Origin: Flammeovirgaceae bacterium
GTDB taxonomy: Bacteria; Bacteroidota; Bacteroidia; Cytophagales; Cyclobacteriaceae
Direction of reading: 5' to 3'
DNA: 64,000 nucleotides
Assembly (NCBI GenBank): GCA_027487845.1
Contig: JAIYCV010000013.1
Span: 1 to 64,000 of the forward strand
In this document: in pieces, positions 1 to 64,000 of the stretch
Layout of the letters: every line of letters starts with the position of its first letter
How positions within the stretch are numbered: position 1 is the first letter of the stretch
Translations under genes and position numbers: made by a program
The notes under the pieces: model-generated
What the model was told of the DNA's origin: nothing
Seen by the model: only the letters and a program-made list of their open reading frames with translations
The model's database searches: none

Positions 1-2
1 AA

Positions 3-65
3 GAATACCTTGAGCATCACCGTAAACCTGGCAACATTGATACTGACACTATTATTCTGGAGTAA
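3..65 (+). CDS. 3' end of an unidentified protein (partial)
   Basis: An open frame enters from the left edge and ends at a TAA at 63-65, giving about 20 residues ending in DTDTIILE. The other two frames have no comparable open stretch, and a good terminator follows at 121-159, so this is probably the C-terminus of a real gene transcribed rightwards. The piece is too short to assign a family. Confidence 0.45.
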   Translation, partial: EYLEHHRKPGNIDTDTIILE

Positions 66-120
66 GAATTTCATTCTTTTTACAACCTATCGACTTCCAG
101 TCGATAGTGGTTTAGTTCTT

Positions 121-159
121 AAAAAAAAGGGTCAACCTCAATGAAGATGACCCTTTTTT
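121..159. terminator. Bidirectional intrinsic terminator
   Basis: A perfect 12-bp inverted repeat pairs 123-134 (AAAAAAGGGTCA) with 148-159 (TGACCCTTTTTT) around a 13-nt loop. The A-tract and T-tract make it work on both strands, ending the rightward gene at the left edge and the leftward rpsF-rpsR-rplI operon. A second perfect hairpin, 87-95 with 99-107 (CTATCGACT/AGTCGATAG), lies just before it without a T-tract. Confidence 0.8.
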
Positions 160-179
160 ATGCGCTAGGTGACTATTAT

Positions 180-623
180 CTATTCAGCTACTACATTCAC
201 AAGAATGTCGTGCTTAACTTCCTTATGGAGGTCGAGAGTAGCCTTATAAGTTCCTACTTGTTTTGGACTTTCTTTTAAGATTACCTTCTTCCGATCAACA
301 TCAAACCCTTTAGCTTTCAAAGCATCTGCTATTTGAAGTACGGTTACGGCTCCAAAAATCTTCCCGCTTTCGCCTGCTTTAGTTCCAATTTCAACGGTTA
401 ATTCACCAATACGCTGCGCTAAATCTTCGGCATCTTGCTTTAATTTTGCCGCTTTGTGAGCTGCTTGGCGTACGTTTTCAAGAGTAAGTCTCTTATTTGA
501 ATCATTAGCAATCATAGCCGAGCCATTGGGAATCAAGAAATTTCTTCCATATCCTGGCTTTACCTTTACAATATCATTTTTGTAGCCCAAACCAGCTATA
601 TCTTGTTTTAAGATTATTTCCAT
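180..623 (-). CDS. rplI: 50S ribosomal protein L9
   Basis: Binds 23S rRNA at the base of the L1 stalk. The 147-residue product has the usual L9 length and the conserved N-terminal rRNA-binding signature GYGRNFLIP at residues 24-32, followed by the long connecting helix (about 42-75) and the C-terminal domain. It is the last gene of the rpsF-rpsR-rplI cluster, 21 bp after rpsR, and transcription should end at the hairpin at 121-159. Family and operon order are classical; the call is secure. Confidence 0.98.
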   Translation of the reverse strand: MEIILKQDIAGLGYKNDIVKVKPGYGRNFLIPNGSAMIANDSNKRLTLENVRQAAHKAAKLKQDAEDLAQRIGELTVEIGTKAGESGKIFGAVTVLQIADALKAKGFDVDRKKVILKESPKQVGTYKATLDLHKEVKHDILVNVVAE

Positions 624-644
624 AAATAAATTCAGGTTTTAAGG

Positions 645-896
645 TTATTTCAAGGCATCAGCAACATAGGGAAGAATTGCAACGTGACGTGCACGCTTTA
701 CAGCTTGAGCAACTCTTTGTTGGAATTTCCAGCTAGTTCCAGTAAGTCTGCGTGGAAGTATTTTTCCTTGCTCATTGATAAACTTCAAAAGAAAATCAGG
801 ATCCTTATAATCAATGTACTTGATTCCGTTTTTCTTGAAGCGGCAATACTTCGGTTTAATCTCTGCCCGTTTTACAGGCTCGTTCATTAGTGTCAT
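645..896 (-). CDS. rpsR: 30S ribosomal protein S18
   Basis: S18 binds beside S6 on the platform of the small subunit. The 83-residue sequence carries the S18 core: [10 protein letters not shown] near the N-terminus, then [20 protein letters not shown] and the basic helix [13 protein letters not shown]. Its ATG overlaps the rpsF stop codon (ATGA at 893-896), which indicates translational coupling with its assembly partner S6. Confidence 0.98.
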
Positions 897-1279
897 GCGT
901 CAACGTCCTCCTTTTTGCGTGTGTAAACTTTCTTTTCAGTTCTGTTCCGATTGAATTCGCCTTTGCGTCTTCGTTCGTTGTAAATCACCGCATGCTTGTC
1001 AAGCACTGTGGTTAAAAATCTCATTACCGATTCATCTCGCCTGAATTCGGTTTCCAATGTCTGAATAGTTTCTGGATCTGCCGTAAATTCTAGTAAGTTG
1101 TAGAAACCTGTTGACTTTTTTTGGATGGGATAAGCCATCTTTTTAAGTCCCCATTGCTCTACATTGATGACGCTGGCTTTCGCTTTTGTCAACACTTTCA
1201 CGAATTTTTCGACAGTATCCTTTGCCTGATCGTCAGACAAAACGGGATTTAAAATGAATACCGTCTCGTAATTTTTCAT
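893..1279 (-). CDS. rpsF: 30S ribosomal protein S6
   Basis: S6 partners S18 in the 30S platform. The 128-residue product starts [15 protein letters not shown] and keeps the ferredoxin-like S6 fold signatures [23 protein letters not shown] and the [13 protein letters not shown] segment; a charged tail ([15 protein letters not shown]) follows. It is the first gene of the operon, with a well-formed Bacteroidota promoter 32-61 bp upstream of the ATG. The stop overlaps the rpsR start by 4 bp. Confidence 0.98.
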
Positions 1280-1310
1280 GGTTTAACAATTATTTTTTTA
1301 AAATGAGGTG

Positions 1311-1340
1311 CAAATATAAGAATGAAAGGCAAATTTTCAA
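1311..1340 (-). promoter_or_regulatory. Bacteroidota-type promoter of rpsF-rpsR-rplI
   Basis: On the minus strand the sequence reads TTG (1338-1340), 19 bp, then TATATTTG (1311-1318). This matches the Bacteroidota primary-sigma consensus of a -33 TTG/TTTG and a -7 TAnnTTTG separated by about 19-20 bp. It predicts a transcript start near 1305, giving a leader of about 25 nt before rpsF. Confidence 0.65.
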
Positions 1341-1408
1341 TTACTTGATGATCAGATTTGCAAGGCACTGATTTCTGCCAATATTTCAAAAAAAAATACC
1401 AATTGGAT

Positions 1409-2923
1409 TTAGTTGATCACTTTTACAGGCTTATAGACGCAGTACACCTTGGTTCGGTCGACCCAGCCATTGAAATTCAGGTATTTAATGAATTCGGGCA
1501 CGTTTCGATAAAGAAGTTCAAATCTAACGTCAGAGTTTTTGATAATTGATGGCGAAAGGTCGAAATGATCGTCAAAGAAAAGTAGGGTGTCTTCTTTGTT
1601 AAGGTACGAATTGATTCTTTTAATGCTGTCAATAGTTATGACGTCTAAATTGCGAGGTTTGTAATAGTTCGCCTTCAGCCAAGCAGGTCGGTAGGGGTCT
1701 TTGTGGAGTGTTATCACTTTGGTGGGTGCTCCTTTCGTATACTCGTAGATATAACGATAAACAAAAACATGTTCCGAAGGTGGTTTTAAGAACACCATTA
1801 CAATCAGAAGAACGGTATTGATCACTATCAAAGTTGTAAGTAGAATACTCTTTACCCTCTTGGGGATTATTGAAAGTCTCTTAAGAATGGGTGTGCTATC
1901 AAAAAACAGAAAACAGCAGATTGGGAAGATATAGATCATCGGAAAAAGAAACCGAAGTTCTTTATGCCCAACCACCATGTGACCTAGGAGGAACGCCAGC
2001 ATAGTCCATATGTAGGGACTTTTAGGTTTTGCAACAATGGAGATAAGTAGCATGGCGAAAAGAACGATGCTCAAAGGCATACCGCCATGGAGTAGAAACA
2101 GGTAGAAATAGTCCCACCAAGGGGTTTCGCCATAGCGTGCGGCTACGTTGTTTATAATATTACTTTCAAAATAGTTGAAGGGCGTAAAAACCCATTTATC
2201 ATAAAACCAACGATCCAATAAAATTCCGAGTCCCAAGATCAAAACTCCTCCAATTATTGCTGGTAATAATTTTCTAATCGATTTTAATTTGAAAACAACT
2301 ATCCATAACCCAAGACCGATAAAAGCAAAGGTGATTTGAAAACGACACCAAAATGCCAAGCCCATACAGATACCCGAAAAGAGCGATTTTAACATCCAAT
2401 CGCTTGAATTATTACGTTCAAAAATTTTCAACAAATAATAAACCCCAAAAAAGAAGAATAGCCCCGACCAGGTCTCACCTGAATAACGAACATGGATGTA
2501 GGGAATAAACCATAAGAAGCTTGAGAATAAAATGAGATAATAGAAGTGATCTCGCTCAACGAAAAACATTCGCGTGGATTTAATAACCAGTAAGGTAGCA
2601 AGCCAACTCAATACAGCGGATACTAGCCTTAGAAGGAAGATCAACGTGAATGGGTTATAAAGATGTAGCACCATCATGAATTTGGCGAATACATACACAA
2701 TAAATGGTTGTAGCGTTGGCCGAATCTGGTCTACAAATTCCCAGGGTAAGTCAGATGCAGGAGAGAGCCCTAGCTTGTAATTGGCAAACTCAAGTATCTG
2801 CCAATGTTCATCATCATAATGATATCCAATGCTAAACCACGCGCAGCAAATGTGAAGGAATAGCGACACCCAAAGAGCAACCTTCTCTTTTGGTTCATAA
2901 CTCTCTAGGAGCCTTAATCTCAT
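1409..2923 (-). CDS. GT22-like polytopic membrane mannosyltransferase
   Basis: A 504-residue protein with roughly ten hydrophobic segments. The first extracytoplasmic loop holds an acidic motif DDEH at residues 37-40 within YHYDDEHWQILEF, which corresponds to the catalytic HDE/HPDE loop of the Alg9/PIG-B (GT22, GT-C fold) glycosyltransferases. By family it would transfer a sugar from a polyprenyl-phosphate donor on the outer face of the inner membrane; donor and acceptor cannot be read from sequence. Its ATG overlaps the stop of the upstream coiled-coil gene by 4 bp, so the two are co-translated. Confidence 0.75.
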   Translation of the reverse strand: MRLRLLESYEPKEKVALWVSLFLHICCAWFSIGYHYDDEHWQILEFANYKLGLSPASDLPWEFVDQIRPTLQPFIVYVFAKFMMVLHLYNPFTLIFLLRLVSAVLSWLATLLVIKSTRMFFVERDHFYYLILFSSFLWFIPYIHVRYSGETWSGLFFFFGVYYLLKIFERNNSSDWMLKSLFSGICMGLAFWCRFQITFAFIGLGLWIVVFKLKSIRKLLPAIIGGVLILGLGILLDRWFYDKWVFTPFNYFESNIINNVAARYGETPWWDYFYLFLLHGGMPLSIVLFAMLLISIVAKPKSPYIWTMLAFLLGHMVVGHKELRFLFPMIYIFPICCFLFFDSTPILKRLSIIPKRVKSILLTTLIVINTVLLIVMVFLKPPSEHVFVYRYIYEYTKGAPTKVITLHKDPYRPAWLKANYYKPRNLDVITIDSIKRINSYLNKEDTLLFFDDHFDLSPSIIKNSDVRFELLYRNVPEFIKYLNFNGWVDRTKVYCVYKPVKVIN

Positions 2924-3825
2924 TTTATAGCAAATGGAGCTGAACCCATTTTATAGTTTTCGGTATACACCTCAATGGTGTAGTTGCCAGACGCATATTC
3001 CGAACCTTTCTCATAGAAAAAAGTCATCTTTTGTTTAGTATTATCGAACAATATTTCTTGCATCGCTGTGTAAAATTCATCTTTCCCATTTAAAGTAAAT
3101 GTGCCACTCCCTTTTGCCACATCAAAGATCACTTGCTTGTTTTCATCTATGATTCTGATCAGAATTTTTTTGCCTTCTATCGGGGCAACTTTGTTCTCGG
3201 CAAGATTAAATTCTACTTTGAGTTTTGACAATTGCTTATTCTTAAAAGGCGACTCTCGTTCTTTGCCTTTAGAATTGATTCCGGTTACTTTTGCGTTTTC
3301 AATTCTCAGTTGAGAAGCAATAGCAACCTTATTTGCTAATTCGTTTTTATTTTTTGCTAGCGTTGTAATCGAATCGCTCAACTTATTCTGTTTTGTTTTT
3401 AGTGTTTTATTCTCACTGAATAACTCTTTATTTACCGATTTTAGTTTTTCAATTTCTTCGTCTTTCGTCTTAAGCAGTTCCGTATAACCTTCCACTTTGT
3501 CTTTTAGTTGCGCTATTTCTTTTGAACTTCTGGCGGTAGATCTTCTTAACTGTGCTTCAACTTCCGTTTTTGCTTTTTGTAGTTCACTAACATCTCCTCC
3601 AAGTTTTTGTATTTGGGTGATCTTTTGATCCAATTCAATTTTGATTGAATCAAGGCGCGTAAGCGTGAAGGAGAGTTCGTCCTTTGCGATAGTTATTGTG
3701 TTTTGAAGTTGCTCTTTTTTTTGACTATCGGTGTAGATTTTAATTGCTTGAACAATCACTACGATAGACAATAATGCAATGATAATTGAGGGCTTATTGT
3801 TTTTTTTTGGACTTACTTCGCTCAT
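2920..3825 (-). CDS. Membrane-anchored coiled-coil protein, unknown function
   Basis: The 301-residue protein has one N-terminal membrane segment (about residues 12-30), then a long heptad-rich region rich in K, E, L and Q to about residue 185, then a compact beta-rich C-terminal domain of about 110 residues ending in YKMGSAPFAIK. Topology suggests an inner-membrane anchor with the coiled coil outside the cytoplasm. It overlaps the GT22-like gene by 4 bp, so it may organise or accompany that glycosyltransferase. I do not recognise a named family. Confidence 0.7.
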   Translation of the reverse strand: MSEVSPKKNNKPSIIIALLSIVVIVQAIKIYTDSQKKEQLQNTITIAKDELSFTLTRLDSIKIELDQKITQIQKLGGDVSELQKAKTEVEAQLRRSTARSSKEIAQLKDKVEGYTELLKTKDEEIEKLKSVNKELFSENKTLKTKQNKLSDSITTLAKNKNELANKVAIASQLRIENAKVTGINSKGKERESPFKNKQLSKLKVEFNLAENKVAPIEGKKILIRIIDENKQVIFDVAKGSGTFTLNGKDEFYTAMQEILFDNTKQKMTFFYEKGSEYASGNYTIEVYTENYKMGSAPFAIK

Positions 3826-3864
3826 AAAAATGAATTAATGGAGTATAGATTTATTGATTACTTT

Positions 3865-4662
3865 TTAATTCTTTTTTTTGCTTAACGAAAAAACATAATG
3901 TTGTTTATTTAATGAAGGTTCAAAAAACACTATGCCGCATTGGTAAAGATCGATAGTGCCATACACTAACTCGTTTGCCTTAACCCATTCCCATGCCTTT
4001 TCCATTTCTTCAGAACGATGAATGTCATCCATAATTATTATGCTACTCTCATTAACCCGCTTCATTAAAAGCGTAAAATACTTTAGCGTAGGTTCATATC
4101 GATGATTGGCATCCATAAGAACCAAATTGATCTTTTCAGTTTCCTGAAGAAAATTGTGTAAGGTAGTATTTAGATTTCCTTCAATTAGCTTAATATTATT
4201 TTTTTCAAAATATTCGAAGTTAGTCAGCGCAATGTTAGCGATTGAATGGCTGCCCTCAAAGGTAATTACGCGAGCACTTGCAAGCTCTGCCAGGTATAAT
4301 GTTGTTACGCCTAACGAAGTGCCTAACTCTACAATTTTCTTTGCCTTTAAATGCTTTGCTATTCGATAGTAAAGTTCACAATAGTTTTTTTGTGCAAGGC
4401 TTGTATTGGCAATGTCGCTTAACGAACGGGTATTTTTTTTTAGTTCAATTGACCCAGCACCCATGTCCTCCACCACAATTTTTGTTTGATTGCTCAACAA
4501 ATCTGTTCTCAGTTTCTCAAGCTTTTCAAAACATGTTGGGGGTTCGTTTTTCGCTAAAACATTTTTATAGAAGTCAAAAAAGAAAGGCGAGTGAATAGAA
4601 TGCTCATCTACTTTAAGTAGCCAATGCCTTAAATATGATTTAGCTTGAAAATAAAGCGACAC
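3865..4662 (-). CDS. Class I SAM-dependent methyltransferase
   Basis: A 265-residue Rossmann methyltransferase of the Methyltransf_24/O-methyltransferase-like group. Motif I is VELGTSLGVT at residues 111-120, the acidic post-I residue lies in VITFEGS (132-138), motif IV is LMDANH (182-187), and a second acidic strand IIIMDDIH (208-215) follows. About 100 N-terminal residues precede the catalytic domain. The substrate is not predictable. It lies 15 bp downstream of apaG and 39 bp upstream of the coiled-coil gene, all leftward, so it may share their transcript. Confidence 0.8.
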   Translation of the reverse strand: MSLYFQAKSYLRHWLLKVDEHSIHSPFFFDFYKNVLAKNEPPTCFEKLEKLRTDLLSNQTKIVVEDMGAGSIELKKNTRSLSDIANTSLAQKNYCELYYRIAKHLKAKKIVELGTSLGVTTLYLAELASARVITFEGSHSIANIALTNFEYFEKNNIKLIEGNLNTTLHNFLQETEKINLVLMDANHRYEPTLKYFTLLMKRVNESSIIIMDDIHRSEEMEKAWEWVKANELVYGTIDLYQCGIVFFEPSLNKQHYVFSLSKKKN

Positions 4663-4677
4663 GAGTTAGATTTAAAA

Positions 4678-5064
4678 TTAATTCATGCGGAGGGGCGCCA
4701 TCAAAACAAAAGAAGGTATGGCTACTGACATTTTTGTTCCGTCCACCATTCGTTCCATCGAATAGCTACCCACCATCTTGCCCATTCCGGATTTAATATT
4801 GCAGCCCGAAACATATTGATGCACTTGGCCTGGTTCCAAAATCGGTTGCTGGCCAACTACACCTTCTCCTTCCACTTCTTGTTGAAGAAAACCAGCGTCA
4901 AAAATTAACCACCTGCGCCTTTTAAGTTGTATTGTATAATCACTTGTGTTCTCAATTGTGATTTTGTAGGTGAATACAAAATGCGATTGTCCAGGGCTGG
5001 AATATGCTGCCTGATATTCCGTCTCCACGCTTACTTTTACGCCTTGAGTTATTTCGGTCACCAT
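4678..5064 (-). CDS. apaG: ApaG domain protein
   Basis: The 128-residue sequence is a single ApaG domain, a fibronectin-III-like beta sandwich. Recognisable family stretches are FTYKITIENTSDYTIQLKRRRW, the glycine-rich GVVGQQPILEPGQVHQY and the terminal GSYSMERMVDGTKM. ApaG was linked genetically to Co2+/Mg2+ resistance in enterobacteria and the fold also occurs in F-box proteins, but its biochemical role is not settled. It is the first leftward gene after the intergenic space shared with ung. Confidence 0.93.
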   Translation of the reverse strand: MVTEITQGVKVSVETEYQAAYSSPGQSHFVFTYKITIENTSDYTIQLKRRRWLIFDAGFLQQEVEGEGVVGQQPILEPGQVHQYVSGCNIKSGMGKMVGSYSMERMVDGTKMSVAIPSFVLMAPLRMN

Positions 5065-5155
5065 TACTTCAAAATTATTAAATTTCTGGTTTAATTCTCG
5101 ATTAATTCGATCAAAAAATAAAGATCAGTTTAAATTCGGTAAAAGATTCAAAAAA

Positions 5156-5818
5156 ATGAATGTTAAGATACACGAGTCTTGGAAGACAGAGCTTAGTTAC
5201 GAATTTGATAAGCCTTACTTTTTGGAGTTAACTGAATTCGTGAAAAAGGAATATCAAACCAACAAAGTCTATCCTTTAGGAAAGGATATTTTTAGGGCAT
5301 TTAGCTGTTGCCCGTTCGAACGCTTGAAAGTGGTGATAATCGGCCAAGACCCTTATCACGGCCCTAATCAGGCAAATGGGCTGTGTTTTTCTGTGAAAGA
5401 GGGAATTGCATTGCCACCGTCACTGCAGAATATTTTTAAGGAACGGGCAGATGACTTAGGTAAATCACCGCTGCCATCGGGCGATTTGACGTTTTGGGCT
5501 AATCAGGGAGTATTGTTGTTAAATGCAACGCTGACCGTGAGAGCTTCATCACCAGGATCTCATCAAAATAAAGGGTGGGAAATCTTTACAGATGCCGTTA
5601 TCAAACTGGTTTCTGATGAGAAAGAGCATGTAGTTTTTATTCTTTGGGGTGCGTATGCACAAAACAAAGGTGTTATTATTGATAGGCAAAAACACTTGAT
5701 TATTCAGTCAGCTCATCCTTCTCCTTTTTCTGTTTACAAAGGCTTTTATGGATCAAAGCCATTTAGCAGAACAAATTATTACTTGTTAAGTAAGGGAATA
5801 GCAGAGATTGATTGGTGA
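5156..5818 (+). CDS. ung: Uracil-DNA glycosylase
   Basis: Removes uracil from DNA as the first step of base excision repair. The 220-residue protein is a family 1 UDG: the water-activating loop GQDPYHG is at residues 63-69 with catalytic Asp65, the uracil-binding stretch NGLCFSV follows, and the DNA-intercalating loop HPSPFS starts at His187. A possible -7 box TAAATTCG lies at 5131-5138. It is divergent from apaG and converges on the Uma2 gene with a 7-bp gap. Confidence 0.98.
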   Translation: MNVKIHESWKTELSYEFDKPYFLELTEFVKKEYQTNKVYPLGKDIFRAFSCCPFERLKVVIIGQDPYHGPNQANGLCFSVKEGIALPPSLQNIFKERADDLGKSPLPSGDLTFWANQGVLLLNATLTVRASSPGSHQNKGWEIFTDAVIKLVSDEKEHVVFILWGAYAQNKGVIIDRQKHLIIQSAHPSPFSVYKGFYGSKPFSRTNYYLLSKGIAEIDW

Positions 5819-5825
5819 ATGACTT

Positions 5826-6416
5826 TTAATCTTCGAAGATTTCTTTCATTTCAATAAGCAGACCGGGCAATGAAGCAATGGGCATTACCTCATCTTCGAT
5901 GTATTTTTTCTTGAGAACGTATTTCCCTGAACTTAAAAGGAAAACATCAATCACTTTTTCAAAAGGATACACGATCCAATATTCGTTAACGCCTGCCTCT
6001 TCATACAATTCAAGCTTGGTAACCAAATCGTGTTTACTGTTACTGTTTGAAAGAATTTCAATTATCATCGAAGGCGCTCCGTTACATCCTTTTTCGTCTA
6101 GCAGTTCAAGATCACAAACTACACAGATATCTGGCTGAACAACGGTTAACGCATCTTCGTCTTTTATTTTTCTTTTCAACCTAACATCGAAAGGAGCATA
6201 AAAAATTTTGCATGACTTCTTAGTTAGCTGCTTCGAAATTTCAAGATACAGATTACCACTTATTAATTGATGCCGCGTAGAAGGAGCAGGCGACATTAAA
6301 CGAACATATCCCCTAATCAGCTCTACTCTTTCTTTAAACGTCCAAGTAAGGTAATCTTTGTAACTGAAAACCTTGGTTAAATCTAATTGTGCCAAACTTG
6401 TTATTCTTGTATCCAT
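5826..6416 (-). CDS. Uma2 family (DUF820) putative endonuclease
   Basis: A 196-residue protein of the Uma2/DUF820 family, which has a PD-(D/E)XK nuclease-like fold. The visible core is QPDICVVCDLELLDEKGC followed by PSMIIEILS and KHDLVTKLELYEEAGVNEYW, giving the D...ExL...K arrangement. Such genes are abundant accessory genes in Cyanobacteria and some Bacteroidota; no cellular function is established. It sits alone between ung and lepB. Confidence 0.85.
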   Translation of the reverse strand: MDTRITSLAQLDLTKVFSYKDYLTWTFKERVELIRGYVRLMSPAPSTRHQLISGNLYLEISKQLTKKSCKIFYAPFDVRLKRKIKDEDALTVVQPDICVVCDLELLDEKGCNGAPSMIIEILSNSNSKHDLVTKLELYEEAGVNEYWIVYPFEKVIDVFLLSSGKYVLKKKYIEDEVMPIASLPGLLIEMKEIFED

Positions 6417-6454
6417 AATTACAAGATCATAAATTTAAAGACACAGACTAAAAA

Positions 6455-7585
6455 TTAATCAATCAATTTAAAGAACCTGTTCCATCTGATTTTATGCAAT
6501 AAATCGCCATACTTATTAAGCGAAAGCCAAATGAAGAATGCCTTACCTACAATGTGGTCTTCGGGTACAAAGCCCCAGAAACGCGAGTCTAACGAATTAT
6601 GGCGATTATCACCCATCATAAAGTAATAATTTTGAGAGAAGGTATATTTATCCACTGCCTTGCCATCAATTAATAACTTATTGTTTTCAATTTTAACATC
6701 GTTATGATGTTCGTAGTTTTTTATGGTTTCACCATAAAAGTTTAAGGTTGAATCATTAATTGCGATGGTCAATCCTTTAAAAGGAATGGTGATGGGGCCG
6801 TAATTGTCAGCCGTCCAAGTTGCTAATTTAGACATGGGGAAAACAAGATCGTGTGGTTGATTTTGATAGGGATCAACCGTAACACTTACCACATATGGAA
6901 GTGCTTTTATTTGCGCTAGCCTTTCGGGTGTTAGAAACATCTGATAGACTGCCTGATTAGTCTCCGTACGTCCACGATAGGAATAATCTTCGGGGTCAAT
7001 TTCGAGGGCGGTGAAATTCCGTTCATTGATCTCATCTTTAGAAACAATGATGTAACTGAATTGCATCCCTTCTCTATTCTTAATCGGTGTGTCATTTACA
7101 ATTAATTGGCCATCTTTTACTTTCAACACATCGCCCGGTATACCAACGCAACGTTTTATATAATTCGTTTTTAAATCGAGCGGATAATCGATGTTATCAT
7201 TTAAGAATTTTGGTGGCACATTGAACACCACCACGTCTTCGCGTTTTACCGAACTAATTCCAGGTAAACGGTAAGTTGGCAATTGAATCCATGTTAGGTA
7301 AGAAGGAATATCGGTAAACCAGATTTTTTGGTGGGTTAGCGGGAGTTGCAAAACGGTTTTGGGTGTTCTTGTTCCATAATGAAACTTACTTACAAACAAG
7401 AAGTCGCCCACCAAAAGAGAGTTTTCCATAGAGGGGGTAGGGATGGTGTACGCCTCCATAATCAACCAGCGAATGAGTGTTGCAGCCACTACTGCAAACA
7501 CAATGGCATCCGCCCATTCGCGCAAAAAAGATTTTGGTTTCGCGTCTTTTTCAACTTTCTTTTTCTGCCAGAATTTCCAATTCAT
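6455..7585 (-). CDS. lepB: Signal peptidase I
   Basis: Cleaves signal peptides of exported proteins at the outer face of the inner membrane. The 376-residue protein has a membrane anchor (about 25-42), the catalytic serine motif PTPSMENSLLVGD with Ser52, the general-base lysine in NYIKRCVGIPGD (Lys144), and box E GDNRHNSLDSRFWG near residue 322. The stretch of about 170 residues between Lys144 and box E makes it larger than typical type I peptidases, as is common in Bacteroidota. An AT-rich low-complexity stretch of attcaaaa-type words lies just before the start. Confidence 0.96.
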   Translation of the reverse strand: MNWKFWQKKKVEKDAKPKSFLREWADAIVFAVVAATLIRWLIMEAYTIPTPSMENSLLVGDFLFVSKFHYGTRTPKTVLQLPLTHQKIWFTDIPSYLTWIQLPTYRLPGISSVKREDVVVFNVPPKFLNDNIDYPLDLKTNYIKRCVGIPGDVLKVKDGQLIVNDTPIKNREGMQFSYIIVSKDEINERNFTALEIDPEDYSYRGRTETNQAVYQMFLTPERLAQIKALPYVVSVTVDPYQNQPHDLVFPMSKLATWTADNYGPITIPFKGLTIAINDSTLNFYGETIKNYEHHNDVKIENNKLLIDGKAVDKYTFSQNYYFMMGDNRHNSLDSRFWGFVPEDHIVGKAFFIWLSLNKYGDLLHKIRWNRFFKLID

Positions 7586-7704
7586 AATTCAAAATTTAAT
7601 ATTCAAAATTCAATGCTTTTCGAGTTTTGATAACCAAATCAGGAAGACTCGATCGTTCAAAAAGCTAAAATTTTCGGTGCAAATAAAGTCAATTTTATGG
7701 GTAA

Positions 7705-8418
7705 TCAGAACTTTAAAAAATCATTCATATTCAAGACACCTTTGTGACTGGGAAGCCATTCGGCCACCAATACAGCCCCCAAAGCAAAGCCCTCGCGTGA
7801 ATGGGCTGTGTGCTTGATTTCAATGTCATCCATTTCAGACTGATATTTTACAGTATGGGTTCCTGGTGCTGGGTCTATTCGAAATGAGTTTATAACGATG
7901 CCGTGTGAGGAAGGTTTTTCTGGATACGTCCATTGGTTGTAATTTTTATTGTTGGCAGTAACTCCCTCGGCCAGCGTAATTGCTGTTCCGCTTGGTGCAT
8001 CTTTCTTTTGTGTATGGTGGACCTCGTCAATGGAGATAGTATAATTTTGCTGACCCGCCATTAGTTTGGCGAGATACTCATTAAGCTTAAAAAAGATATT
8101 TACTCCTAAACTAAAGTTTGACGCATAAAAGAAGCTTCCATCATTCCGTTTGCAATGGGTTACCACTTCGTCCCGAGAGGCCAGCCAGCCGGTGGTTCCA
8201 CAAACCACTGGTATCTTTCTTTGAAAGCAAAAGAGAAGATTATCGACAGCTACCTCAGGCTGAGAGAATTCAATAGCTACATCGATTTGCAGGGTGTTAC
8301 TCAAACTTTCTCTTTCGTGCGAGTTGTCCACTCGTGCTATAATTGTATGGCCGCGGTGCAACGCAATTTGTTCAATCGCTTTGCCCATTTTGCCATAGCC
8401 AATAAGTAATATGTTCAT
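7705..8418 (-). CDS. dapB: 4-hydroxy-tetrahydrodipicolinate reductase
   Basis: NAD(P)H-dependent reduction step of the diaminopimelate/lysine pathway. The 237-residue protein starts with the dinucleotide-binding motif GYGKMGKA (residues 7-14), has CGTTGW, and carries the DapB signature HHTQKKDAPSGTA with the catalytic His pair and Lys. It is slightly shorter than the E. coli enzyme (273), which is usual in this phylum. The next leftward gene is lepB, about 120 bp away. Confidence 0.97.
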   Translation of the reverse strand: MNILLIGYGKMGKAIEQIALHRGHTIIARVDNSHERESLSNTLQIDVAIEFSQPEVAVDNLLFCFQRKIPVVCGTTGWLASRDEVVTHCKRNDGSFFYASNFSLGVNIFFKLNEYLAKLMAGQQNYTISIDEVHHTQKKDAPSGTAITLAEGVTANNKNYNQWTYPEKPSSHGIVINSFRIDPAPGTHTVKYQSEMDDIEIKHTAHSREGFALGAVLVAEWLPSHKGVLNMNDFLKF

Positions 8419-8473
8419 CTTAAATTTATGAGGGGCGAATTAGGAGCTTCCAATTGAACACTCAAAATCCGGT

Positions 8474-9130
8474 TTAAAACTTAAATACGAGTGCCATTCC
8501 CGCGTTGTTTCCAGCAAAGTAGTTTTGCTCGAAGCGAGGCTCTAACTTAACTTGAAGTTTTGGATTGATTTTAAATTCCTTTAAATGTGCATCCACATGG
8601 GCGTCTACCATTTGTAGAATGTAGATAAAGCCCGTTATGATCACAAAATAGTCTCGATTTCTTCGGCTATTGTTTGCCAAATCTTCCAGTTGCTGTTTGG
8701 TGAAGTTAGAAGTTGCGAGCTGTTTTGGCGAGCCAGCCAAAAGATTATCCAACGTCACAACTTGTCCTAGTTTTTGATCTGGATAATTGACTACTGCAAA
8801 CAACTGATTTTTATAGATACTATAGTTATTGTTATAAAAATTTACGACAGCGGCAAAGCCGATAATTCCGCCATATACAAAGGGTAATTTCCAATATTTC
8901 TTGTTATAGACTTGACCAGCACCGGGCAAAATAGCGGAGAAAAGGAGTGCCTTACGGGGATTAAACCTTTTAGCTGTGAATTCTAACTTATTTTTAAGTT
9001 CAGCCGATTTTATGCTGTCCGCTCTTGCTTTCAATTTTGTAGAGTCAGTCTTTGCCTCTACCTGCGCAAACACACCTGCCGGACGCAGCAAGGAAAACAT
9101 TATTAGGATGAGTGCAACCCCTCGCAACAT
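8474..9130 (-). CDS. DUF5683 membrane protein
   Basis: The 218-residue protein has an N-terminal signal peptide or anchor (residues 1-22, ending VFAQ), a charged region, and then the DUF5683 hallmark LFSAILPGAGQVYNKKYWKLP followed by a hydrophobic segment YGGIIGFAAVVNFY. A further membrane-like stretch is DYFVIITGFIYILQMVDA. DUF5683 proteins are common in Bacteroidota and often follow parA-parB, as here (8-bp gap after parB). Function is unknown. Confidence 0.8.
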   Translation of the reverse strand: MLRGVALILIMFSLLRPAGVFAQVEAKTDSTKLKARADSIKSAELKNKLEFTAKRFNPRKALLFSAILPGAGQVYNKKYWKLPFVYGGIIGFAAVVNFYNNNYSIYKNQLFAVVNYPDQKLGQVVTLDNLLAGSPKQLATSNFTKQQLEDLANNSRRNRDYFVIITGFIYILQMVDAHVDAHLKEFKINPKLQVKLEPRFEQNYFAGNNAGMALVFKF

Positions 9131-9138
9131 ACTATTTG

Positions 9139-10050
9139 TTAGAACTTTAGAATATCAAGAATGCGATTTAAGTCAGTTACCGAAAGAAACGGGATTTTGA
9201 TCTCGCCTTTCTGTCCATCGCTTTTGATGTTAACTTTCGTGCCAAAGTGAGATGATAATCTCGACTGCAGCTGAGCTATTTCTCGTGAAGGTTCAGACGG
9301 CTCGTTGGGTTTTTCAGTAGCTTCGGTTTGTGTTGCTCCTGCAGAAAGTTGTCGAGCCAGTTCTTCTACTTTCCTTACAGAAAGATCCTCTGCCAACGTC
9401 TTTTTGAAAATAAATAGCTGCGATTCTGGGTTTTCAATACTAATAATGGCTCTTGCGTGCCCCATCGAAAGTTTATTATCGCGCAACGCAATTTGAATGT
9501 CGGGTGGCAGCTTTAACAAGCGGAGGTAGTTGGTAACCGTACTTCTATTTTTGCCAACGCGGTCGCCAAGTTCTTCTTGTTTGAGGTTACATTCAAAAAT
9601 CAACCGTTGGTAACTTAATGCAATTTCTATTGGATTTAAATTTTCGCGCTGAATGTTCTCAATGAGCGCCATTTCCAGCATTTGCTGATCATCTGCTAGG
9701 CGCACATAAGCGGGTATGCTCGTAAGGCCGGCAAGCTTGGAGGCCTGAAATCTCCGTTCACCGGAAATAAGTTGAAATTGATTTGGCGCTAGTCTCCTTA
9801 CGGTGATAGGCTGAATAATTCCATGAACTTTGATTGATTCTGAAAGTTCCAGCAATGCCACCTCATCAAAATACTGTCGGGGCTGGAATGGATTGGTTTC
9901 AATCTCTGAAACAAGAATCTCATTCATATTGCCAGACGTAGTGGTAGGAGAAACGGACGGAAATACCGCCACCTCGGCTGAATTCTCTGTTTCGGGTGTA
10001 TCGCTTAATAACGCACTTAACCCTCTGCCCAATGCTTTTTTCTTGCTCAT
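9139..10050 (-). CDS. parB: Chromosome-partitioning protein ParB
   Basis: CTP-dependent DNA clamp that loads at parS and spreads to organise the origin region. The 303-residue protein begins [13 protein letters not shown], has the CTP-binding [12 protein letters not shown] motif, a helix-turn-helix [22 protein letters not shown] for parS recognition, and a C-terminal dimerisation domain ending [10 protein letters not shown]. Its start overlaps the end of parA by 4 bp. I found no consensus parS palindrome in this window. Confidence 0.97.
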
Positions 10051-10820
10051 TTCGACAAATGATTTTTGGCTAAAATTTCATGTGCTAAATTCAAGTAGCT
10101 AATAGCACCCTTACTTTCGGCATCGTGCACAATAGCAGGAAGCCCGAAACTTGGGGATTCACTGAGCTTTACATTGCGAGGTATAATAGTGTCGAAAGCG
10201 ATACTTTTAAAGTGCGTTCTCACTTCCTCCACCACTTGATTTCCTAATGATGTTCTTGAATCATAAAGGGTTAACAGAATTCCTTCTATCTCCAATTTCT
10301 GATTAAGTCGGGTCTGAATAATCTTTATGGTATTAAGTAGTTTTCCTAATCCTTCTAATGCAAAATACTCGCATTGAACGGGTATTATTACTGAGTCAGC
10401 TGCCGTAAGTGAGTTGATGGTTATCAGACCAAGTGACGGTGAGCAATCGATAATTATGAAATCGTAGTTATCCTTGATCTTTAAAAGGGAATCTTTCATT
10501 TTTTCTTCCCTTCGTTCGATGCTTACCATTTCCACTTCCGCCCCGACCAAATCGATATGGGAGGGAAGAATATCCAGGTATTTTAGATCATTCTTTACAA
10601 TGGCCAGATTGGGATCCATACCCTCTACCATGCATTCATAAATACCTTTTTTGATTTCATTGGGGTTGAGACCTAGCCCAGAAGTTGAATTTGCTTGCGG
10701 ATCGGCATCCACAAGAAGCGTTTTATATTCTAACACCGCCAAACTGGCCGCCAAATTAATGGCCGAAGTTGTTTTACCAACTCCGCCTTTTTGGTTTGCT
10801 ATTGCTATTATTTTACCCAT
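10047..10820 (-). CDS. parA: Chromosome-partitioning ATPase ParA
   Basis: ParA/Soj ATPase that drives segregation of ParB-parS complexes. I place the start at the ATG at 10818-10820 ([18 protein letters not shown], 257 aa): it puts the deviant Walker A KGGVGKTT at residues 11-18 as in the family, while the longer frame to 10889 would run through the -7 promoter box at 10869-10876. Other motifs are DADPQANST and [11 protein letters not shown]. It overlaps parB by 4 bp. Confidence 0.95.
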
Positions 10821-10868
10821 TTCAACTATTAGATCGTTACCTTTAATTACTGCCAGCTCAAGATTCTG

Positions 10869-10876
10869 CAAATATA
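10869..10876 (-). promoter_or_regulatory. Candidate -7 box for parA-parB
   Basis: The minus strand reads TATATTTG, a perfect match to the Bacteroidota -7 consensus TAnnTTTG, 48 bp before the chosen parA start. No good -33 TTG is seen at the standard spacing, so this is a half-site call. Confidence 0.4.
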
Positions 10877-10977
10877 AGCCAATTCGCAATTAGGAATCGA
10901 CAATTGTGATTTCGAATTGAGAATAACCGAGTTATTACTACATTAGACCTCACTATTACTTAAAAAATATCTTGCTA

Positions 10978-12072
10978 ATGCCATCCAATCAAGTTCACCG
11001 TTTCCGTTTCGCTAGGTCACTTTTTTTCTTATTGCTGGCTTTTTTTGCTGTAAAGTTGCCAGCTCAATCGATTGAGAGGTTAACATTGGCCGTCAATCAG
11101 TTTGTTGGCACTTTGAGTGCGGATGAAGTGAGGCAAACTAATTTTCCATTTACCGATTCGTTGCGGATAAAATGGACCAACTTACCAGTGGGTATGGTGC
11201 CTCGACCCGGGATTCGATTCGGCTCTTTATCGGATAAAAGTAGACTGGCTTTCCATCGAATTCTTGTTGAGTTTCTAAGTTCGCAAGGCTACTTAAAGAT
11301 AACAAGCATTATGCAACTGGATGACATATTGAATGTGTTGATCCAACAGGCATATGATAAGGGTGAGATGAAGGCCGATGTATTGAAAAATTTGCAAGAT
11401 CTTAAATGGGAGCACGGAAACTACTATTTGGCAATTTGGGGTAAACCCAGTGAAAAGGAACCGTGGGGAATAAGTTTTGGAGGCCATCATATTGCGCTTT
11501 CTTTTACTGCCGTTGGCAATGCTCTTGCGGTTACCCCGCTCTTTATAGGCACTGATCCTGCCGAGGTAAAGTCGAATAAATATGCAGGCTGGAGGGTTCT
11601 TAGCAAAGAGGAGGATTATGGGTTTTCACTGATTAACTTCCTTTCCGAGTCACAGCGGAAGACCGCAATTTTGAAGCAGGAAGTTCCGCACGACATTATA
11701 ACAAACCCCAAAAGTAGTCAGCGAATTACATCGTACTATGGTATTTCTGCGAAGCAATTTAATGCCGATCAAAAGGCTATTTTGAAGATCTTAATTGAAG
11801 AATATGTGCATAATTTTGAACATGCCAAAGCGCATCGGTTGATGGACATGATCGATAAAAGTGGGATGGACAATATCTACTTTGCCTGGGTTGGAAGTTT
11901 AGAAAGAGACAAACCCCATTACTACATAATAAACGGACCTGATTTTTTGGTTGAGTATGATAACTTTCAGGGCAACGGAAACCACGTTCATGCCATTCTG
12001 AGAGAGAAAGGAAATGATTTTGGAGAGGATATCTTAAAGAACCATTATTTAAGTTATGAACACAAGAAGTAA
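10978..12072 (+). CDS. DUF3500 secreted protein
   Basis: A 364-residue protein with a signal peptide (hydrophobic residues about 13-30, ending LPAQ). The body is a DUF3500 domain: WGKPSEKEPWGISFGGHHIALSFT, then NALAVTPLFIGTDPAEV, GWRVLSKEEDYGFSLI, and near the end HYYIINGPDFLVEYDN with NGNHVHAILREKGNDFG. The repeated His-rich signatures suggest a metal-dependent activity, but no function is established for the family. I chose the ATG at 10978 over a TTG two codons earlier. It converges on yidC. Confidence 0.85.
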   Translation: MPSNQVHRFRFARSLFFLLLAFFAVKLPAQSIERLTLAVNQFVGTLSADEVRQTNFPFTDSLRIKWTNLPVGMVPRPGIRFGSLSDKSRLAFHRILVEFLSSQGYLKITSIMQLDDILNVLIQQAYDKGEMKADVLKNLQDLKWEHGNYYLAIWGKPSEKEPWGISFGGHHIALSFTAVGNALAVTPLFIGTDPAEVKSNKYAGWRVLSKEEDYGFSLINFLSESQRKTAILKQEVPHDIITNPKSSQRITSYYGISAKQFNADQKAILKILIEEYVHNFEHAKAHRLMDMIDKSGMDNIYFAWVGSLERDKPHYYIINGPDFLVEYDNFQGNGNHVHAILREKGNDFGEDILKNHYLSYEHKK

Positions 12073-12145
12073 CCTCGTTGCTCCTAACATCCACTAACTA
12101 GAACCGGGCTATTGTAATCAGCTAACGATCGCTTTTTACAAGCCA

Positions 12146-13960
12146 TCATTTTTTCTTCTTGGCATCTGCCGCTTTTCTGGCTTCTTCGCTTGCTTTCATA
12201 GCTTCAGAAAGCTTGTTCATAAACTTGGATTTAGTGGGTGTGCCCGTGGCTGCTTTCTTTTTATTTTCTTCAATAATGGCTTTGATTTTATCTTCATCTA
12301 CAAATCGCTTGATGATTGCCTGCTGAGCAAAAGTGGCCAAATTCGACACTAAGTAATAAAAGCTCAAGCCCGCAGAAAATGAATTCAGAATGAACATAAA
12401 CACTACTGGCATAATGTAGCCCATTGATTTCATCGGGCCTTCTACTGTACTCATTTGATTGTTTTGCCAAGTGGCAATCAATTGGGAAACGGTCATTAAC
12501 ACCACAAACAAACTGATGTGGCTTCCAAAGCCAAACGGAACGGTAAAAGGCAACTGTATCAACGAATCATAAGTTGATAAATCATCGGCCCACAGAAATG
12601 TTTTTTGCCTCAACTCAATACTTACCGGAAACAGCGAGAACATAGCCAACAAAATGGGCATTTGTAGGATCAGCGGAATGCACCCACTAAATGGATTTAC
12701 TCCCGCTTGCTGATACAATTTCATTTGGTCTTGCTGCTGTTGAGCTGCATTGTCGCCATTTTTCAATTTGATGGCATCTAACTCTGGCTTTAACAGTTTC
12801 ATTTTGGCCATGCCAATGAAAGAGGAGTAGGAGAGTGGTGCCAACACCAGTTTTACAAAAATTACAAGTATCACAATGATCAACCCATAGTTGCCAATGA
12901 AGCCTTCCAAGAAATGAAATACGGGTATGATCACAAACTTATTGATCCAAATCATAGGAGGCCAACCCAATGACAAGTTCAGCGAGAAGTCTTTGGTTAC
13001 ATCGGGCGTGATGCGGTAGTCGTTCGGGCCAAAATAGTATTTGAAGTTGGCTTTGTTGGCAAGCACATCGGCTTTGGGAATAAACAGTTTTACATTGGCT
13101 TCTTTTACGGTGGTGGAATCGCGCTCATTGCCCTGCGTGCTTATTTCACCACCTGAAAAAGTATTTTTGGCGATGATGGAGTTGATGAAAAACTTTTGCC
13201 GAATGGCAATCCATTTAAGCGGCTTCGCAAAGGCTTCTGTTTTTAGCTCCATGGCCGATTCGCTTAACCCGTCAAACTTTTCTTCTGCTAAGTAGTAATT
13301 GATGGTGGTTTTGGTGCGCGAATCGTGAATGTCTTTTTCAACCAATGGAATTTTATCGTTCCAGGTAAATGTTAGCGATTCACCTGTTAAAGAGCCACTT
13401 AATCCGTTGGTTTCAATCTTGTAGCCCACCTCAAACCCACTTGCCGGCACAGAGTAAATATGCTTTATCGAAGCACCCTTATCCAAGTTAGCTTCGAAGG
13501 TTACCACCGTAGTATCGCCAATTTTACTGGTAGCTGCTTTATAGTATAGCGAATAAATATTGACCTCTTTGCCTTCATACTGACCTACCAGCGCAAAGGA
13601 ATTAGTCTTAGGGGAAACTAAAAAAAGCGGCTTCTTGGTGTAGGTCTTATAGTTTTTTAGCTCCAAATTCTTAATCGTTCCATGGTTAGAGAAAGAAATG
13701 CTCAAATCTTTTGAGTCGATGTTTGTTACGGATTCTGATCCAGACAGGTAGGCAGAAAGATTTCCATACTGTTTTATCGCTGCACTGTCTGTTGTTGGTT
13801 GGGCGATCTGGCTTTTTTTAACCGAGTCAAGAGGTGCAGTTTGTGAGGCTATTACCTGATCTATTTTCTCTTGAGGAATTGGCTTTGCTGCAAAAAAATA
13901 GAAATACACTAATAATAGGGCGGCAATTAAAGTTAAGCCAATAGCTGAGTTCCTGTCCAT
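12146..13960 (-). CDS. yidC: Membrane protein insertase YidC
   Basis: Inserts membrane proteins with or without SecYEG. The 604-residue protein has an N-terminal membrane segment (about 7-25), a large periplasmic beta domain (about 60-330), and the conserved C-terminal insertase core from about 350 to 560 with YGLIIVILVIFVKLVLAPLSY, the PILLAMFSLFPVSIELR loop and FYYLVSNLATFAQQ. A Lys/Ala-rich tail typical of Bacteroidota follows. It lies downstream of pyrG, separated by the repeat at 13994-14107. Confidence 0.97.
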   Translation of the reverse strand: MDRNSAIGLTLIAALLLVYFYFFAAKPIPQEKIDQVIASQTAPLDSVKKSQIAQPTTDSAAIKQYGNLSAYLSGSESVTNIDSKDLSISFSNHGTIKNLELKNYKTYTKKPLFLVSPKTNSFALVGQYEGKEVNIYSLYYKAATSKIGDTTVVTFEANLDKGASIKHIYSVPASGFEVGYKIETNGLSGSLTGESLTFTWNDKIPLVEKDIHDSRTKTTINYYLAEEKFDGLSESAMELKTEAFAKPLKWIAIRQKFFINSIIAKNTFSGGEISTQGNERDSTTVKEANVKLFIPKADVLANKANFKYYFGPNDYRITPDVTKDFSLNLSLGWPPMIWINKFVIIPVFHFLEGFIGNYGLIIVILVIFVKLVLAPLSYSSFIGMAKMKLLKPELDAIKLKNGDNAAQQQQDQMKLYQQAGVNPFSGCIPLILQMPILLAMFSLFPVSIELRQKTFLWADDLSTYDSLIQLPFTVPFGFGSHISLFVVLMTVSQLIATWQNNQMSTVEGPMKSMGYIMPVVFMFILNSFSAGLSFYYLVSNLATFAQQAIIKRFVDEDKIKAIIEENKKKAATGTPTKSKFMNKLSEAMKASEEARKAADAKKKK

Positions 13961-13993
13961 GATAAAATTTAGTGAATAGTTGAGATTTGATTT

Positions 13994-14107
13994 AAAGCCT
14001 CACCCCGTCCGAGTGAGTGCTGGGTGCTTATTTCAGCTAACCCCTCTCCACAGGAGAGGGGAATAGACGAGCCATGAGTACTTCTTGTTAAGTTGGGGTG
14101 AGGCTTT
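13994..14107. repeat. Nested inverted-repeat (REP/MITE-like) element
   Basis: Outer arms of 13 bp are perfectly complementary: AAAGCCTCACCCC at 13994-14006 and GGGGTGAGGCTTT at 14095-14107. Inside lies a perfect 9-bp hairpin CCCCTCTCC (14041-14049), loop ACA, GGAGAGGGG (14053-14061). The GC-rich arms contrast with the surrounding AT-rich DNA. It fills almost the whole pyrG-yidC gap and could fold in the transcript on either strand. The wording resembles dispersed CCTCACCCC..CCCCTCTCC intergenic repeats of many bacteria. Confidence 0.75.
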
Positions 14108-14111
14108 AGCA

Positions 14112-15731
14112 TCAAGGATTTGATTTTTTGTGCGTTAGAGCTGCCTCCACGAATTTAACAAATAGCGGACTTGGGCTTACTACGGTACTTCGAAGTTCCG
14201 GGTGATACTGCACGCCAATAAACCAAGGATGATCTTTCAATTCAATCACTTCCACTAAGTTATTGTCTGGATTTACTCCCACCGCTTTTAAGCCAGCCTC
14301 TTCAATTTGTTCTAAGTATTTATTGTTGAATTCATAGCGGTGGCGATGCCGTTCGTGGATCAGCGTTTCGCCATAAATACCATGGACTTTTGATCCTTTC
14401 TTCAGCTTGCAAGCATAGGCACCCAAGCGCATCGTTCCTCCTTTCGAAGTAATCTTTTTCTGTTCCTCCATCATGTCGATTACCGGATGTTTTGTCTTGG
14501 GGTTTAATTCCGTTGAGCTGGCATCCAATCCCAATACATTTCTGGAAAATTCTACTACTGCGCATTGCATGCCTAAACAAATTCCCAGAAATGGTATTTT
14601 GTGTTCCCTCACATATTTTATGGCGGTTATTTTTCCTTCTAGGCCGCGCTCGCCAAACCCTGGGGCAACTAATACGGCATCTAAACCCTCCAGCACGTGC
14701 GCAACGGATTCCGGGGTTATATCTTCGGATGAAATCCATTTCAAATTTACCGTGCATTCATTTACTGCGCCCGCGTGAATAAATGATTCGGCTATTGATT
14801 TGTAGGCATCTGGCAACGACACATATTTTCCTACTAAACCAATAGAAACTTCTTCATTTGGGTTCTTTAATTTTCCAAGGAAATCCTTCCATTGCTCTAG
14901 CTCAGGCTCATGTTTAGTAGCCACTTTCATTTTTGCCAGTACGCGCTCATCTAGTTTCTCTTTCTTCATCAGAAGCGGCACATCGTAGATGGTTTCTGCG
15001 TCCATGGCTTCAATTACAGAATTCAAATTTACGTTGCAGAAAAGCGCCAATTTTTTTCTAAGCTCATTGTTTAGAGGATGTTCCGTTCTGCAAACCAGAA
15101 TATCGGGCTGAATTCCGTACGACAAAAGTTCTTTTACAGAATGTTGCGTAGGTTTTGTTTTGAGTTCTTTGGCAGCTTTTAGATAGGGAACAAGTGTTAA
15201 ATGGATTACCAACGCGTTGTTCGAGCCAAGATCCCACCGCACTTGCCGCACGGCTTCTACAAATGGCAACGATTCGATATCCCCAACTGAACCGCCAATT
15301 TCGGTAATAATAAAGTCGTATTGGCCGCTTTCGCCCAGAAGGTAAATATTGCGCTTTATCTCGTCTGTAATGTGCGGAACAACTTGAACCGTCTTACCTA
15401 GGTACTCGCCTTTTCGTTCTTTGGTAATCACATTATTGTAGATCCTACCTGTGGTAATATTATTGGCTTGTGAGGTGGCAATGTTCAAAAACCGCTCATA
15501 ATGACCTAAGTCTAGGTCGGTTTCAGCACCATCGTTGGTAACATAACATTCGCCATGCTCGTAAGGGTTGAGCGTACCCGGATCGATGTTGATATAAGGG
15601 TCAAATTTCTGAATGGTGACGGAAAAACCCCTCGATTGCAGCAGTTTGCCCAGCGAGGCGGAAATAATGCCTTTGCCCAACGAAGAGGTAACACCACCGG
15701 TAACGAAGATATATTTGGCCGTAATTGACAT
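14112..15731 (-). CDS. pyrG: CTP synthase
   Basis: ATP- and glutamine-dependent amination of UTP to CTP. The 539-residue protein has the N-terminal synthase domain with [10 protein letters not shown] at residues 12-21, [19 protein letters not shown], and the C-terminal class I glutamine amidotransferase domain with the nucleophile Cys in FLGICLGMQ and the His/Glu pair in GVQYHPE. Length is typical. The stop codon lies 4 bp beyond the inverted repeat at 13994-14107. Confidence 0.98.
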
Positions 15732-15753
15732 AGAAGGACTAAAAAATTCGGGG

Positions 15754-15761
15754 CAAAGGTA
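15754..15761 (-). promoter_or_regulatory. Candidate -7 box for pyrG
   Basis: The minus strand reads TACCTTTG, a perfect TAnnTTTG -7 element, 22 bp upstream of the pyrG ATG. The -33 position is weak. Confidence 0.4.
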
Positions 15762-15875
15762 GGGATTTGAGCGTGTTTCGAGTCAGGTACTTTTAAAATA
15801 AATTCCAGATTATCTTTTGGATTTCAGGTAGCCTCTTGTGTATCTTCCACCGATGCTAAAAAGGAAGCTAATAGA

Positions 15876-16307
15876 ATGGTTAATAAGCTAATTGTAAGGA
15901 CGCAAAAAAATCAGTTTGTAAAAACAAAACCATATCGGATTATTATTAATGGAGCTATGGTTGGTGAGATTAATAAAGTAATTTCAAAAACGGAATTTGA
16001 ATTACCAATAGGAAAACACGTGATTGAAATCTCAGATGGTGAGAACAAGGTCTCGAAAGAAATCATTTTTATGGTAAGTCAATTCAAAGTTATTTCTATT
16101 GTGCCTTCCTTATTTAAGCAGGGTATGGTGGGCTTTTCCGCAGGGGCTTCAATATGTCTTATGCTTATTTCCATATTTACAATGTTCTATTTCGATTTTA
16201 GCTCAAAGTTTTTTCCGGTTTTCCTTCTTGCTTTATTGCCGGCCTTTTTTAGTAACCTTAAGCGCTACAGCTCAGAAGCCGATTTTAAGGTTACCATTGT
16301 TTCTTAG
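15876..16307 (+). CDS. Small membrane protein with N-terminal beta domain
   Basis: A 143-residue protein. Residues about 5-72 are beta-strand-rich (YRIIINGAMVGEI, EFELPIGKHVIEIS), resembling a PEGA-like extracytoplasmic or cytoplasmic sandwich; two hydrophobic segments follow (about 87-108 and 113-127). I do not recognise a named family. A promoter TTTG-N21-TATCTTCC may precede it, and a hairpin plus T-tract at 16341-16361 ends the unit. It lies alone between pyrG and the toxin-antitoxin/wecB region. Confidence 0.6.
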   Translation: MVNKLIVRTQKNQFVKTKPYRIIINGAMVGEINKVISKTEFELPIGKHVIEISDGENKVSKEIIFMVSQFKVISIVPSLFKQGMVGFSAGASICLMLISIFTMFYFDFSSKFFPVFLLALLPAFFSNLKRYSSEADFKVTIVS

Positions 16308-16544
16308 GTTCGTGCTGGTAATATTTAGCCTTTCTAGGGCACCAGCAAAATGCTGGTTTTTCAGCGGGTGCGAGATTGTAAATTTGCCCCATCTTCTGCT
16401 TTAGTGTGTGCGCTATTTCCGCGGAAGCGTTGCCATTGCCATAAAGCCGGCTCGTGCTGGCAAAAGGTTTTTTTTGATCATATCAATGAATTGGGATATA
16501 ATAGGATTTTCATCTACTTCTGCGAATCAATTCGCTTCCGATAT
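16291..16544 (-). pseudogene. Decayed 3' end of a second wecB
   Basis: On the minus strand this reads, after a frameshift, KPFASTSRLYGNGNASAEIA..., which aligns with KPFESASRLYGDGNAAEKIA at the end of the intact wecB (17153-18235). Before the shift NPIISQFIDMIKK aligns with NLIISQFKELINK, and still earlier GSELIRR corresponds to GANRLAG, with stops in between. The similarity begins at the toxin stop codon and fades near 16390; the open frame runs to a TAA at 16291-16293. It is a broken remnant of a diverged wecB copy, not a functional gene. Confidence 0.8.
16341..16361 (+). terminator. Intrinsic terminator
   Basis: ACCAGC (16341-16346) pairs with GCTGGT (16352-16357) around loop AAAAT and is followed by a T-run to 16361. 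It terminates the rightward 143-residue membrane protein gene. Confidence 0.6.
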
Positions 16545-16802
16545 TTATTCGTAAACGTCTTTTCTGTTGCCAATGGTTATAACGTCAACAATTAATTCAT
16601 TATCTAAGACGGTGTATATGATTCGGTAATTTCCCACACGTATTCTATAACCCGCTCTGCCTTTTAACTTTTTGTAACCAAATGGACGTGGGTTTTCTTC
16701 AAGTGTTTGTAATGTCTTTATTATAGGCTCAGCAACACTATCGGAAAGATTATCTAATTGCTTTCGAGCTTTTTTAGATAAGATGATTGAATAGCTAGCC
16801 AT
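16545..16802 (-). CDS. RelE/ParE-family toxin
   Basis: An 85-residue protein with the RelE/ParE fold signatures: IILSKKARKQLDNL at the N-terminus, NPRPFGYKKLKGRAGYRIRVGNYRIIYTV in the core and VDVITIGNRKDVYE at the end. The Arg-rich core fits mRNA interferases of the RelE type, although ParE-like gyrase action cannot be excluded. Its start overlaps the antitoxin stop by 8 bp, the typical coupled arrangement. Its stop codon abuts the decayed wecB fragment. Confidence 0.88.
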   Translation of the reverse strand: MASYSIILSKKARKQLDNLSDSVAEPIIKTLQTLEENPRPFGYKKLKGRAGYRIRVGNYRIIYTVLDNELIVDVITIGNRKDVYE

Positions 16803-16998
16803 GTTTGGCCTGTCTTGTTTTCAAATAGTCAGCCAGTGAAATTCGACTTCCATCATCTTCCTTTTTTGCTTCATCGAAAAGTCTACAATCCTCCTGATCT
16901 TCCAGTTCCTCGATTAGCGTATCAAACTCATGAAGGGAAAGAACAACCAGCTTTTCTCCTGCGGTGTCAGTAATGATTTGTGGATGCAAGTTGATCAT
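16795..16998 (-). CDS. Antitoxin of RelE/ParE pair (Phd/YefM-like)
   Basis: A 67-residue acidic protein. The segment PQIITDTAGEKLVVLSLHEFDTLIEELED resembles the Phd/YefM or RelB N-terminal DNA-binding and dimerisation region; the remainder would wrap the toxin. It overlaps the toxin start by 8 bp and is the first gene of the pair. Assignment rests on size, position and the short VVLSLHEFDTL match. Confidence 0.8.
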   Translation of the reverse strand: MINLHPQIITDTAGEKLVVLSLHEFDTLIEELEDQEDCRLFDEAKKEDDGSRISLADYLKTRQAKHG

Positions 16999-17152
16999 AT
17001 TAAAAAGTCTTAATTGATATTCAAAGCTACTAAATTACAGTAAGTTAGTGAAATGAGTATTTCAAATGTTGCGATTATCTTGATTATTCTCTGTGGTTAA
17101 TTTTTCGAAAAAGCTACGCTTAACACAGTGTTTACAGCGAAGTTTATAGGGC

Positions 17153-18235
17153 TCATGCACAATTTTGATTGCCCAGCATCTTCGCAATCTTCTCCGCAGC
17201 ATTTCCATCACCATACAATCTGCTTGCGCTTTCGAAAGGTTTATTAATCAATTCCTTGAATTGTGAAATAATGAGATTTTTCTGCGCTCCTGCCAATCGG
17301 TTGGCTCCCACTTCAAGAAGTTCTATCCACTCGGTTTGATCGCGCAAGGTGATACAGAATTTATGGAAGAAATAGGCTTCTTTTTGGAGACCCCCACTGT
17401 CGGTCATAACAAGACTGCAGTGCGCTAGCAACGCAAGCATATCAAAATAACCAACTGGATCTATTGTAGAAGCTTCAATAATAATATTTTGTGATTGAAT
17501 AAATGCTTTGGTACGTGGATGAAGTGGCAGCACCACTTGCACCTGGCTATTAATTTCATTCACCGCTTCAATAATGTTTCTTAACCTTACGGGATCATTT
17601 GTGTTTTCAGCGCGATGAAGTGTAGCCAACACAAAGTGCTTTCCTTCTAGCTTTTGCTTTTGAATTACGGTGGAATGAGTTTTTACTTTTTCTTTGTAAT
17701 GAAGAACAGCATCGTACATAACATCGCCTACCTGCATAATTTCGCAACCGAAATTCGCAAAGCCTTCTTTCTCTAAATTGGTAATGGCTGTTTGCGTAGG
17801 GCAGAACAGTAAATTGCTTATGCGATCGGTTAAGATGCGATTGATTTCTTCGGGCATTTTCATTTCGAAACTTCGCAGCCCGGCCTCCACATGCGCCACC
17901 GGAATGTGAAGTTTAGAAGCCGCCAACGCGCCCGCCAAGGTGGAGTTAGTATCGCCATACACCAAAACATAGTCGGGCTTTTCTTTGATTAAAACTTCTT
18001 CGATTTTCTCTAGCATTCTGCCCGTCATGGCACCGTGATTCAAGCCGCTAATCGAGAGATTGTAGTTGGGCGTTGGTATCTCCATCTCATCAAAAAAAAT
18101 CTGACTCATGTTCTCGTCAAAATGCTGTCCTGTGTGGATGAGAATTTCTGTAAGTCCTTCTTTCCGTAAAGCGCGTGAAACCGTGGCGGCTTTTACAAAC
18201 TGTGGACGAGCCCCAATGATGGTTGCTATTTTCAT
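17153..18235 (-). CDS. wecB: UDP-N-acetylglucosamine 2-epimerase (non-hydrolysing)
   Basis: Interconverts UDP-GlcNAc and UDP-ManNAc for surface polysaccharide synthesis. The 360-residue protein starts KIATIIGARPQFVKAA, has HTGQHFDENMS, the catalytic region VYGDTNSTLAGALAA, HVEAGLRS with MPEEINR, and the UDP-binding C-domain LVMTDSGGLQKEA. Length is typical. No other polysaccharide gene is next to it; instead it is bracketed by two toxin-antitoxin-like pairs and has a decayed partial copy beyond the nearer one. Confidence 0.96.
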   Translation of the reverse strand: MKIATIIGARPQFVKAATVSRALRKEGLTEILIHTGQHFDENMSQIFFDEMEIPTPNYNLSISGLNHGAMTGRMLEKIEEVLIKEKPDYVLVYGDTNSTLAGALAASKLHIPVAHVEAGLRSFEMKMPEEINRILTDRISNLLFCPTQTAITNLEKEGFANFGCEIMQVGDVMYDAVLHYKEKVKTHSTVIQKQKLEGKHFVLATLHRAENTNDPVRLRNIIEAVNEINSQVQVVLPLHPRTKAFIQSQNIIIEASTIDPVGYFDMLALLAHCSLVMTDSGGLQKEAYFFHKFCITLRDQTEWIELLEVGANRLAGAQKNLIISQFKELINKPFESASRLYGDGNAAEKIAKMLGNQNCA

Positions 18236-18269
18236 TTGAATAACTGAAGAAGTTTAGGACTGAGTTCGT

Positions 18270-18674
18270 CTATTTTCGCTTAAACCAATTATCTAATTTG
18301 ATTCCATTTAATAGTTCAAAATCTTTACTATTATCAGTCACCAAAGTAAGCTTATTTTCAATGGAGGTGACTCCAATTAACAGGTCAAACTCATCATGAA
18401 TTGGTTTGCCGATTTTTCTAAGTCTTACTTTCTCTTTTGCATATCGCTTGATTGAGCCGAATATTGGAATAATTGAAAGCCCATTTACAAAAGCATCAAC
18501 GGCTTTATGAGATCGCGGAGGATTATCGCTGTTTTGTGCGCCATACCTAAGCTCTAAAACAGTAATTTCGGAAATAAAACAATTTTCTCTTCCCTTCTGT
18601 TTTATGAGTTCATCTAAGTCAAGTTTTCCACGGAGAAAAAATACGCAGATGTTTGTATCGAGCAGATATTGCAT
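18270..18674 (-). CDS. PIN-domain (VapC-like) ribonuclease toxin
   Basis: A 134-residue PIN domain. The acidic active-site residues are visible: Asp6 in YLLDTNICVFF, Glu in ITVLELRYG, Asp in IHDEFDLLIGVTS and Asp in TLVTDNSKDFELL. VapC toxins of this type cleave RNA, often tRNA or rRNA. The start ATG shares one base with the stop of the upstream small gene (TAATG), as in VapBC operons. It lies 34 bp upstream of the wecB start on the same strand. Confidence 0.9.
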   Translation of the reverse strand: MQYLLDTNICVFFLRGKLDLDELIKQKGRENCFISEITVLELRYGAQNSDNPPRSHKAVDAFVNGLSIIPIFGSIKRYAKEKVRLRKIGKPIHDEFDLLIGVTSIENKLTLVTDNSKDFELLNGIKLDNWFKRK

Positions 18675-18913
18675 TAAAATTCAATCCTTTTACTTCTAAA
18701 CTTTCTATTCATCTTTATATCAGCAATTATTTCCTCTGCTGCTTTTTCAGAACCTAATGCGCCAAAAGATTTATAGAATTTTGTTTCTTTAGCTGATTCC
18801 TCCATCGTTAAAGATTTAGAGAGATTTTCAATTAGTTCAAGTTTGCTTGAAGAGCTAAGGCCTTCGAATAGACTTGAGTATGTATCAACAATATGTTTGT
18901 CCGCAAAGCTCAT
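18674..18913 (-). CDS. Putative VapB-like antitoxin
   Basis: A 79-residue protein that I assign by position: it precedes the PIN-domain gene and its stop overlaps that gene's start by one base. The helical N-terminus (SSLFEGLSSSSKLELIENLSKS) and basic C-terminus (KMNRKFRSKRIEF) resemble small Bacteroidota antitoxins that accompany PIN toxins rather than a classical AbrB-type VapB. Confidence 0.7.
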   Translation of the reverse strand: MSFADKHIVDTYSSLFEGLSSSSKLELIENLSKSLTMEESAKETKFYKSFGALGSEKAAEEIIADIKMNRKFRSKRIEF

Positions 18914-18997
18914 GGTGATCTTTCTAAAAAATTTAGCGTTTCCTTTGTTTTCTCTGATTGTGGTCTAATTGGTTTTCAATCAATAACAATCACCTAA

Positions 18998-20215
18998 TTA
19001 CGAAAACGCTGGTATCCCCGTAATTTGGTTTCCTAATATCAATAGGTGAATGTCATGTGTGCCTTCGTAAGTCACTACCGATTCTAAGTTCATCATATGG
19101 CGCATAATGGGGTATTCACCTGTTATGCCCATGCCGCCATGTATTTGTCTTGCTTCTCGAGCGATCTCCAATGCAGTGTGCACACTGTTTCTTTTCGCCA
19201 TAGATATTTGTGGAGTGGTGGCTCTACCTTCATTCATCAACATACCTAATCGCCAGTTTAGCAGTTGTGCCTTGGTGATTTCCGTTAGCATTTCGGCTAG
19301 TTTCTTTTGCTGCAATTGAAAGGCCGCTATGGGCTTTCCAAATTGTATGCGTTCGGCTGCATACCTTCTGGCAGAGTCATAGCAGTCCATGGCTGCTCCA
19401 ATGGCGCCCCACGCTATTCCATATCGTGCCGAGTCGAGACACATCATAGGTGCGCCCAATCCACTTTTGCCCGGCAGCAGGTTCTCTTTTGGCACTTTCA
19501 CATCCTGAAATACCAATTCGCCTGTTGTGCTTGCGCGAAGACTCCATTTTCCATGGGTTTCGGGGGTGGTAAAGCCTTCCATGCCGCGCTCCACAATTAG
19601 CCCGTGTATTCTGCCCGCTTCGTTCTTCGCCCACACCACAGCCACATCGGCCTTGGGCGAATTAGAAATCCACATCTTGGCACCATTCAATAAATAATGG
19701 TCGCCCATATCTTTAAAGTTGGTCACCATTCCACTTGGGTTCGATCCATGGTCGGGTTCGGTTAAGCCAAAACAACCGAGCCATTCTCCACTGGCAAGTT
19801 TGGGCAAATACTTTAGCCGCTGTTCTTCGCTGCCAAATTTATAAATAGGGTACATCACCAGCGACCCTTGCACCGATGCGGTACTTCTCATTCCCGAATC
19901 ACCTCGCTCTATCTCTTGCATTAAAATCCCATAAGAAATATAGTCCAACCCACCGCAACCGTACTTTTGAGGAAGGGTTGGGCCAAAGGCACCTATATCC
20001 CCAAATTTCTTCACGATCTCGTAAGGGAAATAGGCTCGTTGCGCCCAATCTTCTATGTAAGGAGATATTTCTCGTTTTACAAAATCCCTGGCTGCACTTC
20101 GGACCAACTTATGCTCTTCGGTAAGTAGATCATCGATAGCGTAAAAGTCGGGATGCTCGTAATTATCTTTTTTAGAAGATTTTTTATTAAGAGTGTGATT
20201 GGCTTCGGCAGTCAT
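18998..20215 (-). CDS. gcdH: Acyl-CoA dehydrogenase, glutaryl-CoA dehydrogenase type
   Basis: FAD enzyme predicted to oxidise and decarboxylate glutaryl-CoA to crotonyl-CoA, a late step of lysine and tryptophan degradation. The 405-residue protein has the ACAD signatures CFGLTEPDHGSNPSGM and MWISNSP, and near the C-terminus ESVVTYEGTHDIHLLILGNQITGI, whose Glu in YEGTHDIH is the catalytic base and whose wording is characteristic of GCDH rather than fatty-acid ACADs. It is divergent from the tryptophan dioxygenase gene 56 bp away, which supports the assignment. Confidence 0.88.
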   Translation of the reverse strand: MTAEANHTLNKKSSKKDNYEHPDFYAIDDLLTEEHKLVRSAARDFVKREISPYIEDWAQRAYFPYEIVKKFGDIGAFGPTLPQKYGCGGLDYISYGILMQEIERGDSGMRSTASVQGSLVMYPIYKFGSEEQRLKYLPKLASGEWLGCFGLTEPDHGSNPSGMVTNFKDMGDHYLLNGAKMWISNSPKADVAVVWAKNEAGRIHGLIVERGMEGFTTPETHGKWSLRASTTGELVFQDVKVPKENLLPGKSGLGAPMMCLDSARYGIAWGAIGAAMDCYDSARRYAAERIQFGKPIAAFQLQQKKLAEMLTEITKAQLLNWRLGMLMNEGRATTPQISMAKRNSVHTALEIAREARQIHGGMGITGEYPIMRHMMNLESVVTYEGTHDIHLLILGNQITGIPAFS

Positions 20216-20243
20216 ATTGTTTTGGTTATTACTTATTAACAGC

Positions 20244-20251
20244 CAAATTTA
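20244..20251 (-). promoter_or_regulatory. Candidate -7 box for gcdH
   Basis: The minus strand reads TAAATTTG, a perfect TAnnTTTG match, 28 bp before the gcdH ATG. A TTTTG lies only 13 bp upstream, closer than the standard -33 spacing, so only the -7 element is convincing. Confidence 0.35.
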
Positions 20252-20271
20252 CGGAAGTATTTTACAAAATA

Positions 20272-21240
20272 ATGGACTCGCCTACACTCGACCAAGACCT
20301 GCACGACAAACTGAATAAACTGCGCCAGAAATACGATGTAATGGGGCAAGATTTGTCTTCCTATTTAGACGGTCTTCTGCACGCTGATTACCTTACCTAT
20401 TGGGATTATATTCACTTGGACACGCTTCTTAGTCTGCAAACACCTAAAACTCAATTTCCAGACGAAAAGATATTTATCATTTACCACCAGATAACAGAAT
20501 TGTACTTCAAACTCATCCTGTTGGAAATTGAGCAGATTGCAACTCATAAAGAATTGACGTTGGCATTCTTTATCGCTCGAGTCGATCGAGTAATTCGCTA
20601 CTTCGAACAATTGGTCAGTTCTTTTTCAGTGATGGTGGATGGCATGGAGAAGGATCAGTTCTTAAAATTCCGCATGGCACTGCTTCCGGCAAGTGGATTT
20701 CAATCGGCCCAATACAGGTATATTGAGATCTGCTCAACCGATTTAGCGAACTTAGTTAGTTACGACATGAGAAGTTCTGTCGATGAGGTGTACAATTTGC
20801 ACGATCAGCTTGACAAATTGTATTGGAGACAAGGAGCTACAGAACTTGCCACGCAAAAGAAAACATTGACACTGAGACAATTTGAACAAAAGTATACCAA
20901 CGATTTTCTGGCCTTGGCAAATAAATACAAAGAAATAAATCTTCGGAAAAGCTACCTGAATCAGTTTAGCCAATCGGGTGAACTTACCGATCGATTGAAG
21001 AGATTTGATTTGCTTGCAAATGTATTTTGGCCGTTAGCTCACTTGCGATCGGCAGGCCATTATCTTCAGAAGAGTCCAGAACACATTAAGGCAACCGGGG
21101 GTACCAATTGGCAAAAATATTTGCCTCCGAAATTCCGAAGAGTGATGTTCTTTCCTGAACTGTGGACTGAGCAAGAAAAGACGGAATGGGGTAAACCTGC
21201 CATTGAAGACATGGTTACTTTCAAAAGTGCTAAGCAATAA
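20272..21240 (+). CDS. Tryptophan 2,3-dioxygenase family protein
   Basis: Heme enzyme that opens the indole ring of tryptophan to N-formylkynurenine. In the 322-residue protein the family core TYWDYIHLDTLLSLQTP and IIYHQITELYFKLILLEIE is clear, with His72 at the position of the catalytic distal His. His263 lies 12 residues before TGGT, matching the heme ligand spacing of TDO (usually TGGSS). The sequence is divergent from proteobacterial TDO, so substrate preference could differ. Its divergent partner gcdH belongs to the downstream part of the same catabolic route. Confidence 0.85.
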   Translation: MDSPTLDQDLHDKLNKLRQKYDVMGQDLSSYLDGLLHADYLTYWDYIHLDTLLSLQTPKTQFPDEKIFIIYHQITELYFKLILLEIEQIATHKELTLAFFIARVDRVIRYFEQLVSSFSVMVDGMEKDQFLKFRMALLPASGFQSAQYRYIEICSTDLANLVSYDMRSSVDEVYNLHDQLDKLYWRQGATELATQKKTLTLRQFEQKYTNDFLALANKYKEINLRKSYLNQFSQSGELTDRLKRFDLLANVFWPLAHLRSAGHYLQKSPEHIKATGGTNWQKYLPPKFRRVMFFPELWTEQEKTEWGKPAIEDMVTFKSAKQ

Positions 21241-21273
21241 ATGTAGTAAATTCGTGTGTTAGCTTTTTAAGTC

Positions 21274-23097
21274 TTGAACAACTATTCCCTCACTACTTTT
21301 TTGATTTTCTTTTCAATTGCCAGCATTGCTCAGAAAGCTACTCGCTATACTTATCATGATTCGCAAAAGAAATCAATAAAGGAAGCGTATCAGGTAAAAG
21401 ATACCATTTCCAATATCGCAAACGGCAGATATATTTCTTATTTCGTTAGTGGATCGATCGAATCCAAAGGGCAATTTTTAAACAATGAAACTACCGGGGT
21501 GTGGGAGTTTTTTTACGAGACAGGCAACTTACGTATGCGTGGTATTTTGCGTCAAAATACCAACTATGGATTATGGGAGTTTTACTTTGAGAATGGTGGG
21601 AAGAGCATGGAAGGTGTGATAAACGAGAAAAATAAGGAAGGCGAATGGAAGCTATATTACGAAAGCGGAGAACTAAAGGAAAAGGGAAATTACGTAAACA
21701 ACAAACGCACTGGTATATGGCAATCCTTTTTCGAAGAAGGCGGTAAAAAGGGAGAGGGTAATTTTAGCAATGACGAGGCCGATTATGTGGAATACTATGC
21801 ATCTGGAAAAGTGTTTTCTAAAGGGAAACGAGTTGGAGCAAAGAATGAAGGCAGTTGGCAATTCTTTGATGAAGAAGGTAACATGCAAGCAGAGGGTACC
21901 TTTAAGGATGGAAAGAGAAATGGATTGTGGAAGAATTTTTACATTTCAAAAAAGGTATCATCGGAAGGAAATTATGAGAATGATCAGCCCGTTGGAACTT
22001 GGCGATACTACCTCGAAGACGGATACTTGAGTTCATCGGGCGACTACTTAGGAGGAAAGAAGAATGGCTACTGGAGTTCCTTTAACAGAGACAAGTCAAA
22101 GAAGAGCGAGATTGATTACAAAGATGACACAGGCGAATATAAAGAGTATTTTCCCGATGGGAAATTAAAAGTCGTGGGCCAAATTGTGGCGGGTAAAAAC
22201 CAGGGTAGGTGGACCTATTATTCCAACGATGGAAAGATCGAAGGTGAATGTAACTTTGATCAAGGCAAGGGCACTTACACGGGCTACTATCCAAACGGAA
22301 AAATGCAAACCAGGGGCGAAATAGATAACGAAATCAGAATTGGCACTTGGGAAATGTATGATCAAGAGGGAAAGTTATCAGGCTATTATAAGCCGTTTTA
22401 TGATAGCAATCCGTTGTTGGTTGAGAGCATATCTCAACTCGCTCAAAAGGAGTCTATTTCAGGTACAACATCAAATCAAGCAAAAGTTAAAGCATCTAGG
22501 GCGAGGTATTTTGTTCCAAAAAACACGGAGTACCTCGGTGTTATTCTAGCTGGCAATCCCATCTTCTCTTTTATGGGTTCTATGCCGTTTGGCGTAGAGT
22601 TTTATAACGAGGAAAGGCTAGGGCATGAGTTCGTTTTTGAAGGCCTGCGCGATCCGTTTTTCACGTTGGACGGAAACGTGCCACAAGGGCAAACATTTTC
22701 ACGCGGTTATGCTATTGCTGGTAGGCAGAAGTATTATAATCCCATGAAAATGGGCATGTGGTATTTTGGTCAAGAGCTACGCTTTACCAACAACGGCTAT
22801 TTTTCGAACGTGCGACCCTCTCAGATAACCTCGGGTATTGTAACTGCCAACGCGGTAGAACAGAAGGCCGAATATGGTTGGTTAGTAGGCATGCGCTTTA
22901 TGAAAAGTAATCGAGGAGACGGAATCACAGTCGATATCTTTGGTGGATACTCAATTGGCTATCGAGCCTTTCAATCAGACCCCTTATACAGCAATTATTT
23001 TGAAGATGTGCAGAAAGATAAATTCTCACAATCAATTCGATTTGGCCTAAACATTGGTTATTCTCTTTCCTTTGATGGAAGCCAAAGAAGGCCTTAA
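21274..23097 (+). CDS. MORN-type repeat protein with C-terminal surface domain
   Basis: A 607-residue exported protein. A signal peptide (residues 1-20, ending SIAQ) is followed by about 14 repeats of roughly 23 residues of the pattern G.W.fY.. .G.l...G.y..gkk.G (residues about 45-365), the MORN/YwqK-like repeat. The last 190 residues are different, aromatic-rich and strand-like (YLGVILAGNPIFSFMG, YYNPMKMGMWYFGQEL), perhaps a barrel or sandwich. The start is a TTG; no in-frame ATG precedes the signal peptide. Function unknown; repeats of this kind usually mediate protein or lipid contacts. Confidence 0.75.
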   Translation: MNNYSLTTFLIFFSIASIAQKATRYTYHDSQKKSIKEAYQVKDTISNIANGRYISYFVSGSIESKGQFLNNETTGVWEFFYETGNLRMRGILRQNTNYGLWEFYFENGGKSMEGVINEKNKEGEWKLYYESGELKEKGNYVNNKRTGIWQSFFEEGGKKGEGNFSNDEADYVEYYASGKVFSKGKRVGAKNEGSWQFFDEEGNMQAEGTFKDGKRNGLWKNFYISKKVSSEGNYENDQPVGTWRYYLEDGYLSSSGDYLGGKKNGYWSSFNRDKSKKSEIDYKDDTGEYKEYFPDGKLKVVGQIVAGKNQGRWTYYSNDGKIEGECNFDQGKGTYTGYYPNGKMQTRGEIDNEIRIGTWEMYDQEGKLSGYYKPFYDSNPLLVESISQLAQKESISGTTSNQAKVKASRARYFVPKNTEYLGVILAGNPIFSFMGSMPFGVEFYNEERLGHEFVFEGLRDPFFTLDGNVPQGQTFSRGYAIAGRQKYYNPMKMGMWYFGQELRFTNNGYFSNVRPSQITSGIVTANAVEQKAEYGWLVGMRFMKSNRGDGITVDIFGGYSIGYRAFQSDPLYSNYFEDVQKDKFSQSIRFGLNIGYSLSFDGSQRRP

Positions 23098-23219
23098 TTT
23101 GCAATTACATTTTAAGGGTTAACTGCCTTTCATATGCCGACAGCTGTTTTTCAATCATTCTCGAAGGGTCTCCGAACCATCATCACGGGTGGCAATCAAC
23201 TTCTCAAGGGTAGTTTCAC

Positions 23220-24794
23220 ATGAACAAAACATTTGAAGTTGACTTATATCCAGAGGAGGCTTTTGACGAAGCCTTATTTAAACCTGCCATTTATAAAAAG
23301 CTAAATTTGGCTAATGATGGCAGCACATTCTTGAAGCCACTTAGGAGATCTATTGACGCAAGAGGAAAAAATATCATCGTAAAGTTTCTCGTTGAGATGG
23401 TGGACGGAAATCTTGTGCCAACCCAAGAAAATAATATTCATTACCAAGACGTACGTAACAGCAGCGAAGTGATCGTAGTAGGAGCAGGGCCCGCTGGTAT
23501 GTTCGCTGCCTTGCGATTAATTGAGTTGGGATTAAAGCCTATCATTATTGAACGAGGGAAAGACGTTCAAGCGAGAAGAAGGGACATAGCCGCAATTAAT
23601 AAAGCACATATAGTGAATGAAGATTCGAACTATTGCTTTGGCGAAGGAGGTGCGGGTACTTATTCTGACGGCAAGTTATACACGCGATCGAAGAAACGTG
23701 GAGATATCAAAAGGGTGTTAGAGATACTAGTGCAGCATGGGGCAAATCCAGAAATCCTGTACGATGCGCATCCTCATATTGGTACCAATAAGTTGCCGCT
23801 ACTAGTTTCAAAACTGCGAGAGACTATTGTTCAATACGGTGGCGAAATCCATTTCAACACGCGGGTGGTTGATATTGTATTGGAAAATGAAACCGTCATA
23901 GGGGTCACCACTCAGGGTGCCAATTTTATTTCCGGATCATCGGTAATCCTTGCCACTGGCCATTCAGCGCGCGATATTTACGAATTGCTTCATAAGAAAA
24001 AAATCTTGTTGGAAGCCAAGCCCTTTGCTATTGGCGTTAGGGTAGAACACCAACAAAGTTTAATTGATAAGATACAATATCATTGCGAAAGCAGAGGAGA
24101 TTATTTGCCTGCGTCATCCTACTCATTAGTTCATCAAGCAAAAATAAATGGTGCTGACAGAGGCGTATTTTCATTCTGTATGTGCCCGGGTGGATTTATT
24201 GTTCCTGCTGCAACAAAAGCAGGTGAAATTGTGGTAAACGGAATGAGCCCTTCTCGAAGGGATTCAAAGTTTTCTAATTCTGGCATTGTGGTTGCAGTAG
24301 CGGAGACTGATTTTAAAGCGCATGCGGCTTTTGGGGTTTTAGCGGGTATGCACTTTCAAGCGGCCATCGAACAAAAGGCTTGTTCAATGGCGGGTAGGAG
24401 CCAAGTAGCCCCAGCTCAGCTGCTCCAAGATTTTACCGAAGGCCGTATTTCAAATTCGTTACTAGAAACTTCCTATCAACCAGGATTAACCAGCCTTGAT
24501 ATGGCCAGCATTTTCCCGCGTTTCTTAACAGACGCTCTCAAGCAAGGCTTTAAGAATTTCGGCACCAAAATGAAGGGTTATCTTTCGAACGAAGCGCAGA
24601 TTATTGGTGTTGAAAGCAGAACGTCTTCTCCCGTTCGCGTGCCACGACTGAAAGAGACATTAGAGCATCCACAAATAAAACGACTGTTTCCTTGCGGTGA
24701 AGGCGCAGGATATGCGGGTGGTATTGTGTCGGCAGCTATGGATGGTGAAAGATGTGCAGAAAGTGTCTTTAACTTATACCGAAACAAAAAATGA
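23220..24794 (+). CDS. FAD-dependent dehydrogenase (COG2509)
   Basis: A 524-residue flavoprotein of the uncharacterised COG2509 family. An N-terminal domain of about 80 residues precedes the FAD-binding motif VVGAGPAGMFAALRL (GAGPAG at 88-93), then IIERGKDVQARRRD, FGEGGAGTYSDGKLYTRSKK, and the C-terminal FAD contact CGEGAGYAGGIVSAAMDG. Members are thought to act as NAD(P)H-linked oxidoreductases but no substrate is established. The ATG overlaps the end of a 29-codon frame upstream; the next gene overlaps by 4 bp. Confidence 0.88.
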   Translation: MNKTFEVDLYPEEAFDEALFKPAIYKKLNLANDGSTFLKPLRRSIDARGKNIIVKFLVEMVDGNLVPTQENNIHYQDVRNSSEVIVVGAGPAGMFAALRLIELGLKPIIIERGKDVQARRRDIAAINKAHIVNEDSNYCFGEGGAGTYSDGKLYTRSKKRGDIKRVLEILVQHGANPEILYDAHPHIGTNKLPLLVSKLRETIVQYGGEIHFNTRVVDIVLENETVIGVTTQGANFISGSSVILATGHSARDIYELLHKKKILLEAKPFAIGVRVEHQQSLIDKIQYHCESRGDYLPASSYSLVHQAKINGADRGVFSFCMCPGGFIVPAATKAGEIVVNGMSPSRRDSKFSNSGIVVAVAETDFKAHAAFGVLAGMHFQAAIEQKACSMAGRSQVAPAQLLQDFTEGRISNSLLETSYQPGLTSLDMASIFPRFLTDALKQGFKNFGTKMKGYLSNEAQIIGVESRTSSPVRVPRLKETLEHPQIKRLFPCGEGAGYAGGIVSAAMDGERCAESVFNLYRNKK

Positions 24795-25156
24795 AAACGA
24801 CAGTAATTATAGGTGCTACCACTAACCCAAGCCGGTATGCTTTTTTGGCGGCAAGCATGTTAAATGAAAATAAGTACGATTTTATTCCAGTAGGTATAAA
24901 AACAGGAGTGGTTTTTGGAAGACAAATTCTCAACATTAAGGAGAAGCTAACCATTGGCGAAGTGGGCACAGTGACGCTTTACATCGGTCCCGATCATCAA
25001 CCCGAATGGTATGATTATATTTTGAGTTTATCTCCAGATCGGGTGATATTCAACCCGGGAACTGAAAATGAAGAATTTGAAAAGTTATTGATCGAGAAAA
25101 ACATTGAGCCCATCCAAGCGTGTACATTAGTAATGTTGAGAACTGGCCAATACTAA
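24791..25156 (+). CDS. CoA-binding domain protein
   Basis: A 121-residue single Rossmann-like CoA-binding domain, as in the YccU family and the succinyl-CoA synthetase alpha N-terminus. Visible motifs are TVIIGATTNPSRYAFLAA, the strand YDFIPVGIKTG and IFNPGTENEEFEKLL with a basic-acidic end. Its start overlaps the stop of the COG2509 flavoprotein (ATGA), so the two are probably one transcript. Role unknown. Confidence 0.85.
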   Translation: MKTTVIIGATTNPSRYAFLAASMLNENKYDFIPVGIKTGVVFGRQILNIKEKLTIGEVGTVTLYIGPDHQPEWYDYILSLSPDRVIFNPGTENEEFEKLLIEKNIEPIQACTLVMLRTGQY

Positions 25157-25275
25157 ACGATGTTCTTGGCTGATTATTAAGTTATCTTCATTCAAAGAAC
25201 AAGTATTTTTTCGTTTGTCTAAGAAAGGCTATATTTAGTAGTACTTAAAGTTTCTTGGCACAAAATTATACCACC

Positions 25276-26217
25276 ATGATGTTAGAACAGAAGGTCATTA
25301 ATATCAAAGAGTTTTCAGTTAAGCAAGGTAAAAATTTAAAGCTAGCGGACTACGACACGCGCTACAATGGAACTGCTCATAATAAAAATGATTCGGAGCA
25401 AATTCTTCAATCCAGTATCAAGAAGTTAGCTCTTATACAAGATGAATTGTATGCCAACAACAAGCACAGTGTCCTGATTATTTTTCAGGCGATGGATGCT
25501 GCGGGAAAAGATGGTGCTATCAAGCACGTCATGTCTGGCTTTAATCCGCAGGGGGTTAAGGTTACAAGTTTTAAGGCACCTAGTGCAGCGGAGCTCGATC
25601 ATCATTACTTATGGCGCCACGAATTGGCGCTTCCCGCACGAGGTGAAATTGCCATTCATAATAGATCGCATTACGAAAATGTATTAATAACAAGAGTGCA
25701 TCCTGAGTTTATCCTCAACGAAAAGTTACCAGCCATTTCTACTGTTGCTGACCTTGATGACGAGTTCTGGAAAAAAAGGCTAAAGCAAATCAGAAGGTTT
25801 GAAAGCAACCTTACCGAAAATGGGATGTTGATCCTCAAATTTTTCTTGCATATATCAAAGGAGGAGCAAAAGAAGCGGTTTCTTGAACGCATCGAATCGC
25901 CAGCAAAAAATTGGAAGTTTTCTGTAGGTGATTTAAAAGAACGTGGGTACTGGAATGAGTATCAACGCGCCTATGAACAAGCAATTAGTTCAACATCTAC
26001 TGAAAATGCACCTTGGTACGTGATTCCAGCCGATGACAAATGGTACGCAAGGTTAGCGATTGCATCGGTAATTTGTCAGCATTTTGAAAGGCTCGAATTG
26101 GGCTATCCGGTTTTAAACAACGATCAAAAAGAAGAACTCAATATGGCTAAGTTGCAACTTTTGGGCGAGGCCGCCAGCCATAAGAAAAAAGCCACCAAAA
26201 AAAGAAAGAAGCAGTAA
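25276..26217 (+). CDS. Polyphosphate kinase 2 family protein
   Basis: PPK2 enzymes transfer phosphate between polyphosphate and nucleotides, usually making NTPs or NDPs. The core shows the Walker A-like FQAMDAAGKDGAIKHVMSG, then SFKAPSAAELDHHYLWRHE, the IHNRSHYENVLITRVHPE segment with the catalytic/lid Arg, and RFLERIESPAKNWKFS. A Lys-rich tail ends the protein. I use the ATG at 25276 (313 aa); a TTG at 25255 would add seven residues. It does not adjoin ppk1, which is 6 kb away. Confidence 0.93.
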   Translation: MMLEQKVINIKEFSVKQGKNLKLADYDTRYNGTAHNKNDSEQILQSSIKKLALIQDELYANNKHSVLIIFQAMDAAGKDGAIKHVMSGFNPQGVKVTSFKAPSAAELDHHYLWRHELALPARGEIAIHNRSHYENVLITRVHPEFILNEKLPAISTVADLDDEFWKKRLKQIRRFESNLTENGMLILKFFLHISKEEQKKRFLERIESPAKNWKFSVGDLKERGYWNEYQRAYEQAISSTSTENAPWYVIPADDKWYARLAIASVICQHFERLELGYPVLNNDQKEELNMAKLQLLGEAASHKKKATKKRKKQ

Positions 26218-26223
26218 CCATTT

Positions 26224-27054
26224 TTATCGTCCTCTTAGCTGCACGCCAAAACCGAAAAGCGGTGCATTCAATGTGTTTCGTCCAGCTATAACAACGTCAG
26301 ACGAACCAACTACGCCCACTCGTTTAGTAATTTTATAAAGCACTTCAATGCCAGGGGAAACTAATTCTCGATGGTTAGAAAATATTCCATTTTGCGAGAC
26401 CGGAGCTGTTTTGTCAAACAATGATTCAATCGCATTTAAGCGAGCTGTGACATTAAATTTATTCCCCAGGTAACCGACTTCAAAGCCATAACGGATTTCA
26501 TTTGAAAAGTCTTTTGATCGGTTATTAAAAGAAGTGCACCCGTTGACAAAAAATGAAGAAAAGTATTTTTGAAGTTTCACTCCAATGAATTGATTAAATT
26601 CTCCATCGCCTGTTTGCAGATCAGTATCTAAGCCTACTTTATCTTTTTTACCGAAAGGTAAACCGAGTGCAACGAAGGCAATTGTTTGAAACGGCAACCT
26701 CTGAAATAAATTTACTTTTACTCCTACCTCCGCATCGCCAACAGAGTTCAAAGACGATCCCGGTTCTGTTTTTCCTGTCTGATTATATTGAAGTCCGTTA
26801 ATTGTGCTTCTTACAAAAACGGGAATGGTGGCGTGAATAATGAATCGATTGGTCAATGCATAATCAACGGAGAAATTTGTGCTGGAAAGTGAATTCGTTC
26901 GTATTTTAATAGACTCCTCATCAGAATCGAAGAAGGAGTTTGACGCTGTATACTGTTGATTAAACCGCAGCTGGTAGTTTCCTTTTGTCAATGGCTGTGT
27001 ATACGCTACAGCCCAAACAGCAGCGGTAAAAGCAGTGATAAATAGTGATCTCAT
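26224..27054 (-). CDS. Putative outer-membrane beta-barrel protein
   Basis: A 276-residue protein with a signal peptide (1-19, ending AYTQ) and a series of alternating polar/hydrophobic strands (YQLRFNQQYTAS, FSVDYALTNRFIIHATIPVFV, DAEVGVKVNLFQRL, FNVTARLNAIESL) ending FGFGVQLRGR with terminal aromatic spacing. This is the pattern of a small outer-membrane barrel. It lies 12 bp downstream of the Ig-like lipoprotein gene and is probably co-transcribed with it. No named family. Confidence 0.65.
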   Translation of the reverse strand: MRSLFITAFTAAVWAVAYTQPLTKGNYQLRFNQQYTASNSFFDSDEESIKIRTNSLSSTNFSVDYALTNRFIIHATIPVFVRSTINGLQYNQTGKTEPGSSLNSVGDAEVGVKVNLFQRLPFQTIAFVALGLPFGKKDKVGLDTDLQTGDGEFNQFIGVKLQKYFSSFFVNGCTSFNNRSKDFSNEIRYGFEVGYLGNKFNVTARLNAIESLFDKTAPVSQNGIFSNHRELVSPGIEVLYKITKRVGVVGSSDVVIAGRNTLNAPLFGFGVQLRGR

Positions 27055-27066
27055 TTTTCAGATTTT

Positions 27067-28008
27067 TTATTTTAGGTCAGCGAATCCAAATGTTACAGAA
27101 GCTGGTTTGCATAGAATGATCACATATCTGTATTCGTTCAGCGTAACGGTAGGTTTAATTGAACTCACGGAGAAAGTAGCTGCTCCATCTTTAAAAATTT
27201 GACCAAGCTCTAGTCCATTTGACCTCACGGTCGATCCGTTTGTTGAGTTTGCCAAATAGATGAAGGTGCCAAGCGCGAAATCAGTATCAAAATCAGCACT
27301 TAAACTGAGCGTTATTGCGCCCGTGTTTTTTACTTGCTCCAACGTAGCAGAGCCCTTGGCAATATAACCACCTGCTTGAGTGAAGTTGGCCTTTCTCAAA
27401 AAACCGGTCACATCAAAATCGATGATATTGCTTTTCACTCCGTTTACTTTTGCATGAATGCCGGCAATCCCCGAACCTATAGCCTCCACCAATCCTGTTG
27501 AATTTACAGTAAGGATGTTGCTATTCTCCGAGAACCATTCGATGGTTTTACCAAGAAGAATAGTTCCCGCAACATTTTTCACAACCACCTCCAATTGCAC
27601 TTTTGTTCCTAACGAAAGTGTAAGACTGGTAGGTGGTTTAATTTCGACAGTAGCTACTGAGCTAGGGTCGCTCACAACGGTGACTTGAATTTGAGGCCCC
27701 AAGAAATCTCCCAGATAAGGTTGAACAAGTGCCTGACCTGGTGTTTTACCAGTTACTAAACCGGTGGCGTTCACATCGGCAATAGTAGGATTGGAGGATT
27801 GCCAAAGTAAAGTCACATTCTGCTTGACACCATATTTGTCGAAATATTCTGCGGTTGCTTGAAACTTTTCGCTGGGCAAAAGAGCCAGCGTGTTAGATGC
27901 GATTATGATTTTTTCCCCAACAATCGGATCGTCAAGAAAGTCCGTTCCAACGCAGCTTGCAAGGCAGGCGAGGAGGAAAAGGCAAACAGTTTTCTTTATC
28001 GGTTTCAT
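27067..28008 (-). CDS. Lipoprotein with bacterial Ig-like (Big2) domains
   Basis: A 313-residue lipoprotein: the lipobox is LASC with Cys19. Two Big2-type Ig domains follow: LLPSEKFQATAEYFDKYG..LWQSSNPTIADVNATGLVTGKTPGQALV and KVQLEVVVKNVAG..IEWFSENSNILTVNSTGLVEAIGSGIAGI. The last 100 residues are a separate beta domain. It is probably surface-exposed and adhesive or structural, and is paired with the barrel protein downstream. Confidence 0.8.
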   Translation of the reverse strand: MKPIKKTVCLFLLACLASCVGTDFLDDPIVGEKIIIASNTLALLPSEKFQATAEYFDKYGVKQNVTLLWQSSNPTIADVNATGLVTGKTPGQALVQPYLGDFLGPQIQVTVVSDPSSVATVEIKPPTSLTLSLGTKVQLEVVVKNVAGTILLGKTIEWFSENSNILTVNSTGLVEAIGSGIAGIHAKVNGVKSNIIDFDVTGFLRKANFTQAGGYIAKGSATLEQVKNTGAITLSLSADFDTDFALGTFIYLANSTNGSTVRSNGLELGQIFKDGAATFSVSSIKPTVTLNEYRYVIILCKPASVTFGFADLK

Positions 28009-28130
28009 AGTTGGTGAATTTTCTCCAGTCTCAATCTGTCAAAACGCAAGGTCAAAAGATGTGTTGGTTTTGAGATGTCGCCAATATGACTTAGGCAAAG
28101 AATAAATAGTGAAACGCTACTTTTGGATGA

Positions 28131-29528
28131 TCATTCATCTAACAAAACAACAGCACCCTGTTTTCGAAGTCGTTGGGATTCAGTTTCAATAAATTCCTTG
28201 GAAGGCTCATTCCATTGATTGCCCTGCAAACCAAGAATTTGAAAATGTTCGAATTTGAAAATCTCCTTAGGTAGAGAAGTGATGCGGTTATTGCTGACGT
28301 CTAATTGTTGGAGATCTGGCATTGACAACGCTTGATAAGGAAAGGAATCCAAATAATTATCGTTTACTCTCAATATTCTTAGCTGGGTGAGCTTATCGAG
28401 ACTTTTTGGCAAGGTGGTCAGGCGATTGTTATAGCTGTACAGCTCTCTTAAACTTTGAAGGTCGCCAATGTTTGCAGGGAGCTCATAAATTCGATTATTG
28501 GCGATGTGAAGCACCGAAAGCTTTTTCCATTTCGCTATATCAGGTTTAATATGCTCAATGTGGTTGTAATACAGATCGATGTTTATGAGAGAGGTAAGTT
28601 GATAAAATGACGTTGGGATTTCAACTAATTGGTTCTCGTATAATGACAAGTATTCAAGGTTCTTCAGTCTCCCAACTCTCATCCCCACCTTAGAAATTGC
28701 ATTAAAATTTAAGAACAACGTTCGGAGGCTTGAAAGTTTACCAATGCTGCCGCCAAGTTTTTTTAGCTGATTGTATCGTAAGTCAACTTTTTTAATAGGT
28801 GGGAGTTTTCGTCCGTTTACTTTTAACTTTTTCAATGAGTTATCGACTAGCAAAAGGTCGGTGAGTTTTTTGTTCTTTTTAACGACAGGAAACCGAGTGA
28901 GATTGTTTCGACACAAGTCCAGTATTTCAAGGGCTTTTAAGTTGCGATAATCTATTGGAATTAGTTTTTCATTTTCCCCCCTAATTATTAATCGTGTGAT
29001 TGTATTGTTTTCTCCAAACCTGAGTTGCTTGCTTGGTTTGTTGTTATAGATCTCAATTGTTTTTAATTCCTTTAATTTTTCAACTTCGCTTTGAATAGTG
29101 TCGATAGAAGTGTTTACCAATTCAAGTCGCTCGATATTTTCGCATTCAAAAAGTTCAATGGGAAGTTTACCCGATTTAAGCTTGTAAATGGTTACCTGCG
29201 TTGCATACTTCCGTTCCTCTTTTGTGGTGAGGCTGTCAAGTAATGTAAAACGAGGCGTATAGACGTATCGCTGGCCAACAGAAATTTTCAAAAGTTCCTT
29301 GTATTTTCCGAATGCACTATCTAGTTTTTCGTCCATTTTTTTGTCCTCCTTGGCCGGGCGTTGCCATCTCGTTGCCTGGATAATCTTGTCTAATTCCGCG
29401 AATGAAATGGAATCTGTTTTGTCTCTAAAAATTGGTATTGATTGGGCCGGGGATCCAGTTGTTACCTTTTGACAAAAACTGAAAATAGGTTTTGCCAATA
29501 GAAAAATAAACAAGAACGAAAACCTCAT
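28131..29528 (-). CDS. Secreted leucine-rich repeat protein
   Basis: A 465-residue protein with an N-terminal signal peptide (1-20) and a stretch of about 120 residues before the repeats. From about residue 140 to 440 there are about a dozen LRRs of the bacterial form LxxLxLxxNxLxxLPxxIxxLxx, for example LRTLFLNFNAISKV, LEYLSLYENQLVEIPTSFYQL and LRELYSYNNRLTTLPKSL. LRRs of this type mediate protein binding; no partner is evident. It is divergent from gyrB. Confidence 0.85.
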   Translation of the reverse strand: MRFSFLFIFLLAKPIFSFCQKVTTGSPAQSIPIFRDKTDSISFAELDKIIQATRWQRPAKEDKKMDEKLDSAFGKYKELLKISVGQRYVYTPRFTLLDSLTTKEERKYATQVTIYKLKSGKLPIELFECENIERLELVNTSIDTIQSEVEKLKELKTIEIYNNKPSKQLRFGENNTITRLIIRGENEKLIPIDYRNLKALEILDLCRNNLTRFPVVKKNKKLTDLLLVDNSLKKLKVNGRKLPPIKKVDLRYNQLKKLGGSIGKLSSLRTLFLNFNAISKVGMRVGRLKNLEYLSLYENQLVEIPTSFYQLTSLINIDLYYNHIEHIKPDIAKWKKLSVLHIANNRIYELPANIGDLQSLRELYSYNNRLTTLPKSLDKLTQLRILRVNDNYLDSFPYQALSMPDLQQLDVSNNRITSLPKEIFKFEHFQILGLQGNQWNEPSKEFIETESQRLRKQGAVVLLDE

Positions 29529-29629
29529 TAGATTGCTAATTTTCTATTAAAACTAAAAAATTAGTTGACGAAATCCAAGGCATAACCTTGTGCCGATAAT
29601 TATATCTTTTAAATCGCCCATTTATTTGA

Positions 29630-31648
<2,019 letters not shown>

Positions 31649-31738
31649 TTTTGAAAATATCACAATAGGTTAACCTTACTTTTTACAACTATCAACTTTA
31701 ACCGTTTACTTTCGATCTTTATTTCAAAAAAGAAATTT

Positions 31739-33865
31739 ATGGATGCGCCTGTGGTAAGTAATGCAGTTGAAAAACAAATTTTAGATAGCAACTTTATTAG
31801 TCGCGATCTTAGTTGGATTCAGTTTAATTATCGGGTTTTAGATCAGGCAAAAAATACTACTCGAAGTGTTTTCGATCGACTTAAGTTTCTATCGATCACT
31901 GCTTCTAACTTGGATGAATTTTGCACTATTCGAGTCGGAAGTTTATACAACTATTTGGATTATGGAAAGGAGCGTTACGACTACAGTGGCTTGCGGGAAA
32001 TTCCCTTTAAAGACAAATTACTAAGTGAGATACAGCATTTCGAACGGGACCAACATGCTACTTACCTTCAACAATTAAAGCCATTATTTTCAGCCAACAA
32101 CTTTTGCATTTGCGATATATCGAAATTGTCGCCAGAGGGGCGAGAAAAAGTAAATGAGTATTTCACAAAAGTGATTTATCCCATGCTAACGCCCATGGTG
32201 TTTGATGGATATCACGCATTTCCGATTCTAAAAAACAATCGATTATTGTTGGGTGTAGTAACCAAAGCTCCGCAAGAGCCACATAACCAACAGAAAATTT
32301 CATTCATTCAAATACCAAGTAACCTACCGCGTTTTCTTGAAATAAAGGACGCTGCCGGGTTCATCAATTTTGTTCCTATTGAAGACATTATCAAGTATAA
32401 TATTCAACAGTTATTTAGAAACATTGAAATTAACAGCGTTAACCTTTTTCGGATCAATAGGAACGGTGACTTTACCCTCGAAGAGAGCGAAGATATTGAA
32501 TCGAACTTTTTAGAAGAATTGAAACGCAAACTTCAAACTAGAAGGAGTGGGCGGGTCGTTCGCATTGACGTGCTTGACAACACCGATCCATGGCTACTTC
32601 GTCTTCTTAAGATCCAGTGGGATATAGAAGATTCAAATATCATTAGAGTTCCTAACGAAAGCTTGATTGACCTTACCGGCTTGATGCAGATCATAGGTCA
32701 TTCAGATTTTAAGAATAAAAGAGCAGCATTAAGGCCACCAATTAAACCAATTACTTTTCCAGAACAAGGCACACGTGACTTGTTTGAGGTATTGAAGGAG
32801 CGCGATATACTATTACACCATCCGTTCAATTCAATGGAGCCCGTGCTAGAGTTGTTGGAAAAGGCGGCTGAAGATCCCTACGTCCTCTCAATTAAAATCA
32901 CTATTTATAGGGTTGCAAAAGATTCACGCATCACTGCCGCATTGTTAAAGGCGGCTGAATTTGGTAAACATGTTTCGGTGTTGTTTGAAGTCAAGGCGCG
33001 TTTTGACGAAGAGAATAATTTGCGGGAGGCTCAAAAACTTCAACGGGCTGGCTGTTTTGTTATTTACGGTGTCAACAGCCTAAAGACACATTCGAAGCTT
33101 CTTTTGATTGTGCGAAAAGAACCTGATGACAAAGTATATCGATATGTACATTTGTCAAGTGGAAACTACAACGAAACTACATCGAGATTTTATACCGATA
33201 TCGGATTATTGAGCACAAATGAAGTGTATGGTAATGACGTTTCAGAATTTTTCAATGTCATTACAGGCCACTCCCAACCGCTCACTTATCGCAATTTGAT
33301 TACATCTCCGCGTGATATGCGAAATCAACTTTGTGCGTTGATAAAGCAAGAGGCTGAAAACGCCAGAAACGGTATTACTGCTGGTATTATTATCAAGTTT
33401 AATTCTATGCAAGACGATGTTATGATCGAACAGCTTTATCTGGCATCGCAAGCGGGCGTAAAAATAAAATTGATTATCAGAGGCATGTGTTGTTTGAGAC
33501 CTGGCAGAAAAGGGCTCAGTGAAAATATTGAAGTTGTTTCTATCGTGGGCGAGTACTTAGAGCATTCTCGTATTTACTATTTCCACAATGCGGATGACCC
33601 AAAAGTGTACATAGGAAGTGCAGATGCTATGGTGCGAAGTTTTGATCGAAGAGTTGAATCGTTGTTTATGCTAGAAGGTGATCTCGTTAAGAAACAGGCT
33701 ATGAACATATTGCGTTACAACCTGCGAGATAATGTTAACTCTTATCTGATGAATGAGGATGGTACTTATTCGAAACGCCAATTGAATGGCGAAGAACCTT
33801 TCAATATTCACCAGGAGTTTTTTAATATCACAAAGGAAAAGGTGATGGATGTTAAGTTGTTTTGA
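31739..33865 (+). CDS. ppk1: Polyphosphate kinase 1
   Basis: Synthesises polyphosphate from ATP. The 708-residue protein has the N-terminal SRDLSWIQFNYRVLDQA helix domain, the two phospholipase-D-like catalytic domains, the autophosphorylated His in LKTHSKLLLIVRKE and the second catalytic His in EHSRIYYFHNADDPKVYIGSADAM. Length is typical. It converges on ppx with a 2-bp gap, so the synthetic and degradative genes share a terminator region and their transcripts can overlap. Confidence 0.98.
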   Translation: MDAPVVSNAVEKQILDSNFISRDLSWIQFNYRVLDQAKNTTRSVFDRLKFLSITASNLDEFCTIRVGSLYNYLDYGKERYDYSGLREIPFKDKLLSEIQHFERDQHATYLQQLKPLFSANNFCICDISKLSPEGREKVNEYFTKVIYPMLTPMVFDGYHAFPILKNNRLLLGVVTKAPQEPHNQQKISFIQIPSNLPRFLEIKDAAGFINFVPIEDIIKYNIQQLFRNIEINSVNLFRINRNGDFTLEESEDIESNFLEELKRKLQTRRSGRVVRIDVLDNTDPWLLRLLKIQWDIEDSNIIRVPNESLIDLTGLMQIIGHSDFKNKRAALRPPIKPITFPEQGTRDLFEVLKERDILLHHPFNSMEPVLELLEKAAEDPYVLSIKITIYRVAKDSRITAALLKAAEFGKHVSVLFEVKARFDEENNLREAQKLQRAGCFVIYGVNSLKTHSKLLLIVRKEPDDKVYRYVHLSSGNYNETTSRFYTDIGLLSTNEVYGNDVSEFFNVITGHSQPLTYRNLITSPRDMRNQLCALIKQEAENARNGITAGIIIKFNSMQDDVMIEQLYLASQAGVKIKLIIRGMCCLRPGRKGLSENIEVVSIVGEYLEHSRIYYFHNADDPKVYIGSADAMVRSFDRRVESLFMLEGDLVKKQAMNILRYNLRDNVNSYLMNEDGTYSKRQLNGEEPFNIHQEFFNITKEKVMDVKLF

Positions 33866-33867
33866 TT

Positions 33868-34806
33868 CTAAATCGGAGTTGTTTTTTTTCCTTTTGATTG
33901 GTCTTCCGTATTTATAAAAGAAACTTTTTTAAGTTTGGCATTCTTCTCAAAAAGATCCAACATGATACCGTCCTTGAGGCCGACTTCCGGTACGATGATA
34001 GAGTGTGAATGTGCCCACTCCATTACGTTGATATAAATCCCACTGGCAGGTACAATTACATCGGCCCGGTCGGGATTCATTTGAAGCTTATAAATGCGCT
34101 CCTCGATCGTGTGTTTTTCAATGAATGATTTAAGCTCTTTTACTTTCTTTAAACTCATTACAGCACCGGCTTTCAACTCCGCCAGGTCAAACAACTTGCT
34201 GATATTTCCACCTGTACCCACAGATGTAACCCGACCAAATTCCTCTTTCACATTGTCTCTAATCCACTTCTCCATTTCTTTCCAAATCACGGGTGAATCG
34301 TGATGTTCCAATACCCGCACCGATCCAATCTTAAAAGAACGAGTCTTAATTTTCTTTCCGTGCGTGTATAGGTTCAATTCGGTGCTACCTCCCCCCACAT
34401 CAATATGCAGATAGGTCTTATCCGTTAAGTAGGAATGAATGGCCTTATTGATTAATTCGGCTTCTCGCTTTCCATCAATAATATTAATTTGGATGCCACA
34501 CTCTTTCAAAACTGTATTTGCTAATTCTTCACCGTTTTCTGATTCGCGCATGGCTGATGTGGCGCAGGCCATATAATCATCCACCTCATATAGCTCAAGC
34601 AAAAGTTTGTAAGTTTTCATTAGCTTCTTGAACTTTGCAATGCTTGTTTCACTAATCCTGTTGGTACCGAATACATCATGACCTAATCGCAGCGGAAAAC
34701 GAATATATTCCAGTTTTTTAAAAAGGATGTGTGAGCCATTATCAAGTACGGATGAGACTTGGAAACGGATGGCATTGGATCCAATATCAATAGCTGCGAG
34801 TTTCAA
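33868..34806 (-). CDS. ppx: Exopolyphosphatase, Ppx/GppA family
   Basis: Hydrolyses terminal phosphates from polyphosphate or the pppGpp gamma phosphate. The 312-residue protein has the ASKHA motifs AAIDIGSNAIRFQVS, ATSAMRES, the DVGGGSTELNLY phosphate-binding loop and TSVGTGGNISKL. It lacks the C-terminal HD-type domain of E. coli Ppx (513 aa), the short form usual in Bacteroidota. Its position, tail to tail with ppk1, supports a polyphosphate role. Confidence 0.93.
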   Translation of the reverse strand: MKLAAIDIGSNAIRFQVSSVLDNGSHILFKKLEYIRFPLRLGHDVFGTNRISETSIAKFKKLMKTYKLLLELYEVDDYMACATSAMRESENGEELANTVLKECGIQINIIDGKREAELINKAIHSYLTDKTYLHIDVGGGSTELNLYTHGKKIKTRSFKIGSVRVLEHHDSPVIWKEMEKWIRDNVKEEFGRVTSVGTGGNISKLFDLAELKAGAVMSLKKVKELKSFIEKHTIEERIYKLQMNPDRADVIVPASGIYINVMEWAHSHSIIVPEVGLKDGIMLDLFEKNAKLKKVSFINTEDQSKGKKTTPI

Positions 34807-34922
34807 TAAGTTGTTTGATTAAGTCAGTTGTCAATGGTTAATAGCCAATTGTCGTTACATCGATTGTTATCGATCGTGGACTTTGTTCTAATTAATCGCG
34901 CGCAAATATCGGTATTCAAAAA
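34807..34922. other. Intergenic stretch, ppx to metH leader promoter
   Basis: No gene is seen here. The stretch contains one loose occurrence of the TCAATGGTTAATAGCCA word type that recurs around the metH junction (36091 and 36328), and a minus-strand near-consensus -7 element GATATTTG at 34903-34910 that could serve ppx. Confidence 0.4.
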
Positions 34923-34953
34923 TTGCTTTTCATTAAGTTAATGTTTTTCTTTG
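34923..34953 (+). promoter_or_regulatory. Candidate promoter of the SAM riboswitch-metH-metF unit
   Basis: TTG (34923-34925), 20 bp, then TTTCTTTG (34946-34953), one base off the Bacteroidota -7 consensus TAnnTTTG. It predicts transcription starting at about 34958-34960, exactly where the first strand of the riboswitch P1 helix begins. Confidence 0.45.
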
Positions 34954-34957
34954 CATC

Positions 34958-35106
34958 GCTTATCCAGAAAGACTGAGGGACTGGGCCCGCTGACGTCTTA
35001 GCAACCTTGCCAATAACTTGGTGCTAACTCCCATTCACTAATCAGGTGAAGAAGATAAGCGGCCATTCTACAAAGGCTCTTTCTGGATAAATAACAAAAC
35101 CAGAAA
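34958..35106 (+). promoter_or_regulatory. SAM-I riboswitch with translational expression platform
   Basis: The aptamer spans 34958-35060. P1 is GCTTATC (34958-34964) with GATAAGC (35054-35060); the conserved core GAGGGACTGG, GCAACC and GGTGCTAACTCCC is intact. Downstream, 35078-35089 (TCTTTCTGGATA) is perfectly complementary to 34961-34972, which overlaps the P1 5' strand; 35080-35086 (TTTCTGG) can instead pair with 35100-35106 (CCAGAAA), three bases before the metH GTG start. With SAM, P1 forms and the second pairing would hide the start; without SAM the 12-bp pairing frees it. No T-tract follows, so control is probably translational. Confidence 0.88.
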
Positions 35107-35109
35107 ATC

Positions 35110-36105
35110 GTGAAAATTCAAGAAATTTTAAAGGAAAGAATTCTAGTGTTGGACGGTGCTATGGGCACTATGATTCAGCGGCATACCCTTGAAGAGGAAG
35201 ACTTTAGAGGCGAAAGATTTAAAAATCATGCGCATCCACTTAAGGGGAACAATGATTTGCTATCGATTACAAGGCCAGATATTATTAAAGACATTCATCG
35301 ACAATACTTTGAAGCCGGAGCAGATATTGCCGAAACCAATACTTTCAGTGGCACAACCATCGCGCAAGCTGATTATCACCTGGAAGACTACGTGTATGAA
35401 TTAAATTTTCAGTCAGCAAAAATAGCCAAAGAGGTCGCGCTCGAATTTACCGCCAAGGAGCCTCACAAGCCACGGTTTGTAGCGGGTGCTGTTGGTCCCA
35501 CCAATCGCACGCTTTCACTTTCTCCTGATGTAAATAATCCAGGTTTTCGAGCAGTAACTTTTGATCAATTGAAAGATGCTTATAAACTTCAGGTGAAAGC
35601 ATTGATGGATGGCGGTGTTGACCTGCTTTTGGTGGAAACAATCTTCGATACCTTAAATGCCAAGGCGGCTTTATTCGGAATTCAGGAGTTTTTTGAGGAA
35701 GCCGGGCGAGAGCTACCGATTATGGTAAGTGGAACTATAACGGATGCCAGTGGGCGAACGCTATCCGGGCAGACAACAGAAGCTTTCTTGATTTCAGTTT
35801 CGCACGTACCCCTATTGAGTATTGGCCTTAATTGTGCGCTTGGGGCTAAACAATTGCGACCGTATTTACAGGTACTTAATGAGCAAGCACCATTTTTTGT
35901 AAGTGCATATCCAAATGCAGGGTTACCCAATGAGTTTGGTCAATACGATCAGCATGCTCATGAAATGGGTCATGAAATTGAAGAGTTTTTGAAAGAAGGC
36001 TTGGTAAATATTGTTGGGGGCTGTTGCGGAACAACGCCAGATCATATTAAGGAAATTGCAACGCTGGCCGCTAAGTATAAACCGAGAACGGTCAATAACC
36101 ATTGA
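35110..36105 (+). CDS. metH: Methionine synthase, homocysteine-binding module
   Basis: Zinc-dependent homocysteine S-methyltransferase domain of cobalamin-dependent methionine synthase, encoded alone (331 aa, GTG start). Motifs are [19 protein letters not shown], the first zinc Cys in [17 protein letters not shown] and the paired zinc Cys in [12 protein letters not shown]. In E. coli MetH the pterin domain follows in the same chain; here the frame stops at 36103-36105, inside a CCATTGACCATTGA repeat that also codes the last four residues (VNNH). The rest of MetH is at 36332. A split MetH occurs in other Bacteroidota, so both halves are probably functional. Confidence 0.95.
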
Positions 36106-36128
36106 CCATTGATTGTTAACCATTGACC
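36091..36128. repeat. CCATTGACC short-word repeat, left copy at the metH junction
   Basis: Three degenerate copies of (A)ACCATTGACC(A) in tandem. The repeat covers the last codons and stop codon of the first metH gene and runs up to the start of the S23 remnant at 36135. Confidence 0.7.
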
Positions 36129-36134
36129 AAAAGT

Positions 36135-36290
36135 ATGGCATTTAAGTTTGAGGAATTGAAAGTTTGGCAAAAAGCAATTGATCTTTCCGGTGATAGGTAT
36201 GAGTTTTCAAAAAAATCTAATGTTTATTCTTACTGGTTCGATCATTCCTATCTTTTCCAAACGGACTCGTCAAAAGTATTCAAACGCTGA
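36135..36290 (+). pseudogene. Truncated S23-type four-helix-bundle gene
   Basis: The frame from ATG 36135 opens MAFKFEELKVWQKAIDLS, the typical N-terminus of S23/four-helix-bundle (23S rRNA intervening-sequence) proteins, then loses similarity after about residue 28 and stops at residue 51. Another frame gives ILTGSII where family members have LTSQI, and a third ends LVKSIQTLKNLLSKYTN, so internal deletion and frameshifts are likely. The full-length family is about 115-125 residues; compare the intact gene at 49180-49542. It lies between the two metH genes. Confidence 0.75.
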
Positions 36291-36327
36291 AAAATCTGTT
36301 AAGTAAATACACCAACTAAAATATAGT

Positions 36328-36375
36328 ACCATTGACCATTGACCATCCACCATCGACCATCCACCATCGACCATT
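36328..36375. repeat. CCATTGACC/CCATCGACC short-word repeat, right copy at the metH junction
   Basis: Tandem words ACCATTGACCATTGACC followed by two copies of ATCCACCATCGACC. The repeat is read through by the second metH gene and provides its only plausible start codon (TTG 36332-36334) and about 14 residues. Together with 36091-36128 it brackets the S23 remnant. Confidence 0.7.
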
Positions 36376-39049
36376 ACTCCTTAGTGGTTTAGAAAGTGTT
36401 GTAATAACGCCAGCCTCCAACTTTGTCAACATTGGCGAAAGAACCAACGTCACTGGCTCTGCGAAATTTTTGAAATTAATTAAAGAAGACAAATTTGACG
36501 AGGCGCTTGAAGTAGCCTTGGATCAGGTGCGCGGAGGTGCGCAAGTAATTGATGTAAATATGGACGAGGGGATGCTTGATTCAGAAGCTGCCATGGTAAA
36601 GTATTTGAATTTAATGGCAAGTGAGCCAGAGATTTCAAAAATCCCAGTAATGGTCGATTCATCGAAATGGAATGTAATTGAGGCGGGGCTAAAATGCCTT
36701 CAAGGCAAAGGCATTGTAAATTCGATTAGCTTAAAAGGAGGTGAGGAGGAGTTCGTTCGTCAAGCCAAATTGGTTAAACGATATGGAGCAGCTACCGTGG
36801 TGATGGCTTTTGATGAAGTCGGTCAGGCGGACACTTATCAAAGGCGAATTGATATTTGTAAAAGAGCCTATGATATTCTTGTTGACAAAGTGAAATTCCC
36901 TGCACAAGATATCATCTTCGATCCAAACATCTTTCCCGTGGCAACCGGTATTGACGAACATCGAAACTATGCGCTCGATTTCTTCAAGGCAACAAAATGG
37001 ATTAGAGAAAATCTTCCCCATGCACACGTAAGTGGAGGGGTAAGCAACGTTTCTTTTTCTTTTAGAGGAAATCAATTGGTGCGCGAAGCGATGCACTCGG
37101 TGTTTCTGTATCATGCCATTAAAAACGGCATGGATATGGGGATTGTGAATCCGACTATGTTGGAAGTTTACGACCAGATACCAAAAGAATTATTGGAGCG
37201 TGTGGAGGATGTTTTGCTGAATAGGAGAGAGGACTCCACAGAGCGGTTGCTGGAGTTTGCAGAAACAGTGAAAGGATCGGCCAAAAAGAAAGAGCAAGAT
37301 GATGAATGGAGAAAAGCTACTGTAGAAGAGAGACTAACGCATTCGTTAGTAAAAGGCATTATCGATTTTATTGATCAAGATATTGAAGAGGTTCGGCACA
37401 AGTTTGATAAACCGTTGCACGTGATTGAAGGCCCGCTCATGAACGGAATGAATGTAGTGGGCGATCTTTTTGGTGCCGGTAAAATGTTTTTGCCACAAGT
37501 GGTAAAGAGTGCGCGGGTAATGAAAAAAGCGGTAGCTTATTTAACTCCCTACTTAGAAGAAGAAAAGCGAAAGAGTGGAAATGTTGGAAAGCCGGCTGCG
37601 AAGATATTAATGGCAACGGTGAAAGGTGACGTGCACGATATTGGAAAGAATATAGTAGGTGTAGTGTTGGCTTGCAACAATTACGATGTGGTCGATTTAG
37701 GTGTAATGGTACCTACGGAGAAGATCATTGAAGCAGCGAAGCGCGAAAAAGTTGACATCATTGGGTTGAGCGGTTTGATTACGCCTTCGTTGGATGAGAT
37801 GGTTCACGTGGCGAAAGAGATGCAGCGCGAGGGAATGACGTTGCCTTTGTTGATTGGCGGTGCAACCACGTCACGAATCCACACGGCTGTTAAGATCGAT
37901 CCTGTTTACAATGGTCCGGTGGTGCACGTACTAGATGCCTCCCGGTCAGTGCCAGTAGCCAGCGAGTTCATAAATCCGGATACTACTGAAGGTTTCAGAA
38001 CCCGTGTCAAGTTAGAGTATGAAGGCCTTCGCAAAGATCATGAGAATCGGCAACAGGCGAAAAACTATATTCCGTTGACCGAAGCAAGAAAGAATAGAGT
38101 AGCCATCGATTGGAATAGTTTTCAGCCAACAAAACCAACTTTTCTGGGTAAAAAAATATTTATTGATTACCCGTTGGAAGAGATTAAGAAATATATCGAC
38201 TGGACGCCTTTCTTTCAAACTTGGATGTTGTTTGGACGCTATCCTGACATCTTCAAGGATGAAAAAGTAGGGGAGGAGGCAACCAAACTTTATAAAGATG
38301 CACAACTCATGTTGGATAAGATTGTTCGAGAGAAGAGATTGAAGGCAAATGGAGTGATCGCATTTTATCCAGCGGAAGCTACCGAGTCAGACGATGTAGT
38401 TCTTTTTACAGATGATAATAGAACGCAGGAATTAACGATGCTACATTTTTTACGTCAGCAAAATAAGAAGGCCAAGGATCTGCCAAATTTTTGTTTGGCC
38501 GATTTGATAGCACCAAAATCATCGAACAAAAAGGACTATGTTGGCATGTTTGCGGTTGCCACCGGAGGAGGAATTGAAGAACTTATTCAAGAATACAAGG
38601 TTCAGCAAGACGACTACAACGAAATTATGGTGAAGGCACTGGCAGATAGATTGGCAGAAGCCTTTGCAGAGTTAATGCACGAAAAAGTACGGAGGGAGTA
38701 TTGGGGCTATGCTAGCAACGAGTCGCTTACAACCGATGATTTGATAAAAGAAGAGTATGTTGGAATACGGCCAGCTCCTGGCTATCCTGCCTGCCCTGAC
38801 CATACAGAGAAAGGGATACTATTTAATTTGTTGGATGCGGAAAAGGAGGTTGGCATTATCCTTACCGAATCGTTTGCTATGTACCCAGCATCAGCAGTTA
38901 GTGGCTATTACTTTGCTAATCCTGAGTCGAAGTATTTTGGTTTAGGTAAAATTGAAAAAGATCAAGTGGTTGAATATGCCCAACGTAAGAAGAAGTCAGT
39001 CGAAGAAATAGAGAAATGGTTATCACCGAATTTGACTTACAATAATTAA
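36332..39049 (+). CDS. metH: Methionine synthase, pterin/cobalamin/activation modules
   Basis: The 905-residue protein supplies the rest of MetH: the pterin-binding domain ([28 protein letters not shown]), the cobalamin cap and B12 domain with the lower-ligand His in [17 protein letters not shown], and the SAM-dependent activation domain ([12 protein letters not shown]). It remethylates homocysteine with methyl-tetrahydrofolate. The homology begins at LLSGLES; the preceding residues [13 protein letters not shown] are encoded by the short-word repeat, and a TAA at 36317-36319 blocks any earlier start, leaving TTG at 36332. Confidence 0.93.
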
Positions 39050-39051
39050 TC

Positions 39052-39115
39052 AATTTGAAGATTTGAAAATGCACTAACTATCTTCAAATTTTCAAATCAA
39101 CGAATTTTCAAATTA
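39052..39115. repeat. TTTGAAGAT-type short-word repeat in the metH-metF gap
   Basis: The gap is made of the words TTTGAAGAT, TTTGAAAAT and their complements; ATTTGAAAAT (39061-39070) is the exact inverse of 39088-39097. The block 39080-39106 matches 49561-49587, beside the intact S23 gene, at 26 of 27 positions. No gene lies inside, so it looks like an empty version of the S23-flanking repeat. Confidence 0.7.
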
Positions 39116-39120
39116 TCCTT

Positions 39121-40077
39121 ATGAAAATCTCAGATCACATCAAGAACGCAAACGGAAAAACACTTTTTAGTATAGAAATCTTGCCCCCGCTTAAAGGCGA
39201 GAATATCCAGTTGCTTTTTAGTAACATTGATCCATTGATGGAATTCAAACCGCCTTTTATTGATGTTACCTATCACCGTGAAGAGTACGTTTATAAAAAA
39301 AAGGAAAACGGCTTGTTAGAAAAGCGATCTACCCGAAAGCGCCCTGGTACCGTGGGTATTTGCGCAGCTATCCAAAATCGTTATAAAGTAGATACGGTGC
39401 CCCACATTATCTGTGGTGGTTTTAGTAAAGAGGAGACAGAGAATGCACTTATTGATCTCCAATTCTTAGGTATCGAAAATGTGCTGGCGCTGCAAGGCGA
39501 TGCGATTAAAACAGAACCAAAATTCATTCCAGATCCTGAAGGTCATAAATACGCGTCCGAGCTTGTAACTCAAATCATGCAAATGAATAAAGGGAAGTTT
39601 TTGGACGAAGAACTCGAGAATGCTGCTCCGACTAATTTTTGCATTGGAGTGGCAGCATATCCTGAAAAACATTTTTCTGCTCCGAACTTAAAAACGGATT
39701 TAAAATATTTAAAACATAAAGTTGATTTAGGTGCCGAGTACATAGTGACACAAATGTTTTTCGACAATGAAAAGTATTTTGATTTTGTGGAGAAATGCCG
39801 TGAAGCAGGTATCAATGTCCCTATCATACCCGGAATAAAACCTATTACAGCAAAGGTTCAGTCCACCGTGCTACCAACGATTTTTCACATCGACTTGCCC
39901 GAAGAGTTGGCCGATGAGATTGAAAAGTGCAAAGACAATGCGGCAGTGAAGCAAGTAGGCATTGAGTGGATTATTAAACAATCAAAAGAGTTAATAAAAT
40001 TTGGGGTGCCATCACTGCATTTCTATTCAATGGGCAAAGCCGATCCGATCTATAAAATAGCTAAAGAACTTTTTTAG
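39121..40077 (+). CDS. metF: 5,10-methylenetetrahydrofolate reductase
   Basis: Makes 5-methyl-tetrahydrofolate, the methyl donor for the preceding MetH. The 318-residue TIM-barrel flavoenzyme has FSIEILPPLKG with the catalytic Glu, VTYHREEY, NVLALQGD for FAD contact, NFCIGVAAYPEKH and TQMFFDNEKYFDFVEKCR. It ends GVPSLHFYSMGKADPIYKIAKELF. The order metH-metF behind a SAM riboswitch makes one methyl-cycle operon. Its stop overlaps that of the convergent ATPase gene, and a diverged copy of its 3' end lies 1.3-2.9 kb further on. Confidence 0.97.
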   Translation: MKISDHIKNANGKTLFSIEILPPLKGENIQLLFSNIDPLMEFKPPFIDVTYHREEYVYKKKENGLLEKRSTRKRPGTVGICAAIQNRYKVDTVPHIICGGFSKEETENALIDLQFLGIENVLALQGDAIKTEPKFIPDPEGHKYASELVTQIMQMNKGKFLDEELENAAPTNFCIGVAAYPEKHFSAPNLKTDLKYLKHKVDLGAEYIVTQMFFDNEKYFDFVEKCREAGINVPIIPGIKPITAKVQSTVLPTIFHIDLPEELADEIEKCKDNAAVKQVGIEWIIKQSKELIKFGVPSLHFYSMGKADPIYKIAKELF

Positions 40078-41264
40078 AATAATTCAGCCGCGCGCATTCG
40101 CAAAAATTCTTCGCAAGGAAGACCTCCGCTACCGATCAACAATACCTTATCGGGTTTTATTTCTTTTTGAAAAGCGGCCATTCCCGAGGCTCGCTGCCGT
40201 GCGCCACTTTTTACTTCCAAGCCAATTACTTTGCCACGTTGTTCGAGCACAAAATCCACCTCGTGATTTCGATGCCGCCAATAGTATACCTTGAATCGGT
40301 CGCGGAGCGATTCGTTGATCAAAAATGCACCAATGGAAGACTCTACCATGCGCCCCCAAAGTTCTGTTTTTGAAATGGCTTCAGGAAGCTTCTCCGACCG
40401 TTGCACCGCGAGAAGGGCGTTGTTATGAACTTGAAATTTAGGACTCGAACTACGTACCGACAGCACGTTGGACGAAAACTTTTCGAGCCCACCTAGCAAT
40501 CCTGCGGTATCGAGCAGGTGCAAATAGTTGGCCAGTGTAGTGGTGTTTCCAGCATCTTGTAATTGCCCTTGCATTTTTGTGTATGATAAAATTTGCCCCG
40601 AGTAACTGCATCCCAATTCAAATAGTTTTCTCATCAAGGCTGGCTTATCCACACGGGTAAGCATCAGTATGTCGCGTGAAATGCTGGATTCTATGAGCGA
40701 GTCGGAGACATAATTCCGCCACCGATCGGGGTCATCAATCAGCGGGGCAGCGCCCGGATATCCCCCGAACCAAGTATAGGTATTCACATCCCAGCCAAAG
40801 GCGGCATTCATTTCCGGGAGCGTCCAATGCCCCATAAAAATTGTTTCGAAGCGGCCCGCCAACGATTCGGTCAAGCCTTGTTGTAACAACAGGCGCGAAG
40901 AGCCTAATAGCAAGACCTTGATGGGCAGATTCTGCTGCGTATCTGCGTCCCAATTTTTTTTGACTACTTCGCTCCAGTTCCCAATTTTTTGTATTTCATC
41001 TATTACCAATAGAAACTCAAGGGCTTCCAATTGATGGAGCCGCTGACGCGCTGTGTTCCATTGCTGGTCAATCCACGCAGGGTTTGAGTTGGTATCATCA
41101 GCCGAGACAGAAAGAAAAGGCACTTTCAGTTCCTTCAAAACTTGGTTTACCAACGTAGTTTTACCTACTTGCCGTGGCCCATAAATAGCTTGTAACAGCC
41201 TTCTCGGCTCTTGCAGCCTACTGGCAAGTAATTGATAATGAGTTCTTTTTATTGAATTTGACAT
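40074..41264 (-). CDS. AAA ATPase with DUF4143 domain
   Basis: A 396-residue accessory ATPase. Walker A is GPRQVGKTTL (about 30-39) and Walker B is FLLVIDEIQKI; the C-terminal DUF4143 region contains YYWRHRNHEVDFVLEQRGKVIGLEVKSG, a PD-(D/E)XK nuclease-like core. This family is widespread and patchy in Bacteria and Archaea with no settled function. Two palindromes precede the start (41268-41305). The gene is inserted between the intact metF 3' end and a decayed metF 3' copy, which suggests it arrived by transfer. Confidence 0.9.
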   Translation of the reverse strand: MSNSIKRTHYQLLASRLQEPRRLLQAIYGPRQVGKTTLVNQVLKELKVPFLSVSADDTNSNPAWIDQQWNTARQRLHQLEALEFLLVIDEIQKIGNWSEVVKKNWDADTQQNLPIKVLLLGSSRLLLQQGLTESLAGRFETIFMGHWTLPEMNAAFGWDVNTYTWFGGYPGAAPLIDDPDRWRNYVSDSLIESSISRDILMLTRVDKPALMRKLFELGCSYSGQILSYTKMQGQLQDAGNTTTLANYLHLLDTAGLLGGLEKFSSNVLSVRSSSPKFQVHNNALLAVQRSEKLPEAISKTELWGRMVESSIGAFLINESLRDRFKVYYWRHRNHEVDFVLEQRGKVIGLEVKSGARQRASGMAAFQKEIKPDKVLLIGSGGLPCEEFLRMRAAELF

Positions 41265-41267
41265 TTT

Positions 41268-41305
41268 GCTCAGTATAATGAGTAAATTTACTCAAAGTAT
41301 TGAGT
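41268..41305 (-). promoter_or_regulatory. Tandem palindromes upstream of the DUF4143 ATPase
   Basis: ACTCAAAGTATTGAGT (41290-41305) is a perfect palindrome with 6-bp arms; GCTCAGTATAATGAGT (41268-41283) is a second imperfect copy, 22 bp away centre to centre. The second starts 3 bases before the gene's ATG. Two phased inverted repeats at a promoter are a classical operator layout for a dimeric repressor; autoregulation by the ATPase is conjecture. Confidence 0.55.
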
Positions 41306-41371
41306 AAAATATAATCGAGTCTTTTATTTTTTTATTGCTGCAACAAAGCGGGTCATTTTTTAAAGAACTAA

Positions 41372-42841
41372 TTAGTCGTCCCTTAAAAACTCAATTTTAG
41401 GATTAGAAGATTTTGGATTTGTGATTTTGTGGTTTTAACGAGCGAAAAAAGGCAATTAAAAAGTTGGTTCAAAAAGACAAGTGGGTTTACTTTCCACTTG
41501 TTGATCATGCGTTTGAAGTTCATGGCCGCAGCGGCAAGCATGACATTGATGTTATCGCCCTTTATCCCTTTGTAGTAGTTGCGGCTGAGCCGGTGATCGT
41601 GTTTTAAATGCCCTATCTTAGGTTCTATTGCAGACCTGCGTTTAAACCCGTTGCGCAGTTTTTGTTTTTGATAAGGTGTTCTTTGTTTGCCTGGCTTGTC
41701 AGGGGTAACGATGGTTGTCCCCAATACTTCTTTCACCCCAACATATCCACGGTCAACAAAATTATTTTTTAGCGTGGTCCCCGTTAACCGCTGCTGTTGC
41801 TCAATGGCAGGCTGCAATGTTTTGCTGTCGTGTACATTTTTTTCGATGTTGATCGCCCCGATAATAACACCTGTTGTTTTGGTGGCGATAATGCTCACCT
41901 TACTGCCGAATTCGTACTTCTTGTGCTCTTTGCCTTTGGTCATACATTGGGTGTGCGGCTCGTGCAGGCTATAGATTTTGTTGCTGTCGGATTTCTTTTG
42001 CAGCAATACTTTCTTGAACAGCCCAAGTGTATCTTGATGCAGGCCTGGCGTGAGTTTGCGCTCTAATTCCCTTACCAGCCTACCCGCTATGGTTTTTACT
42101 TTACGCTCTGCTTTCCTCGCCCTCCCTTTATTTTTTGGATGGTTCCTGAAGCGTTGGTCTAACAACAACTTCTTCACCGTGCGTGTATAACTCTGCCGAA
42201 GCTCAATACCTTGCGCTACGGCAATACCCACACACTTCTTGATGATCTTACGGTGCAGTTTACTATCGGTTGGATAGGTGATGTTCTTTTCTTGGACGGT
42301 GGTGTCGGTGGTCGCCTCCTTCTCGCCACCGTCTTTTCCATTTACGCGGATACTTTCCTTCAAGATCAATTCAATCCCTTCCTCACCAATACGGTTACGG
42401 AAGTGGACAAGATCACTGGCCTCACAGGGTGCACCGCAAGCATACGTTCTTTCACCACTAAAGTATTGGTAGTAGATATTTTCAAACCACTGCTCCACAA
42501 CACTCTCATCGCTAAGGTTGCGAACGTGCTTGAGTATGAGCAAGGACACCATCAAACGTATCGGTTTGGCCGGACGGCCCTCTCCTGAATACAACTTGGC
42601 AAACATGGTTTAAAAAATGCCCCACTGGATTTGATTGGCCAAGATATACAGCGGGTGGCGGTGGCTCAATTGTTCAAAGGTGCTGTAAAAACTAAGTTGA
42701 GAGGTAGAAGCTGGTTTTGTAAGCATAAAAAATCTGCAAGGTTTTAAGGATAAAACCCAACTTTCTTGCAGATTGTTTCAACTCAATTCAATCGGTTTTA
42801 TTCAAAAACCAATCCCATTGGGCTTTTTAAGGAGCGACTAA
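41372..42841 (-). mobile_element. IS5-like insertion sequence
   Basis: Terminal inverted repeats are TTAGTCGTCCCTTAAAAA (41372-41389) and its near-complement at 42824-42841, matching at 16 of 18 positions. The element is about 1.47 kb and carries one transposase gene whose stop lies inside the left repeat. TAATTA occurs at both outer ends, but because it is palindromic the exact target duplication cannot be fixed. It is inserted in a decayed metF copy. Confidence 0.85.
41383..42726 (-). pseudogene. IS5-family transposase with in-frame stop
   Basis: The C-terminal 407 residues (41383-42606) form a DUF772/InsH-type transposase with a DDE domain: KLYSGEGRPAKPIRLMVSLLILKH, DTTVQEKN with the first Asp, NNFVDRGYVGVKEV with the second, and RRSAIEPKIGHLKHDHRL with the Glu. 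The natural start is an ATG at 42724-42726; that frame reads LSHRHPLYILANQIQWGIF, then a TAA at 42610-42612, then TMFAKLYS. Homologues continue through this point, so a nonsense mutation separates the first 38 residues. Restart at the ATG 42606 may leave partial activity. Confidence 0.85.
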
Positions 42842-42932
42842 TTAAGTTAACTTCGGAGTGCCATCCTTCCATTTCTATTCAATGGGCAAAGCAGATACCA
42901 CCTATAAAATAGCAGGGAATTGTTCTAAATGA

Positions 42933-42961
42933 AAAGAGGCTTGAATTTTTCAAGCCTCTTT
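42933..42961. terminator. Bidirectional intrinsic terminator
   Basis: AAAGAGGCTTG (42933-42943) pairs perfectly with CAAGCCTCTTT (42951-42961) around a 7-nt loop. It begins one base after the metF remnant's stop, so it is probably that gene's original terminator, and it also ends the leftward SGNH gene. Confidence 0.75.
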
Positions 42962-42986
42962 AAACTATTCAAAAAGAAGTAGCTTT

Positions 42987-44588
42987 CTATGGGTTTACAG
43001 GTAGCCCTGTGCCTTTGTATTTTGAAAGATCGGATAGAGGTACTGTTGCACCGAATTTAGCATTAATTGCCGCAATGAAAATATTGGCCATAAATGCATA
43101 TCCTCGGCTATTTGGATGAACTCCATCTTCCGAAAATGCGCCTGTTGGAGGCACAAAACTAGGTGTAATGGTGACTCCATTAAATACTGCTGCCCGCGTA
43201 GTAACCAAGTTGGTAAACGCAGCATTTAGATCAGCAAAAGCAACTCTATTATTGCTGTTGTCAGCAGCTGATTTAATAATTGCATTGAATGCTGTTACTG
43301 CTTCACGACAGGCAGTAATTTCTGAAGGCAGAAGAACAAATTGATCCGCTAAGGGAACTGAAACGCCATTAACCAATAGTGGATTGCCGCCAACAGTCGT
43401 CCCAAGAATACCGCCAGCTGAAAGCGTGATCAAGTCGCCAGAATTTGCTTCTCTTATTTGCTGATAAGAGGCGAGTTGCGCCCGTTGAGTGCTTGTTATA
43501 CCACCTGCGGAAAGTAAAGCGTCTAATGCTGGCCCAAGATTCGGAAGGGTCTTATCAACGATAACTATTTCATTAGTTGATGATGCGCTAAAACTAACTT
43601 TGCGTGCATCTAATGCAGCCCCTGTAGTTCCAAGCAGCCCAAGCAACCCTGCATTTCCCTTGATGGCATCTAACACTGCATTATATCCTGCAAAACCGCT
43701 ATTAACAGCAGTAGCAGTCGCAGCGTCCATAGGGATTGCATTCCAAAGCACTGTTCTAAAAAAAGGTATTGTGGTTACATCTGGTATGTTGCCTACTACT
43801 CCTTTTACGGTGGGGTTAGTCAATAATGCTGTCATGGCAGCAGTGTACTGGCCTTGAAAAGCCGCAGTGGATGTGATTGGCACTGCGCCAGATCCGCCAG
43901 TAGTTGCATAACCTAAAACATCATTATTCCCTAGGTCAAATAGAAAGAAGGTCGGCTGTGCTGCAAGTGCATCCCCAATAATTGTTGACGTTCCTGGATT
44001 ACTGGCAAATCGCGCGTACAAGCCATTGAATGCAGGGTTGCCAGTAGATGGACCGCCAGTGAGGGGAGTCAAACACTGACCGAGTAGTATACCAGGTACC
44101 GCAAAATTGTTAAGTGTCGTCTTATTGCCGGCAAATGGAGTGGGTAAATCTGCGGTATTAAAAGGAGCAGGTACTCCTGAAGTTCCCGCAGCGGCTGGCC
44201 CAGCCCCCCTTGGTCCGGTAGGACCATCGGGATCGAACAAAACTAATCTACCTCTAATAACACCAGTTGCAAGATTAGAAGAACTAGAGTTAAATCCGTT
44301 TACCGAATTGATATCAGGTTGGTTAAAAGCTCCGCCTCCTACCGTTGCAAATTGCGTTGCCATAATCTTAGGTAGCGAGTTTGCTTGCCCCTCATTAAAA
44401 AGTGCCCCAGCTTGAAAGCCCGCAGTCAATGAATTGCCTATCGCAACAAATTTTGTAAAATCAGCCGAGCCTTTTGCAGGCGTTACGGGTGGAGTAACAG
44501 TAGGATCTTCTAGTGTGATGACTTCTTGCTTACAAGAAACGACCACAGCTAGGATAAGCCCAAAAGAAATTAATTTATTGATTTTCAT
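42987..44588 (-). CDS. SGNH/GDSL-type lipoprotein hydrolase
   Basis: A 533-residue lipoprotein (lipobox VVSC, Cys19). The SGNH hydrolase blocks are visible: block I VAIGNSLTAGFQ with the nucleophile Ser, block III LGNNDVLGYA, and block V EDGVHPNSRGYAFMA with the catalytic Asp and His. It is Gly/Ala/Thr-rich between the blocks and longer than typical GDSL esterases. It follows a TonB-dependent receptor by 19 bp, so the pair probably binds and trims an acylated substrate at the outer membrane; the substrate is unknown. Confidence 0.85.
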   Translation of the reverse strand: MKINKLISFGLILAVVVSCKQEVITLEDPTVTPPVTPAKGSADFTKFVAIGNSLTAGFQAGALFNEGQANSLPKIMATQFATVGGGAFNQPDINSVNGFNSSSSNLATGVIRGRLVLFDPDGPTGPRGAGPAAAGTSGVPAPFNTADLPTPFAGNKTTLNNFAVPGILLGQCLTPLTGGPSTGNPAFNGLYARFASNPGTSTIIGDALAAQPTFFLFDLGNNDVLGYATTGGSGAVPITSTAAFQGQYTAAMTALLTNPTVKGVVGNIPDVTTIPFFRTVLWNAIPMDAATATAVNSGFAGYNAVLDAIKGNAGLLGLLGTTGAALDARKVSFSASSTNEIVIVDKTLPNLGPALDALLSAGGITSTQRAQLASYQQIREANSGDLITLSAGGILGTTVGGNPLLVNGVSVPLADQFVLLPSEITACREAVTAFNAIIKSAADNSNNRVAFADLNAAFTNLVTTRAAVFNGVTITPSFVPPTGAFSEDGVHPNSRGYAFMANIFIAAINAKFGATVPLSDLSKYKGTGLPVNP

Positions 44589-44607
44589 GGAATTTCAATT
44601 ATGGATA

Positions 44608-47352
44608 TTATTTTAAAAATTCGTCAAACGTGATGGAGACGTAGTATTGCTGCCCTACAAATGGTGAGCCTATATTGGTTCGGTAATCGCCCCCTCCAAT
44701 ATTGGTTCCCCCGATTTTGATCATCGACCTAATCGAAGAAACTTTATAGTTTAACTGCGCATCAACAACCCCAAACTGAGGTACTTGCCACACTCCAAAA
44801 GAAGACTGCCATTCGAAAGCAGTTTGCCAACGATAATTCACATTGAAACCAAGATTATCGATGATTTTTCTGTTACTAAGACCTACGTTGATCTTGTTCT
44901 TAGGCGTGTTGAAGTTGGATTGAAAATCAACTGAACTGCCAGGTGCTTCAAAACCTGCCCAATTCCAATTTCCGTTTACAACAAAATTTTGAGGTAGACT
45001 GTAAGAAAGTCCTAGTCCAACTCCATAGGTCTTCACTTCTTGAGTTAAATTGGTGTAAGGTGCCCATAAGGAACCTGCAGCAATTGCTTTGCCTTGGTGC
45101 GTAGTACCAACTTTGTTCACCACCGATTGCTGACCAATGAAATTAGTATAAGTTGTATAATAACCATTTAGATCTACAAGCAATTTGCTAGCTATCAAAC
45201 CTTTATAACCCAATTCATAAGCATTTAGTTGCTCGGGCTTTACATATGCTAAGGTAGCTGTTTCGAGAGAGCTACCATCTCCCGCTGGTTTTACTGCGCC
45301 AGTTACTGGATCCAATGTACCGCCTCCTGCTCGGAATTTGGTATAAGAAGCATTCGTGTACGCACCACCCTCCATTATACCATATCGCTCAGCATTTGCT
45401 CTTGTTCCACCCAATAAGTTACCACCAGTAGATGGAAAGTAGATAAACTGTGCCTGCGTATCAGGATTTCTAAAACCCGTTTGAAACGATGCTCTGATAT
45501 TGCTTTCTTTTGAAAGTTCATAAACGGCAGATACGCGAGGTGTAAATTGCCCGTCAAAATTCTGATTTTTATCGAAACGCAAAGAACCTGTTATCTTAAC
45601 TTTCTCAGCGATCGATTTTGCAATCTGTGTGTAAACCCCTCCCTCATTGATTCGTATTCTTTTGAAGTTCAACCCGTCATCAGGTGCTTCGTTGAAGATT
45701 GTGCCGTTCGAGAAAAGGTTGTATTGTCTGAAATTACCACCTACTTGAATTTCTGCCCATTTAATTTGGTTAAAGAACTTATAGTTAAACTCCGCGTGGT
45801 AAAGTTTTGAATTATCGGTAAAAGAAGCTCCTGCGGGAGAACCTTGAAACTTTTGTCCTCTTACTTGGTTCATCAAATCGATAAATGCCTGAGTACCTGG
45901 TTGAGGTCTATTTCTATCTGCAAATCTCCTAGCTTCAGCATGACTGCCCGCAGCATAACCTGGCACGTATCCTTGCATTGTTAAAACATAATCAGATGCC
46001 CATTTGGTTGCAGTCGGGCTATAGGTTTCGTTGGCGTAAATTCCTAGCGCCCCTAAGTTATAAGACTTCCCAGCATCGGTGGCCGATTGGTAAGCTCTCA
46101 CAAAAAAATTATCACCTTTAATTTCTAGTTTATGAAATTGTTGGTTGAAATCGCGTAATGCATATTTTTCTTGCCCCTGATAAATAGAGTTACCACCGCC
46201 ATAGCGATAATTGTAAATAGCCTCAATTTTATCTGTTATTCTATAATGCAGGGCAGCATCACCTTTAATGGTTTTGGCCTCTCTATTGTCGTTGAATGCA
46301 GCTAAAATATCTTCTTCTCTAAAGCCCGTTCTAGCGATTATTCCGATACTAGGAACCCCAGTCGGTATTATCGCCTCATCGCCATATAAGTTTAGTCCAT
46401 CAAAATTTGGATTACTACTCAAATTAGTTGTGGAACCCGTGTTGGTTCGATCCGTTTTATAATCATTACCTAGCCAATCAGTAGTTTTCAAGTAAGAGAA
46501 ATTCACCTTGAACGCGAACTTATTGTTGAATGCTTTCGCATAGCGGACACTATATTGTCCAAGAGGATGGCTGCCACCCGCAGTGGAGTTTACAATTCCT
46601 TGTTTTACTTGAGCACTAAGACCTTGGTATTCAAACGGACTCTTACTTTTCATAATCATAATTCCGTTGAATGCGTTAGGGCCATACAATGCCGAAGCCG
46701 CACCAGGAATTAATTCCACACTTTCGGCATCCAATTCTCCCACACCCATTATGCTGCCAGTTGGAAAGTTTAGCAGTGGAGCTTGGGTATCCATGCCGTC
46801 TACCCATTGCACAAAGCGTGTATTCGCAATGGTGGCAAAGCCCCTTGTGTTAATAGCAGTAAAATTCAAGCTGCCAGAACTTGCCTGAACGCCTTTTACA
46901 TTTGCGAGCGCATCAAAAAAATCAGGCGTTGCCGCCTGCCGGATGCTGAGGATGTCCATTTTTTCGATCGTTACAGGAGACTTTAGAATACTCTCCTCCA
47001 CGCGAGAGGCGGACACTACCACTTCTTGACCTAAGAGGGATTGTTCCTCGATGGAAATGTCAAGCGTAGTAGCAGCGTCTTTAATTTCAACTTCTTGGGT
47101 TTTATATCCAATGAAAGAGAAAGTCAAAATAAAAGGAGGTGCTTGGTTAACTTTTAGGTTGAAAGAACCCTTGGTGTCGGAAATAGTGCCTGCAATACTG
47201 CCTTTTACTACAATATTAACCCCTGCAACTGTTTCCCCGCTTCCGCTATCTTTTACAGTTCCAGAGATAGTCGTCTGTGCTAAAACAGACCCCGCACATA
47301 AACCCATCACAAAGAGGGGCATAAGTGCCATTAAGTAGAATTTTTTTGCCAT
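44608..47352 (-). CDS. TonB-dependent receptor with carboxypeptidase-regulatory-like domain
   Basis: A 914-residue outer-membrane receptor. Signal peptide 1-25 (ending VLAQ), then a CarboxypepD_reg-like domain (TISGTVKDSGSGETVAGVNIVVKGS), the plug domain (VVSASRVEESILKSPVTIEKMD; ELIPGAASALYGPNAFNGIMIMKSKSPF) and a 22-strand-type barrel ending in an aromatic-containing strand (YVSITFDEFLK). This is the Bacteroidota pattern of SusC-like and related importers, though the paired lipoprotein is an SGNH hydrolase rather than SusD. A promoter is visible at 47374-47403. Confidence 0.9.
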   Translation of the reverse strand: MAKKFYLMALMPLFVMGLCAGSVLAQTTISGTVKDSGSGETVAGVNIVVKGSIAGTISDTKGSFNLKVNQAPPFILTFSFIGYKTQEVEIKDAATTLDISIEEQSLLGQEVVVSASRVEESILKSPVTIEKMDILSIRQAATPDFFDALANVKGVQASSGSLNFTAINTRGFATIANTRFVQWVDGMDTQAPLLNFPTGSIMGVGELDAESVELIPGAASALYGPNAFNGIMIMKSKSPFEYQGLSAQVKQGIVNSTAGGSHPLGQYSVRYAKAFNNKFAFKVNFSYLKTTDWLGNDYKTDRTNTGSTTNLSSNPNFDGLNLYGDEAIIPTGVPSIGIIARTGFREEDILAAFNDNREAKTIKGDAALHYRITDKIEAIYNYRYGGGNSIYQGQEKYALRDFNQQFHKLEIKGDNFFVRAYQSATDAGKSYNLGALGIYANETYSPTATKWASDYVLTMQGYVPGYAAGSHAEARRFADRNRPQPGTQAFIDLMNQVRGQKFQGSPAGASFTDNSKLYHAEFNYKFFNQIKWAEIQVGGNFRQYNLFSNGTIFNEAPDDGLNFKRIRINEGGVYTQIAKSIAEKVKITGSLRFDKNQNFDGQFTPRVSAVYELSKESNIRASFQTGFRNPDTQAQFIYFPSTGGNLLGGTRANAERYGIMEGGAYTNASYTKFRAGGGTLDPVTGAVKPAGDGSSLETATLAYVKPEQLNAYELGYKGLIASKLLVDLNGYYTTYTNFIGQQSVVNKVGTTHQGKAIAAGSLWAPYTNLTQEVKTYGVGLGLSYSLPQNFVVNGNWNWAGFEAPGSSVDFQSNFNTPKNKINVGLSNRKIIDNLGFNVNYRWQTAFEWQSSFGVWQVPQFGVVDAQLNYKVSSIRSMIKIGGTNIGGGDYRTNIGSPFVGQQYYVSITFDEFLK

Positions 47353-47373
47353 ACGTATAGATTAAATTTTCGT

Positions 47374-47403
47374 TAAATCTACGTGATTTATATAAAATTC
47401 AAA
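47374..47403 (-). promoter_or_regulatory. Bacteroidota-type promoter of the TonB receptor operon
   Basis: On the minus strand TTTG (47400-47403), 18 bp, then TAGATTTA (47374-47381), one base off the TAnnTTTG -7 box. It lies 22 bp before the receptor ATG. Confidence 0.45.
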
Positions 47404-47449
47404 CGATTGAAACAGCTTTTTTGAGAAAAAAAGTATGTATGCCGAATAA

Positions 47450-47776
47450 TTAACTTTTTTGGACGTGTTTTACCAGTCTTTCGCAAAGTTGTTTCATTTC
47501 ATTTGCCATTATTTCATCGCCCGTGGAGGATAGTACGCTTTGAGAAAGCCCCCCAATACAATCAATATAGAAGCGTTTCATGTCTTCAACGGGCATATCC
47601 TTGGCCCATAGATCAATTCGTAATGTGTTTCTTTGAGTATGATCCCATAATGCCAGGCTGATCGACTTGGTTTCTGTGGCAGTTTCTTCGGGCTTATCGG
47701 TGGCATCCCACTCGATTTTTTCAGGAAGGTTGTTTTCGTCTAACTCAATGGTGAATTGGATGGTGGATTTTTTCAT
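47450..47776 (-). CDS. gldC: Gliding motility protein GldC
   Basis: A 108-residue cytoplasmic protein matching GldC: STIQFTIELDENNLPEKIEWDATD, then LALWDHTQRNTLRIDLWAKDMPVEDMKRFY, and a C-terminal helix ending LVKHVQK. GldC supports gliding in Flavobacterium but is not essential for it. None of the other gld/spr/por genes is in the window. The stop codon of the frameshifted nucleotidyltransferase gene upstream would overlap this start (ATGA at 47773-47776). Confidence 0.92.
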   Translation of the reverse strand: MKKSTIQFTIELDENNLPEKIEWDATDKPEETATETKSISLALWDHTQRNTLRIDLWAKDMPVEDMKRFYIDCIGGLSQSVLSSTGDEIMANEMKQLCERLVKHVQKS

Positions 47777-48239
47777 TTTCTTTTTTCTATTATTCGTTTT
47801 AACACCTCGATGTCGTACCTGTCAAGGTGTGCTTTTTCGCCTGTTCTATTAAGTGCCTCTTTATTTTTTATAGGATCACGAATATCAATAATTGGTATTT
47901 TAACTACCTCGTGATTTAGTTTTTGTAAACTTCATCAAAAGAAATTCCCGGAGAATAATTTAGTATATCAATAGCATCAGGCTCAAAGCCAAATGAAAGC
48001 ACAAGTTGGGTGGTCCATTCAGCATCATTTATAGGAGGTACATCAAGTTTTAGAAAGTTAAAAACGTTGATTAACCGATGTCCATTTTGGACCGTAGGTT
48101 CAATGAGAATATCAAGATCACCTGTATTTCTGTTTACGCCATGATAGATGGCAGCGTGTCCACCAATGACTACATACTTTACAAGGAACTTGTGAAGTGC
48201 TTTTAGAAATGATACATGTTCAGAATCAAAACCCCTCAT
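47773..48239 (-). pseudogene. Nucleotidyltransferase-fold protein with frameshift
   Basis: The first frame (47916-48239, 107 aa) has the minimal nucleotidyltransferase core VVIGGHAAIYHGVNRNTGDLDILIEP, with GG and DLDI for metal binding, and stops at FDEVYKN. Directly after, another frame continues HEVVKIPIIDIRDPIKNK to a stop at 47773-47775, overlapping gldC's ATG in an operon-like ATGA. Adding one A to the A-run near 47926 joins them. So it is either a single-base pseudogene, a sequencing error or a slippage site. Confidence 0.75.
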
Positions 48240-48415
48240 AAAGTTTTGCTTACCCGGATTGCCAATCCCTCAAACGAGTAGCTTACATCTGTTTTTTTCA
48301 TTCGGTTTCGAACTCTCCTGGCCCTTTCTAGCCTTTCCAACGGAGCAAGTTTCAACCAGGCTTCATCTTTTTCCTTTTGCTCTTGTTCAAAAGTAGTTTT
48401 AATAACTTTTATCAT
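48236..48415 (-). CDS. Small charged protein paired with the nucleotidyltransferase
   Basis: A 59-residue open frame from ATG 48413-48415, basic and helical (FEQEQKEKDEAWLKLAPLER, then RARRVRNRMKKTD), ending at a TGA that overlaps the nucleotidyltransferase start as ATGA. A perfect -7 box lies 5 bp upstream. Small helical partners beside such nucleotidyltransferases are common in mobile two-gene pairs, often of toxin-antitoxin or MNT/HEPN kind, but I do not recognise this one. Confidence 0.65.
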   Translation of the reverse strand: MIKVIKTTFEQEQKEKDEAWLKLAPLERLERARRVRNRMKKTDVSYSFEGLAIRVSKTL

Positions 48416-48419
48416 GCTG

Positions 48420-48427
48420 CAAATTTA
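48420..48427 (-). promoter_or_regulatory. Candidate -7 box, possibly leaderless promoter
   Basis: The minus strand reads TAAATTTG, a perfect -7 consensus, ending only 4 bp before the ATG of the 59-residue gene. If used, transcription would begin at or next to the start codon. No clear -33 element is seen. Confidence 0.35.
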
Positions 48428-48432
48428 GCAAA

Positions 48433-49092
48433 TCAATTCAATGCCATTTCGGGAATACTACCCTCAATAACCAGGCGACCTGCAGTAGCATTTCTGATTT
48501 CTTCTATTGAAACCCCGGGTGCTCGTTCAATTAACTTGAACCCTCCGGAAGGTAAAATATCTACGACCGCTAAATCGGATACAATTCTTTTAACACATTT
48601 TAAACCAGTAATGGGTAGCGAGCAGTTCGTCAATAGTTTTGATGCGCCTTCTTTACTACAATGTTGCATGGCCACAATGATGTTTTTTGCCGAAGCCACC
48701 AGATCCATAGCGCCCCCCATGCCTTTCACCATTTTTCCCGGGACTTTCCAGTTTGCAATATCGCCCCGTTCAGAAACTTCCATTGCTCCAAGGATGGTAA
48801 GGTCCACTTTTCCACTCCGTATCATGCCAAAACTTTCTGCCGAACTGAACAATGCAGATCCACGCATCATGGTAATTGTTTGTTTGCCCGCATTAATTAA
48901 ATCTGGGTCGATGTCTGATTCTTTTGGAAATGGACCAATTCCAAGTAACCCATTTTCAGATTGAAGCACTACTTGTAAAGAGGCGGGAATGTAATTGGCA
49001 ACTAATGTCGGGATACCGATGCCCAAGTTAATGTACATGCCGCTTTTTACTTCTTGCGCGATGCGTTTTGCTATTCCTATTTTATCGAGCAT
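48433..49092 (-). CDS. scoB: 3-oxoacid CoA-transferase subunit B
   Basis: Beta subunit of succinyl-CoA:3-ketoacid CoA-transferase (or acetoacetate CoA-transferase). From ATG 49092 (MLDKIGIAKRIAQEV, 219 aa) the catalytic Glu is Glu46 in QSENGLLGIGP; GMGGAMDLVASAKN and FKLIERAPGVS follow. A frame extension to a TTG at 49125 would add 11 residues (SNPLIFKLEF) that are only short-word repeat, so I reject it. Its partner scoA lies upstream, separated by an S23-type gene. Confidence 0.93.
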   Translation of the reverse strand: MLDKIGIAKRIAQEVKSGMYINLGIGIPTLVANYIPASLQVVLQSENGLLGIGPFPKESDIDPDLINAGKQTITMMRGSALFSSAESFGMIRSGKVDLTILGAMEVSERGDIANWKVPGKMVKGMGGAMDLVASAKNIIVAMQHCSKEGASKLLTNCSLPITGLKCVKRIVSDLAVVDILPSGGFKLIERAPGVSIEEIRNATAGRLVIEGSIPEMALN

Positions 49093-49099
49093 AAACTCT

Positions 49100-49167
49100 A
49101 ATTTGAAAATGAGTGGATTTGACAATTTGAGGAGTTGAAAATTCGATAATTTGAAGATTTGATAATG
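49100..49167. repeat. TTTGAAAAT-type short-word repeat, scoB side of the S23 gene
   Basis: Degenerate tandem words (ATTTGAAAAT, ATTTGACAAT, GTTGAAAATT, ATTTGAAGAT) fill the gap between scoB and the S23 gene. The same words in inverted orientation lie on the other side at 49546-49588. Confidence 0.65.
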
Positions 49168-49179
49168 GGGGTCGCGGTC

Positions 49180-49542
49180 TCACTGATGGGATGATTTACT
49201 TTTGGAAGACGAAATTATTTTATAAATTACTTTGATGATGCTCTCCAAATCAAGCAGCAATTGGGTTGGATCAGGATACTGTTCGGAGGCTTTGCAAAGC
49301 AACAACCAATATTCGCTTTCATCGGCTTCCTTAGCGGCAATCTTAAATTTGTGAATAAAATCTGCTTTGCTCTCAGAATTTTGAGCTTCGCGCACATTTG
49401 CTCCGATCGATGTCCCCGATTTCAATAGTTGTCTTGCGAGTACATACTTTCTGTCGCGCTCTAATACTTCGCAATATCGAATTATCTCCAGCGCAAATTT
49501 GAAAGTGAGATCAACAATCAAATTATCTTTGTCACTTCTCAT
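49180..49542 (-). CDS. S23-type four-helix-bundle protein
   Basis: A 120-residue all-helical protein of the S23/TIGR02436 family, first described as encoded in intervening sequences of 23S rRNA genes but often found as a stand-alone gene. Signatures are LLKSGTSIGANVREAQNSESKADFIHKFKIAAKEADESEYWL. It sits between scoA and scoB, which normally adjoin, and has inverted short-word repeats on both sides. Function unknown; the family forms pentamers with a basic surface. Confidence 0.9.
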   Translation of the reverse strand: MRSDKDNLIVDLTFKFALEIIRYCEVLERDRKYVLARQLLKSGTSIGANVREAQNSESKADFIHKFKIAAKEADESEYWLLLCKASEQYPDPTQLLLDLESIIKVIYKIISSSKSKSSHQ

Positions 49543-49545
49543 GTA

Positions 49546-49588
49546 TTTTCAAATTAGCTCATCTTCAAATTTTCAAACCAACGAATTA
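49546..49588. repeat. ATCTTCAAA-type short-word repeat, scoA side of the S23 gene
   Basis: Words TTTTCAAAT and ATCTTCAAA; the block 49561-49587 matches 39080-39106 in the metH-metF gap at 26 of 27 positions. The repeat overlaps scoA: its stop codon (49573-49575) and last four residues NSLV are encoded here. Confidence 0.7.
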
Positions 49589-50277
49589 GAAACCGTTCGC
49601 TGTTCAATTCTCTTCTCATAATTTTTTCCTTGAAAGATTCGGTGCACGAAAATGCCAGGGGTGTGGATTATGTTAGGATCGAGTTCACCTGCTGGAACTA
49701 GCTCTTCCACCTCGGCAATAGTAATATTACCAGCGGTAGCCATCATTGGATTGAAATTTCTTGCTGTGCCTTTATAAATCAAGTTGCCAGCAGTGTCGCC
49801 TTTCCACGCTTTTACAAGCGAATAATCGGCTTTAAGCCAATGCTCCATTAAATAAGTCTTCCCATTAAATACGCGCGTCTCTTTGCCCTTTGCTACTTCG
49901 GTACCAACACCTGCGGGCGTAAAGAATGCGGGTATTCCAGCACCACCTGCGCGTACGCGCTCAGCCAATGTTCCTTGTGGGATAAGTTCCACTTCCAATT
50001 CACCTGACAATAACTGCCTTTCAAACTCCGCATTTTCGCCTACGTAGGAGGAGATCATTTTTTTTACTTGCCGCGTTTTGAGCAATAAGCCAATACCAAA
50101 GTCATCCACTCCGGCATTGTTAGAAATACAAGTCAATTCATTAACTCCCATTTTAAGCAATGCCGAAATGCAGTTTTCTGGTATTCCACAAAGTCCAAAA
50201 CCACCCAGCATCAGCACACAGCCGCTTGGTATACCCTGGGTAGCCTCACTAGCATCGGCAACTACTTTATTGATCAT
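49573..50277 (-). CDS. scoA: 3-oxoacid CoA-transferase subunit A
   Basis: Alpha subunit partner of scoB, for ketone body or acetoacetate activation. The 234-residue protein has the family glycine-rich motif GCVLMLGGFGLCGIPENCI, then ISNNAGVDDFGIGLLL, IPQGTLAERVRAGGAGIPAF and the FNGKTYLMEHWLKADYSL segment. The last residues and stop fall within the repeat at 49546-49588. Its start overlaps the stop of ribF by 4 bp. Confidence 0.93.
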   Translation of the reverse strand: MINKVVADASEATQGIPSGCVLMLGGFGLCGIPENCISALLKMGVNELTCISNNAGVDDFGIGLLLKTRQVKKMISSYVGENAEFERQLLSGELEVELIPQGTLAERVRAGGAGIPAFFTPAGVGTEVAKGKETRVFNGKTYLMEHWLKADYSLVKAWKGDTAGNLIYKGTARNFNPMMATAGNITIAEVEELVPAGELDPNIIHTPGIFVHRIFQGKNYEKRIEQRTVSNSLV

Positions 50278-51203
50278 ATTCGTATTAATTGTAAAGCTGC
50301 TTTCTTGTCTCTAGCAAGCTGAAATTTTAACTCTTCTAGGCTGTTAAACTTTTTATCCGATCGAATAAATTTCACAAGATTTAGCTGAATGGTTTTTCCG
50401 TATATATTCTCGTTGAAATCAAAAATATTTACTTCAATGGCAAGCTTCTTGTTTTCGAGCGTGGGCCGATGTCCTATATACAGCATGCCTCCAAATTGGG
50501 TATTGTTAACATTTACTGTTGCTGCATAAATTCCTTCCGCAGGAATAAGTTTATGAGGTGATGGGGCGGCTATATTGGCGGTGGGGTAACCGAGGGTTCT
50601 GCCGAGTTGATCTCCCATGACCACCTCACCGGAAATAGAGTAGGGGCGACCGAGTAAGTTGGTGGCAGTGTCCACGTCTCCTTCTAAAAGCGATTTACGT
50701 ATGGCCGATGAGCTGATGCCAATAGAGTCAATGTCTTGTCTTGCTATTTCTTCTACATCGAAACCGTAGGCAGGACCATCCTTTTTTAGCTCTTCGAAAC
50801 TGCCTTCTCTATTCTTACCAAAGCGATGATCATAGCCTATTACCAATTTTTTAGTGCCTATTTGATCAATTAAGATCGACTTAATAAATTTTTCTGAAGT
50901 GATTTGAGAAAATTCTTTTGTAAACGGTATACGTAGTAGGTGGTCAATTCCTTGTTCCTTCAATAGTTGCTCGCGTTCTTCGTATGTGTTCAGCAACTTA
51001 ATTGATTTGTTTTCTGGGTTTAATATAAGTTGTGGGTGAGGCCAATAGGTAATGACCACACTTTCTCCATTCGAGCTTTTTGCGATTTCTTTTAAACGGT
51101 TCAGTATTTTTTTGTGCCCCAGATGAACCCCATCGAAAGTGCCGCTGGTAACTACTGCAAAGTCTAATTTTTTAAAAGCATCTAATGAATGATAAACGTT
51201 CAT
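50274..51203 (-). CDS. ribF: Bifunctional riboflavin kinase/FMN adenylyltransferase
   Basis: Converts riboflavin to FMN and FAD. The 309-residue protein has the adenylyltransferase domain with GTFDGVHLGH (21-30) and VIGYDHRFGKNREG, and the C-terminal riboflavin kinase domain with GRTLGYPTANI and LYIGHRPTLE. It overlaps truB upstream and scoA downstream by 4 bp each. The truB-ribF pairing is common in bacteria. Confidence 0.97.
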   Translation of the reverse strand: MNVYHSLDAFKKLDFAVVTSGTFDGVHLGHKKILNRLKEIAKSSNGESVVITYWPHPQLILNPENKSIKLLNTYEEREQLLKEQGIDHLLRIPFTKEFSQITSEKFIKSILIDQIGTKKLVIGYDHRFGKNREGSFEELKKDGPAYGFDVEEIARQDIDSIGISSSAIRKSLLEGDVDTATNLLGRPYSISGEVVMGDQLGRTLGYPTANIAAPSPHKLIPAEGIYAATVNVNNTQFGGMLYIGHRPTLENKKLAIEVNIFDFNENIYGKTIQLNLVKFIRSDKKFNSLEELKFQLARDKKAALQLIRI

Positions 51204-51865
51204 GTATGTTGAACAATTATGGGTTCAATTTGATCTACCTCTAATGCGTCTTCCAATCTGAATTCGCCAATCCTTGTTCTGCATAGTTCGCTTAAGTAAG
51301 CGCCTACGCCTAACGATTGGCCGAAATCGTGCGCCAAACTTCTAATGTAAGTTCCTTTAGAGCAAACTACGTTGAACTTTACAAGTGGTTTATTTATTTC
51401 AACGATTCTAAATTCTTTTATTTCCACATCCCGCAAGGGCAATTCAATTTGTTTGCCCTTTCGGGCGAAATCATAAGCACGTTTTCCATTGATTCTAATG
51501 GCTGAATGAAGCGGAGGTTTTTGTTTTATCGCGCCTATGAAATCTTTTGTGGCCGACAGAATTTGTGCATCGGTTAAATGAGAGAAATCAACTGGTGTGG
51601 AGGGAGTTTTTTCTAAGTCATAAGATTCGGTGTGTTGCCCCAGTACCAACGTGCCACTATATTCTTTTTCTTGCGCCTGAAATTCTTCAATGCGTTTAGT
51701 AAATGTTCCCACGCAAAGTATCAAGAGTCCAGTCGCAAGAGGATCTAACGTACCAGCATGTCCTATCTTTTTTGTCTTTAATTTATTTCTGATTTTCCTT
51801 ACCACATCAAAAGAAGTCCATCGAAGGGGCTTGTTCAGCAAAAGCACTTTTCCTGGTTCCATCAA
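51200..51865 (-). CDS. truB: tRNA pseudouridine-55 synthase
   Basis: Forms pseudouridine 55 in the T-loop of tRNAs. The 221-residue protein has the catalytic motif KIGHAGTLDPLATGLL with Asp41, the YSGTLVLGQHTESYD loop and KGTYIRSLAHDFG; it lacks the C-terminal PUA extension of the E. coli enzyme (314), giving the short form. It overlaps ribF by 4 bp and lies 12 bp after uppP. Confidence 0.97.
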   Translation of the reverse strand: MMEPGKVLLLNKPLRWTSFDVVRKIRNKLKTKKIGHAGTLDPLATGLLILCVGTFTKRIEEFQAQEKEYSGTLVLGQHTESYDLEKTPSTPVDFSHLTDAQILSATKDFIGAIKQKPPLHSAIRINGKRAYDFARKGKQIELPLRDVEIKEFRIVEINKPLVKFNVVCSKGTYIRSLAHDFGQSLGVGAYLSELCRTRIGEFRLEDALEVDQIEPIIVQHT

Positions 51866-51877
51866 AAAAGTTGAAGT

Positions 51878-52675
51878 CTACACTAAAGAAAGTTTTACTC
51901 CGAAAAGCAATAATGTTAAGATAAGAACACCCAAAGCAATTCTATAGTATCCAAAAACCTTAAATCCGTTTTTCGTTAAAAATCCGATAAAAGCCTTTAT
52001 AGCAATAAGGGCGACTACAAAAGCTACTATGTTACCAACTACAAGAAGCAAAATTTCATTACCTCCAAAAGTATTTCCACTTTTGTAGAACTTTAAAAGT
52101 TTATAACCAGTAGCGGCAAACATAGTTGGCACAGCAAGAAAAAAGGAGAACTCTGCTGCCGCTTTCTTTGTTAACTTTTGACTAAGCCCACCAATAATTG
52201 TAGCAGCCGATCGCGATATGCCTGGAGCTAAAATAGAAATCACTTGAAAAAAACCAATTTTAAGTGCGGTAGCGTTATTAATTTCAAGATTTTCAGATGC
52301 CTCGTTGGCTGCAAACATTTTATCGATAAACAAGAATAGAATGCCGCCCAGTATCAGCATCACTGCAACAACATCTACACGCTCTAGGAGGGCATCTATG
52401 TAATCATTTAACAAAAAGCCAACAACAGCAGCGGGTAGAAAGGCAATGAATAACTTTATGTAGAATTGAAACGATTGAAAAAAGCGCTTCCAATAAAGAA
52501 CTACTACAGAAAGTATCGCACCTAATTGTATTGAAATAGTGAATGTTTTAGTGAACGGGTCTGATGCAATTCCCGAGAGAGAGGAAACAATGATCATATG
52601 ACCGGTGGATGAAATGGGTAGAAATTCGGTAATACCTTCTACTATTGCAAGTAGAATAGCATGAAATAAATCCAT
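51878..52675 (-). CDS. uppP: Undecaprenyl-diphosphatase
   Basis: Recycles undecaprenyl diphosphate for peptidoglycan and polysaccharide synthesis. From ATG 52675 ([14 protein letters not shown], 265 aa) the active-site motifs [14 protein letters not shown] (13-26) and [14 protein letters not shown] are present among eight membrane segments. A frame-compatible ATG at 52729 would add 18 basic residues overlapping the DUF3098 gene; the family N-terminus supports 52675. Confidence 0.96.
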
Positions 52676-52679
52676 AGAA

Positions 52680-52886
52680 TTAATTGTTCTCTTGCGGCTT
52701 TTGGAGTATTGCAAAAATCTCCAGCGCAAAGCCTACCACTACTACTATTGGGCCAAGTGTGAGTCCAAGAAAGCCAAATCCGTGCTCAGTTTTGTCTAAC
52801 GACATAAGCGTGAATCCGAGCGCGATAATAGTGAAGCCAATAATCATCCACTGATAATTTTTCTTTCCAAAAGGTAGTTTGTTCAT
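52680..52886 (-). CDS. DUF3098 small membrane protein
   Basis: A 68-residue protein with two membrane segments (about 12-30 and 40-60) matching DUF3098: [26 protein letters not shown] and [18 protein letters not shown]. The family is nearly restricted to Bacteroidota and regularly lies between ftsX and uppP, as here (3-bp and 4-bp gaps). Function unknown. Confidence 0.88.
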
Positions 52887-52889
52887 AGG

Positions 52890-53789
52890 TTAATAAAGTT
52901 CGTCAAGCGAAAGTTTAAGGTATTTTCGAACGGCTCTGAATGTGCTAAAGAAAGCTAATAAAATTCCCATCACGATGAGGATAAAAAAAAGCAGCAATAC
53001 AGAAATTTGATTTTGAAGAATAGAGAGATCGCTAATTCGTTGAATTGAAAAATAAATTAAGGCAGCTAGCAATCCACTTGCGATTAAACCAGAAACAAAA
53101 CCATGGATGGTAGCTCTCACTAAGAACGGGCGTTGAATAAACCATTTTGTAGCGCCCACCAATTGCATGCTTCTAATTAAGAAACGTTGTGAAAAGAGGG
53201 CTAAACGTAATGTATTACTGATCAGTAAGACTACCGCGAGCAAAAGAATTGCCGTAATTCCTAATAAGATGACACCAATTTTCGCCACATTGTCGTTTAT
53301 CGATTCAATTAGGCTTTCTACGTAGTAGACTTGAAAGACACCGTTCAATTTTTCTAGCGAAGCCTTCACTTTTTTCAAACTCTCTTTACCATGAAAAATA
53401 GGATCTACTTTTACCAGAAAAGCATCTCGCAGAGGGTTTTCGCCTAGAAATTTCTGGAAATCCTCGCCTGTTTCTTTAATAAATTGTTTTGCTGCTTCTT
53501 CTTTTGGGAAAAACTGGATAGCAGTTTCTCTATTCAACTTAGGTAAAAAATAAGAGGAAGAAAGTTTTTTTTGAAGCTCTTTCTTATCCTCTTCCGTGAG
53601 ATGATTTTTCAGATAAACCTGAATTTTGACATTGTTTCTTACCGCTTTTTCTAATTCTTGAGAGTAAATAAGAATTAGTCCGAAAATACCCATTACAAAA
53701 AGCGCCAGTGTAATACTAAACAAAACGCTGGCATACGGGTATGTACCTAAATTCTTCTTGCGGATATTTTTTTTACTTATTGATCCCAT
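52890..53789 (-). CDS. ftsX: Cell division protein FtsX (permease)
   Basis: Membrane subunit of the FtsEX complex that activates cell-wall hydrolases at the septum. The 299-residue protein has a basic N-terminus (SISKKNIRKKNLG), one membrane segment (about 20-42), an extracytoplasmic domain to about 165, and three C-terminal membrane segments with the MQLVGATKWFIQRPF loop and AVRKYLKLSLDELY. ftsE is not adjacent, as is common in this phylum. Confidence 0.93.
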   Translation of the reverse strand: MGSISKKNIRKKNLGTYPYASVLFSITLALFVMGIFGLILIYSQELEKAVRNNVKIQVYLKNHLTEEDKKELQKKLSSSYFLPKLNRETAIQFFPKEEAAKQFIKETGEDFQKFLGENPLRDAFLVKVDPIFHGKESLKKVKASLEKLNGVFQVYYVESLIESINDNVAKIGVILLGITAILLLAVVLLISNTLRLALFSQRFLIRSMQLVGATKWFIQRPFLVRATIHGFVSGLIASGLLAALIYFSIQRISDLSILQNQISVLLLFFILIVMGILLAFFSTFRAVRKYLKLSLDELY

Positions 53790-53855
53790 TGCCGATCAAA
53801 GATAAGCTAGGATTCTGATTTTAGGGTTTACTTGACCTTTTTTCCTTTACAAATC

Positions 53856-54698
53856 TTACTTTTTGCTTAGTCGATACTCAGTCAATTTCTCAAGCAATGC
53901 GGTATCTCGAATGGGTTGCAACAATTTTATCTTATTCTGTTTTTCGTTCAAGAGGTAGTAATGTTCTTTGTAATATAAAAAAACAGACCTATTTTCTCCA
54001 TTTATCTCCAATATTTCATAGAGGCTGCTATCGAACGAACCATAGAGAATTAATTTTCCTTGATGAAACTTATAATGAAATGTATATCGCTTATCGCTCT
54101 CATCATTTTCTACCACAATAGTTGAAAGTGTGACTAAATTTCTGGAAGGGTTGACAGAGGCAAGGTCAGTTGAATTAACTGAACCAGACTCAAATTCGGT
54201 GGATGGATCGAGGGCTTCAATTGGCGTTCGTTGGGCGGGTTCTAGTTTTTTTGCCGATGTTGTTGCGATCACTTTCTCAGAAATAATGGCCTTGGTTTCT
54301 ATTTTCCCTACCGTTTCTTTTTCATTTAAGTCAATTGTTTTTTCTGGTCGCAATTTCGTTGGGGTTGTTTCGACTGGCCTTTTTTGTAATTGCTTTTCTT
54401 CCAAAACCTTTTCAGGATAGAGGTAATATAAAAGAAGCAACGTTCCTATAACGGCCATCGAAATGGAAATCTTGCGCTGAGTAGTAAAAAAAGGAGAACT
54501 GTCAATTTTGACTTTCGAGAGCGTTGCTTTTAATTCTGTCGCCCTCGCTTTTTTAATAGACTCAATGATAGAAGATTGAAGCTTTACTTCTTTTTGAAGC
54601 GTTGAATTATTGGATAGCGCATTTTCGAACTCTCTTACCTCTAAAGGAGTCAGCTTATGTGTTAGGTACGATTCTATCAGTTCTTCTGGTCTATCCAT
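53856..54698 (-). CDS. Putative membrane anti-sigma factor
   Basis: A 280-residue protein. The N-terminal 60 residues (LIESYLTHKLTPLEVREFENALSNNSTLQKEV) resemble the zinc-less anti-sigma domain found in Bacteroidota FecR-like or ECF partners. A single membrane segment lies at about 75-92, and the C-terminal 190 residues would be periplasmic. It follows the ECF sigma gene with a 6-bp gap, which is the main support for the role. Confidence 0.7.
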   Translation of the reverse strand: MDRPEELIESYLTHKLTPLEVREFENALSNNSTLQKEVKLQSSIIESIKKARATELKATLSKVKIDSSPFFTTQRKISISMAVIGTLLLLYYLYPEKVLEEKQLQKRPVETTPTKLRPEKTIDLNEKETVGKIETKAIISEKVIATTSAKKLEPAQRTPIEALDPSTEFESGSVNSTDLASVNPSRNLVTLSTIVVENDESDKRYTFHYKFHQGKLILYGSFDSSLYEILEINGENRSVFLYYKEHYYLLNEKQNKIKLLQPIRDTALLEKLTEYRLSKK

Positions 54699-54704
54699 CT
54701 GCTA

Positions 54705-55277
54705 TCAATCTAAAAAATCCTGCTCTTTGTATTGGGCTTTCACCAATTCATCTAATTTTTGTTTGCACTTATACTTTTTGGTTTTTGCCGTATCGGTATT
54801 TGCAAAACCCAGCTTATCAGCAATATCCTGCATCGATAGGTCGTCAAAGTAATAATACATCAAAACCTTTTTACAGGTGTCGCCAAGTTGATCTAAACAG
54901 TTGGCGATAATCTTTTCTCTCTCCTCGCTATCTTGATCTATTGTTACAACAGAATCTTTTTCTTCGTTCAATAACTTCTTCTTTCTCTCAAGCTCCTTTC
55001 TCCACAAATTTTGACACACACTGTAGATATAGGTGCTTATTTTAGAAGTCAAAACCAATTTTCCAGATCTTGCCTTTTGCCAGAATACAATTAATGCATC
55101 CTGATAAATATCCCTGGCTTCTTCTTCCGTCCCGCTATTGTTGATAACCAATTTGGTCATCATGCGATAGTATTTTTTATAGATTACTTCAAGTGACTTT
55201 TCATCACCTTTCTGTATTCTATCGAAAAGTTCTGTTTCGTCTACTTCCGCTTTGAGTTTAAATACTTTAAGTGCCAC
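54705..55277 (-). CDS. ECF-subfamily RNA polymerase sigma factor
   Basis: A 190-residue sigma-70 family protein. Region 2 is LVINNSGTEEEARDIYQDALIVFWQKARSG, with the -10-type recognition helix, and region 4 is YYFDDLSMQDIADKLGFANTDTAKTKKYKCKQKL, a helix-turn-helix. The next gene encodes its likely membrane anti-sigma partner. What it responds to is not visible. Confidence 0.9.
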   Translation of the reverse strand: MALKVFKLKAEVDETELFDRIQKGDEKSLEVIYKKYYRMMTKLVINNSGTEEEARDIYQDALIVFWQKARSGKLVLTSKISTYIYSVCQNLWRKELERKKKLLNEEKDSVVTIDQDSEEREKIIANCLDQLGDTCKKVLMYYYFDDLSMQDIADKLGFANTDTAKTKKYKCKQKLDELVKAQYKEQDFLD

Positions 55278-55398
55278 AAATGGTAACCGTTAAGACCTTA
55301 CACACGCAAGCAAAACACAAAAATCTGTTCTTTTTTAATTTAAAGTAATACACTTCCTATGTTCTCCGAGAGCAATTAAGGTAACCATAGAAATAAAA

Positions 55399-55421
55399 AG
55401 ACCAAGCTTAAAACTTGGTCT
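55399..55421 (-). terminator. Intrinsic terminator of hppA
   Basis: AGACCAAG (55399-55406) pairs with CTTGGTCT (55414-55421) across a 7-nt loop; on the minus strand it is followed by a T-rich run to about 55390. It lies 14 bp beyond the hppA stop. Confidence 0.75.
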
Positions 55422-55434
55422 GTTAAAACAAAAA

Positions 55435-57633
55435 TTACTTTTCGGGTAGTCGCGGTGTTTCTGAAGCGCCAGAAACAGGCGTGACCGCCTCAATTTTTGG
55501 CGATGAGTTTAAATCGGCCGAAGCTGGATTTTTTTGTGCAATGTGAGGAGCTATAATCAACGCTACAATCGAAGTAAGTTTGATCAAAATATTCATAGAA
55601 GGACCAGAGGTATCTTTAAAAGGATCTCCTACTGTATCGCCCGTAACAGAGGCTTTATGCGGTTCAGATTTCTTGAAATAAGTCTGCCCATTGATTTCAA
55701 CTCCTTTCTCGAAAGATTTTTTTGCGTTATCCCATGCGCCACCAGCATTTGACTGGAACATACCCATTAGAACTCCAGAAACGGTTACTCCGGCTAACAT
55801 TCCGCCTAACACTTCTGGCCCAAATGTAAACCCAACAATGATCGGGGAAATCAATGCAATTGCACCAGGGGCGATCATTTCGCGAATAGATGCGTTGGTT
55901 GAAATAGCTACGCATTTTTCATATTCAGGTTTAGCCTTGTACTCCATAATTCCCGGAATTTCTCTGAATTGCCTTCTCACTTCGTTGACCATATCCATGG
56001 CAGCACGGCCAACCGCAGCAATACATAAAGAGGAAAAAATGAAGGGTATCATTCCACCTACAAATAAGCCAGCCAATACGGGCGCTTTATAAATATCGAT
56101 CGATGAGATCCCGGAAACTCCTACAAAAGCTGCAAATAGTGCTAGTGAAGTCAATGCAGCGGAAGCGATAGCAAAACCTTTTCCGGTTGCTGCTGTGGTA
56201 TTTCCTACAGCATCTAAGTTATCCGTGCGTCCTCTCACTTCTTCTGGTAGTTGGCTCATTTCGGCAATACCCCCCGCGTTGTCAGCAATGGGTCCAAAAG
56301 CATCTATAGCCAATTGCATAGCGGTTGTTGCCATCATACCAGCAGCAGCAATAGCTACACCATAAAGGCCAGCAAATGCATGTGAGGCAATAATGCCAGC
56401 CGCGAGCACTAGAATTGGAAGTGTTGTGGATTCCATACCAACCGAAAGGCCTCCAATGATATTAGTAGCATGGCCAGTTCCTGATTGTTTTATGATCGAC
56501 AGCACAGGCCTTTTGCCCATAGCAGTGTAATACTCAGTGATAAGGCTCATCAACGCGCCTACTATCAGACCGACAATAATAGCAAAGAAGACATCCATTG
56601 ATGAAAATTCAAACCCGCGATGCACCAGTTTTTCAGGCAACAACATTGTTACTGCAAAGTAAGAAGCAATTGCAGTTAATATAATCGAAGACCAATTACC
56701 AATATTTAGAGCATTTTGAACGCTGTCTGTTTCTTTCTTAATACGCACAAACCAAGTCCCGACTATGGAGAAGATAAGCCCAAGCCCAGCGATCATCATG
56801 GGTAATAATATTGGAGACAAGCCTTGATAATTATCGCCAGAGGCGTCAATTTCTTGACCAAGAACCATGGTGGCAAGTATTGTTGCTACATAAGATCCAA
56901 ACAAATCGGCACCCATACCAGCTACGTCTCCCACATTGTCTCCCACATTGTCGGCAATGGTTGCGGGGTTTCTTACATCATCTTCCGGAATCCCAGCTTC
57001 TACTTTACCCACTAAGTCAGCACCAACATCGGCTGCCTTTGTATAAATACCTCCACCAACGCGTGCAAACAAGGCGATTGATTCTGCGCCTAAAGAGAAA
57101 CCAGCCAATACCTCAATTGCCTTTTTTACTTCAAGGCCGTTTATCGCAGCTCCCTCCGGCACAAACAACTGATAAAGCACAATAAACAAGGATCCCAAGC
57201 CTAAAATAGCAAGGCCCGCAACTCCAATACCCATTACAGACCCTCCATTAAAGGATACTTTCAACGCTTGAGCTAGACTTGTTCTAGCGGCTTGCGTAGT
57301 GCGCACGTTTGCTTTGGTGGCGATCTTCATGCCCAGGTATCCAGCGAAAGCTGAAAGGATAGCTCCAATTAAGAAGGAAATTGCAATTAATGGACTTGAA
57401 TCTTCAACTAGTGATCCAGACCAGCCTAACAAAATAGCAGCAAAAACAGCAAAATAACCCAATACTTTCCATTCGGCTTTCAAAAAGGCCATCGCCCCAT
57501 CGGCAATGTACCCGGCAAGTTCTGTCATTTTTGCATCGCCAGCGTCTTGTTTGGTTACCCAAGCAGACTTTATTGCCATAACAATTAGTCCAATAACACC
57601 GAATGCTGGAATCAAATAAATAATACTGTTCAT
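55435..57633 (-). CDS. hppA: Membrane-bound ion-translocating pyrophosphatase
   Basis: Couples pyrophosphate hydrolysis to H+ or Na+ pumping. The 732-residue protein has about 16 membrane segments and the catalytic loop [35 protein letters not shown]. The [10 protein letters not shown] motif has Ala where K+-independent enzymes have Lys, so it belongs to the K+-dependent class; H+ versus Na+ specificity cannot be read here. The promoter box at 57703-57710 and a hairpin at 57663-57691 lie in front of the gene. Confidence 0.96.
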
Positions 57634-57662
57634 GAGGTTTTTCTATAGTTTAATACGGTTAA

Positions 57663-57691
57663 AAAAACCATCCCTTTTTAGGATGGTTTTT
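57663..57691 (-). promoter_or_regulatory. Hairpin in the hppA 5' untranslated region
   Basis: GGATGGTTTTT (57681-57691) pairs with AAAAACCATCC (57663-57673), an 11-bp perfect stem with a 7-nt loop. On the minus strand it is followed by a T-run, so it has the shape of an intrinsic terminator, and it lies between the -7 box (57703-57710) and the ATG (57633). It could attenuate hppA or act as a 5' stabiliser. Confidence 0.55.
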
Positions 57692-57702
57692 AAAAATCTG
57701 CG

Positions 57703-57710
57703 CAAATATA
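57703..57710 (-). promoter_or_regulatory. Candidate -7 box for hppA
   Basis: The minus strand reads TATATTTG, a perfect TAnnTTTG match, 70 bp upstream of the hppA ATG. The -33 position shows only TTT. Confidence 0.4.
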
Positions 57711-57964
57711 GAATAAGGGTTAATATTTTAAAATTTCAGGTCGCGAATACCTCCGTTCTTCCGGAATTTGTCAATTGCGGCATCCATAATTACCCGACTT
57801 GGCTAATTGCACGTAGTTTTGCACTTCCAATTTCGGTTAGCTATTCGAAGTTTCCATTCAATTAAATATACCAATAATTATGCGAAACTTCATTTACTGT
57901 GTTTCTACTCTTAAAAATATAAAGTTGAATTTCGACCCTTTGCGATTGAGCTTTTACTTTGAAG
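57711..57964. other. Intergenic stretch without a recognised gene
   Basis: Both strands are broken into short frames. I see no RNA gene, repeat or conserved coding remnant. A plus-strand TAGTTTTG near 57811 resembles a -7 box but serves no gene I can identify. Confidence 0.4.
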
Positions 57965-58333
57965 TTACAAAGTAAGTTGCTTTAACGCTGCCCAAAGTGT
58001 TTTCTTTTTTACATCATCTAACTCGCCCAGGCCATCAGCCTGAATGAATTGGTTAGAACCTAATTTGGTCAAGGTATAAGGAGTGATGGCTGGTGATGCC
58101 TTCGAGCCAAAGAGAATAACTGTTGAATTAACTAATTCATCCGTATAAAAGATTTCGGAATGGATGATGGTGACCGACTGCAAACTCTGCTTAATCGATG
58201 ACAGTATTTTTGCTAGCAAAGTCTTTTCATCTTCTGAAATTGTATTCCAAGGTTTATGAAGAATTATGCTAAGGGGTTCTTCGATTTTATAGATGGAATC
58301 AAGAAATATAGATTCTCGTAGGGCTTGGTTCAT
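57965..58333 (-). CDS. Hypothetical protein coupled to thioesterase
   Basis: A 122-residue protein of unknown family: MNQALRESIFLDSIYKIEEPLSIILHKPW, then HSEIFYTDELVNSTVILFGSKASPAITPYTL and a C-terminal GLGELDDVKKKTLWAALKQL. It contains no signal peptide or membrane segment. Its start shares one base with the thioesterase stop, so translation is coupled. Confidence 0.7.
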   Translation of the reverse strand: MNQALRESIFLDSIYKIEEPLSIILHKPWNTISEDEKTLLAKILSSIKQSLQSVTIIHSEIFYTDELVNSTVILFGSKASPAITPYTLTKLGSNQFIQADGLGELDDVKKKTLWAALKQLTL

Positions 58334-58857
58334 TATTCTTTAATGTCAAAAATAGATTTCAGCTCGTGGGCCTCAGCGGGATTCATTCGTCCAGAAAGAA
58401 TAAGTCTCAATTGTCTGCGCCTCAATGCTCCCGCATAAAGTTCTTTTTCTTCTTCGGTTTCTGGTTCAATTTCAGGAATTGGCACGGGTTGGCCATTCTT
58501 ATCAACCGCTACAAAAGTAAAATACGCACTGTTACTAGAAACTTTTGATTCGGCTGGTATATCTTCTGCGTCTACATCGATTCGGACCTCCATTGACGAG
58601 TTGAAGGCGCGAGTCACTCTTGCTTTTAGGGTAACTACATTTCCTAATCGTATAGGTTGTCGAAAAGAAATATTATCAACAGAGGCCGTTACAACAGTAG
58701 AGTTAGAATGTTTTTGACCTGCTATGGCAGACACAATATCCATCCAATGCATTAACCGACCACCCATCAGATTATTAAGTGTGTTGGTGTCGTTAGGCAA
58801 AACAAGTTCGGTCATACTGACAAACGACTCTCTTGGAAATTTCTTCTTATGTTTCAT
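58333..58857 (-). CDS. Acyl-CoA thioesterase (hotdog fold)
   Basis: A 174-residue hotdog-fold thioesterase of the YciA/acyl-CoA hydrolase type. The helix motif TNTLNNLMGGRLMHWMDIVSAIAGQKH carries the catalytic Asp, followed by VTASVDNISFRQPIRLGNVVTLKARV. Such enzymes hydrolyse a range of acyl-CoAs. It overlaps the following 122-residue gene by one base. Confidence 0.92.
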   Translation of the reverse strand: MKHKKKFPRESFVSMTELVLPNDTNTLNNLMGGRLMHWMDIVSAIAGQKHSNSTVVTASVDNISFRQPIRLGNVVTLKARVTRAFNSSMEVRIDVDAEDIPAESKVSSNSAYFTFVAVDKNGQPVPIPEIEPETEEEKELYAGALRRRQLRLILSGRMNPAEAHELKSIFDIKE

Positions 58858-58975
58858 ATTGCAATCGATAGCAAGACACTAGTGGTCGTTAGCTTTTAGT
58901 GGACGCGCACAAAAATCATAAAAAATATTTGGAATACGTTACTATTAGAATTATTTAGCATGACTTTTTAAAAAG

Positions 58976-59062
58976 ATGCTAAAATCAATTTCTATAATCA
59001 ATACAAAAACGTTCATTGCTGAACAAACTATTTGTATTACCACTATTAGCATTACGGGGTAG
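58976..59062 (+). CDS. thrL: Candidate thr operon leader peptide
   Basis: A 28-codon frame from ATG 58976 preceded by an A-rich AAAAAG. Half the residues are Thr or Ile (6 Thr, 8 Ile) and the end reads TICITTISITG, close in composition to the E. coli thr leader. It ends 81 bp before thrA. A short hairpin GGGG/TCCC follows its stop, then T6 at 59075-59080. Thr and Ile are the products that would signal, so ribosome stalling here could set thrA expression. I could not draw a strong terminator, so the mechanism is open. Confidence 0.6.
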   Translation: MLKSISIINTKTFIAEQTICITTISITG

Positions 59063-59143
59063 CTCCCTGCATAGTTTTTTAACCCAGCTGTTCTCTCTTT
59101 GTTTTATCTTACTTCCAGCAACTTACTGTTGAACTTTTGTTAA

Positions 59144-61606
59144 ATGAAAATATTAAAATTTGGTGGCTCATCGGTGTCCACCTCCGAAAGAATAAAATCA
59201 ATAATTAAAATTGTAGAACCTTACCAAAAGGATGAACCCATCGCCATCGTTTTTTCCGCTTTTGGCGGGATAACCGATAAGCTAATAAATTTAAGCACGA
59301 TGGCATTAGCTGGTGATTTAGGTTACAAATCGGAACTTGAGATAATTGAGAAAAGACATATTGAGGCCGTTCGCGAACTTATTGGGGTTCAATGCCAAAG
59401 TAGCATTCTTGCGCAAGTAAAGTTTTTAATCAATGAATTGGAAGATATACTCCATGGAATCTATTTAGTTAAAGAGCGAACCACACGCACATTAGATTTT
59501 GTGATGAGTTTTGGTGAGCGCCTTTCTGCCTATGTTATTTCAGAAGCTTTTATCGATCATAAAATTGATGCCGAATTTTTGGATGCAAGAAAGGTTATTC
59601 GAACAGACAGCCATTATGGTTATGCGAAGGTTGATTTTAAAATCACGAACAAACTAATCCAACACCATTTTGAAATACATCCTAAACTTCAAATTATTAC
59701 AGGCTTTGTTGCTACTTCAGAAAATGGCGAGACTACAACGCTAGGAAGAAGTGGATCGGATTATACAGCAGCTATTTTTGCCGGTGCACTAGAGGCATCA
59801 TCGCTTGAAATTTGGACTGACGTTGATGGTATGATGACGGCCGATCCACGTAAAGTAAAAAAGGCATTCACAGTCAATGAGATGACGTACGAAGAAGCCA
59901 TGGAGCTTTCCCACTTCGGGGCGAAGGTGATTTTTCCCTCTACTATGCAGCCCGCGTTGGCAAACCAAATTCCCATCTGGATAAAAAATACGTTCAACCC
60001 TACATTCCCCGGTACGAAAATTAGTGCGCAGGCAACCAATGGGAAAAATTTGTTGATAAAAGGAATTTCCTCCATGGATAAAATTAGTTTGCTGAGCGTG
60101 CAAGGTAGCGGATTGGTTGGCGTAGTTGGTGTGTCAAGTCGCTTGTTTGCCACGTTAGCGAATGAAAAGATCAGTGTGATCCTTATCAGCCAGGCTTCTT
60201 CTGAGCACTCTATTTGTTTTGCTGTGGAAAGTAGCAACGCAAAGCGGGCAAAAGTTGCTATTGAAAAAGAATTTCAATATGAGATTTTGAACGGAGAGAT
60301 GAACGAAGTGATCGTTGAAAATGAGCTCGCCATCGTGGCTGCGGTGGGCGAAAACATGAAACACAATCCTGGAACTAGCGGACGAATGTTTAACGCATTG
60401 GGTAAGAACGGAATTAACATTAGTGCCATTGCACAAGGCTCGTCCGAGTTGAACATTTCTGCGGTAATCAAGCAGGCAGATATATCAAAAGCCCTCAATG
60501 TTTTACATGAGGCATTCTTTTTGTCTGATCGTAAAATAGTGAACTTGTTTTTGGTTGGTACAGGCTTAATTGGAAAATCATTGATCAAGATGATTGCCAA
60601 TCAACATGCAAAACTTGCGAAAAATAATTTATTGGAGATAACAATAGCGGGTGTTGCCAATAGCCGTAAAATGTTGTTTAACGAGTTAGGATTGCCTTTC
60701 GAATCGTGTATTGAAGAACTACACCAGCATGGTGCCCCCACCAATCTGCAACAATTTGTTGAGAAAATGAAGGAGCTCAATTTATCAAATAGTATATTTA
60801 TAGATTGTACTTCCAGCGGTGACGTAATACATTATTATGAAGCCATTTTGAATGCTAATATTTCAATTGTTACGCCTAACAAAAAAGCAAACTCGGGTTC
60901 TTATCAAAATTATCAGTTGCTCAAATCGACTGCTTTCAAAAGAGGAGTTAAATTCTTGTATGAAACCAATGTAGGTGCTGGACTTCCCGTTATCAACACG
61001 TTAAATGATTTATTGCTGAGTGGAGATCGTGTCATTAGGATTGAGGCCGTTCTAAGCGGCACACTTAATTTTATTTTTAGTAGCTATGACGGAAGCAAAA
61101 AATTTAGTGACGTGGTGAAAGAAGCGCAGGCGAAAGGATATACCGAACCTGATCCTCGTGATGATTTAAATGGAATGGATGTTGCCAGAAAAATTTTGAT
61201 ATTGGCCAGGGAGACAGGGTTGAAGTTAGAAATGGAGGACGTTTCAATTGAAAATTTGGTTCCTCAAGATTGTAGGGAGTTTACTTCAGTGGATGATTTT
61301 TATGGCGGATTAGCAACGCATGACATAGGGGTTGAGCAACAAGTTAAAAAAGCAACCGCTAAAAAAGAGAAACTCAGGTATATGGCGGTTTTGGAAAATG
61401 GGAAAGCGGAAACTAAATTGGTAGGCGTAGGGGAGACGCATCCTTTTTATTCCCTCGCGGGAAGCGACAACATCATTCTTCTTACAACGGAGAGATATAG
61501 TGATAGACCGATGGTAATCCGAGGCCCTGGCGCAGGCGCTGAGGTAACTGCAGCAGGTGTTTTTGCTGATGTAATTAGAATTGGAAATTACGCTGGAAAC
61601 TATTAA
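59144..61606 (+). CDS. thrA: Bifunctional aspartate kinase/homoserine dehydrogenase
   Basis: Catalyses the first and third steps from aspartate to homoserine. The 820-residue fusion has the aspartokinase domain (KFGGSSV at 5-11, SDYTAAIFAGAL, IWTDVDGMMTADPR), two ACT regulatory repeats (about 315-455, with VSSRLFATLANEKISVILISQASSEHS), and the homoserine dehydrogenase domain (LVGTGLIGKSL; ETNVGAGLPVINTLNDLL; EPDPRDDLNGMDVARK). Feedback by threonine is expected for this class. It opens thrA-thrB-thrC behind the leader at 58976. Confidence 0.97.
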   Translation: MKILKFGGSSVSTSERIKSIIKIVEPYQKDEPIAIVFSAFGGITDKLINLSTMALAGDLGYKSELEIIEKRHIEAVRELIGVQCQSSILAQVKFLINELEDILHGIYLVKERTTRTLDFVMSFGERLSAYVISEAFIDHKIDAEFLDARKVIRTDSHYGYAKVDFKITNKLIQHHFEIHPKLQIITGFVATSENGETTTLGRSGSDYTAAIFAGALEASSLEIWTDVDGMMTADPRKVKKAFTVNEMTYEEAMELSHFGAKVIFPSTMQPALANQIPIWIKNTFNPTFPGTKISAQATNGKNLLIKGISSMDKISLLSVQGSGLVGVVGVSSRLFATLANEKISVILISQASSEHSICFAVESSNAKRAKVAIEKEFQYEILNGEMNEVIVENELAIVAAVGENMKHNPGTSGRMFNALGKNGINISAIAQGSSELNISAVIKQADISKALNVLHEAFFLSDRKIVNLFLVGTGLIGKSLIKMIANQHAKLAKNNLLEITIAGVANSRKMLFNELGLPFESCIEELHQHGAPTNLQQFVEKMKELNLSNSIFIDCTSSGDVIHYYEAILNANISIVTPNKKANSGSYQNYQLLKSTAFKRGVKFLYETNVGAGLPVINTLNDLLLSGDRVIRIEAVLSGTLNFIFSSYDGSKKFSDVVKEAQAKGYTEPDPRDDLNGMDVARKILILARETGLKLEMEDVSIENLVPQDCREFTSVDDFYGGLATHDIGVEQQVKKATAKKEKLRYMAVLENGKAETKLVGVGETHPFYSLAGSDNIILLTTERYSDRPMVIRGPGAGAEVTAAGVFADVIRIGNYAGNY

Positions 61607-61710
61607 TGAAAGTTCCAAGTTTCATCCGATTCTTGCTTACATTCAGCTTACTGACGGAAATCTTTGATCTTGTGTCTCGATACTCAATACTACTATCTCA
61701 ATACTAACTC

Positions 61711-62640
61711 ATGTCTAAATCCATTCGAGCTTTTGCCCCCGCTACTGTCGCTAATGTTTGCTGCGGTTTTGATATTCTCGGGTTTTCTGTAGATGCGCCT
61801 GGTGATGAAGTTGTGTTGACACTAAAAGATGAAATGGGCATCGTCATTACAAGTATAGAAGGCGATGATGGAAGACTGCCTAAAGAGGCGTTAAAAAATA
61901 CGGCTGGCGTAGCTGTTGATTCGTTTTTGCGGAGTATTGGAAGTAACCAAGGTGTTGAGATAGAATTGATTAAAAATTTACCCTTAGGAAGCGGCATGGG
62001 CTCTAGCGCTGCCAGCGGGGTAGCAGCATTGGTGGCGATCAATCAATTGTTTGGAAATCCCTACACACGCGAGCAAATGATACCTTTCGCGATGGAGGCA
62101 GAGCGAATCGCATGTGGGGCGGCTCATGCAGACAACGTGGCTCCGTCTTTACTGGGTGGCTTTGTGTTGATTCGAGATTATAACCCATTAGACATTGTTA
62201 AAATACCAGTTGCGAAAGGGCTGTTTTGTACACTCATTCATCCGCATCTGGAATTGAAAACAGCCGACTCCCGCAGAGTATTGAAACCGACTGTGTCGTT
62301 AAAGGAGGCAATAATTCAAAGTGGAAATATCGCGGGCTTAATGATTGGCCTCATGAAGCCGGATTATAGTTTGATAAGCAGGTCTTTGAAAGACGTAATT
62401 GCCGAACCTATCCGCTCGGTGTTTATACCTGGATTTGATCTTATCCGAGAAAGTGTCAAGGCTGCTGGCGGTCTTGGTTGCGGGATCTCGGGCTCAGGCC
62501 CAACCATTTTTTGTTTAAGTGGTATTGAATCGATTGCCCATCAGGCGGGAGAAATTGTGAAGCAACATTTTGATAAACATCAATTGCAAAGTGATGTTTT
62601 TGTTTCAGAAATAAATTACGAAGGAGCGAAAATTCTTTGA
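61711..62640 (+). CDS. thrB: Homoserine kinase
   Basis: ATP-dependent phosphorylation of homoserine. The 309-residue GHMP kinase has APATVANVCCGFDILGF near the start, the phosphate loop PLGSGMGSSA (91-100) and the C-terminal GGLGCGISGSGPTIFCLS motif. The 104-bp gap after thrA is built of CTCAATACT-type words. It is the middle gene of the threonine operon. Confidence 0.97.
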   Translation: MSKSIRAFAPATVANVCCGFDILGFSVDAPGDEVVLTLKDEMGIVITSIEGDDGRLPKEALKNTAGVAVDSFLRSIGSNQGVEIELIKNLPLGSGMGSSAASGVAALVAINQLFGNPYTREQMIPFAMEAERIACGAAHADNVAPSLLGGFVLIRDYNPLDIVKIPVAKGLFCTLIHPHLELKTADSRRVLKPTVSLKEAIIQSGNIAGLMIGLMKPDYSLISRSLKDVIAEPIRSVFIPGFDLIRESVKAAGGLGCGISGSGPTIFCLSGIESIAHQAGEIVKQHFDKHQLQSDVFVSEINYEGAKIL

Positions 62641-62681
62641 TTTACTATATCTTATATCTAGCATCTTGAGTCTACTATCCC

Positions 62682-63992
62682 ATGAACTACTACAGCACCA
62701 ACAATCCGTCATTGAGAGTTTCCCTTCAGCAAGCCGTTGTGGAGGGATTGGCGGCTGACAATGGTTTGTTTATGCCTGAATTTATTCCGCCACTTCCACC
62801 GCAATTTTTCGACACACTTGCGCAGAAATCGTTTCAGGAAATTTCGTTAGAAGTCGCGAAAAATTTGATCGGGAATGATTTGCCTGATAAAGAGCTCGAG
62901 CGAATTGTTACCCAGACAATTTCGTTTGACGCACCATTGGTCAAAATTGAAGAAGGAATCTATGCGCTTGAGCTTTTTCACGGCCCCACATTAGCCTTTA
63001 AAGATTTTGGAGCTAAGTTTTTAGCAGGATTGCTGGGGTATTACGCTCAGCAGCAATCAAGGGAAATGACCGTTCTTGTTGCAACGTCTGGAGATACAGG
63101 AAGTGCCGTTGCGAACGGCTTCTATAATGTAGAAGGAACAAAGGTGATAGTGTTATATCCGTCTGGAAAAGTGAGTGATTTACAAGAAAAGCAATTCACC
63201 ACCTTGGGGGGTAATATTACTGCCCTCGAAATTGACGGAACGTTCGATGATTGTCAGCGGCTCGTTAAACTGGCTTTCCTGGACAAACAATTGCAACAGC
63301 AACGTATGTTGACCTCAGCCAATTCCATCAATATTGCTCGCCTTATTCCCCAAATGTTTTATTATTTCTGGGCCTACGCTCAACTACCTGATAAAAGTAA
63401 GGAAGTAGTTGTTTCAGTACCTAGCGGAAACTTCGGAAACCTGACGGCTGGGCTTATAGCCAAAAAAATGGGGTTGCCAATTTCAAAATTCATTGCAGCT
63501 ACTAACCTAAACGATGTTGTTCCGGCCTATCTGGAATCGGGCAGTTTCGCAACTCGACCTTCTGTTGCAACTTTGAGCAGTGCCATGGACGTTGGTAATC
63601 CAAGCAATTTTGCTCGCATACTGGATCTATATAGTGGAAATAGGGAAGCAATACTTAATGATGTCGTGGGTGTTAAGATAACAGAGGAAGAAACCTGCCA
63701 CGCTATCCAACACCTTTACCATTCGATGGAATATGTGCTGGATCCACATGGAGCAATTGGCTATTTGGCACTAAAGAATTTAATTGACTCACGGAAACAA
63801 ACGGGAATATTTCTAGAGACAGCTCACCCAGGAAAATTCAAAGAGGTGGTGGAGAATAATACAAAAAAAGCGGTACTGCTTCCTGACAGGCTAAGTGCAT
63901 TTTTATCGAAACAAAAGCAGACTACCAGATTAAATAATACGTACATTGAACTGAAAGAATTCTTACTTAGCTATTGTTTTACGATGCGTTGA
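62682..63992 (+). CDS. thrC: Threonine synthase
   Basis: PLP enzyme converting phosphohomoserine to threonine. The 436-residue protein has YYSTNNPSLRVSLQQAV at the start, the PLP Lys107 in HGPTLAFKDFGAKF, ATSGDTGSAVANGF for the cofactor phosphate, and VPSGNFGNLTAGLIAKKMGLP. It is the fold-type-II long form found in Bacteroidota and enterobacteria. The stop is complete at 63990-63992. Confidence 0.97.
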   Translation: MNYYSTNNPSLRVSLQQAVVEGLAADNGLFMPEFIPPLPPQFFDTLAQKSFQEISLEVAKNLIGNDLPDKELERIVTQTISFDAPLVKIEEGIYALELFHGPTLAFKDFGAKFLAGLLGYYAQQQSREMTVLVATSGDTGSAVANGFYNVEGTKVIVLYPSGKVSDLQEKQFTTLGGNITALEIDGTFDDCQRLVKLAFLDKQLQQQRMLTSANSINIARLIPQMFYYFWAYAQLPDKSKEVVVSVPSGNFGNLTAGLIAKKMGLPISKFIAATNLNDVVPAYLESGSFATRPSVATLSSAMDVGNPSNFARILDLYSGNREAILNDVVGVKITEEETCHAIQHLYHSMEYVLDPHGAIGYLALKNLIDSRKQTGIFLETAHPGKFKEVVENNTKKAVLLPDRLSAFLSKQKQTTRLNNTYIELKEFLLSYCFTMR

Positions 63993-64000
63993 GTAAATTG

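Follow-up and report, generated by a model that had tools for sequence, protein, structure and literature searches.

Many toxin-antitoxin pairs of chromosomes and many single-gene defence systems carry no transposase or integrase, and how they move is, to our knowledge, an open question. The present analysis concerns the window, i.e. the whole 64,000-nucleotide stretch of Flammeovirgaceae DNA, in which an accessory gene lies between the 3' end of metF and a second, decayed copy of that end. The locus contains the following features:

39121..40077, forward strand: metF, an intact methylenetetrahydrofolate reductase gene (Pfam MTHFR, 2e-71; NCBIfam TIGR00676 above cut-off)
39997..40077, forward strand: the intact one of the two metF tails (39997-40061 matches 42849-42913 in a blastn self-comparison)
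40074..41264, reverse strand: cargo gene for an AAA-ATPase with a DUF4143 domain, convergent with metF with a 4-nt stop overlap (Pfam AAA_14 and DUF4143; PADLOC PDC-S01, 6e-178)
41287..41308, no strand: 22-nt near-palindrome TTTACTCAAAGTATTGAGTAAA in the DUF4143 promoter region (from the sequence; a similar sequence lies in the gaps of four relatives)
41383..42606, reverse strand: IS transposase ORF of the DDE type, a later insertion beside the remnant (Pfam DUF772/DDE_Tnp_1)
42849..42913, forward strand: remnant metF tail, frameshifted, in the native locus (blastn self-match; 58% amino acid identity, two stops; sister-species comparison)
42935..42959, forward strand: terminator stem-loop belonging to the original metF (sister species locus L034 has almost the same stem immediately 3' of metF)

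The initial annotation let metF end at 40077, overlapping the stop of the DUF4143 gene, which is borne out by the sequence and the ORF list; the overlap measures 4 nt. The second metF 3' end that it placed after the IS is also recovered in a blastn self-comparison of the window, where the remnant matches the intact tail at 84.6% over 65 nt (E 3e-13) and the tails form one of only two non-self pairs printed. The remnant holds the 23-nt identical block described earlier and is directly followed by a stem-loop; this had been called a native-looking terminator, and a near-identical stem-loop indeed follows metF in L034. Because the remnant adjoins a terminator known from the empty site of the sister species, it occupies the native metF locus. 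An Rfam search of 35-45 kb gave no match.

A fragment before the IS (41330-41371, AATKRVI/KELI) had also been read as metF. When 39930-40077 is aligned with the joined pieces, the post-IS piece holds (42849-42913) and the 41330-41371 piece does not: 875 of 1000 shuffles score as high against the metF tail, and this piece was rejected. Continuity with the remnant is possible only for the few bases that adjoin the IS. The IS itself (approximately 41368-42842, one copy found in the assembly) is a separate element with terminal inverted repeats, inserted later just before the remnant. Nothing else accompanies the DUF4143 gene between the tails, and no methylase is present there. A transposon or IS carrying DUF4143 as its cargo was rejected, since the repeats on either side of the cassette are the direct metF tails and the IS is a separate, later insertion.

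The cargo protein fits the DUF4143 family (PF13635) and PDC-S01: it scores 89.3 bits against a Pfam gathering cut-off of 28.1, has an AAA core, and carries the conserved D..ExK of the C-terminal domain, whose residues D337, E350 and K352 are invariant in 40 sequences. PDC-S of PADLOC denotes a single-gene phage-defence candidate, and the DUF4143 cassette is a candidate single-gene defence cassette. The PDC-S01 match (E 6e-178) is shared with that known system, to which the present analysis adds a genomic footprint of movement, the defence role being a candidate one.

Comparison with an empty-site relative had been set beforehand as the refuting test, and its outcome favours the annotation: in sister species G051 (locus L034) metF, 94% identical in amino acids, occupies the matching position, is followed by that terminator and has no DUF4143 insert. 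Relative to this empty site the window carries an insertion. A metF tree of 24 rows places G051, fully supported, as sister to the window's metF, and on it the presence of DUF4143 needs at least two changes. Both this count and the sister's empty site speak against an ancestral DUF4143 gene inherited vertically beside metF, with the extra tail as an unrelated partial tandem duplication. Such ancestry would fit the same stop overlap in four relatives (DUF4143 cargo occupies the same site at the metF end in 4 of the 40 relatives looked at) and the like nucleotide identities between the window and the carrier clade, 76-78% for DUF4143 and 75% for metF. It is already disfavoured and decidedly unlikely, as the same anatomy also recurs with other cargo and genes. 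Within the carrier clade the DUF4143 proteins differ about three times as much as metF, whereas between the window and this clade they differ only about as much as metF, a contrast which suggests transfer.

The initial annotation drew a parallel with wecB in the same window, which has the same architecture:

16402..16510, reverse strand: remnant wecB tail (65% amino acid identity over 23 residues, 71% nucleotide identity over 85 relative to the intact tail)
16549..16998, reverse strand: cargo, a ParE toxin gene and an upstream small ORF (Pfam; the small ORF has a weak, below cut-off Phd/YefM match)
17153..18235, reverse strand: intact wecB-like UDP-GlcNAc 2-epimerase gene (Pfam Epimerase_2)

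In a scan of the window (55 ORFs), metF and wecB were the only duplicated ends, both of them 3' ends. The arrangement of an intact end, an accessory gene and a duplicated end of 53-130 nt recurs elsewhere. It is found with different cargo at the end of an MMPL-type transporter gene in the window's genome (G000) and in G051, and at the metF end of another species (G050) with cargo other than DUF4143. The G050 insert is absent from L043 of G052, with whose empty site the G050 remnant and the sequence following it line up. Furthermore, DUF4143 itself lies between duplicated ends at icd (L297), at ppdK and at a gene resembling enoyl-CoA hydratase; these cases come from other families and from a Verrucomicrobia MAG. 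The cargo comprises DUF4143 ATPases, toxin-antitoxin-like genes and a CPBP protease, in modules of one to four genes. The search of other genomes for DUF4143 or toxin-antitoxin genes at a duplicated gene end has found the footprint again in other families, and these comparisons support the view that small defence-like modules entered the window's genome more than once, leaving a duplicated gene end behind.

The idea of a shared entry through 3' ends as attachment points is only partly supported. The recurrence in the window's genome, its relatives, other families and the Verrucomicrobia MAG is in its favour, but 3' coding ends are not the sole sites, because in relative G056 a SocA/MqsA-type (toxin-antitoxin-like) module is flanked by duplicated 5' ends. 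In addition, an automated tally of genus samples without the window (647, 355 and 410 ORFs), made before the cases were read, showed no excess of 3' over 5' ends: 5 unread cases were 3'-downstream, 7 5'-upstream, 3 5'-downstream and 1 3'-upstream, after a filter that also drops multi-copy repeats and copies inside ORFs of at least 100 aa. A broad enrichment of DUF4143 between direct repeats of at least 40 nt (11 of 74 loci versus 7 of 92 control ORFs) is not convincing, and the direct repeats at several DUF4143 loci, among them L251, L258, L261, L282, L285-L287 and L308, are not assigned to a gene end. Several candidates were rejected: L096, L113, L218, L221 and L226 as truncated tandem copies, paralogues or a RAYT-like gene, L110 as copies in full-length neighbouring ORFs, L211 and L212 as many matches or tandem copies from the scan output alone, and L260, among the 80 DUF4143 loci, as a paralogue. 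The cases claimed here leave out scan hits L125, L127, L230 and L233 and, from the 80 loci, hits L283, L317, L289, L273, L294 and L304.

The differences between the tail copies bear on their origin. Over eight pairs, 53 of 76 differences fall at third codon positions, and in the MMPL pair of G051 (6/6) and the icd pair of L297 (9/9) all are silent, 15/15 together; because of this, in some cases one tail appears to come from the working gene of another lineage. The window's metF pair has 11 silent differences and 5 that are not, which simulated decay after identical duplication rarely reproduces (P = 0.002; 3000 simulations, simple uniform mutation model), while by codon position alone 11/16 gives P 0.057, not significant versus a lenient expectation. 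In the L269 pair just 1 of 4 differences is silent.

These patterns can be set against a plain insertion with a long target duplication, in which an enzyme or break repair copies 50-130 nt of recipient DNA, so that both tails are the same at first and the outer one then decays. The wholly silent differences in G051 and L297 and the few non-silent changes in the window's metF pair argue against it, but it also covers the 5'-end and other cases, and it agrees with a derived post-stop sequence common to both G050 copies and with GKAD in both window tails, a motif that reads GKSD in each of the 40 relatives compared. It is a possible, if rather doubtful, account. Insertion with long target duplication was described by Nobusato et al. 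2000 for restriction-modification genes of Helicobacter pylori (as related in papers that cite it, PMC1643837, PMC3031569 and PMC4978471). As far as the available parts of these papers go, accessory genes there are likewise present or absent between relatives and flanked by long direct target duplications, but the cargo here consists of DUF4143 ATPases, toxin-antitoxin-like genes and a CPBP protease rather than a restriction-modification complex, and silent changes often distinguish the copies. This kind and the tail duplication of e14 at icd are the closest known.

In E. coli K-12, e14 duplicates a 165-bp icd segment with 12 exchanges and 2 conservative amino acid changes (PMC11148124). According to the portion of that report consulted, the duplicated gene end, the tail displaced to the far side and the mostly silent differences match the present anatomy, and icd itself recurs in L297. 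A remnant of such an integrase-dependent island, in which the gene end is the attachment site, the element brought its own tail, and the integrase has since disappeared or works in trans, is nevertheless unlikely. The prophage e14 has its own putative integrase gene, whereas the ORFs that were listed and searched between the copies include none recognised as an integrase, the cargo is just one to four genes, several unrelated genes are targeted, and a 5'-end case exists.

Overall, the best explanation is probably insertion of a cassette at the metF stop, accompanied by a long duplication of the tail. A one-gene cassette (the AAA-DUF4143 protein and its promoter) would have entered at the stop codon, the complete tail staying on the working metF and the other decaying on the far side by the old terminator, with the IS arriving later beside it. 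A 3' end may be tolerated as a site because the gene stays whole. Counted for this explanation are the empty site, the two changes on the tree, the contrast in divergence between DUF4143 and metF, the silent tail differences, the G050/G052 line-up and different cargo at the same gene ends.

The insertion relative to the empty site, the duplicated tail, the native place of the remnant and the recurrence with other cargo at further gene ends are observed, and the route of movement is inferred. On the route judged most likely, to which we give an even chance, the incoming DNA would be that of a close relative with the cassette already behind its own gene copy; one side would recombine through the homologous tail, and the other would be joined at a non-matching point, or a circle would enter by a single crossover in the tail. 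Such a route would resemble homology-facilitated illegitimate recombination, put forward to explain T6SS immunity arrays and Rhs orphan tips (PMC5361080), in which one homologous anchor is combined with a non-homologous joint that moves the old 3' end downstream; in the accessible text of that paper the new end is a new toxin, whereas the tail considered here ends a housekeeping gene and is equivalent in function. Since GKAD is common to both window tails, the donor would have to be very closely related, unless the tail arose by duplication inside the lineage itself. The four known DUF4143 carriers have another metF tail (VPLVHF) and no remnant, placing the donor outside the sampled genomes; identity along metF versus G051 shows no clear breakpoint. 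These three points, the 11/16 at P 0.057 and the like DUF4143/metF identities were counted against the explanation, as were the G050 post-stop sequence and the 1/4 silent differences of L269, which fit plain target duplication.

In its AAA part the DUF4143 protein is similar to motors that handle DNA (ORC/Cdc6, RuvB), and in its C-terminal part it has a weak similarity to nucleases of the PD-(D/E)XK type, among them Hjc, XisH and McrC. It is conceivable, at long odds, that the protein drives its own entry by processing or cutting the gene tail of the empty allele and homing in, the silently different tail of the cassette protecting the carrier, while toxin-antitoxin pairs and CPBP proteases ride the same break-repair route. 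If true, gene ends would be the target of a homing system that works without a transposase.

To conclude, the footprint around small modules elsewhere hints at transposase-free movement of such genes. A duplicated end is an easy search target that can date insertions, shows which gene ends get re-used and, when the copies differ at silent sites, can separate native from incoming sequence. If it surrounds many defence modules, it would point to a direct and testable route for their spread.

The AAA-DUF4143 gene of the window lies between the intact end of metF and a decayed second copy of that end, an anatomy (intact gene end, accessory cargo, duplicated end) that is termed the footprint here. 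The features are listed below.

39121-40077, forward strand: intact metF (ORF listing, profile search)
40074-41264, reverse strand: AAA-DUF4143 gene, convergent with metF and sharing 4 nt with its end
42849-42913: remnant metF tail, 65 nt, 84.6% identical, E 3e-13 (nucleotide self-comparison of the window)

The remnant region contains two stops when read in frame, and a frameshift is required to align it with the metF tail codon by codon. Beside it lies a DDE-transposase element with inverted ends, which is present in one copy in this assembly (4.55 Mb in 51 contigs, the window being inside contig C47). The genes of this genome and the named DUF4143 relatives suggest Bacteroidota. An additional metF fragment, placed before this element by the initial annotation, found no support in the alignment test. 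The locus also contains one copy of a 27-nt repeat, 96% identical between 39080-39106, just upstream of metF, and 49561-49587. The near-palindrome TTTACTCAAAGTATTGAGTAAA (41287-41308), located upstream of DUF4143, is common to four relatives and resembles motifs in loci L081 and L085 of other genomes, and is possibly an operator.

The cargo protein matches Pfam DUF4143 and AAA_14, and the PADLOC model PDC-S01 with E 6e-178. Its predicted structure (mean pLDDT 90) matched AAA proteins with low TM-scores (~0.3), ORC/Cdc6 and RuvB being among the first listed. The C-terminal domain alone (predicted structure, pLDDT 81) gave no structural match at E 0.001 or better, and the 50 weak matches listed include many nucleases, such as XisH, Hjc, McrBC, Can2 and EcoRV, which we take to be PD-(D/E)XK nucleases. 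Residues D337, E350 and K352 are invariant in 40 sequences and would form a putative PD-(D/E)XK-type site. Plasmid records with a homologue number 159 out of 72,556, and phage records 4 out of 50,697, with identity below 60% throughout.

The history of the locus was approached through 62 genomes of the genus, including that of the window, with a metF match in 53 others, from which 40 loci were taken for comparison. In the nearest relative, the sister species G051, metF (94% amino acid identity) stands at the same place without DUF4143, and is directly followed by a stem-loop and an SGNH-hydrolase gene. A nearly identical stem-loop and the same SGNH-hydrolase gene follow the window remnant, which therefore sits at the original metF end; the proposed comparison with an empty site in a close relative thus bears out the insertion. 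Four of the 40 loci also have DUF4143 at this site, overlapping the metF stop in the same way, and none of them has a remnant. In a metF tree of 24 rows (the window and 23 of the 40 loci), G051 is the sister of the window with support 100/100; two changes of the DUF4143 label are required, and well-supported branches impose them. Among members of the carrier clade the divergence is 4.5-8.3% for DUF4143 proteins and 1.3-3.1% for metF; between the window and this clade it is ~15% for both. These sequence relationships suggest that DUF4143 moved after the metF lineages diverged; nucleotide identities between window and clade (76-78% for DUF4143, 75% for metF) give no sign of later movement.

Further cases were sought by comparing the 45 codons at each end of every ORF of at least 100 aa with the 6 kb on either side. 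Only the metF and wecB ends recur among the 55 ORFs of the window, the wecB cargo being a ParE toxin gene together with a small ORF whose match to Phd/YefM is weak. wecB itself (17153-18235) shares only 75% identity with the incomplete wecB of G051, as compared to 94% for metF and the transporter described next, and wecB ends are highly variable across the genus. On contig C26 the scan covered 20 stretches with 341 ORFs, and there the end of a presumably MMPL-type transporter gene (65 nt, 89%) recurs beyond a CPBP (Rce1-like) protease gene; the end scan of another 20 stretches (306 ORFs) yielded no clean case. The same transporter end is duplicated in G051 (101 nt, 94%) around other cargo with a ParE-like gene, and the two transporter cases may be separate insertions or one slot with swapped cargo. 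Another relative, G050, carries a duplicated metF end on either side of an 86-aa ORF that neither Pfam nor NCBIfam recognises. The metF site is empty in its close relative G052, whose sequence from the metF end onwards can be aligned with the G050 remnant and the DNA beyond it over ~330 columns including gaps. The G050 and G051 loci are no random sample, since it was metF or the transporter that guided their choice. Two genomes from other families of the order (164 and 161 ORFs) contained no clean 3' case, loci L230 and L233 aside.

Beyond the genus, 395 genomes of the class supplied 22 DUF4143 loci (flanks up to 1.5 kb, some shorter), of which one shows the footprint: in L085, from another family, an enoyl-CoA hydratase-like gene has its intact end on one side of DUF4143 and a duplicate of that end (53 nt, 88.7%) on the other. 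Two of the best 80 of at least 523 listed loci with named DUF4143 genes have the clean anatomy. In L297 (Verrucomicrobia MAG), the icd tail recurs around DUF4143 (97 nt, 90.7%) and icd overlaps DUF4143 by 4 nt at the stop, as metF does in the window, while in L269 (Bacteroidales MAG) the ppdK end and terminator recur around DUF4143 and three more genes. Usable flanks were available for 76 and 74 of the 80 in two repeat analyses, and direct repeats surrounded DUF4143 in 11/74 loci and control ORFs in 7/92, with no clear excess. The footprint was also met with other cargo in these loci, which were selected for DUF4143 and from which no rates can be derived. In L280 the cargo is a RhuM-family fragment that follows an FKBP gene; in L284 (5184-6110) it is a DUF4160/DUF2442 pair downstream of DUF4143, flanked by a direct duplication of 124 nt. 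In L298 (4174-5060) two copies of the DUF4143 gene start enclose two small ORFs, one of which weakly matches ribbon-helix-helix proteins, so that DUF4143 can serve not only as cargo but also as target. Separately, a gene that we take to be RAYT-like lies between repeats of GGCGTCAAGACACCTCAAAGGTGTCAGACGCC type in L113 (1840-2750).

The second tail could have started as an identical copy that then decayed, or one of the tails could have evolved in a working gene elsewhere. Codon-by-codon comparison of eight pairs gave 14, 9 and 53 differences at the three codon positions, and all differences are third-position and silent in the G051 transporter (6/6) and L297 (9/9). The simulations, 3000 per case, started from identical copies that then decayed, and permitted silent substitutions in the working copy with a uniform model of mutation; as few non-silent changes never arose for G051 and L297, and arose in a fraction of 0.002 for the window metF pair. 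Against our own estimate of 0.46 for the expected third-position share, codon position alone gives P 2.5e-5 for all pairs, 0.008 for the six without G051 and L297, and 0.057 for the window pair. Hence for two pairs at the least, and probably also for the window metF pair, one of the tails evolved inside a working gene elsewhere. Three observations count against a foreign tail: the motif GKAD is common to both window copies and absent from all 40 relatives, so that the source must have been very close; both G050 copies have a derived post-stop stretch in common; and L269 shows no silent excess.

The initial annotation had suggested 3' coding ends as attachment points. The automated tally of duplicated ends shows no 3' excess, and the relative G056, where 355 ORFs gave no clean 3' case, has the start of a DUF1801/OmdA gene in two copies of ~125 columns (L130, ~13344-15640). 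These copies enclose a SocA/Panacea-type gene, part of which is MqsA-like, together with a neighbour, which is a 5'-end form of the footprint. Among the hits read in the genus, covering 1467 ORFs (55+341+306+355+410), five 3' cases (metF twice, wecB, the transporter twice) stand against one 5' case; a bias driven by tolerance would be enough for the former, since duplication of its 3' end keeps a gene intact.

Related phenomena appear in earlier reports. Long target duplication on insertion is described for restriction-modification genes (PMC1643837, PMC3031569), e14 in icd leaves a copy of 165 bp that differs by 12 exchanges and two conservative amino acid changes (PMC11148124), and for T6SS and Rhs genes a one-sided recombination has been proposed by which old 3' ends are shifted downstream (PMC5361080). 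A narrow literature search returned no account of this footprint for DUF4143 or for toxin-antitoxin pairs.

To conclude, 3' ends are not shown to be special attachment points, but the other part of the proposal, a common entry route for these modules, is likely. The duplicated-end footprint is real and recurrent, and is a new variation on an already described kind of phenomenon.
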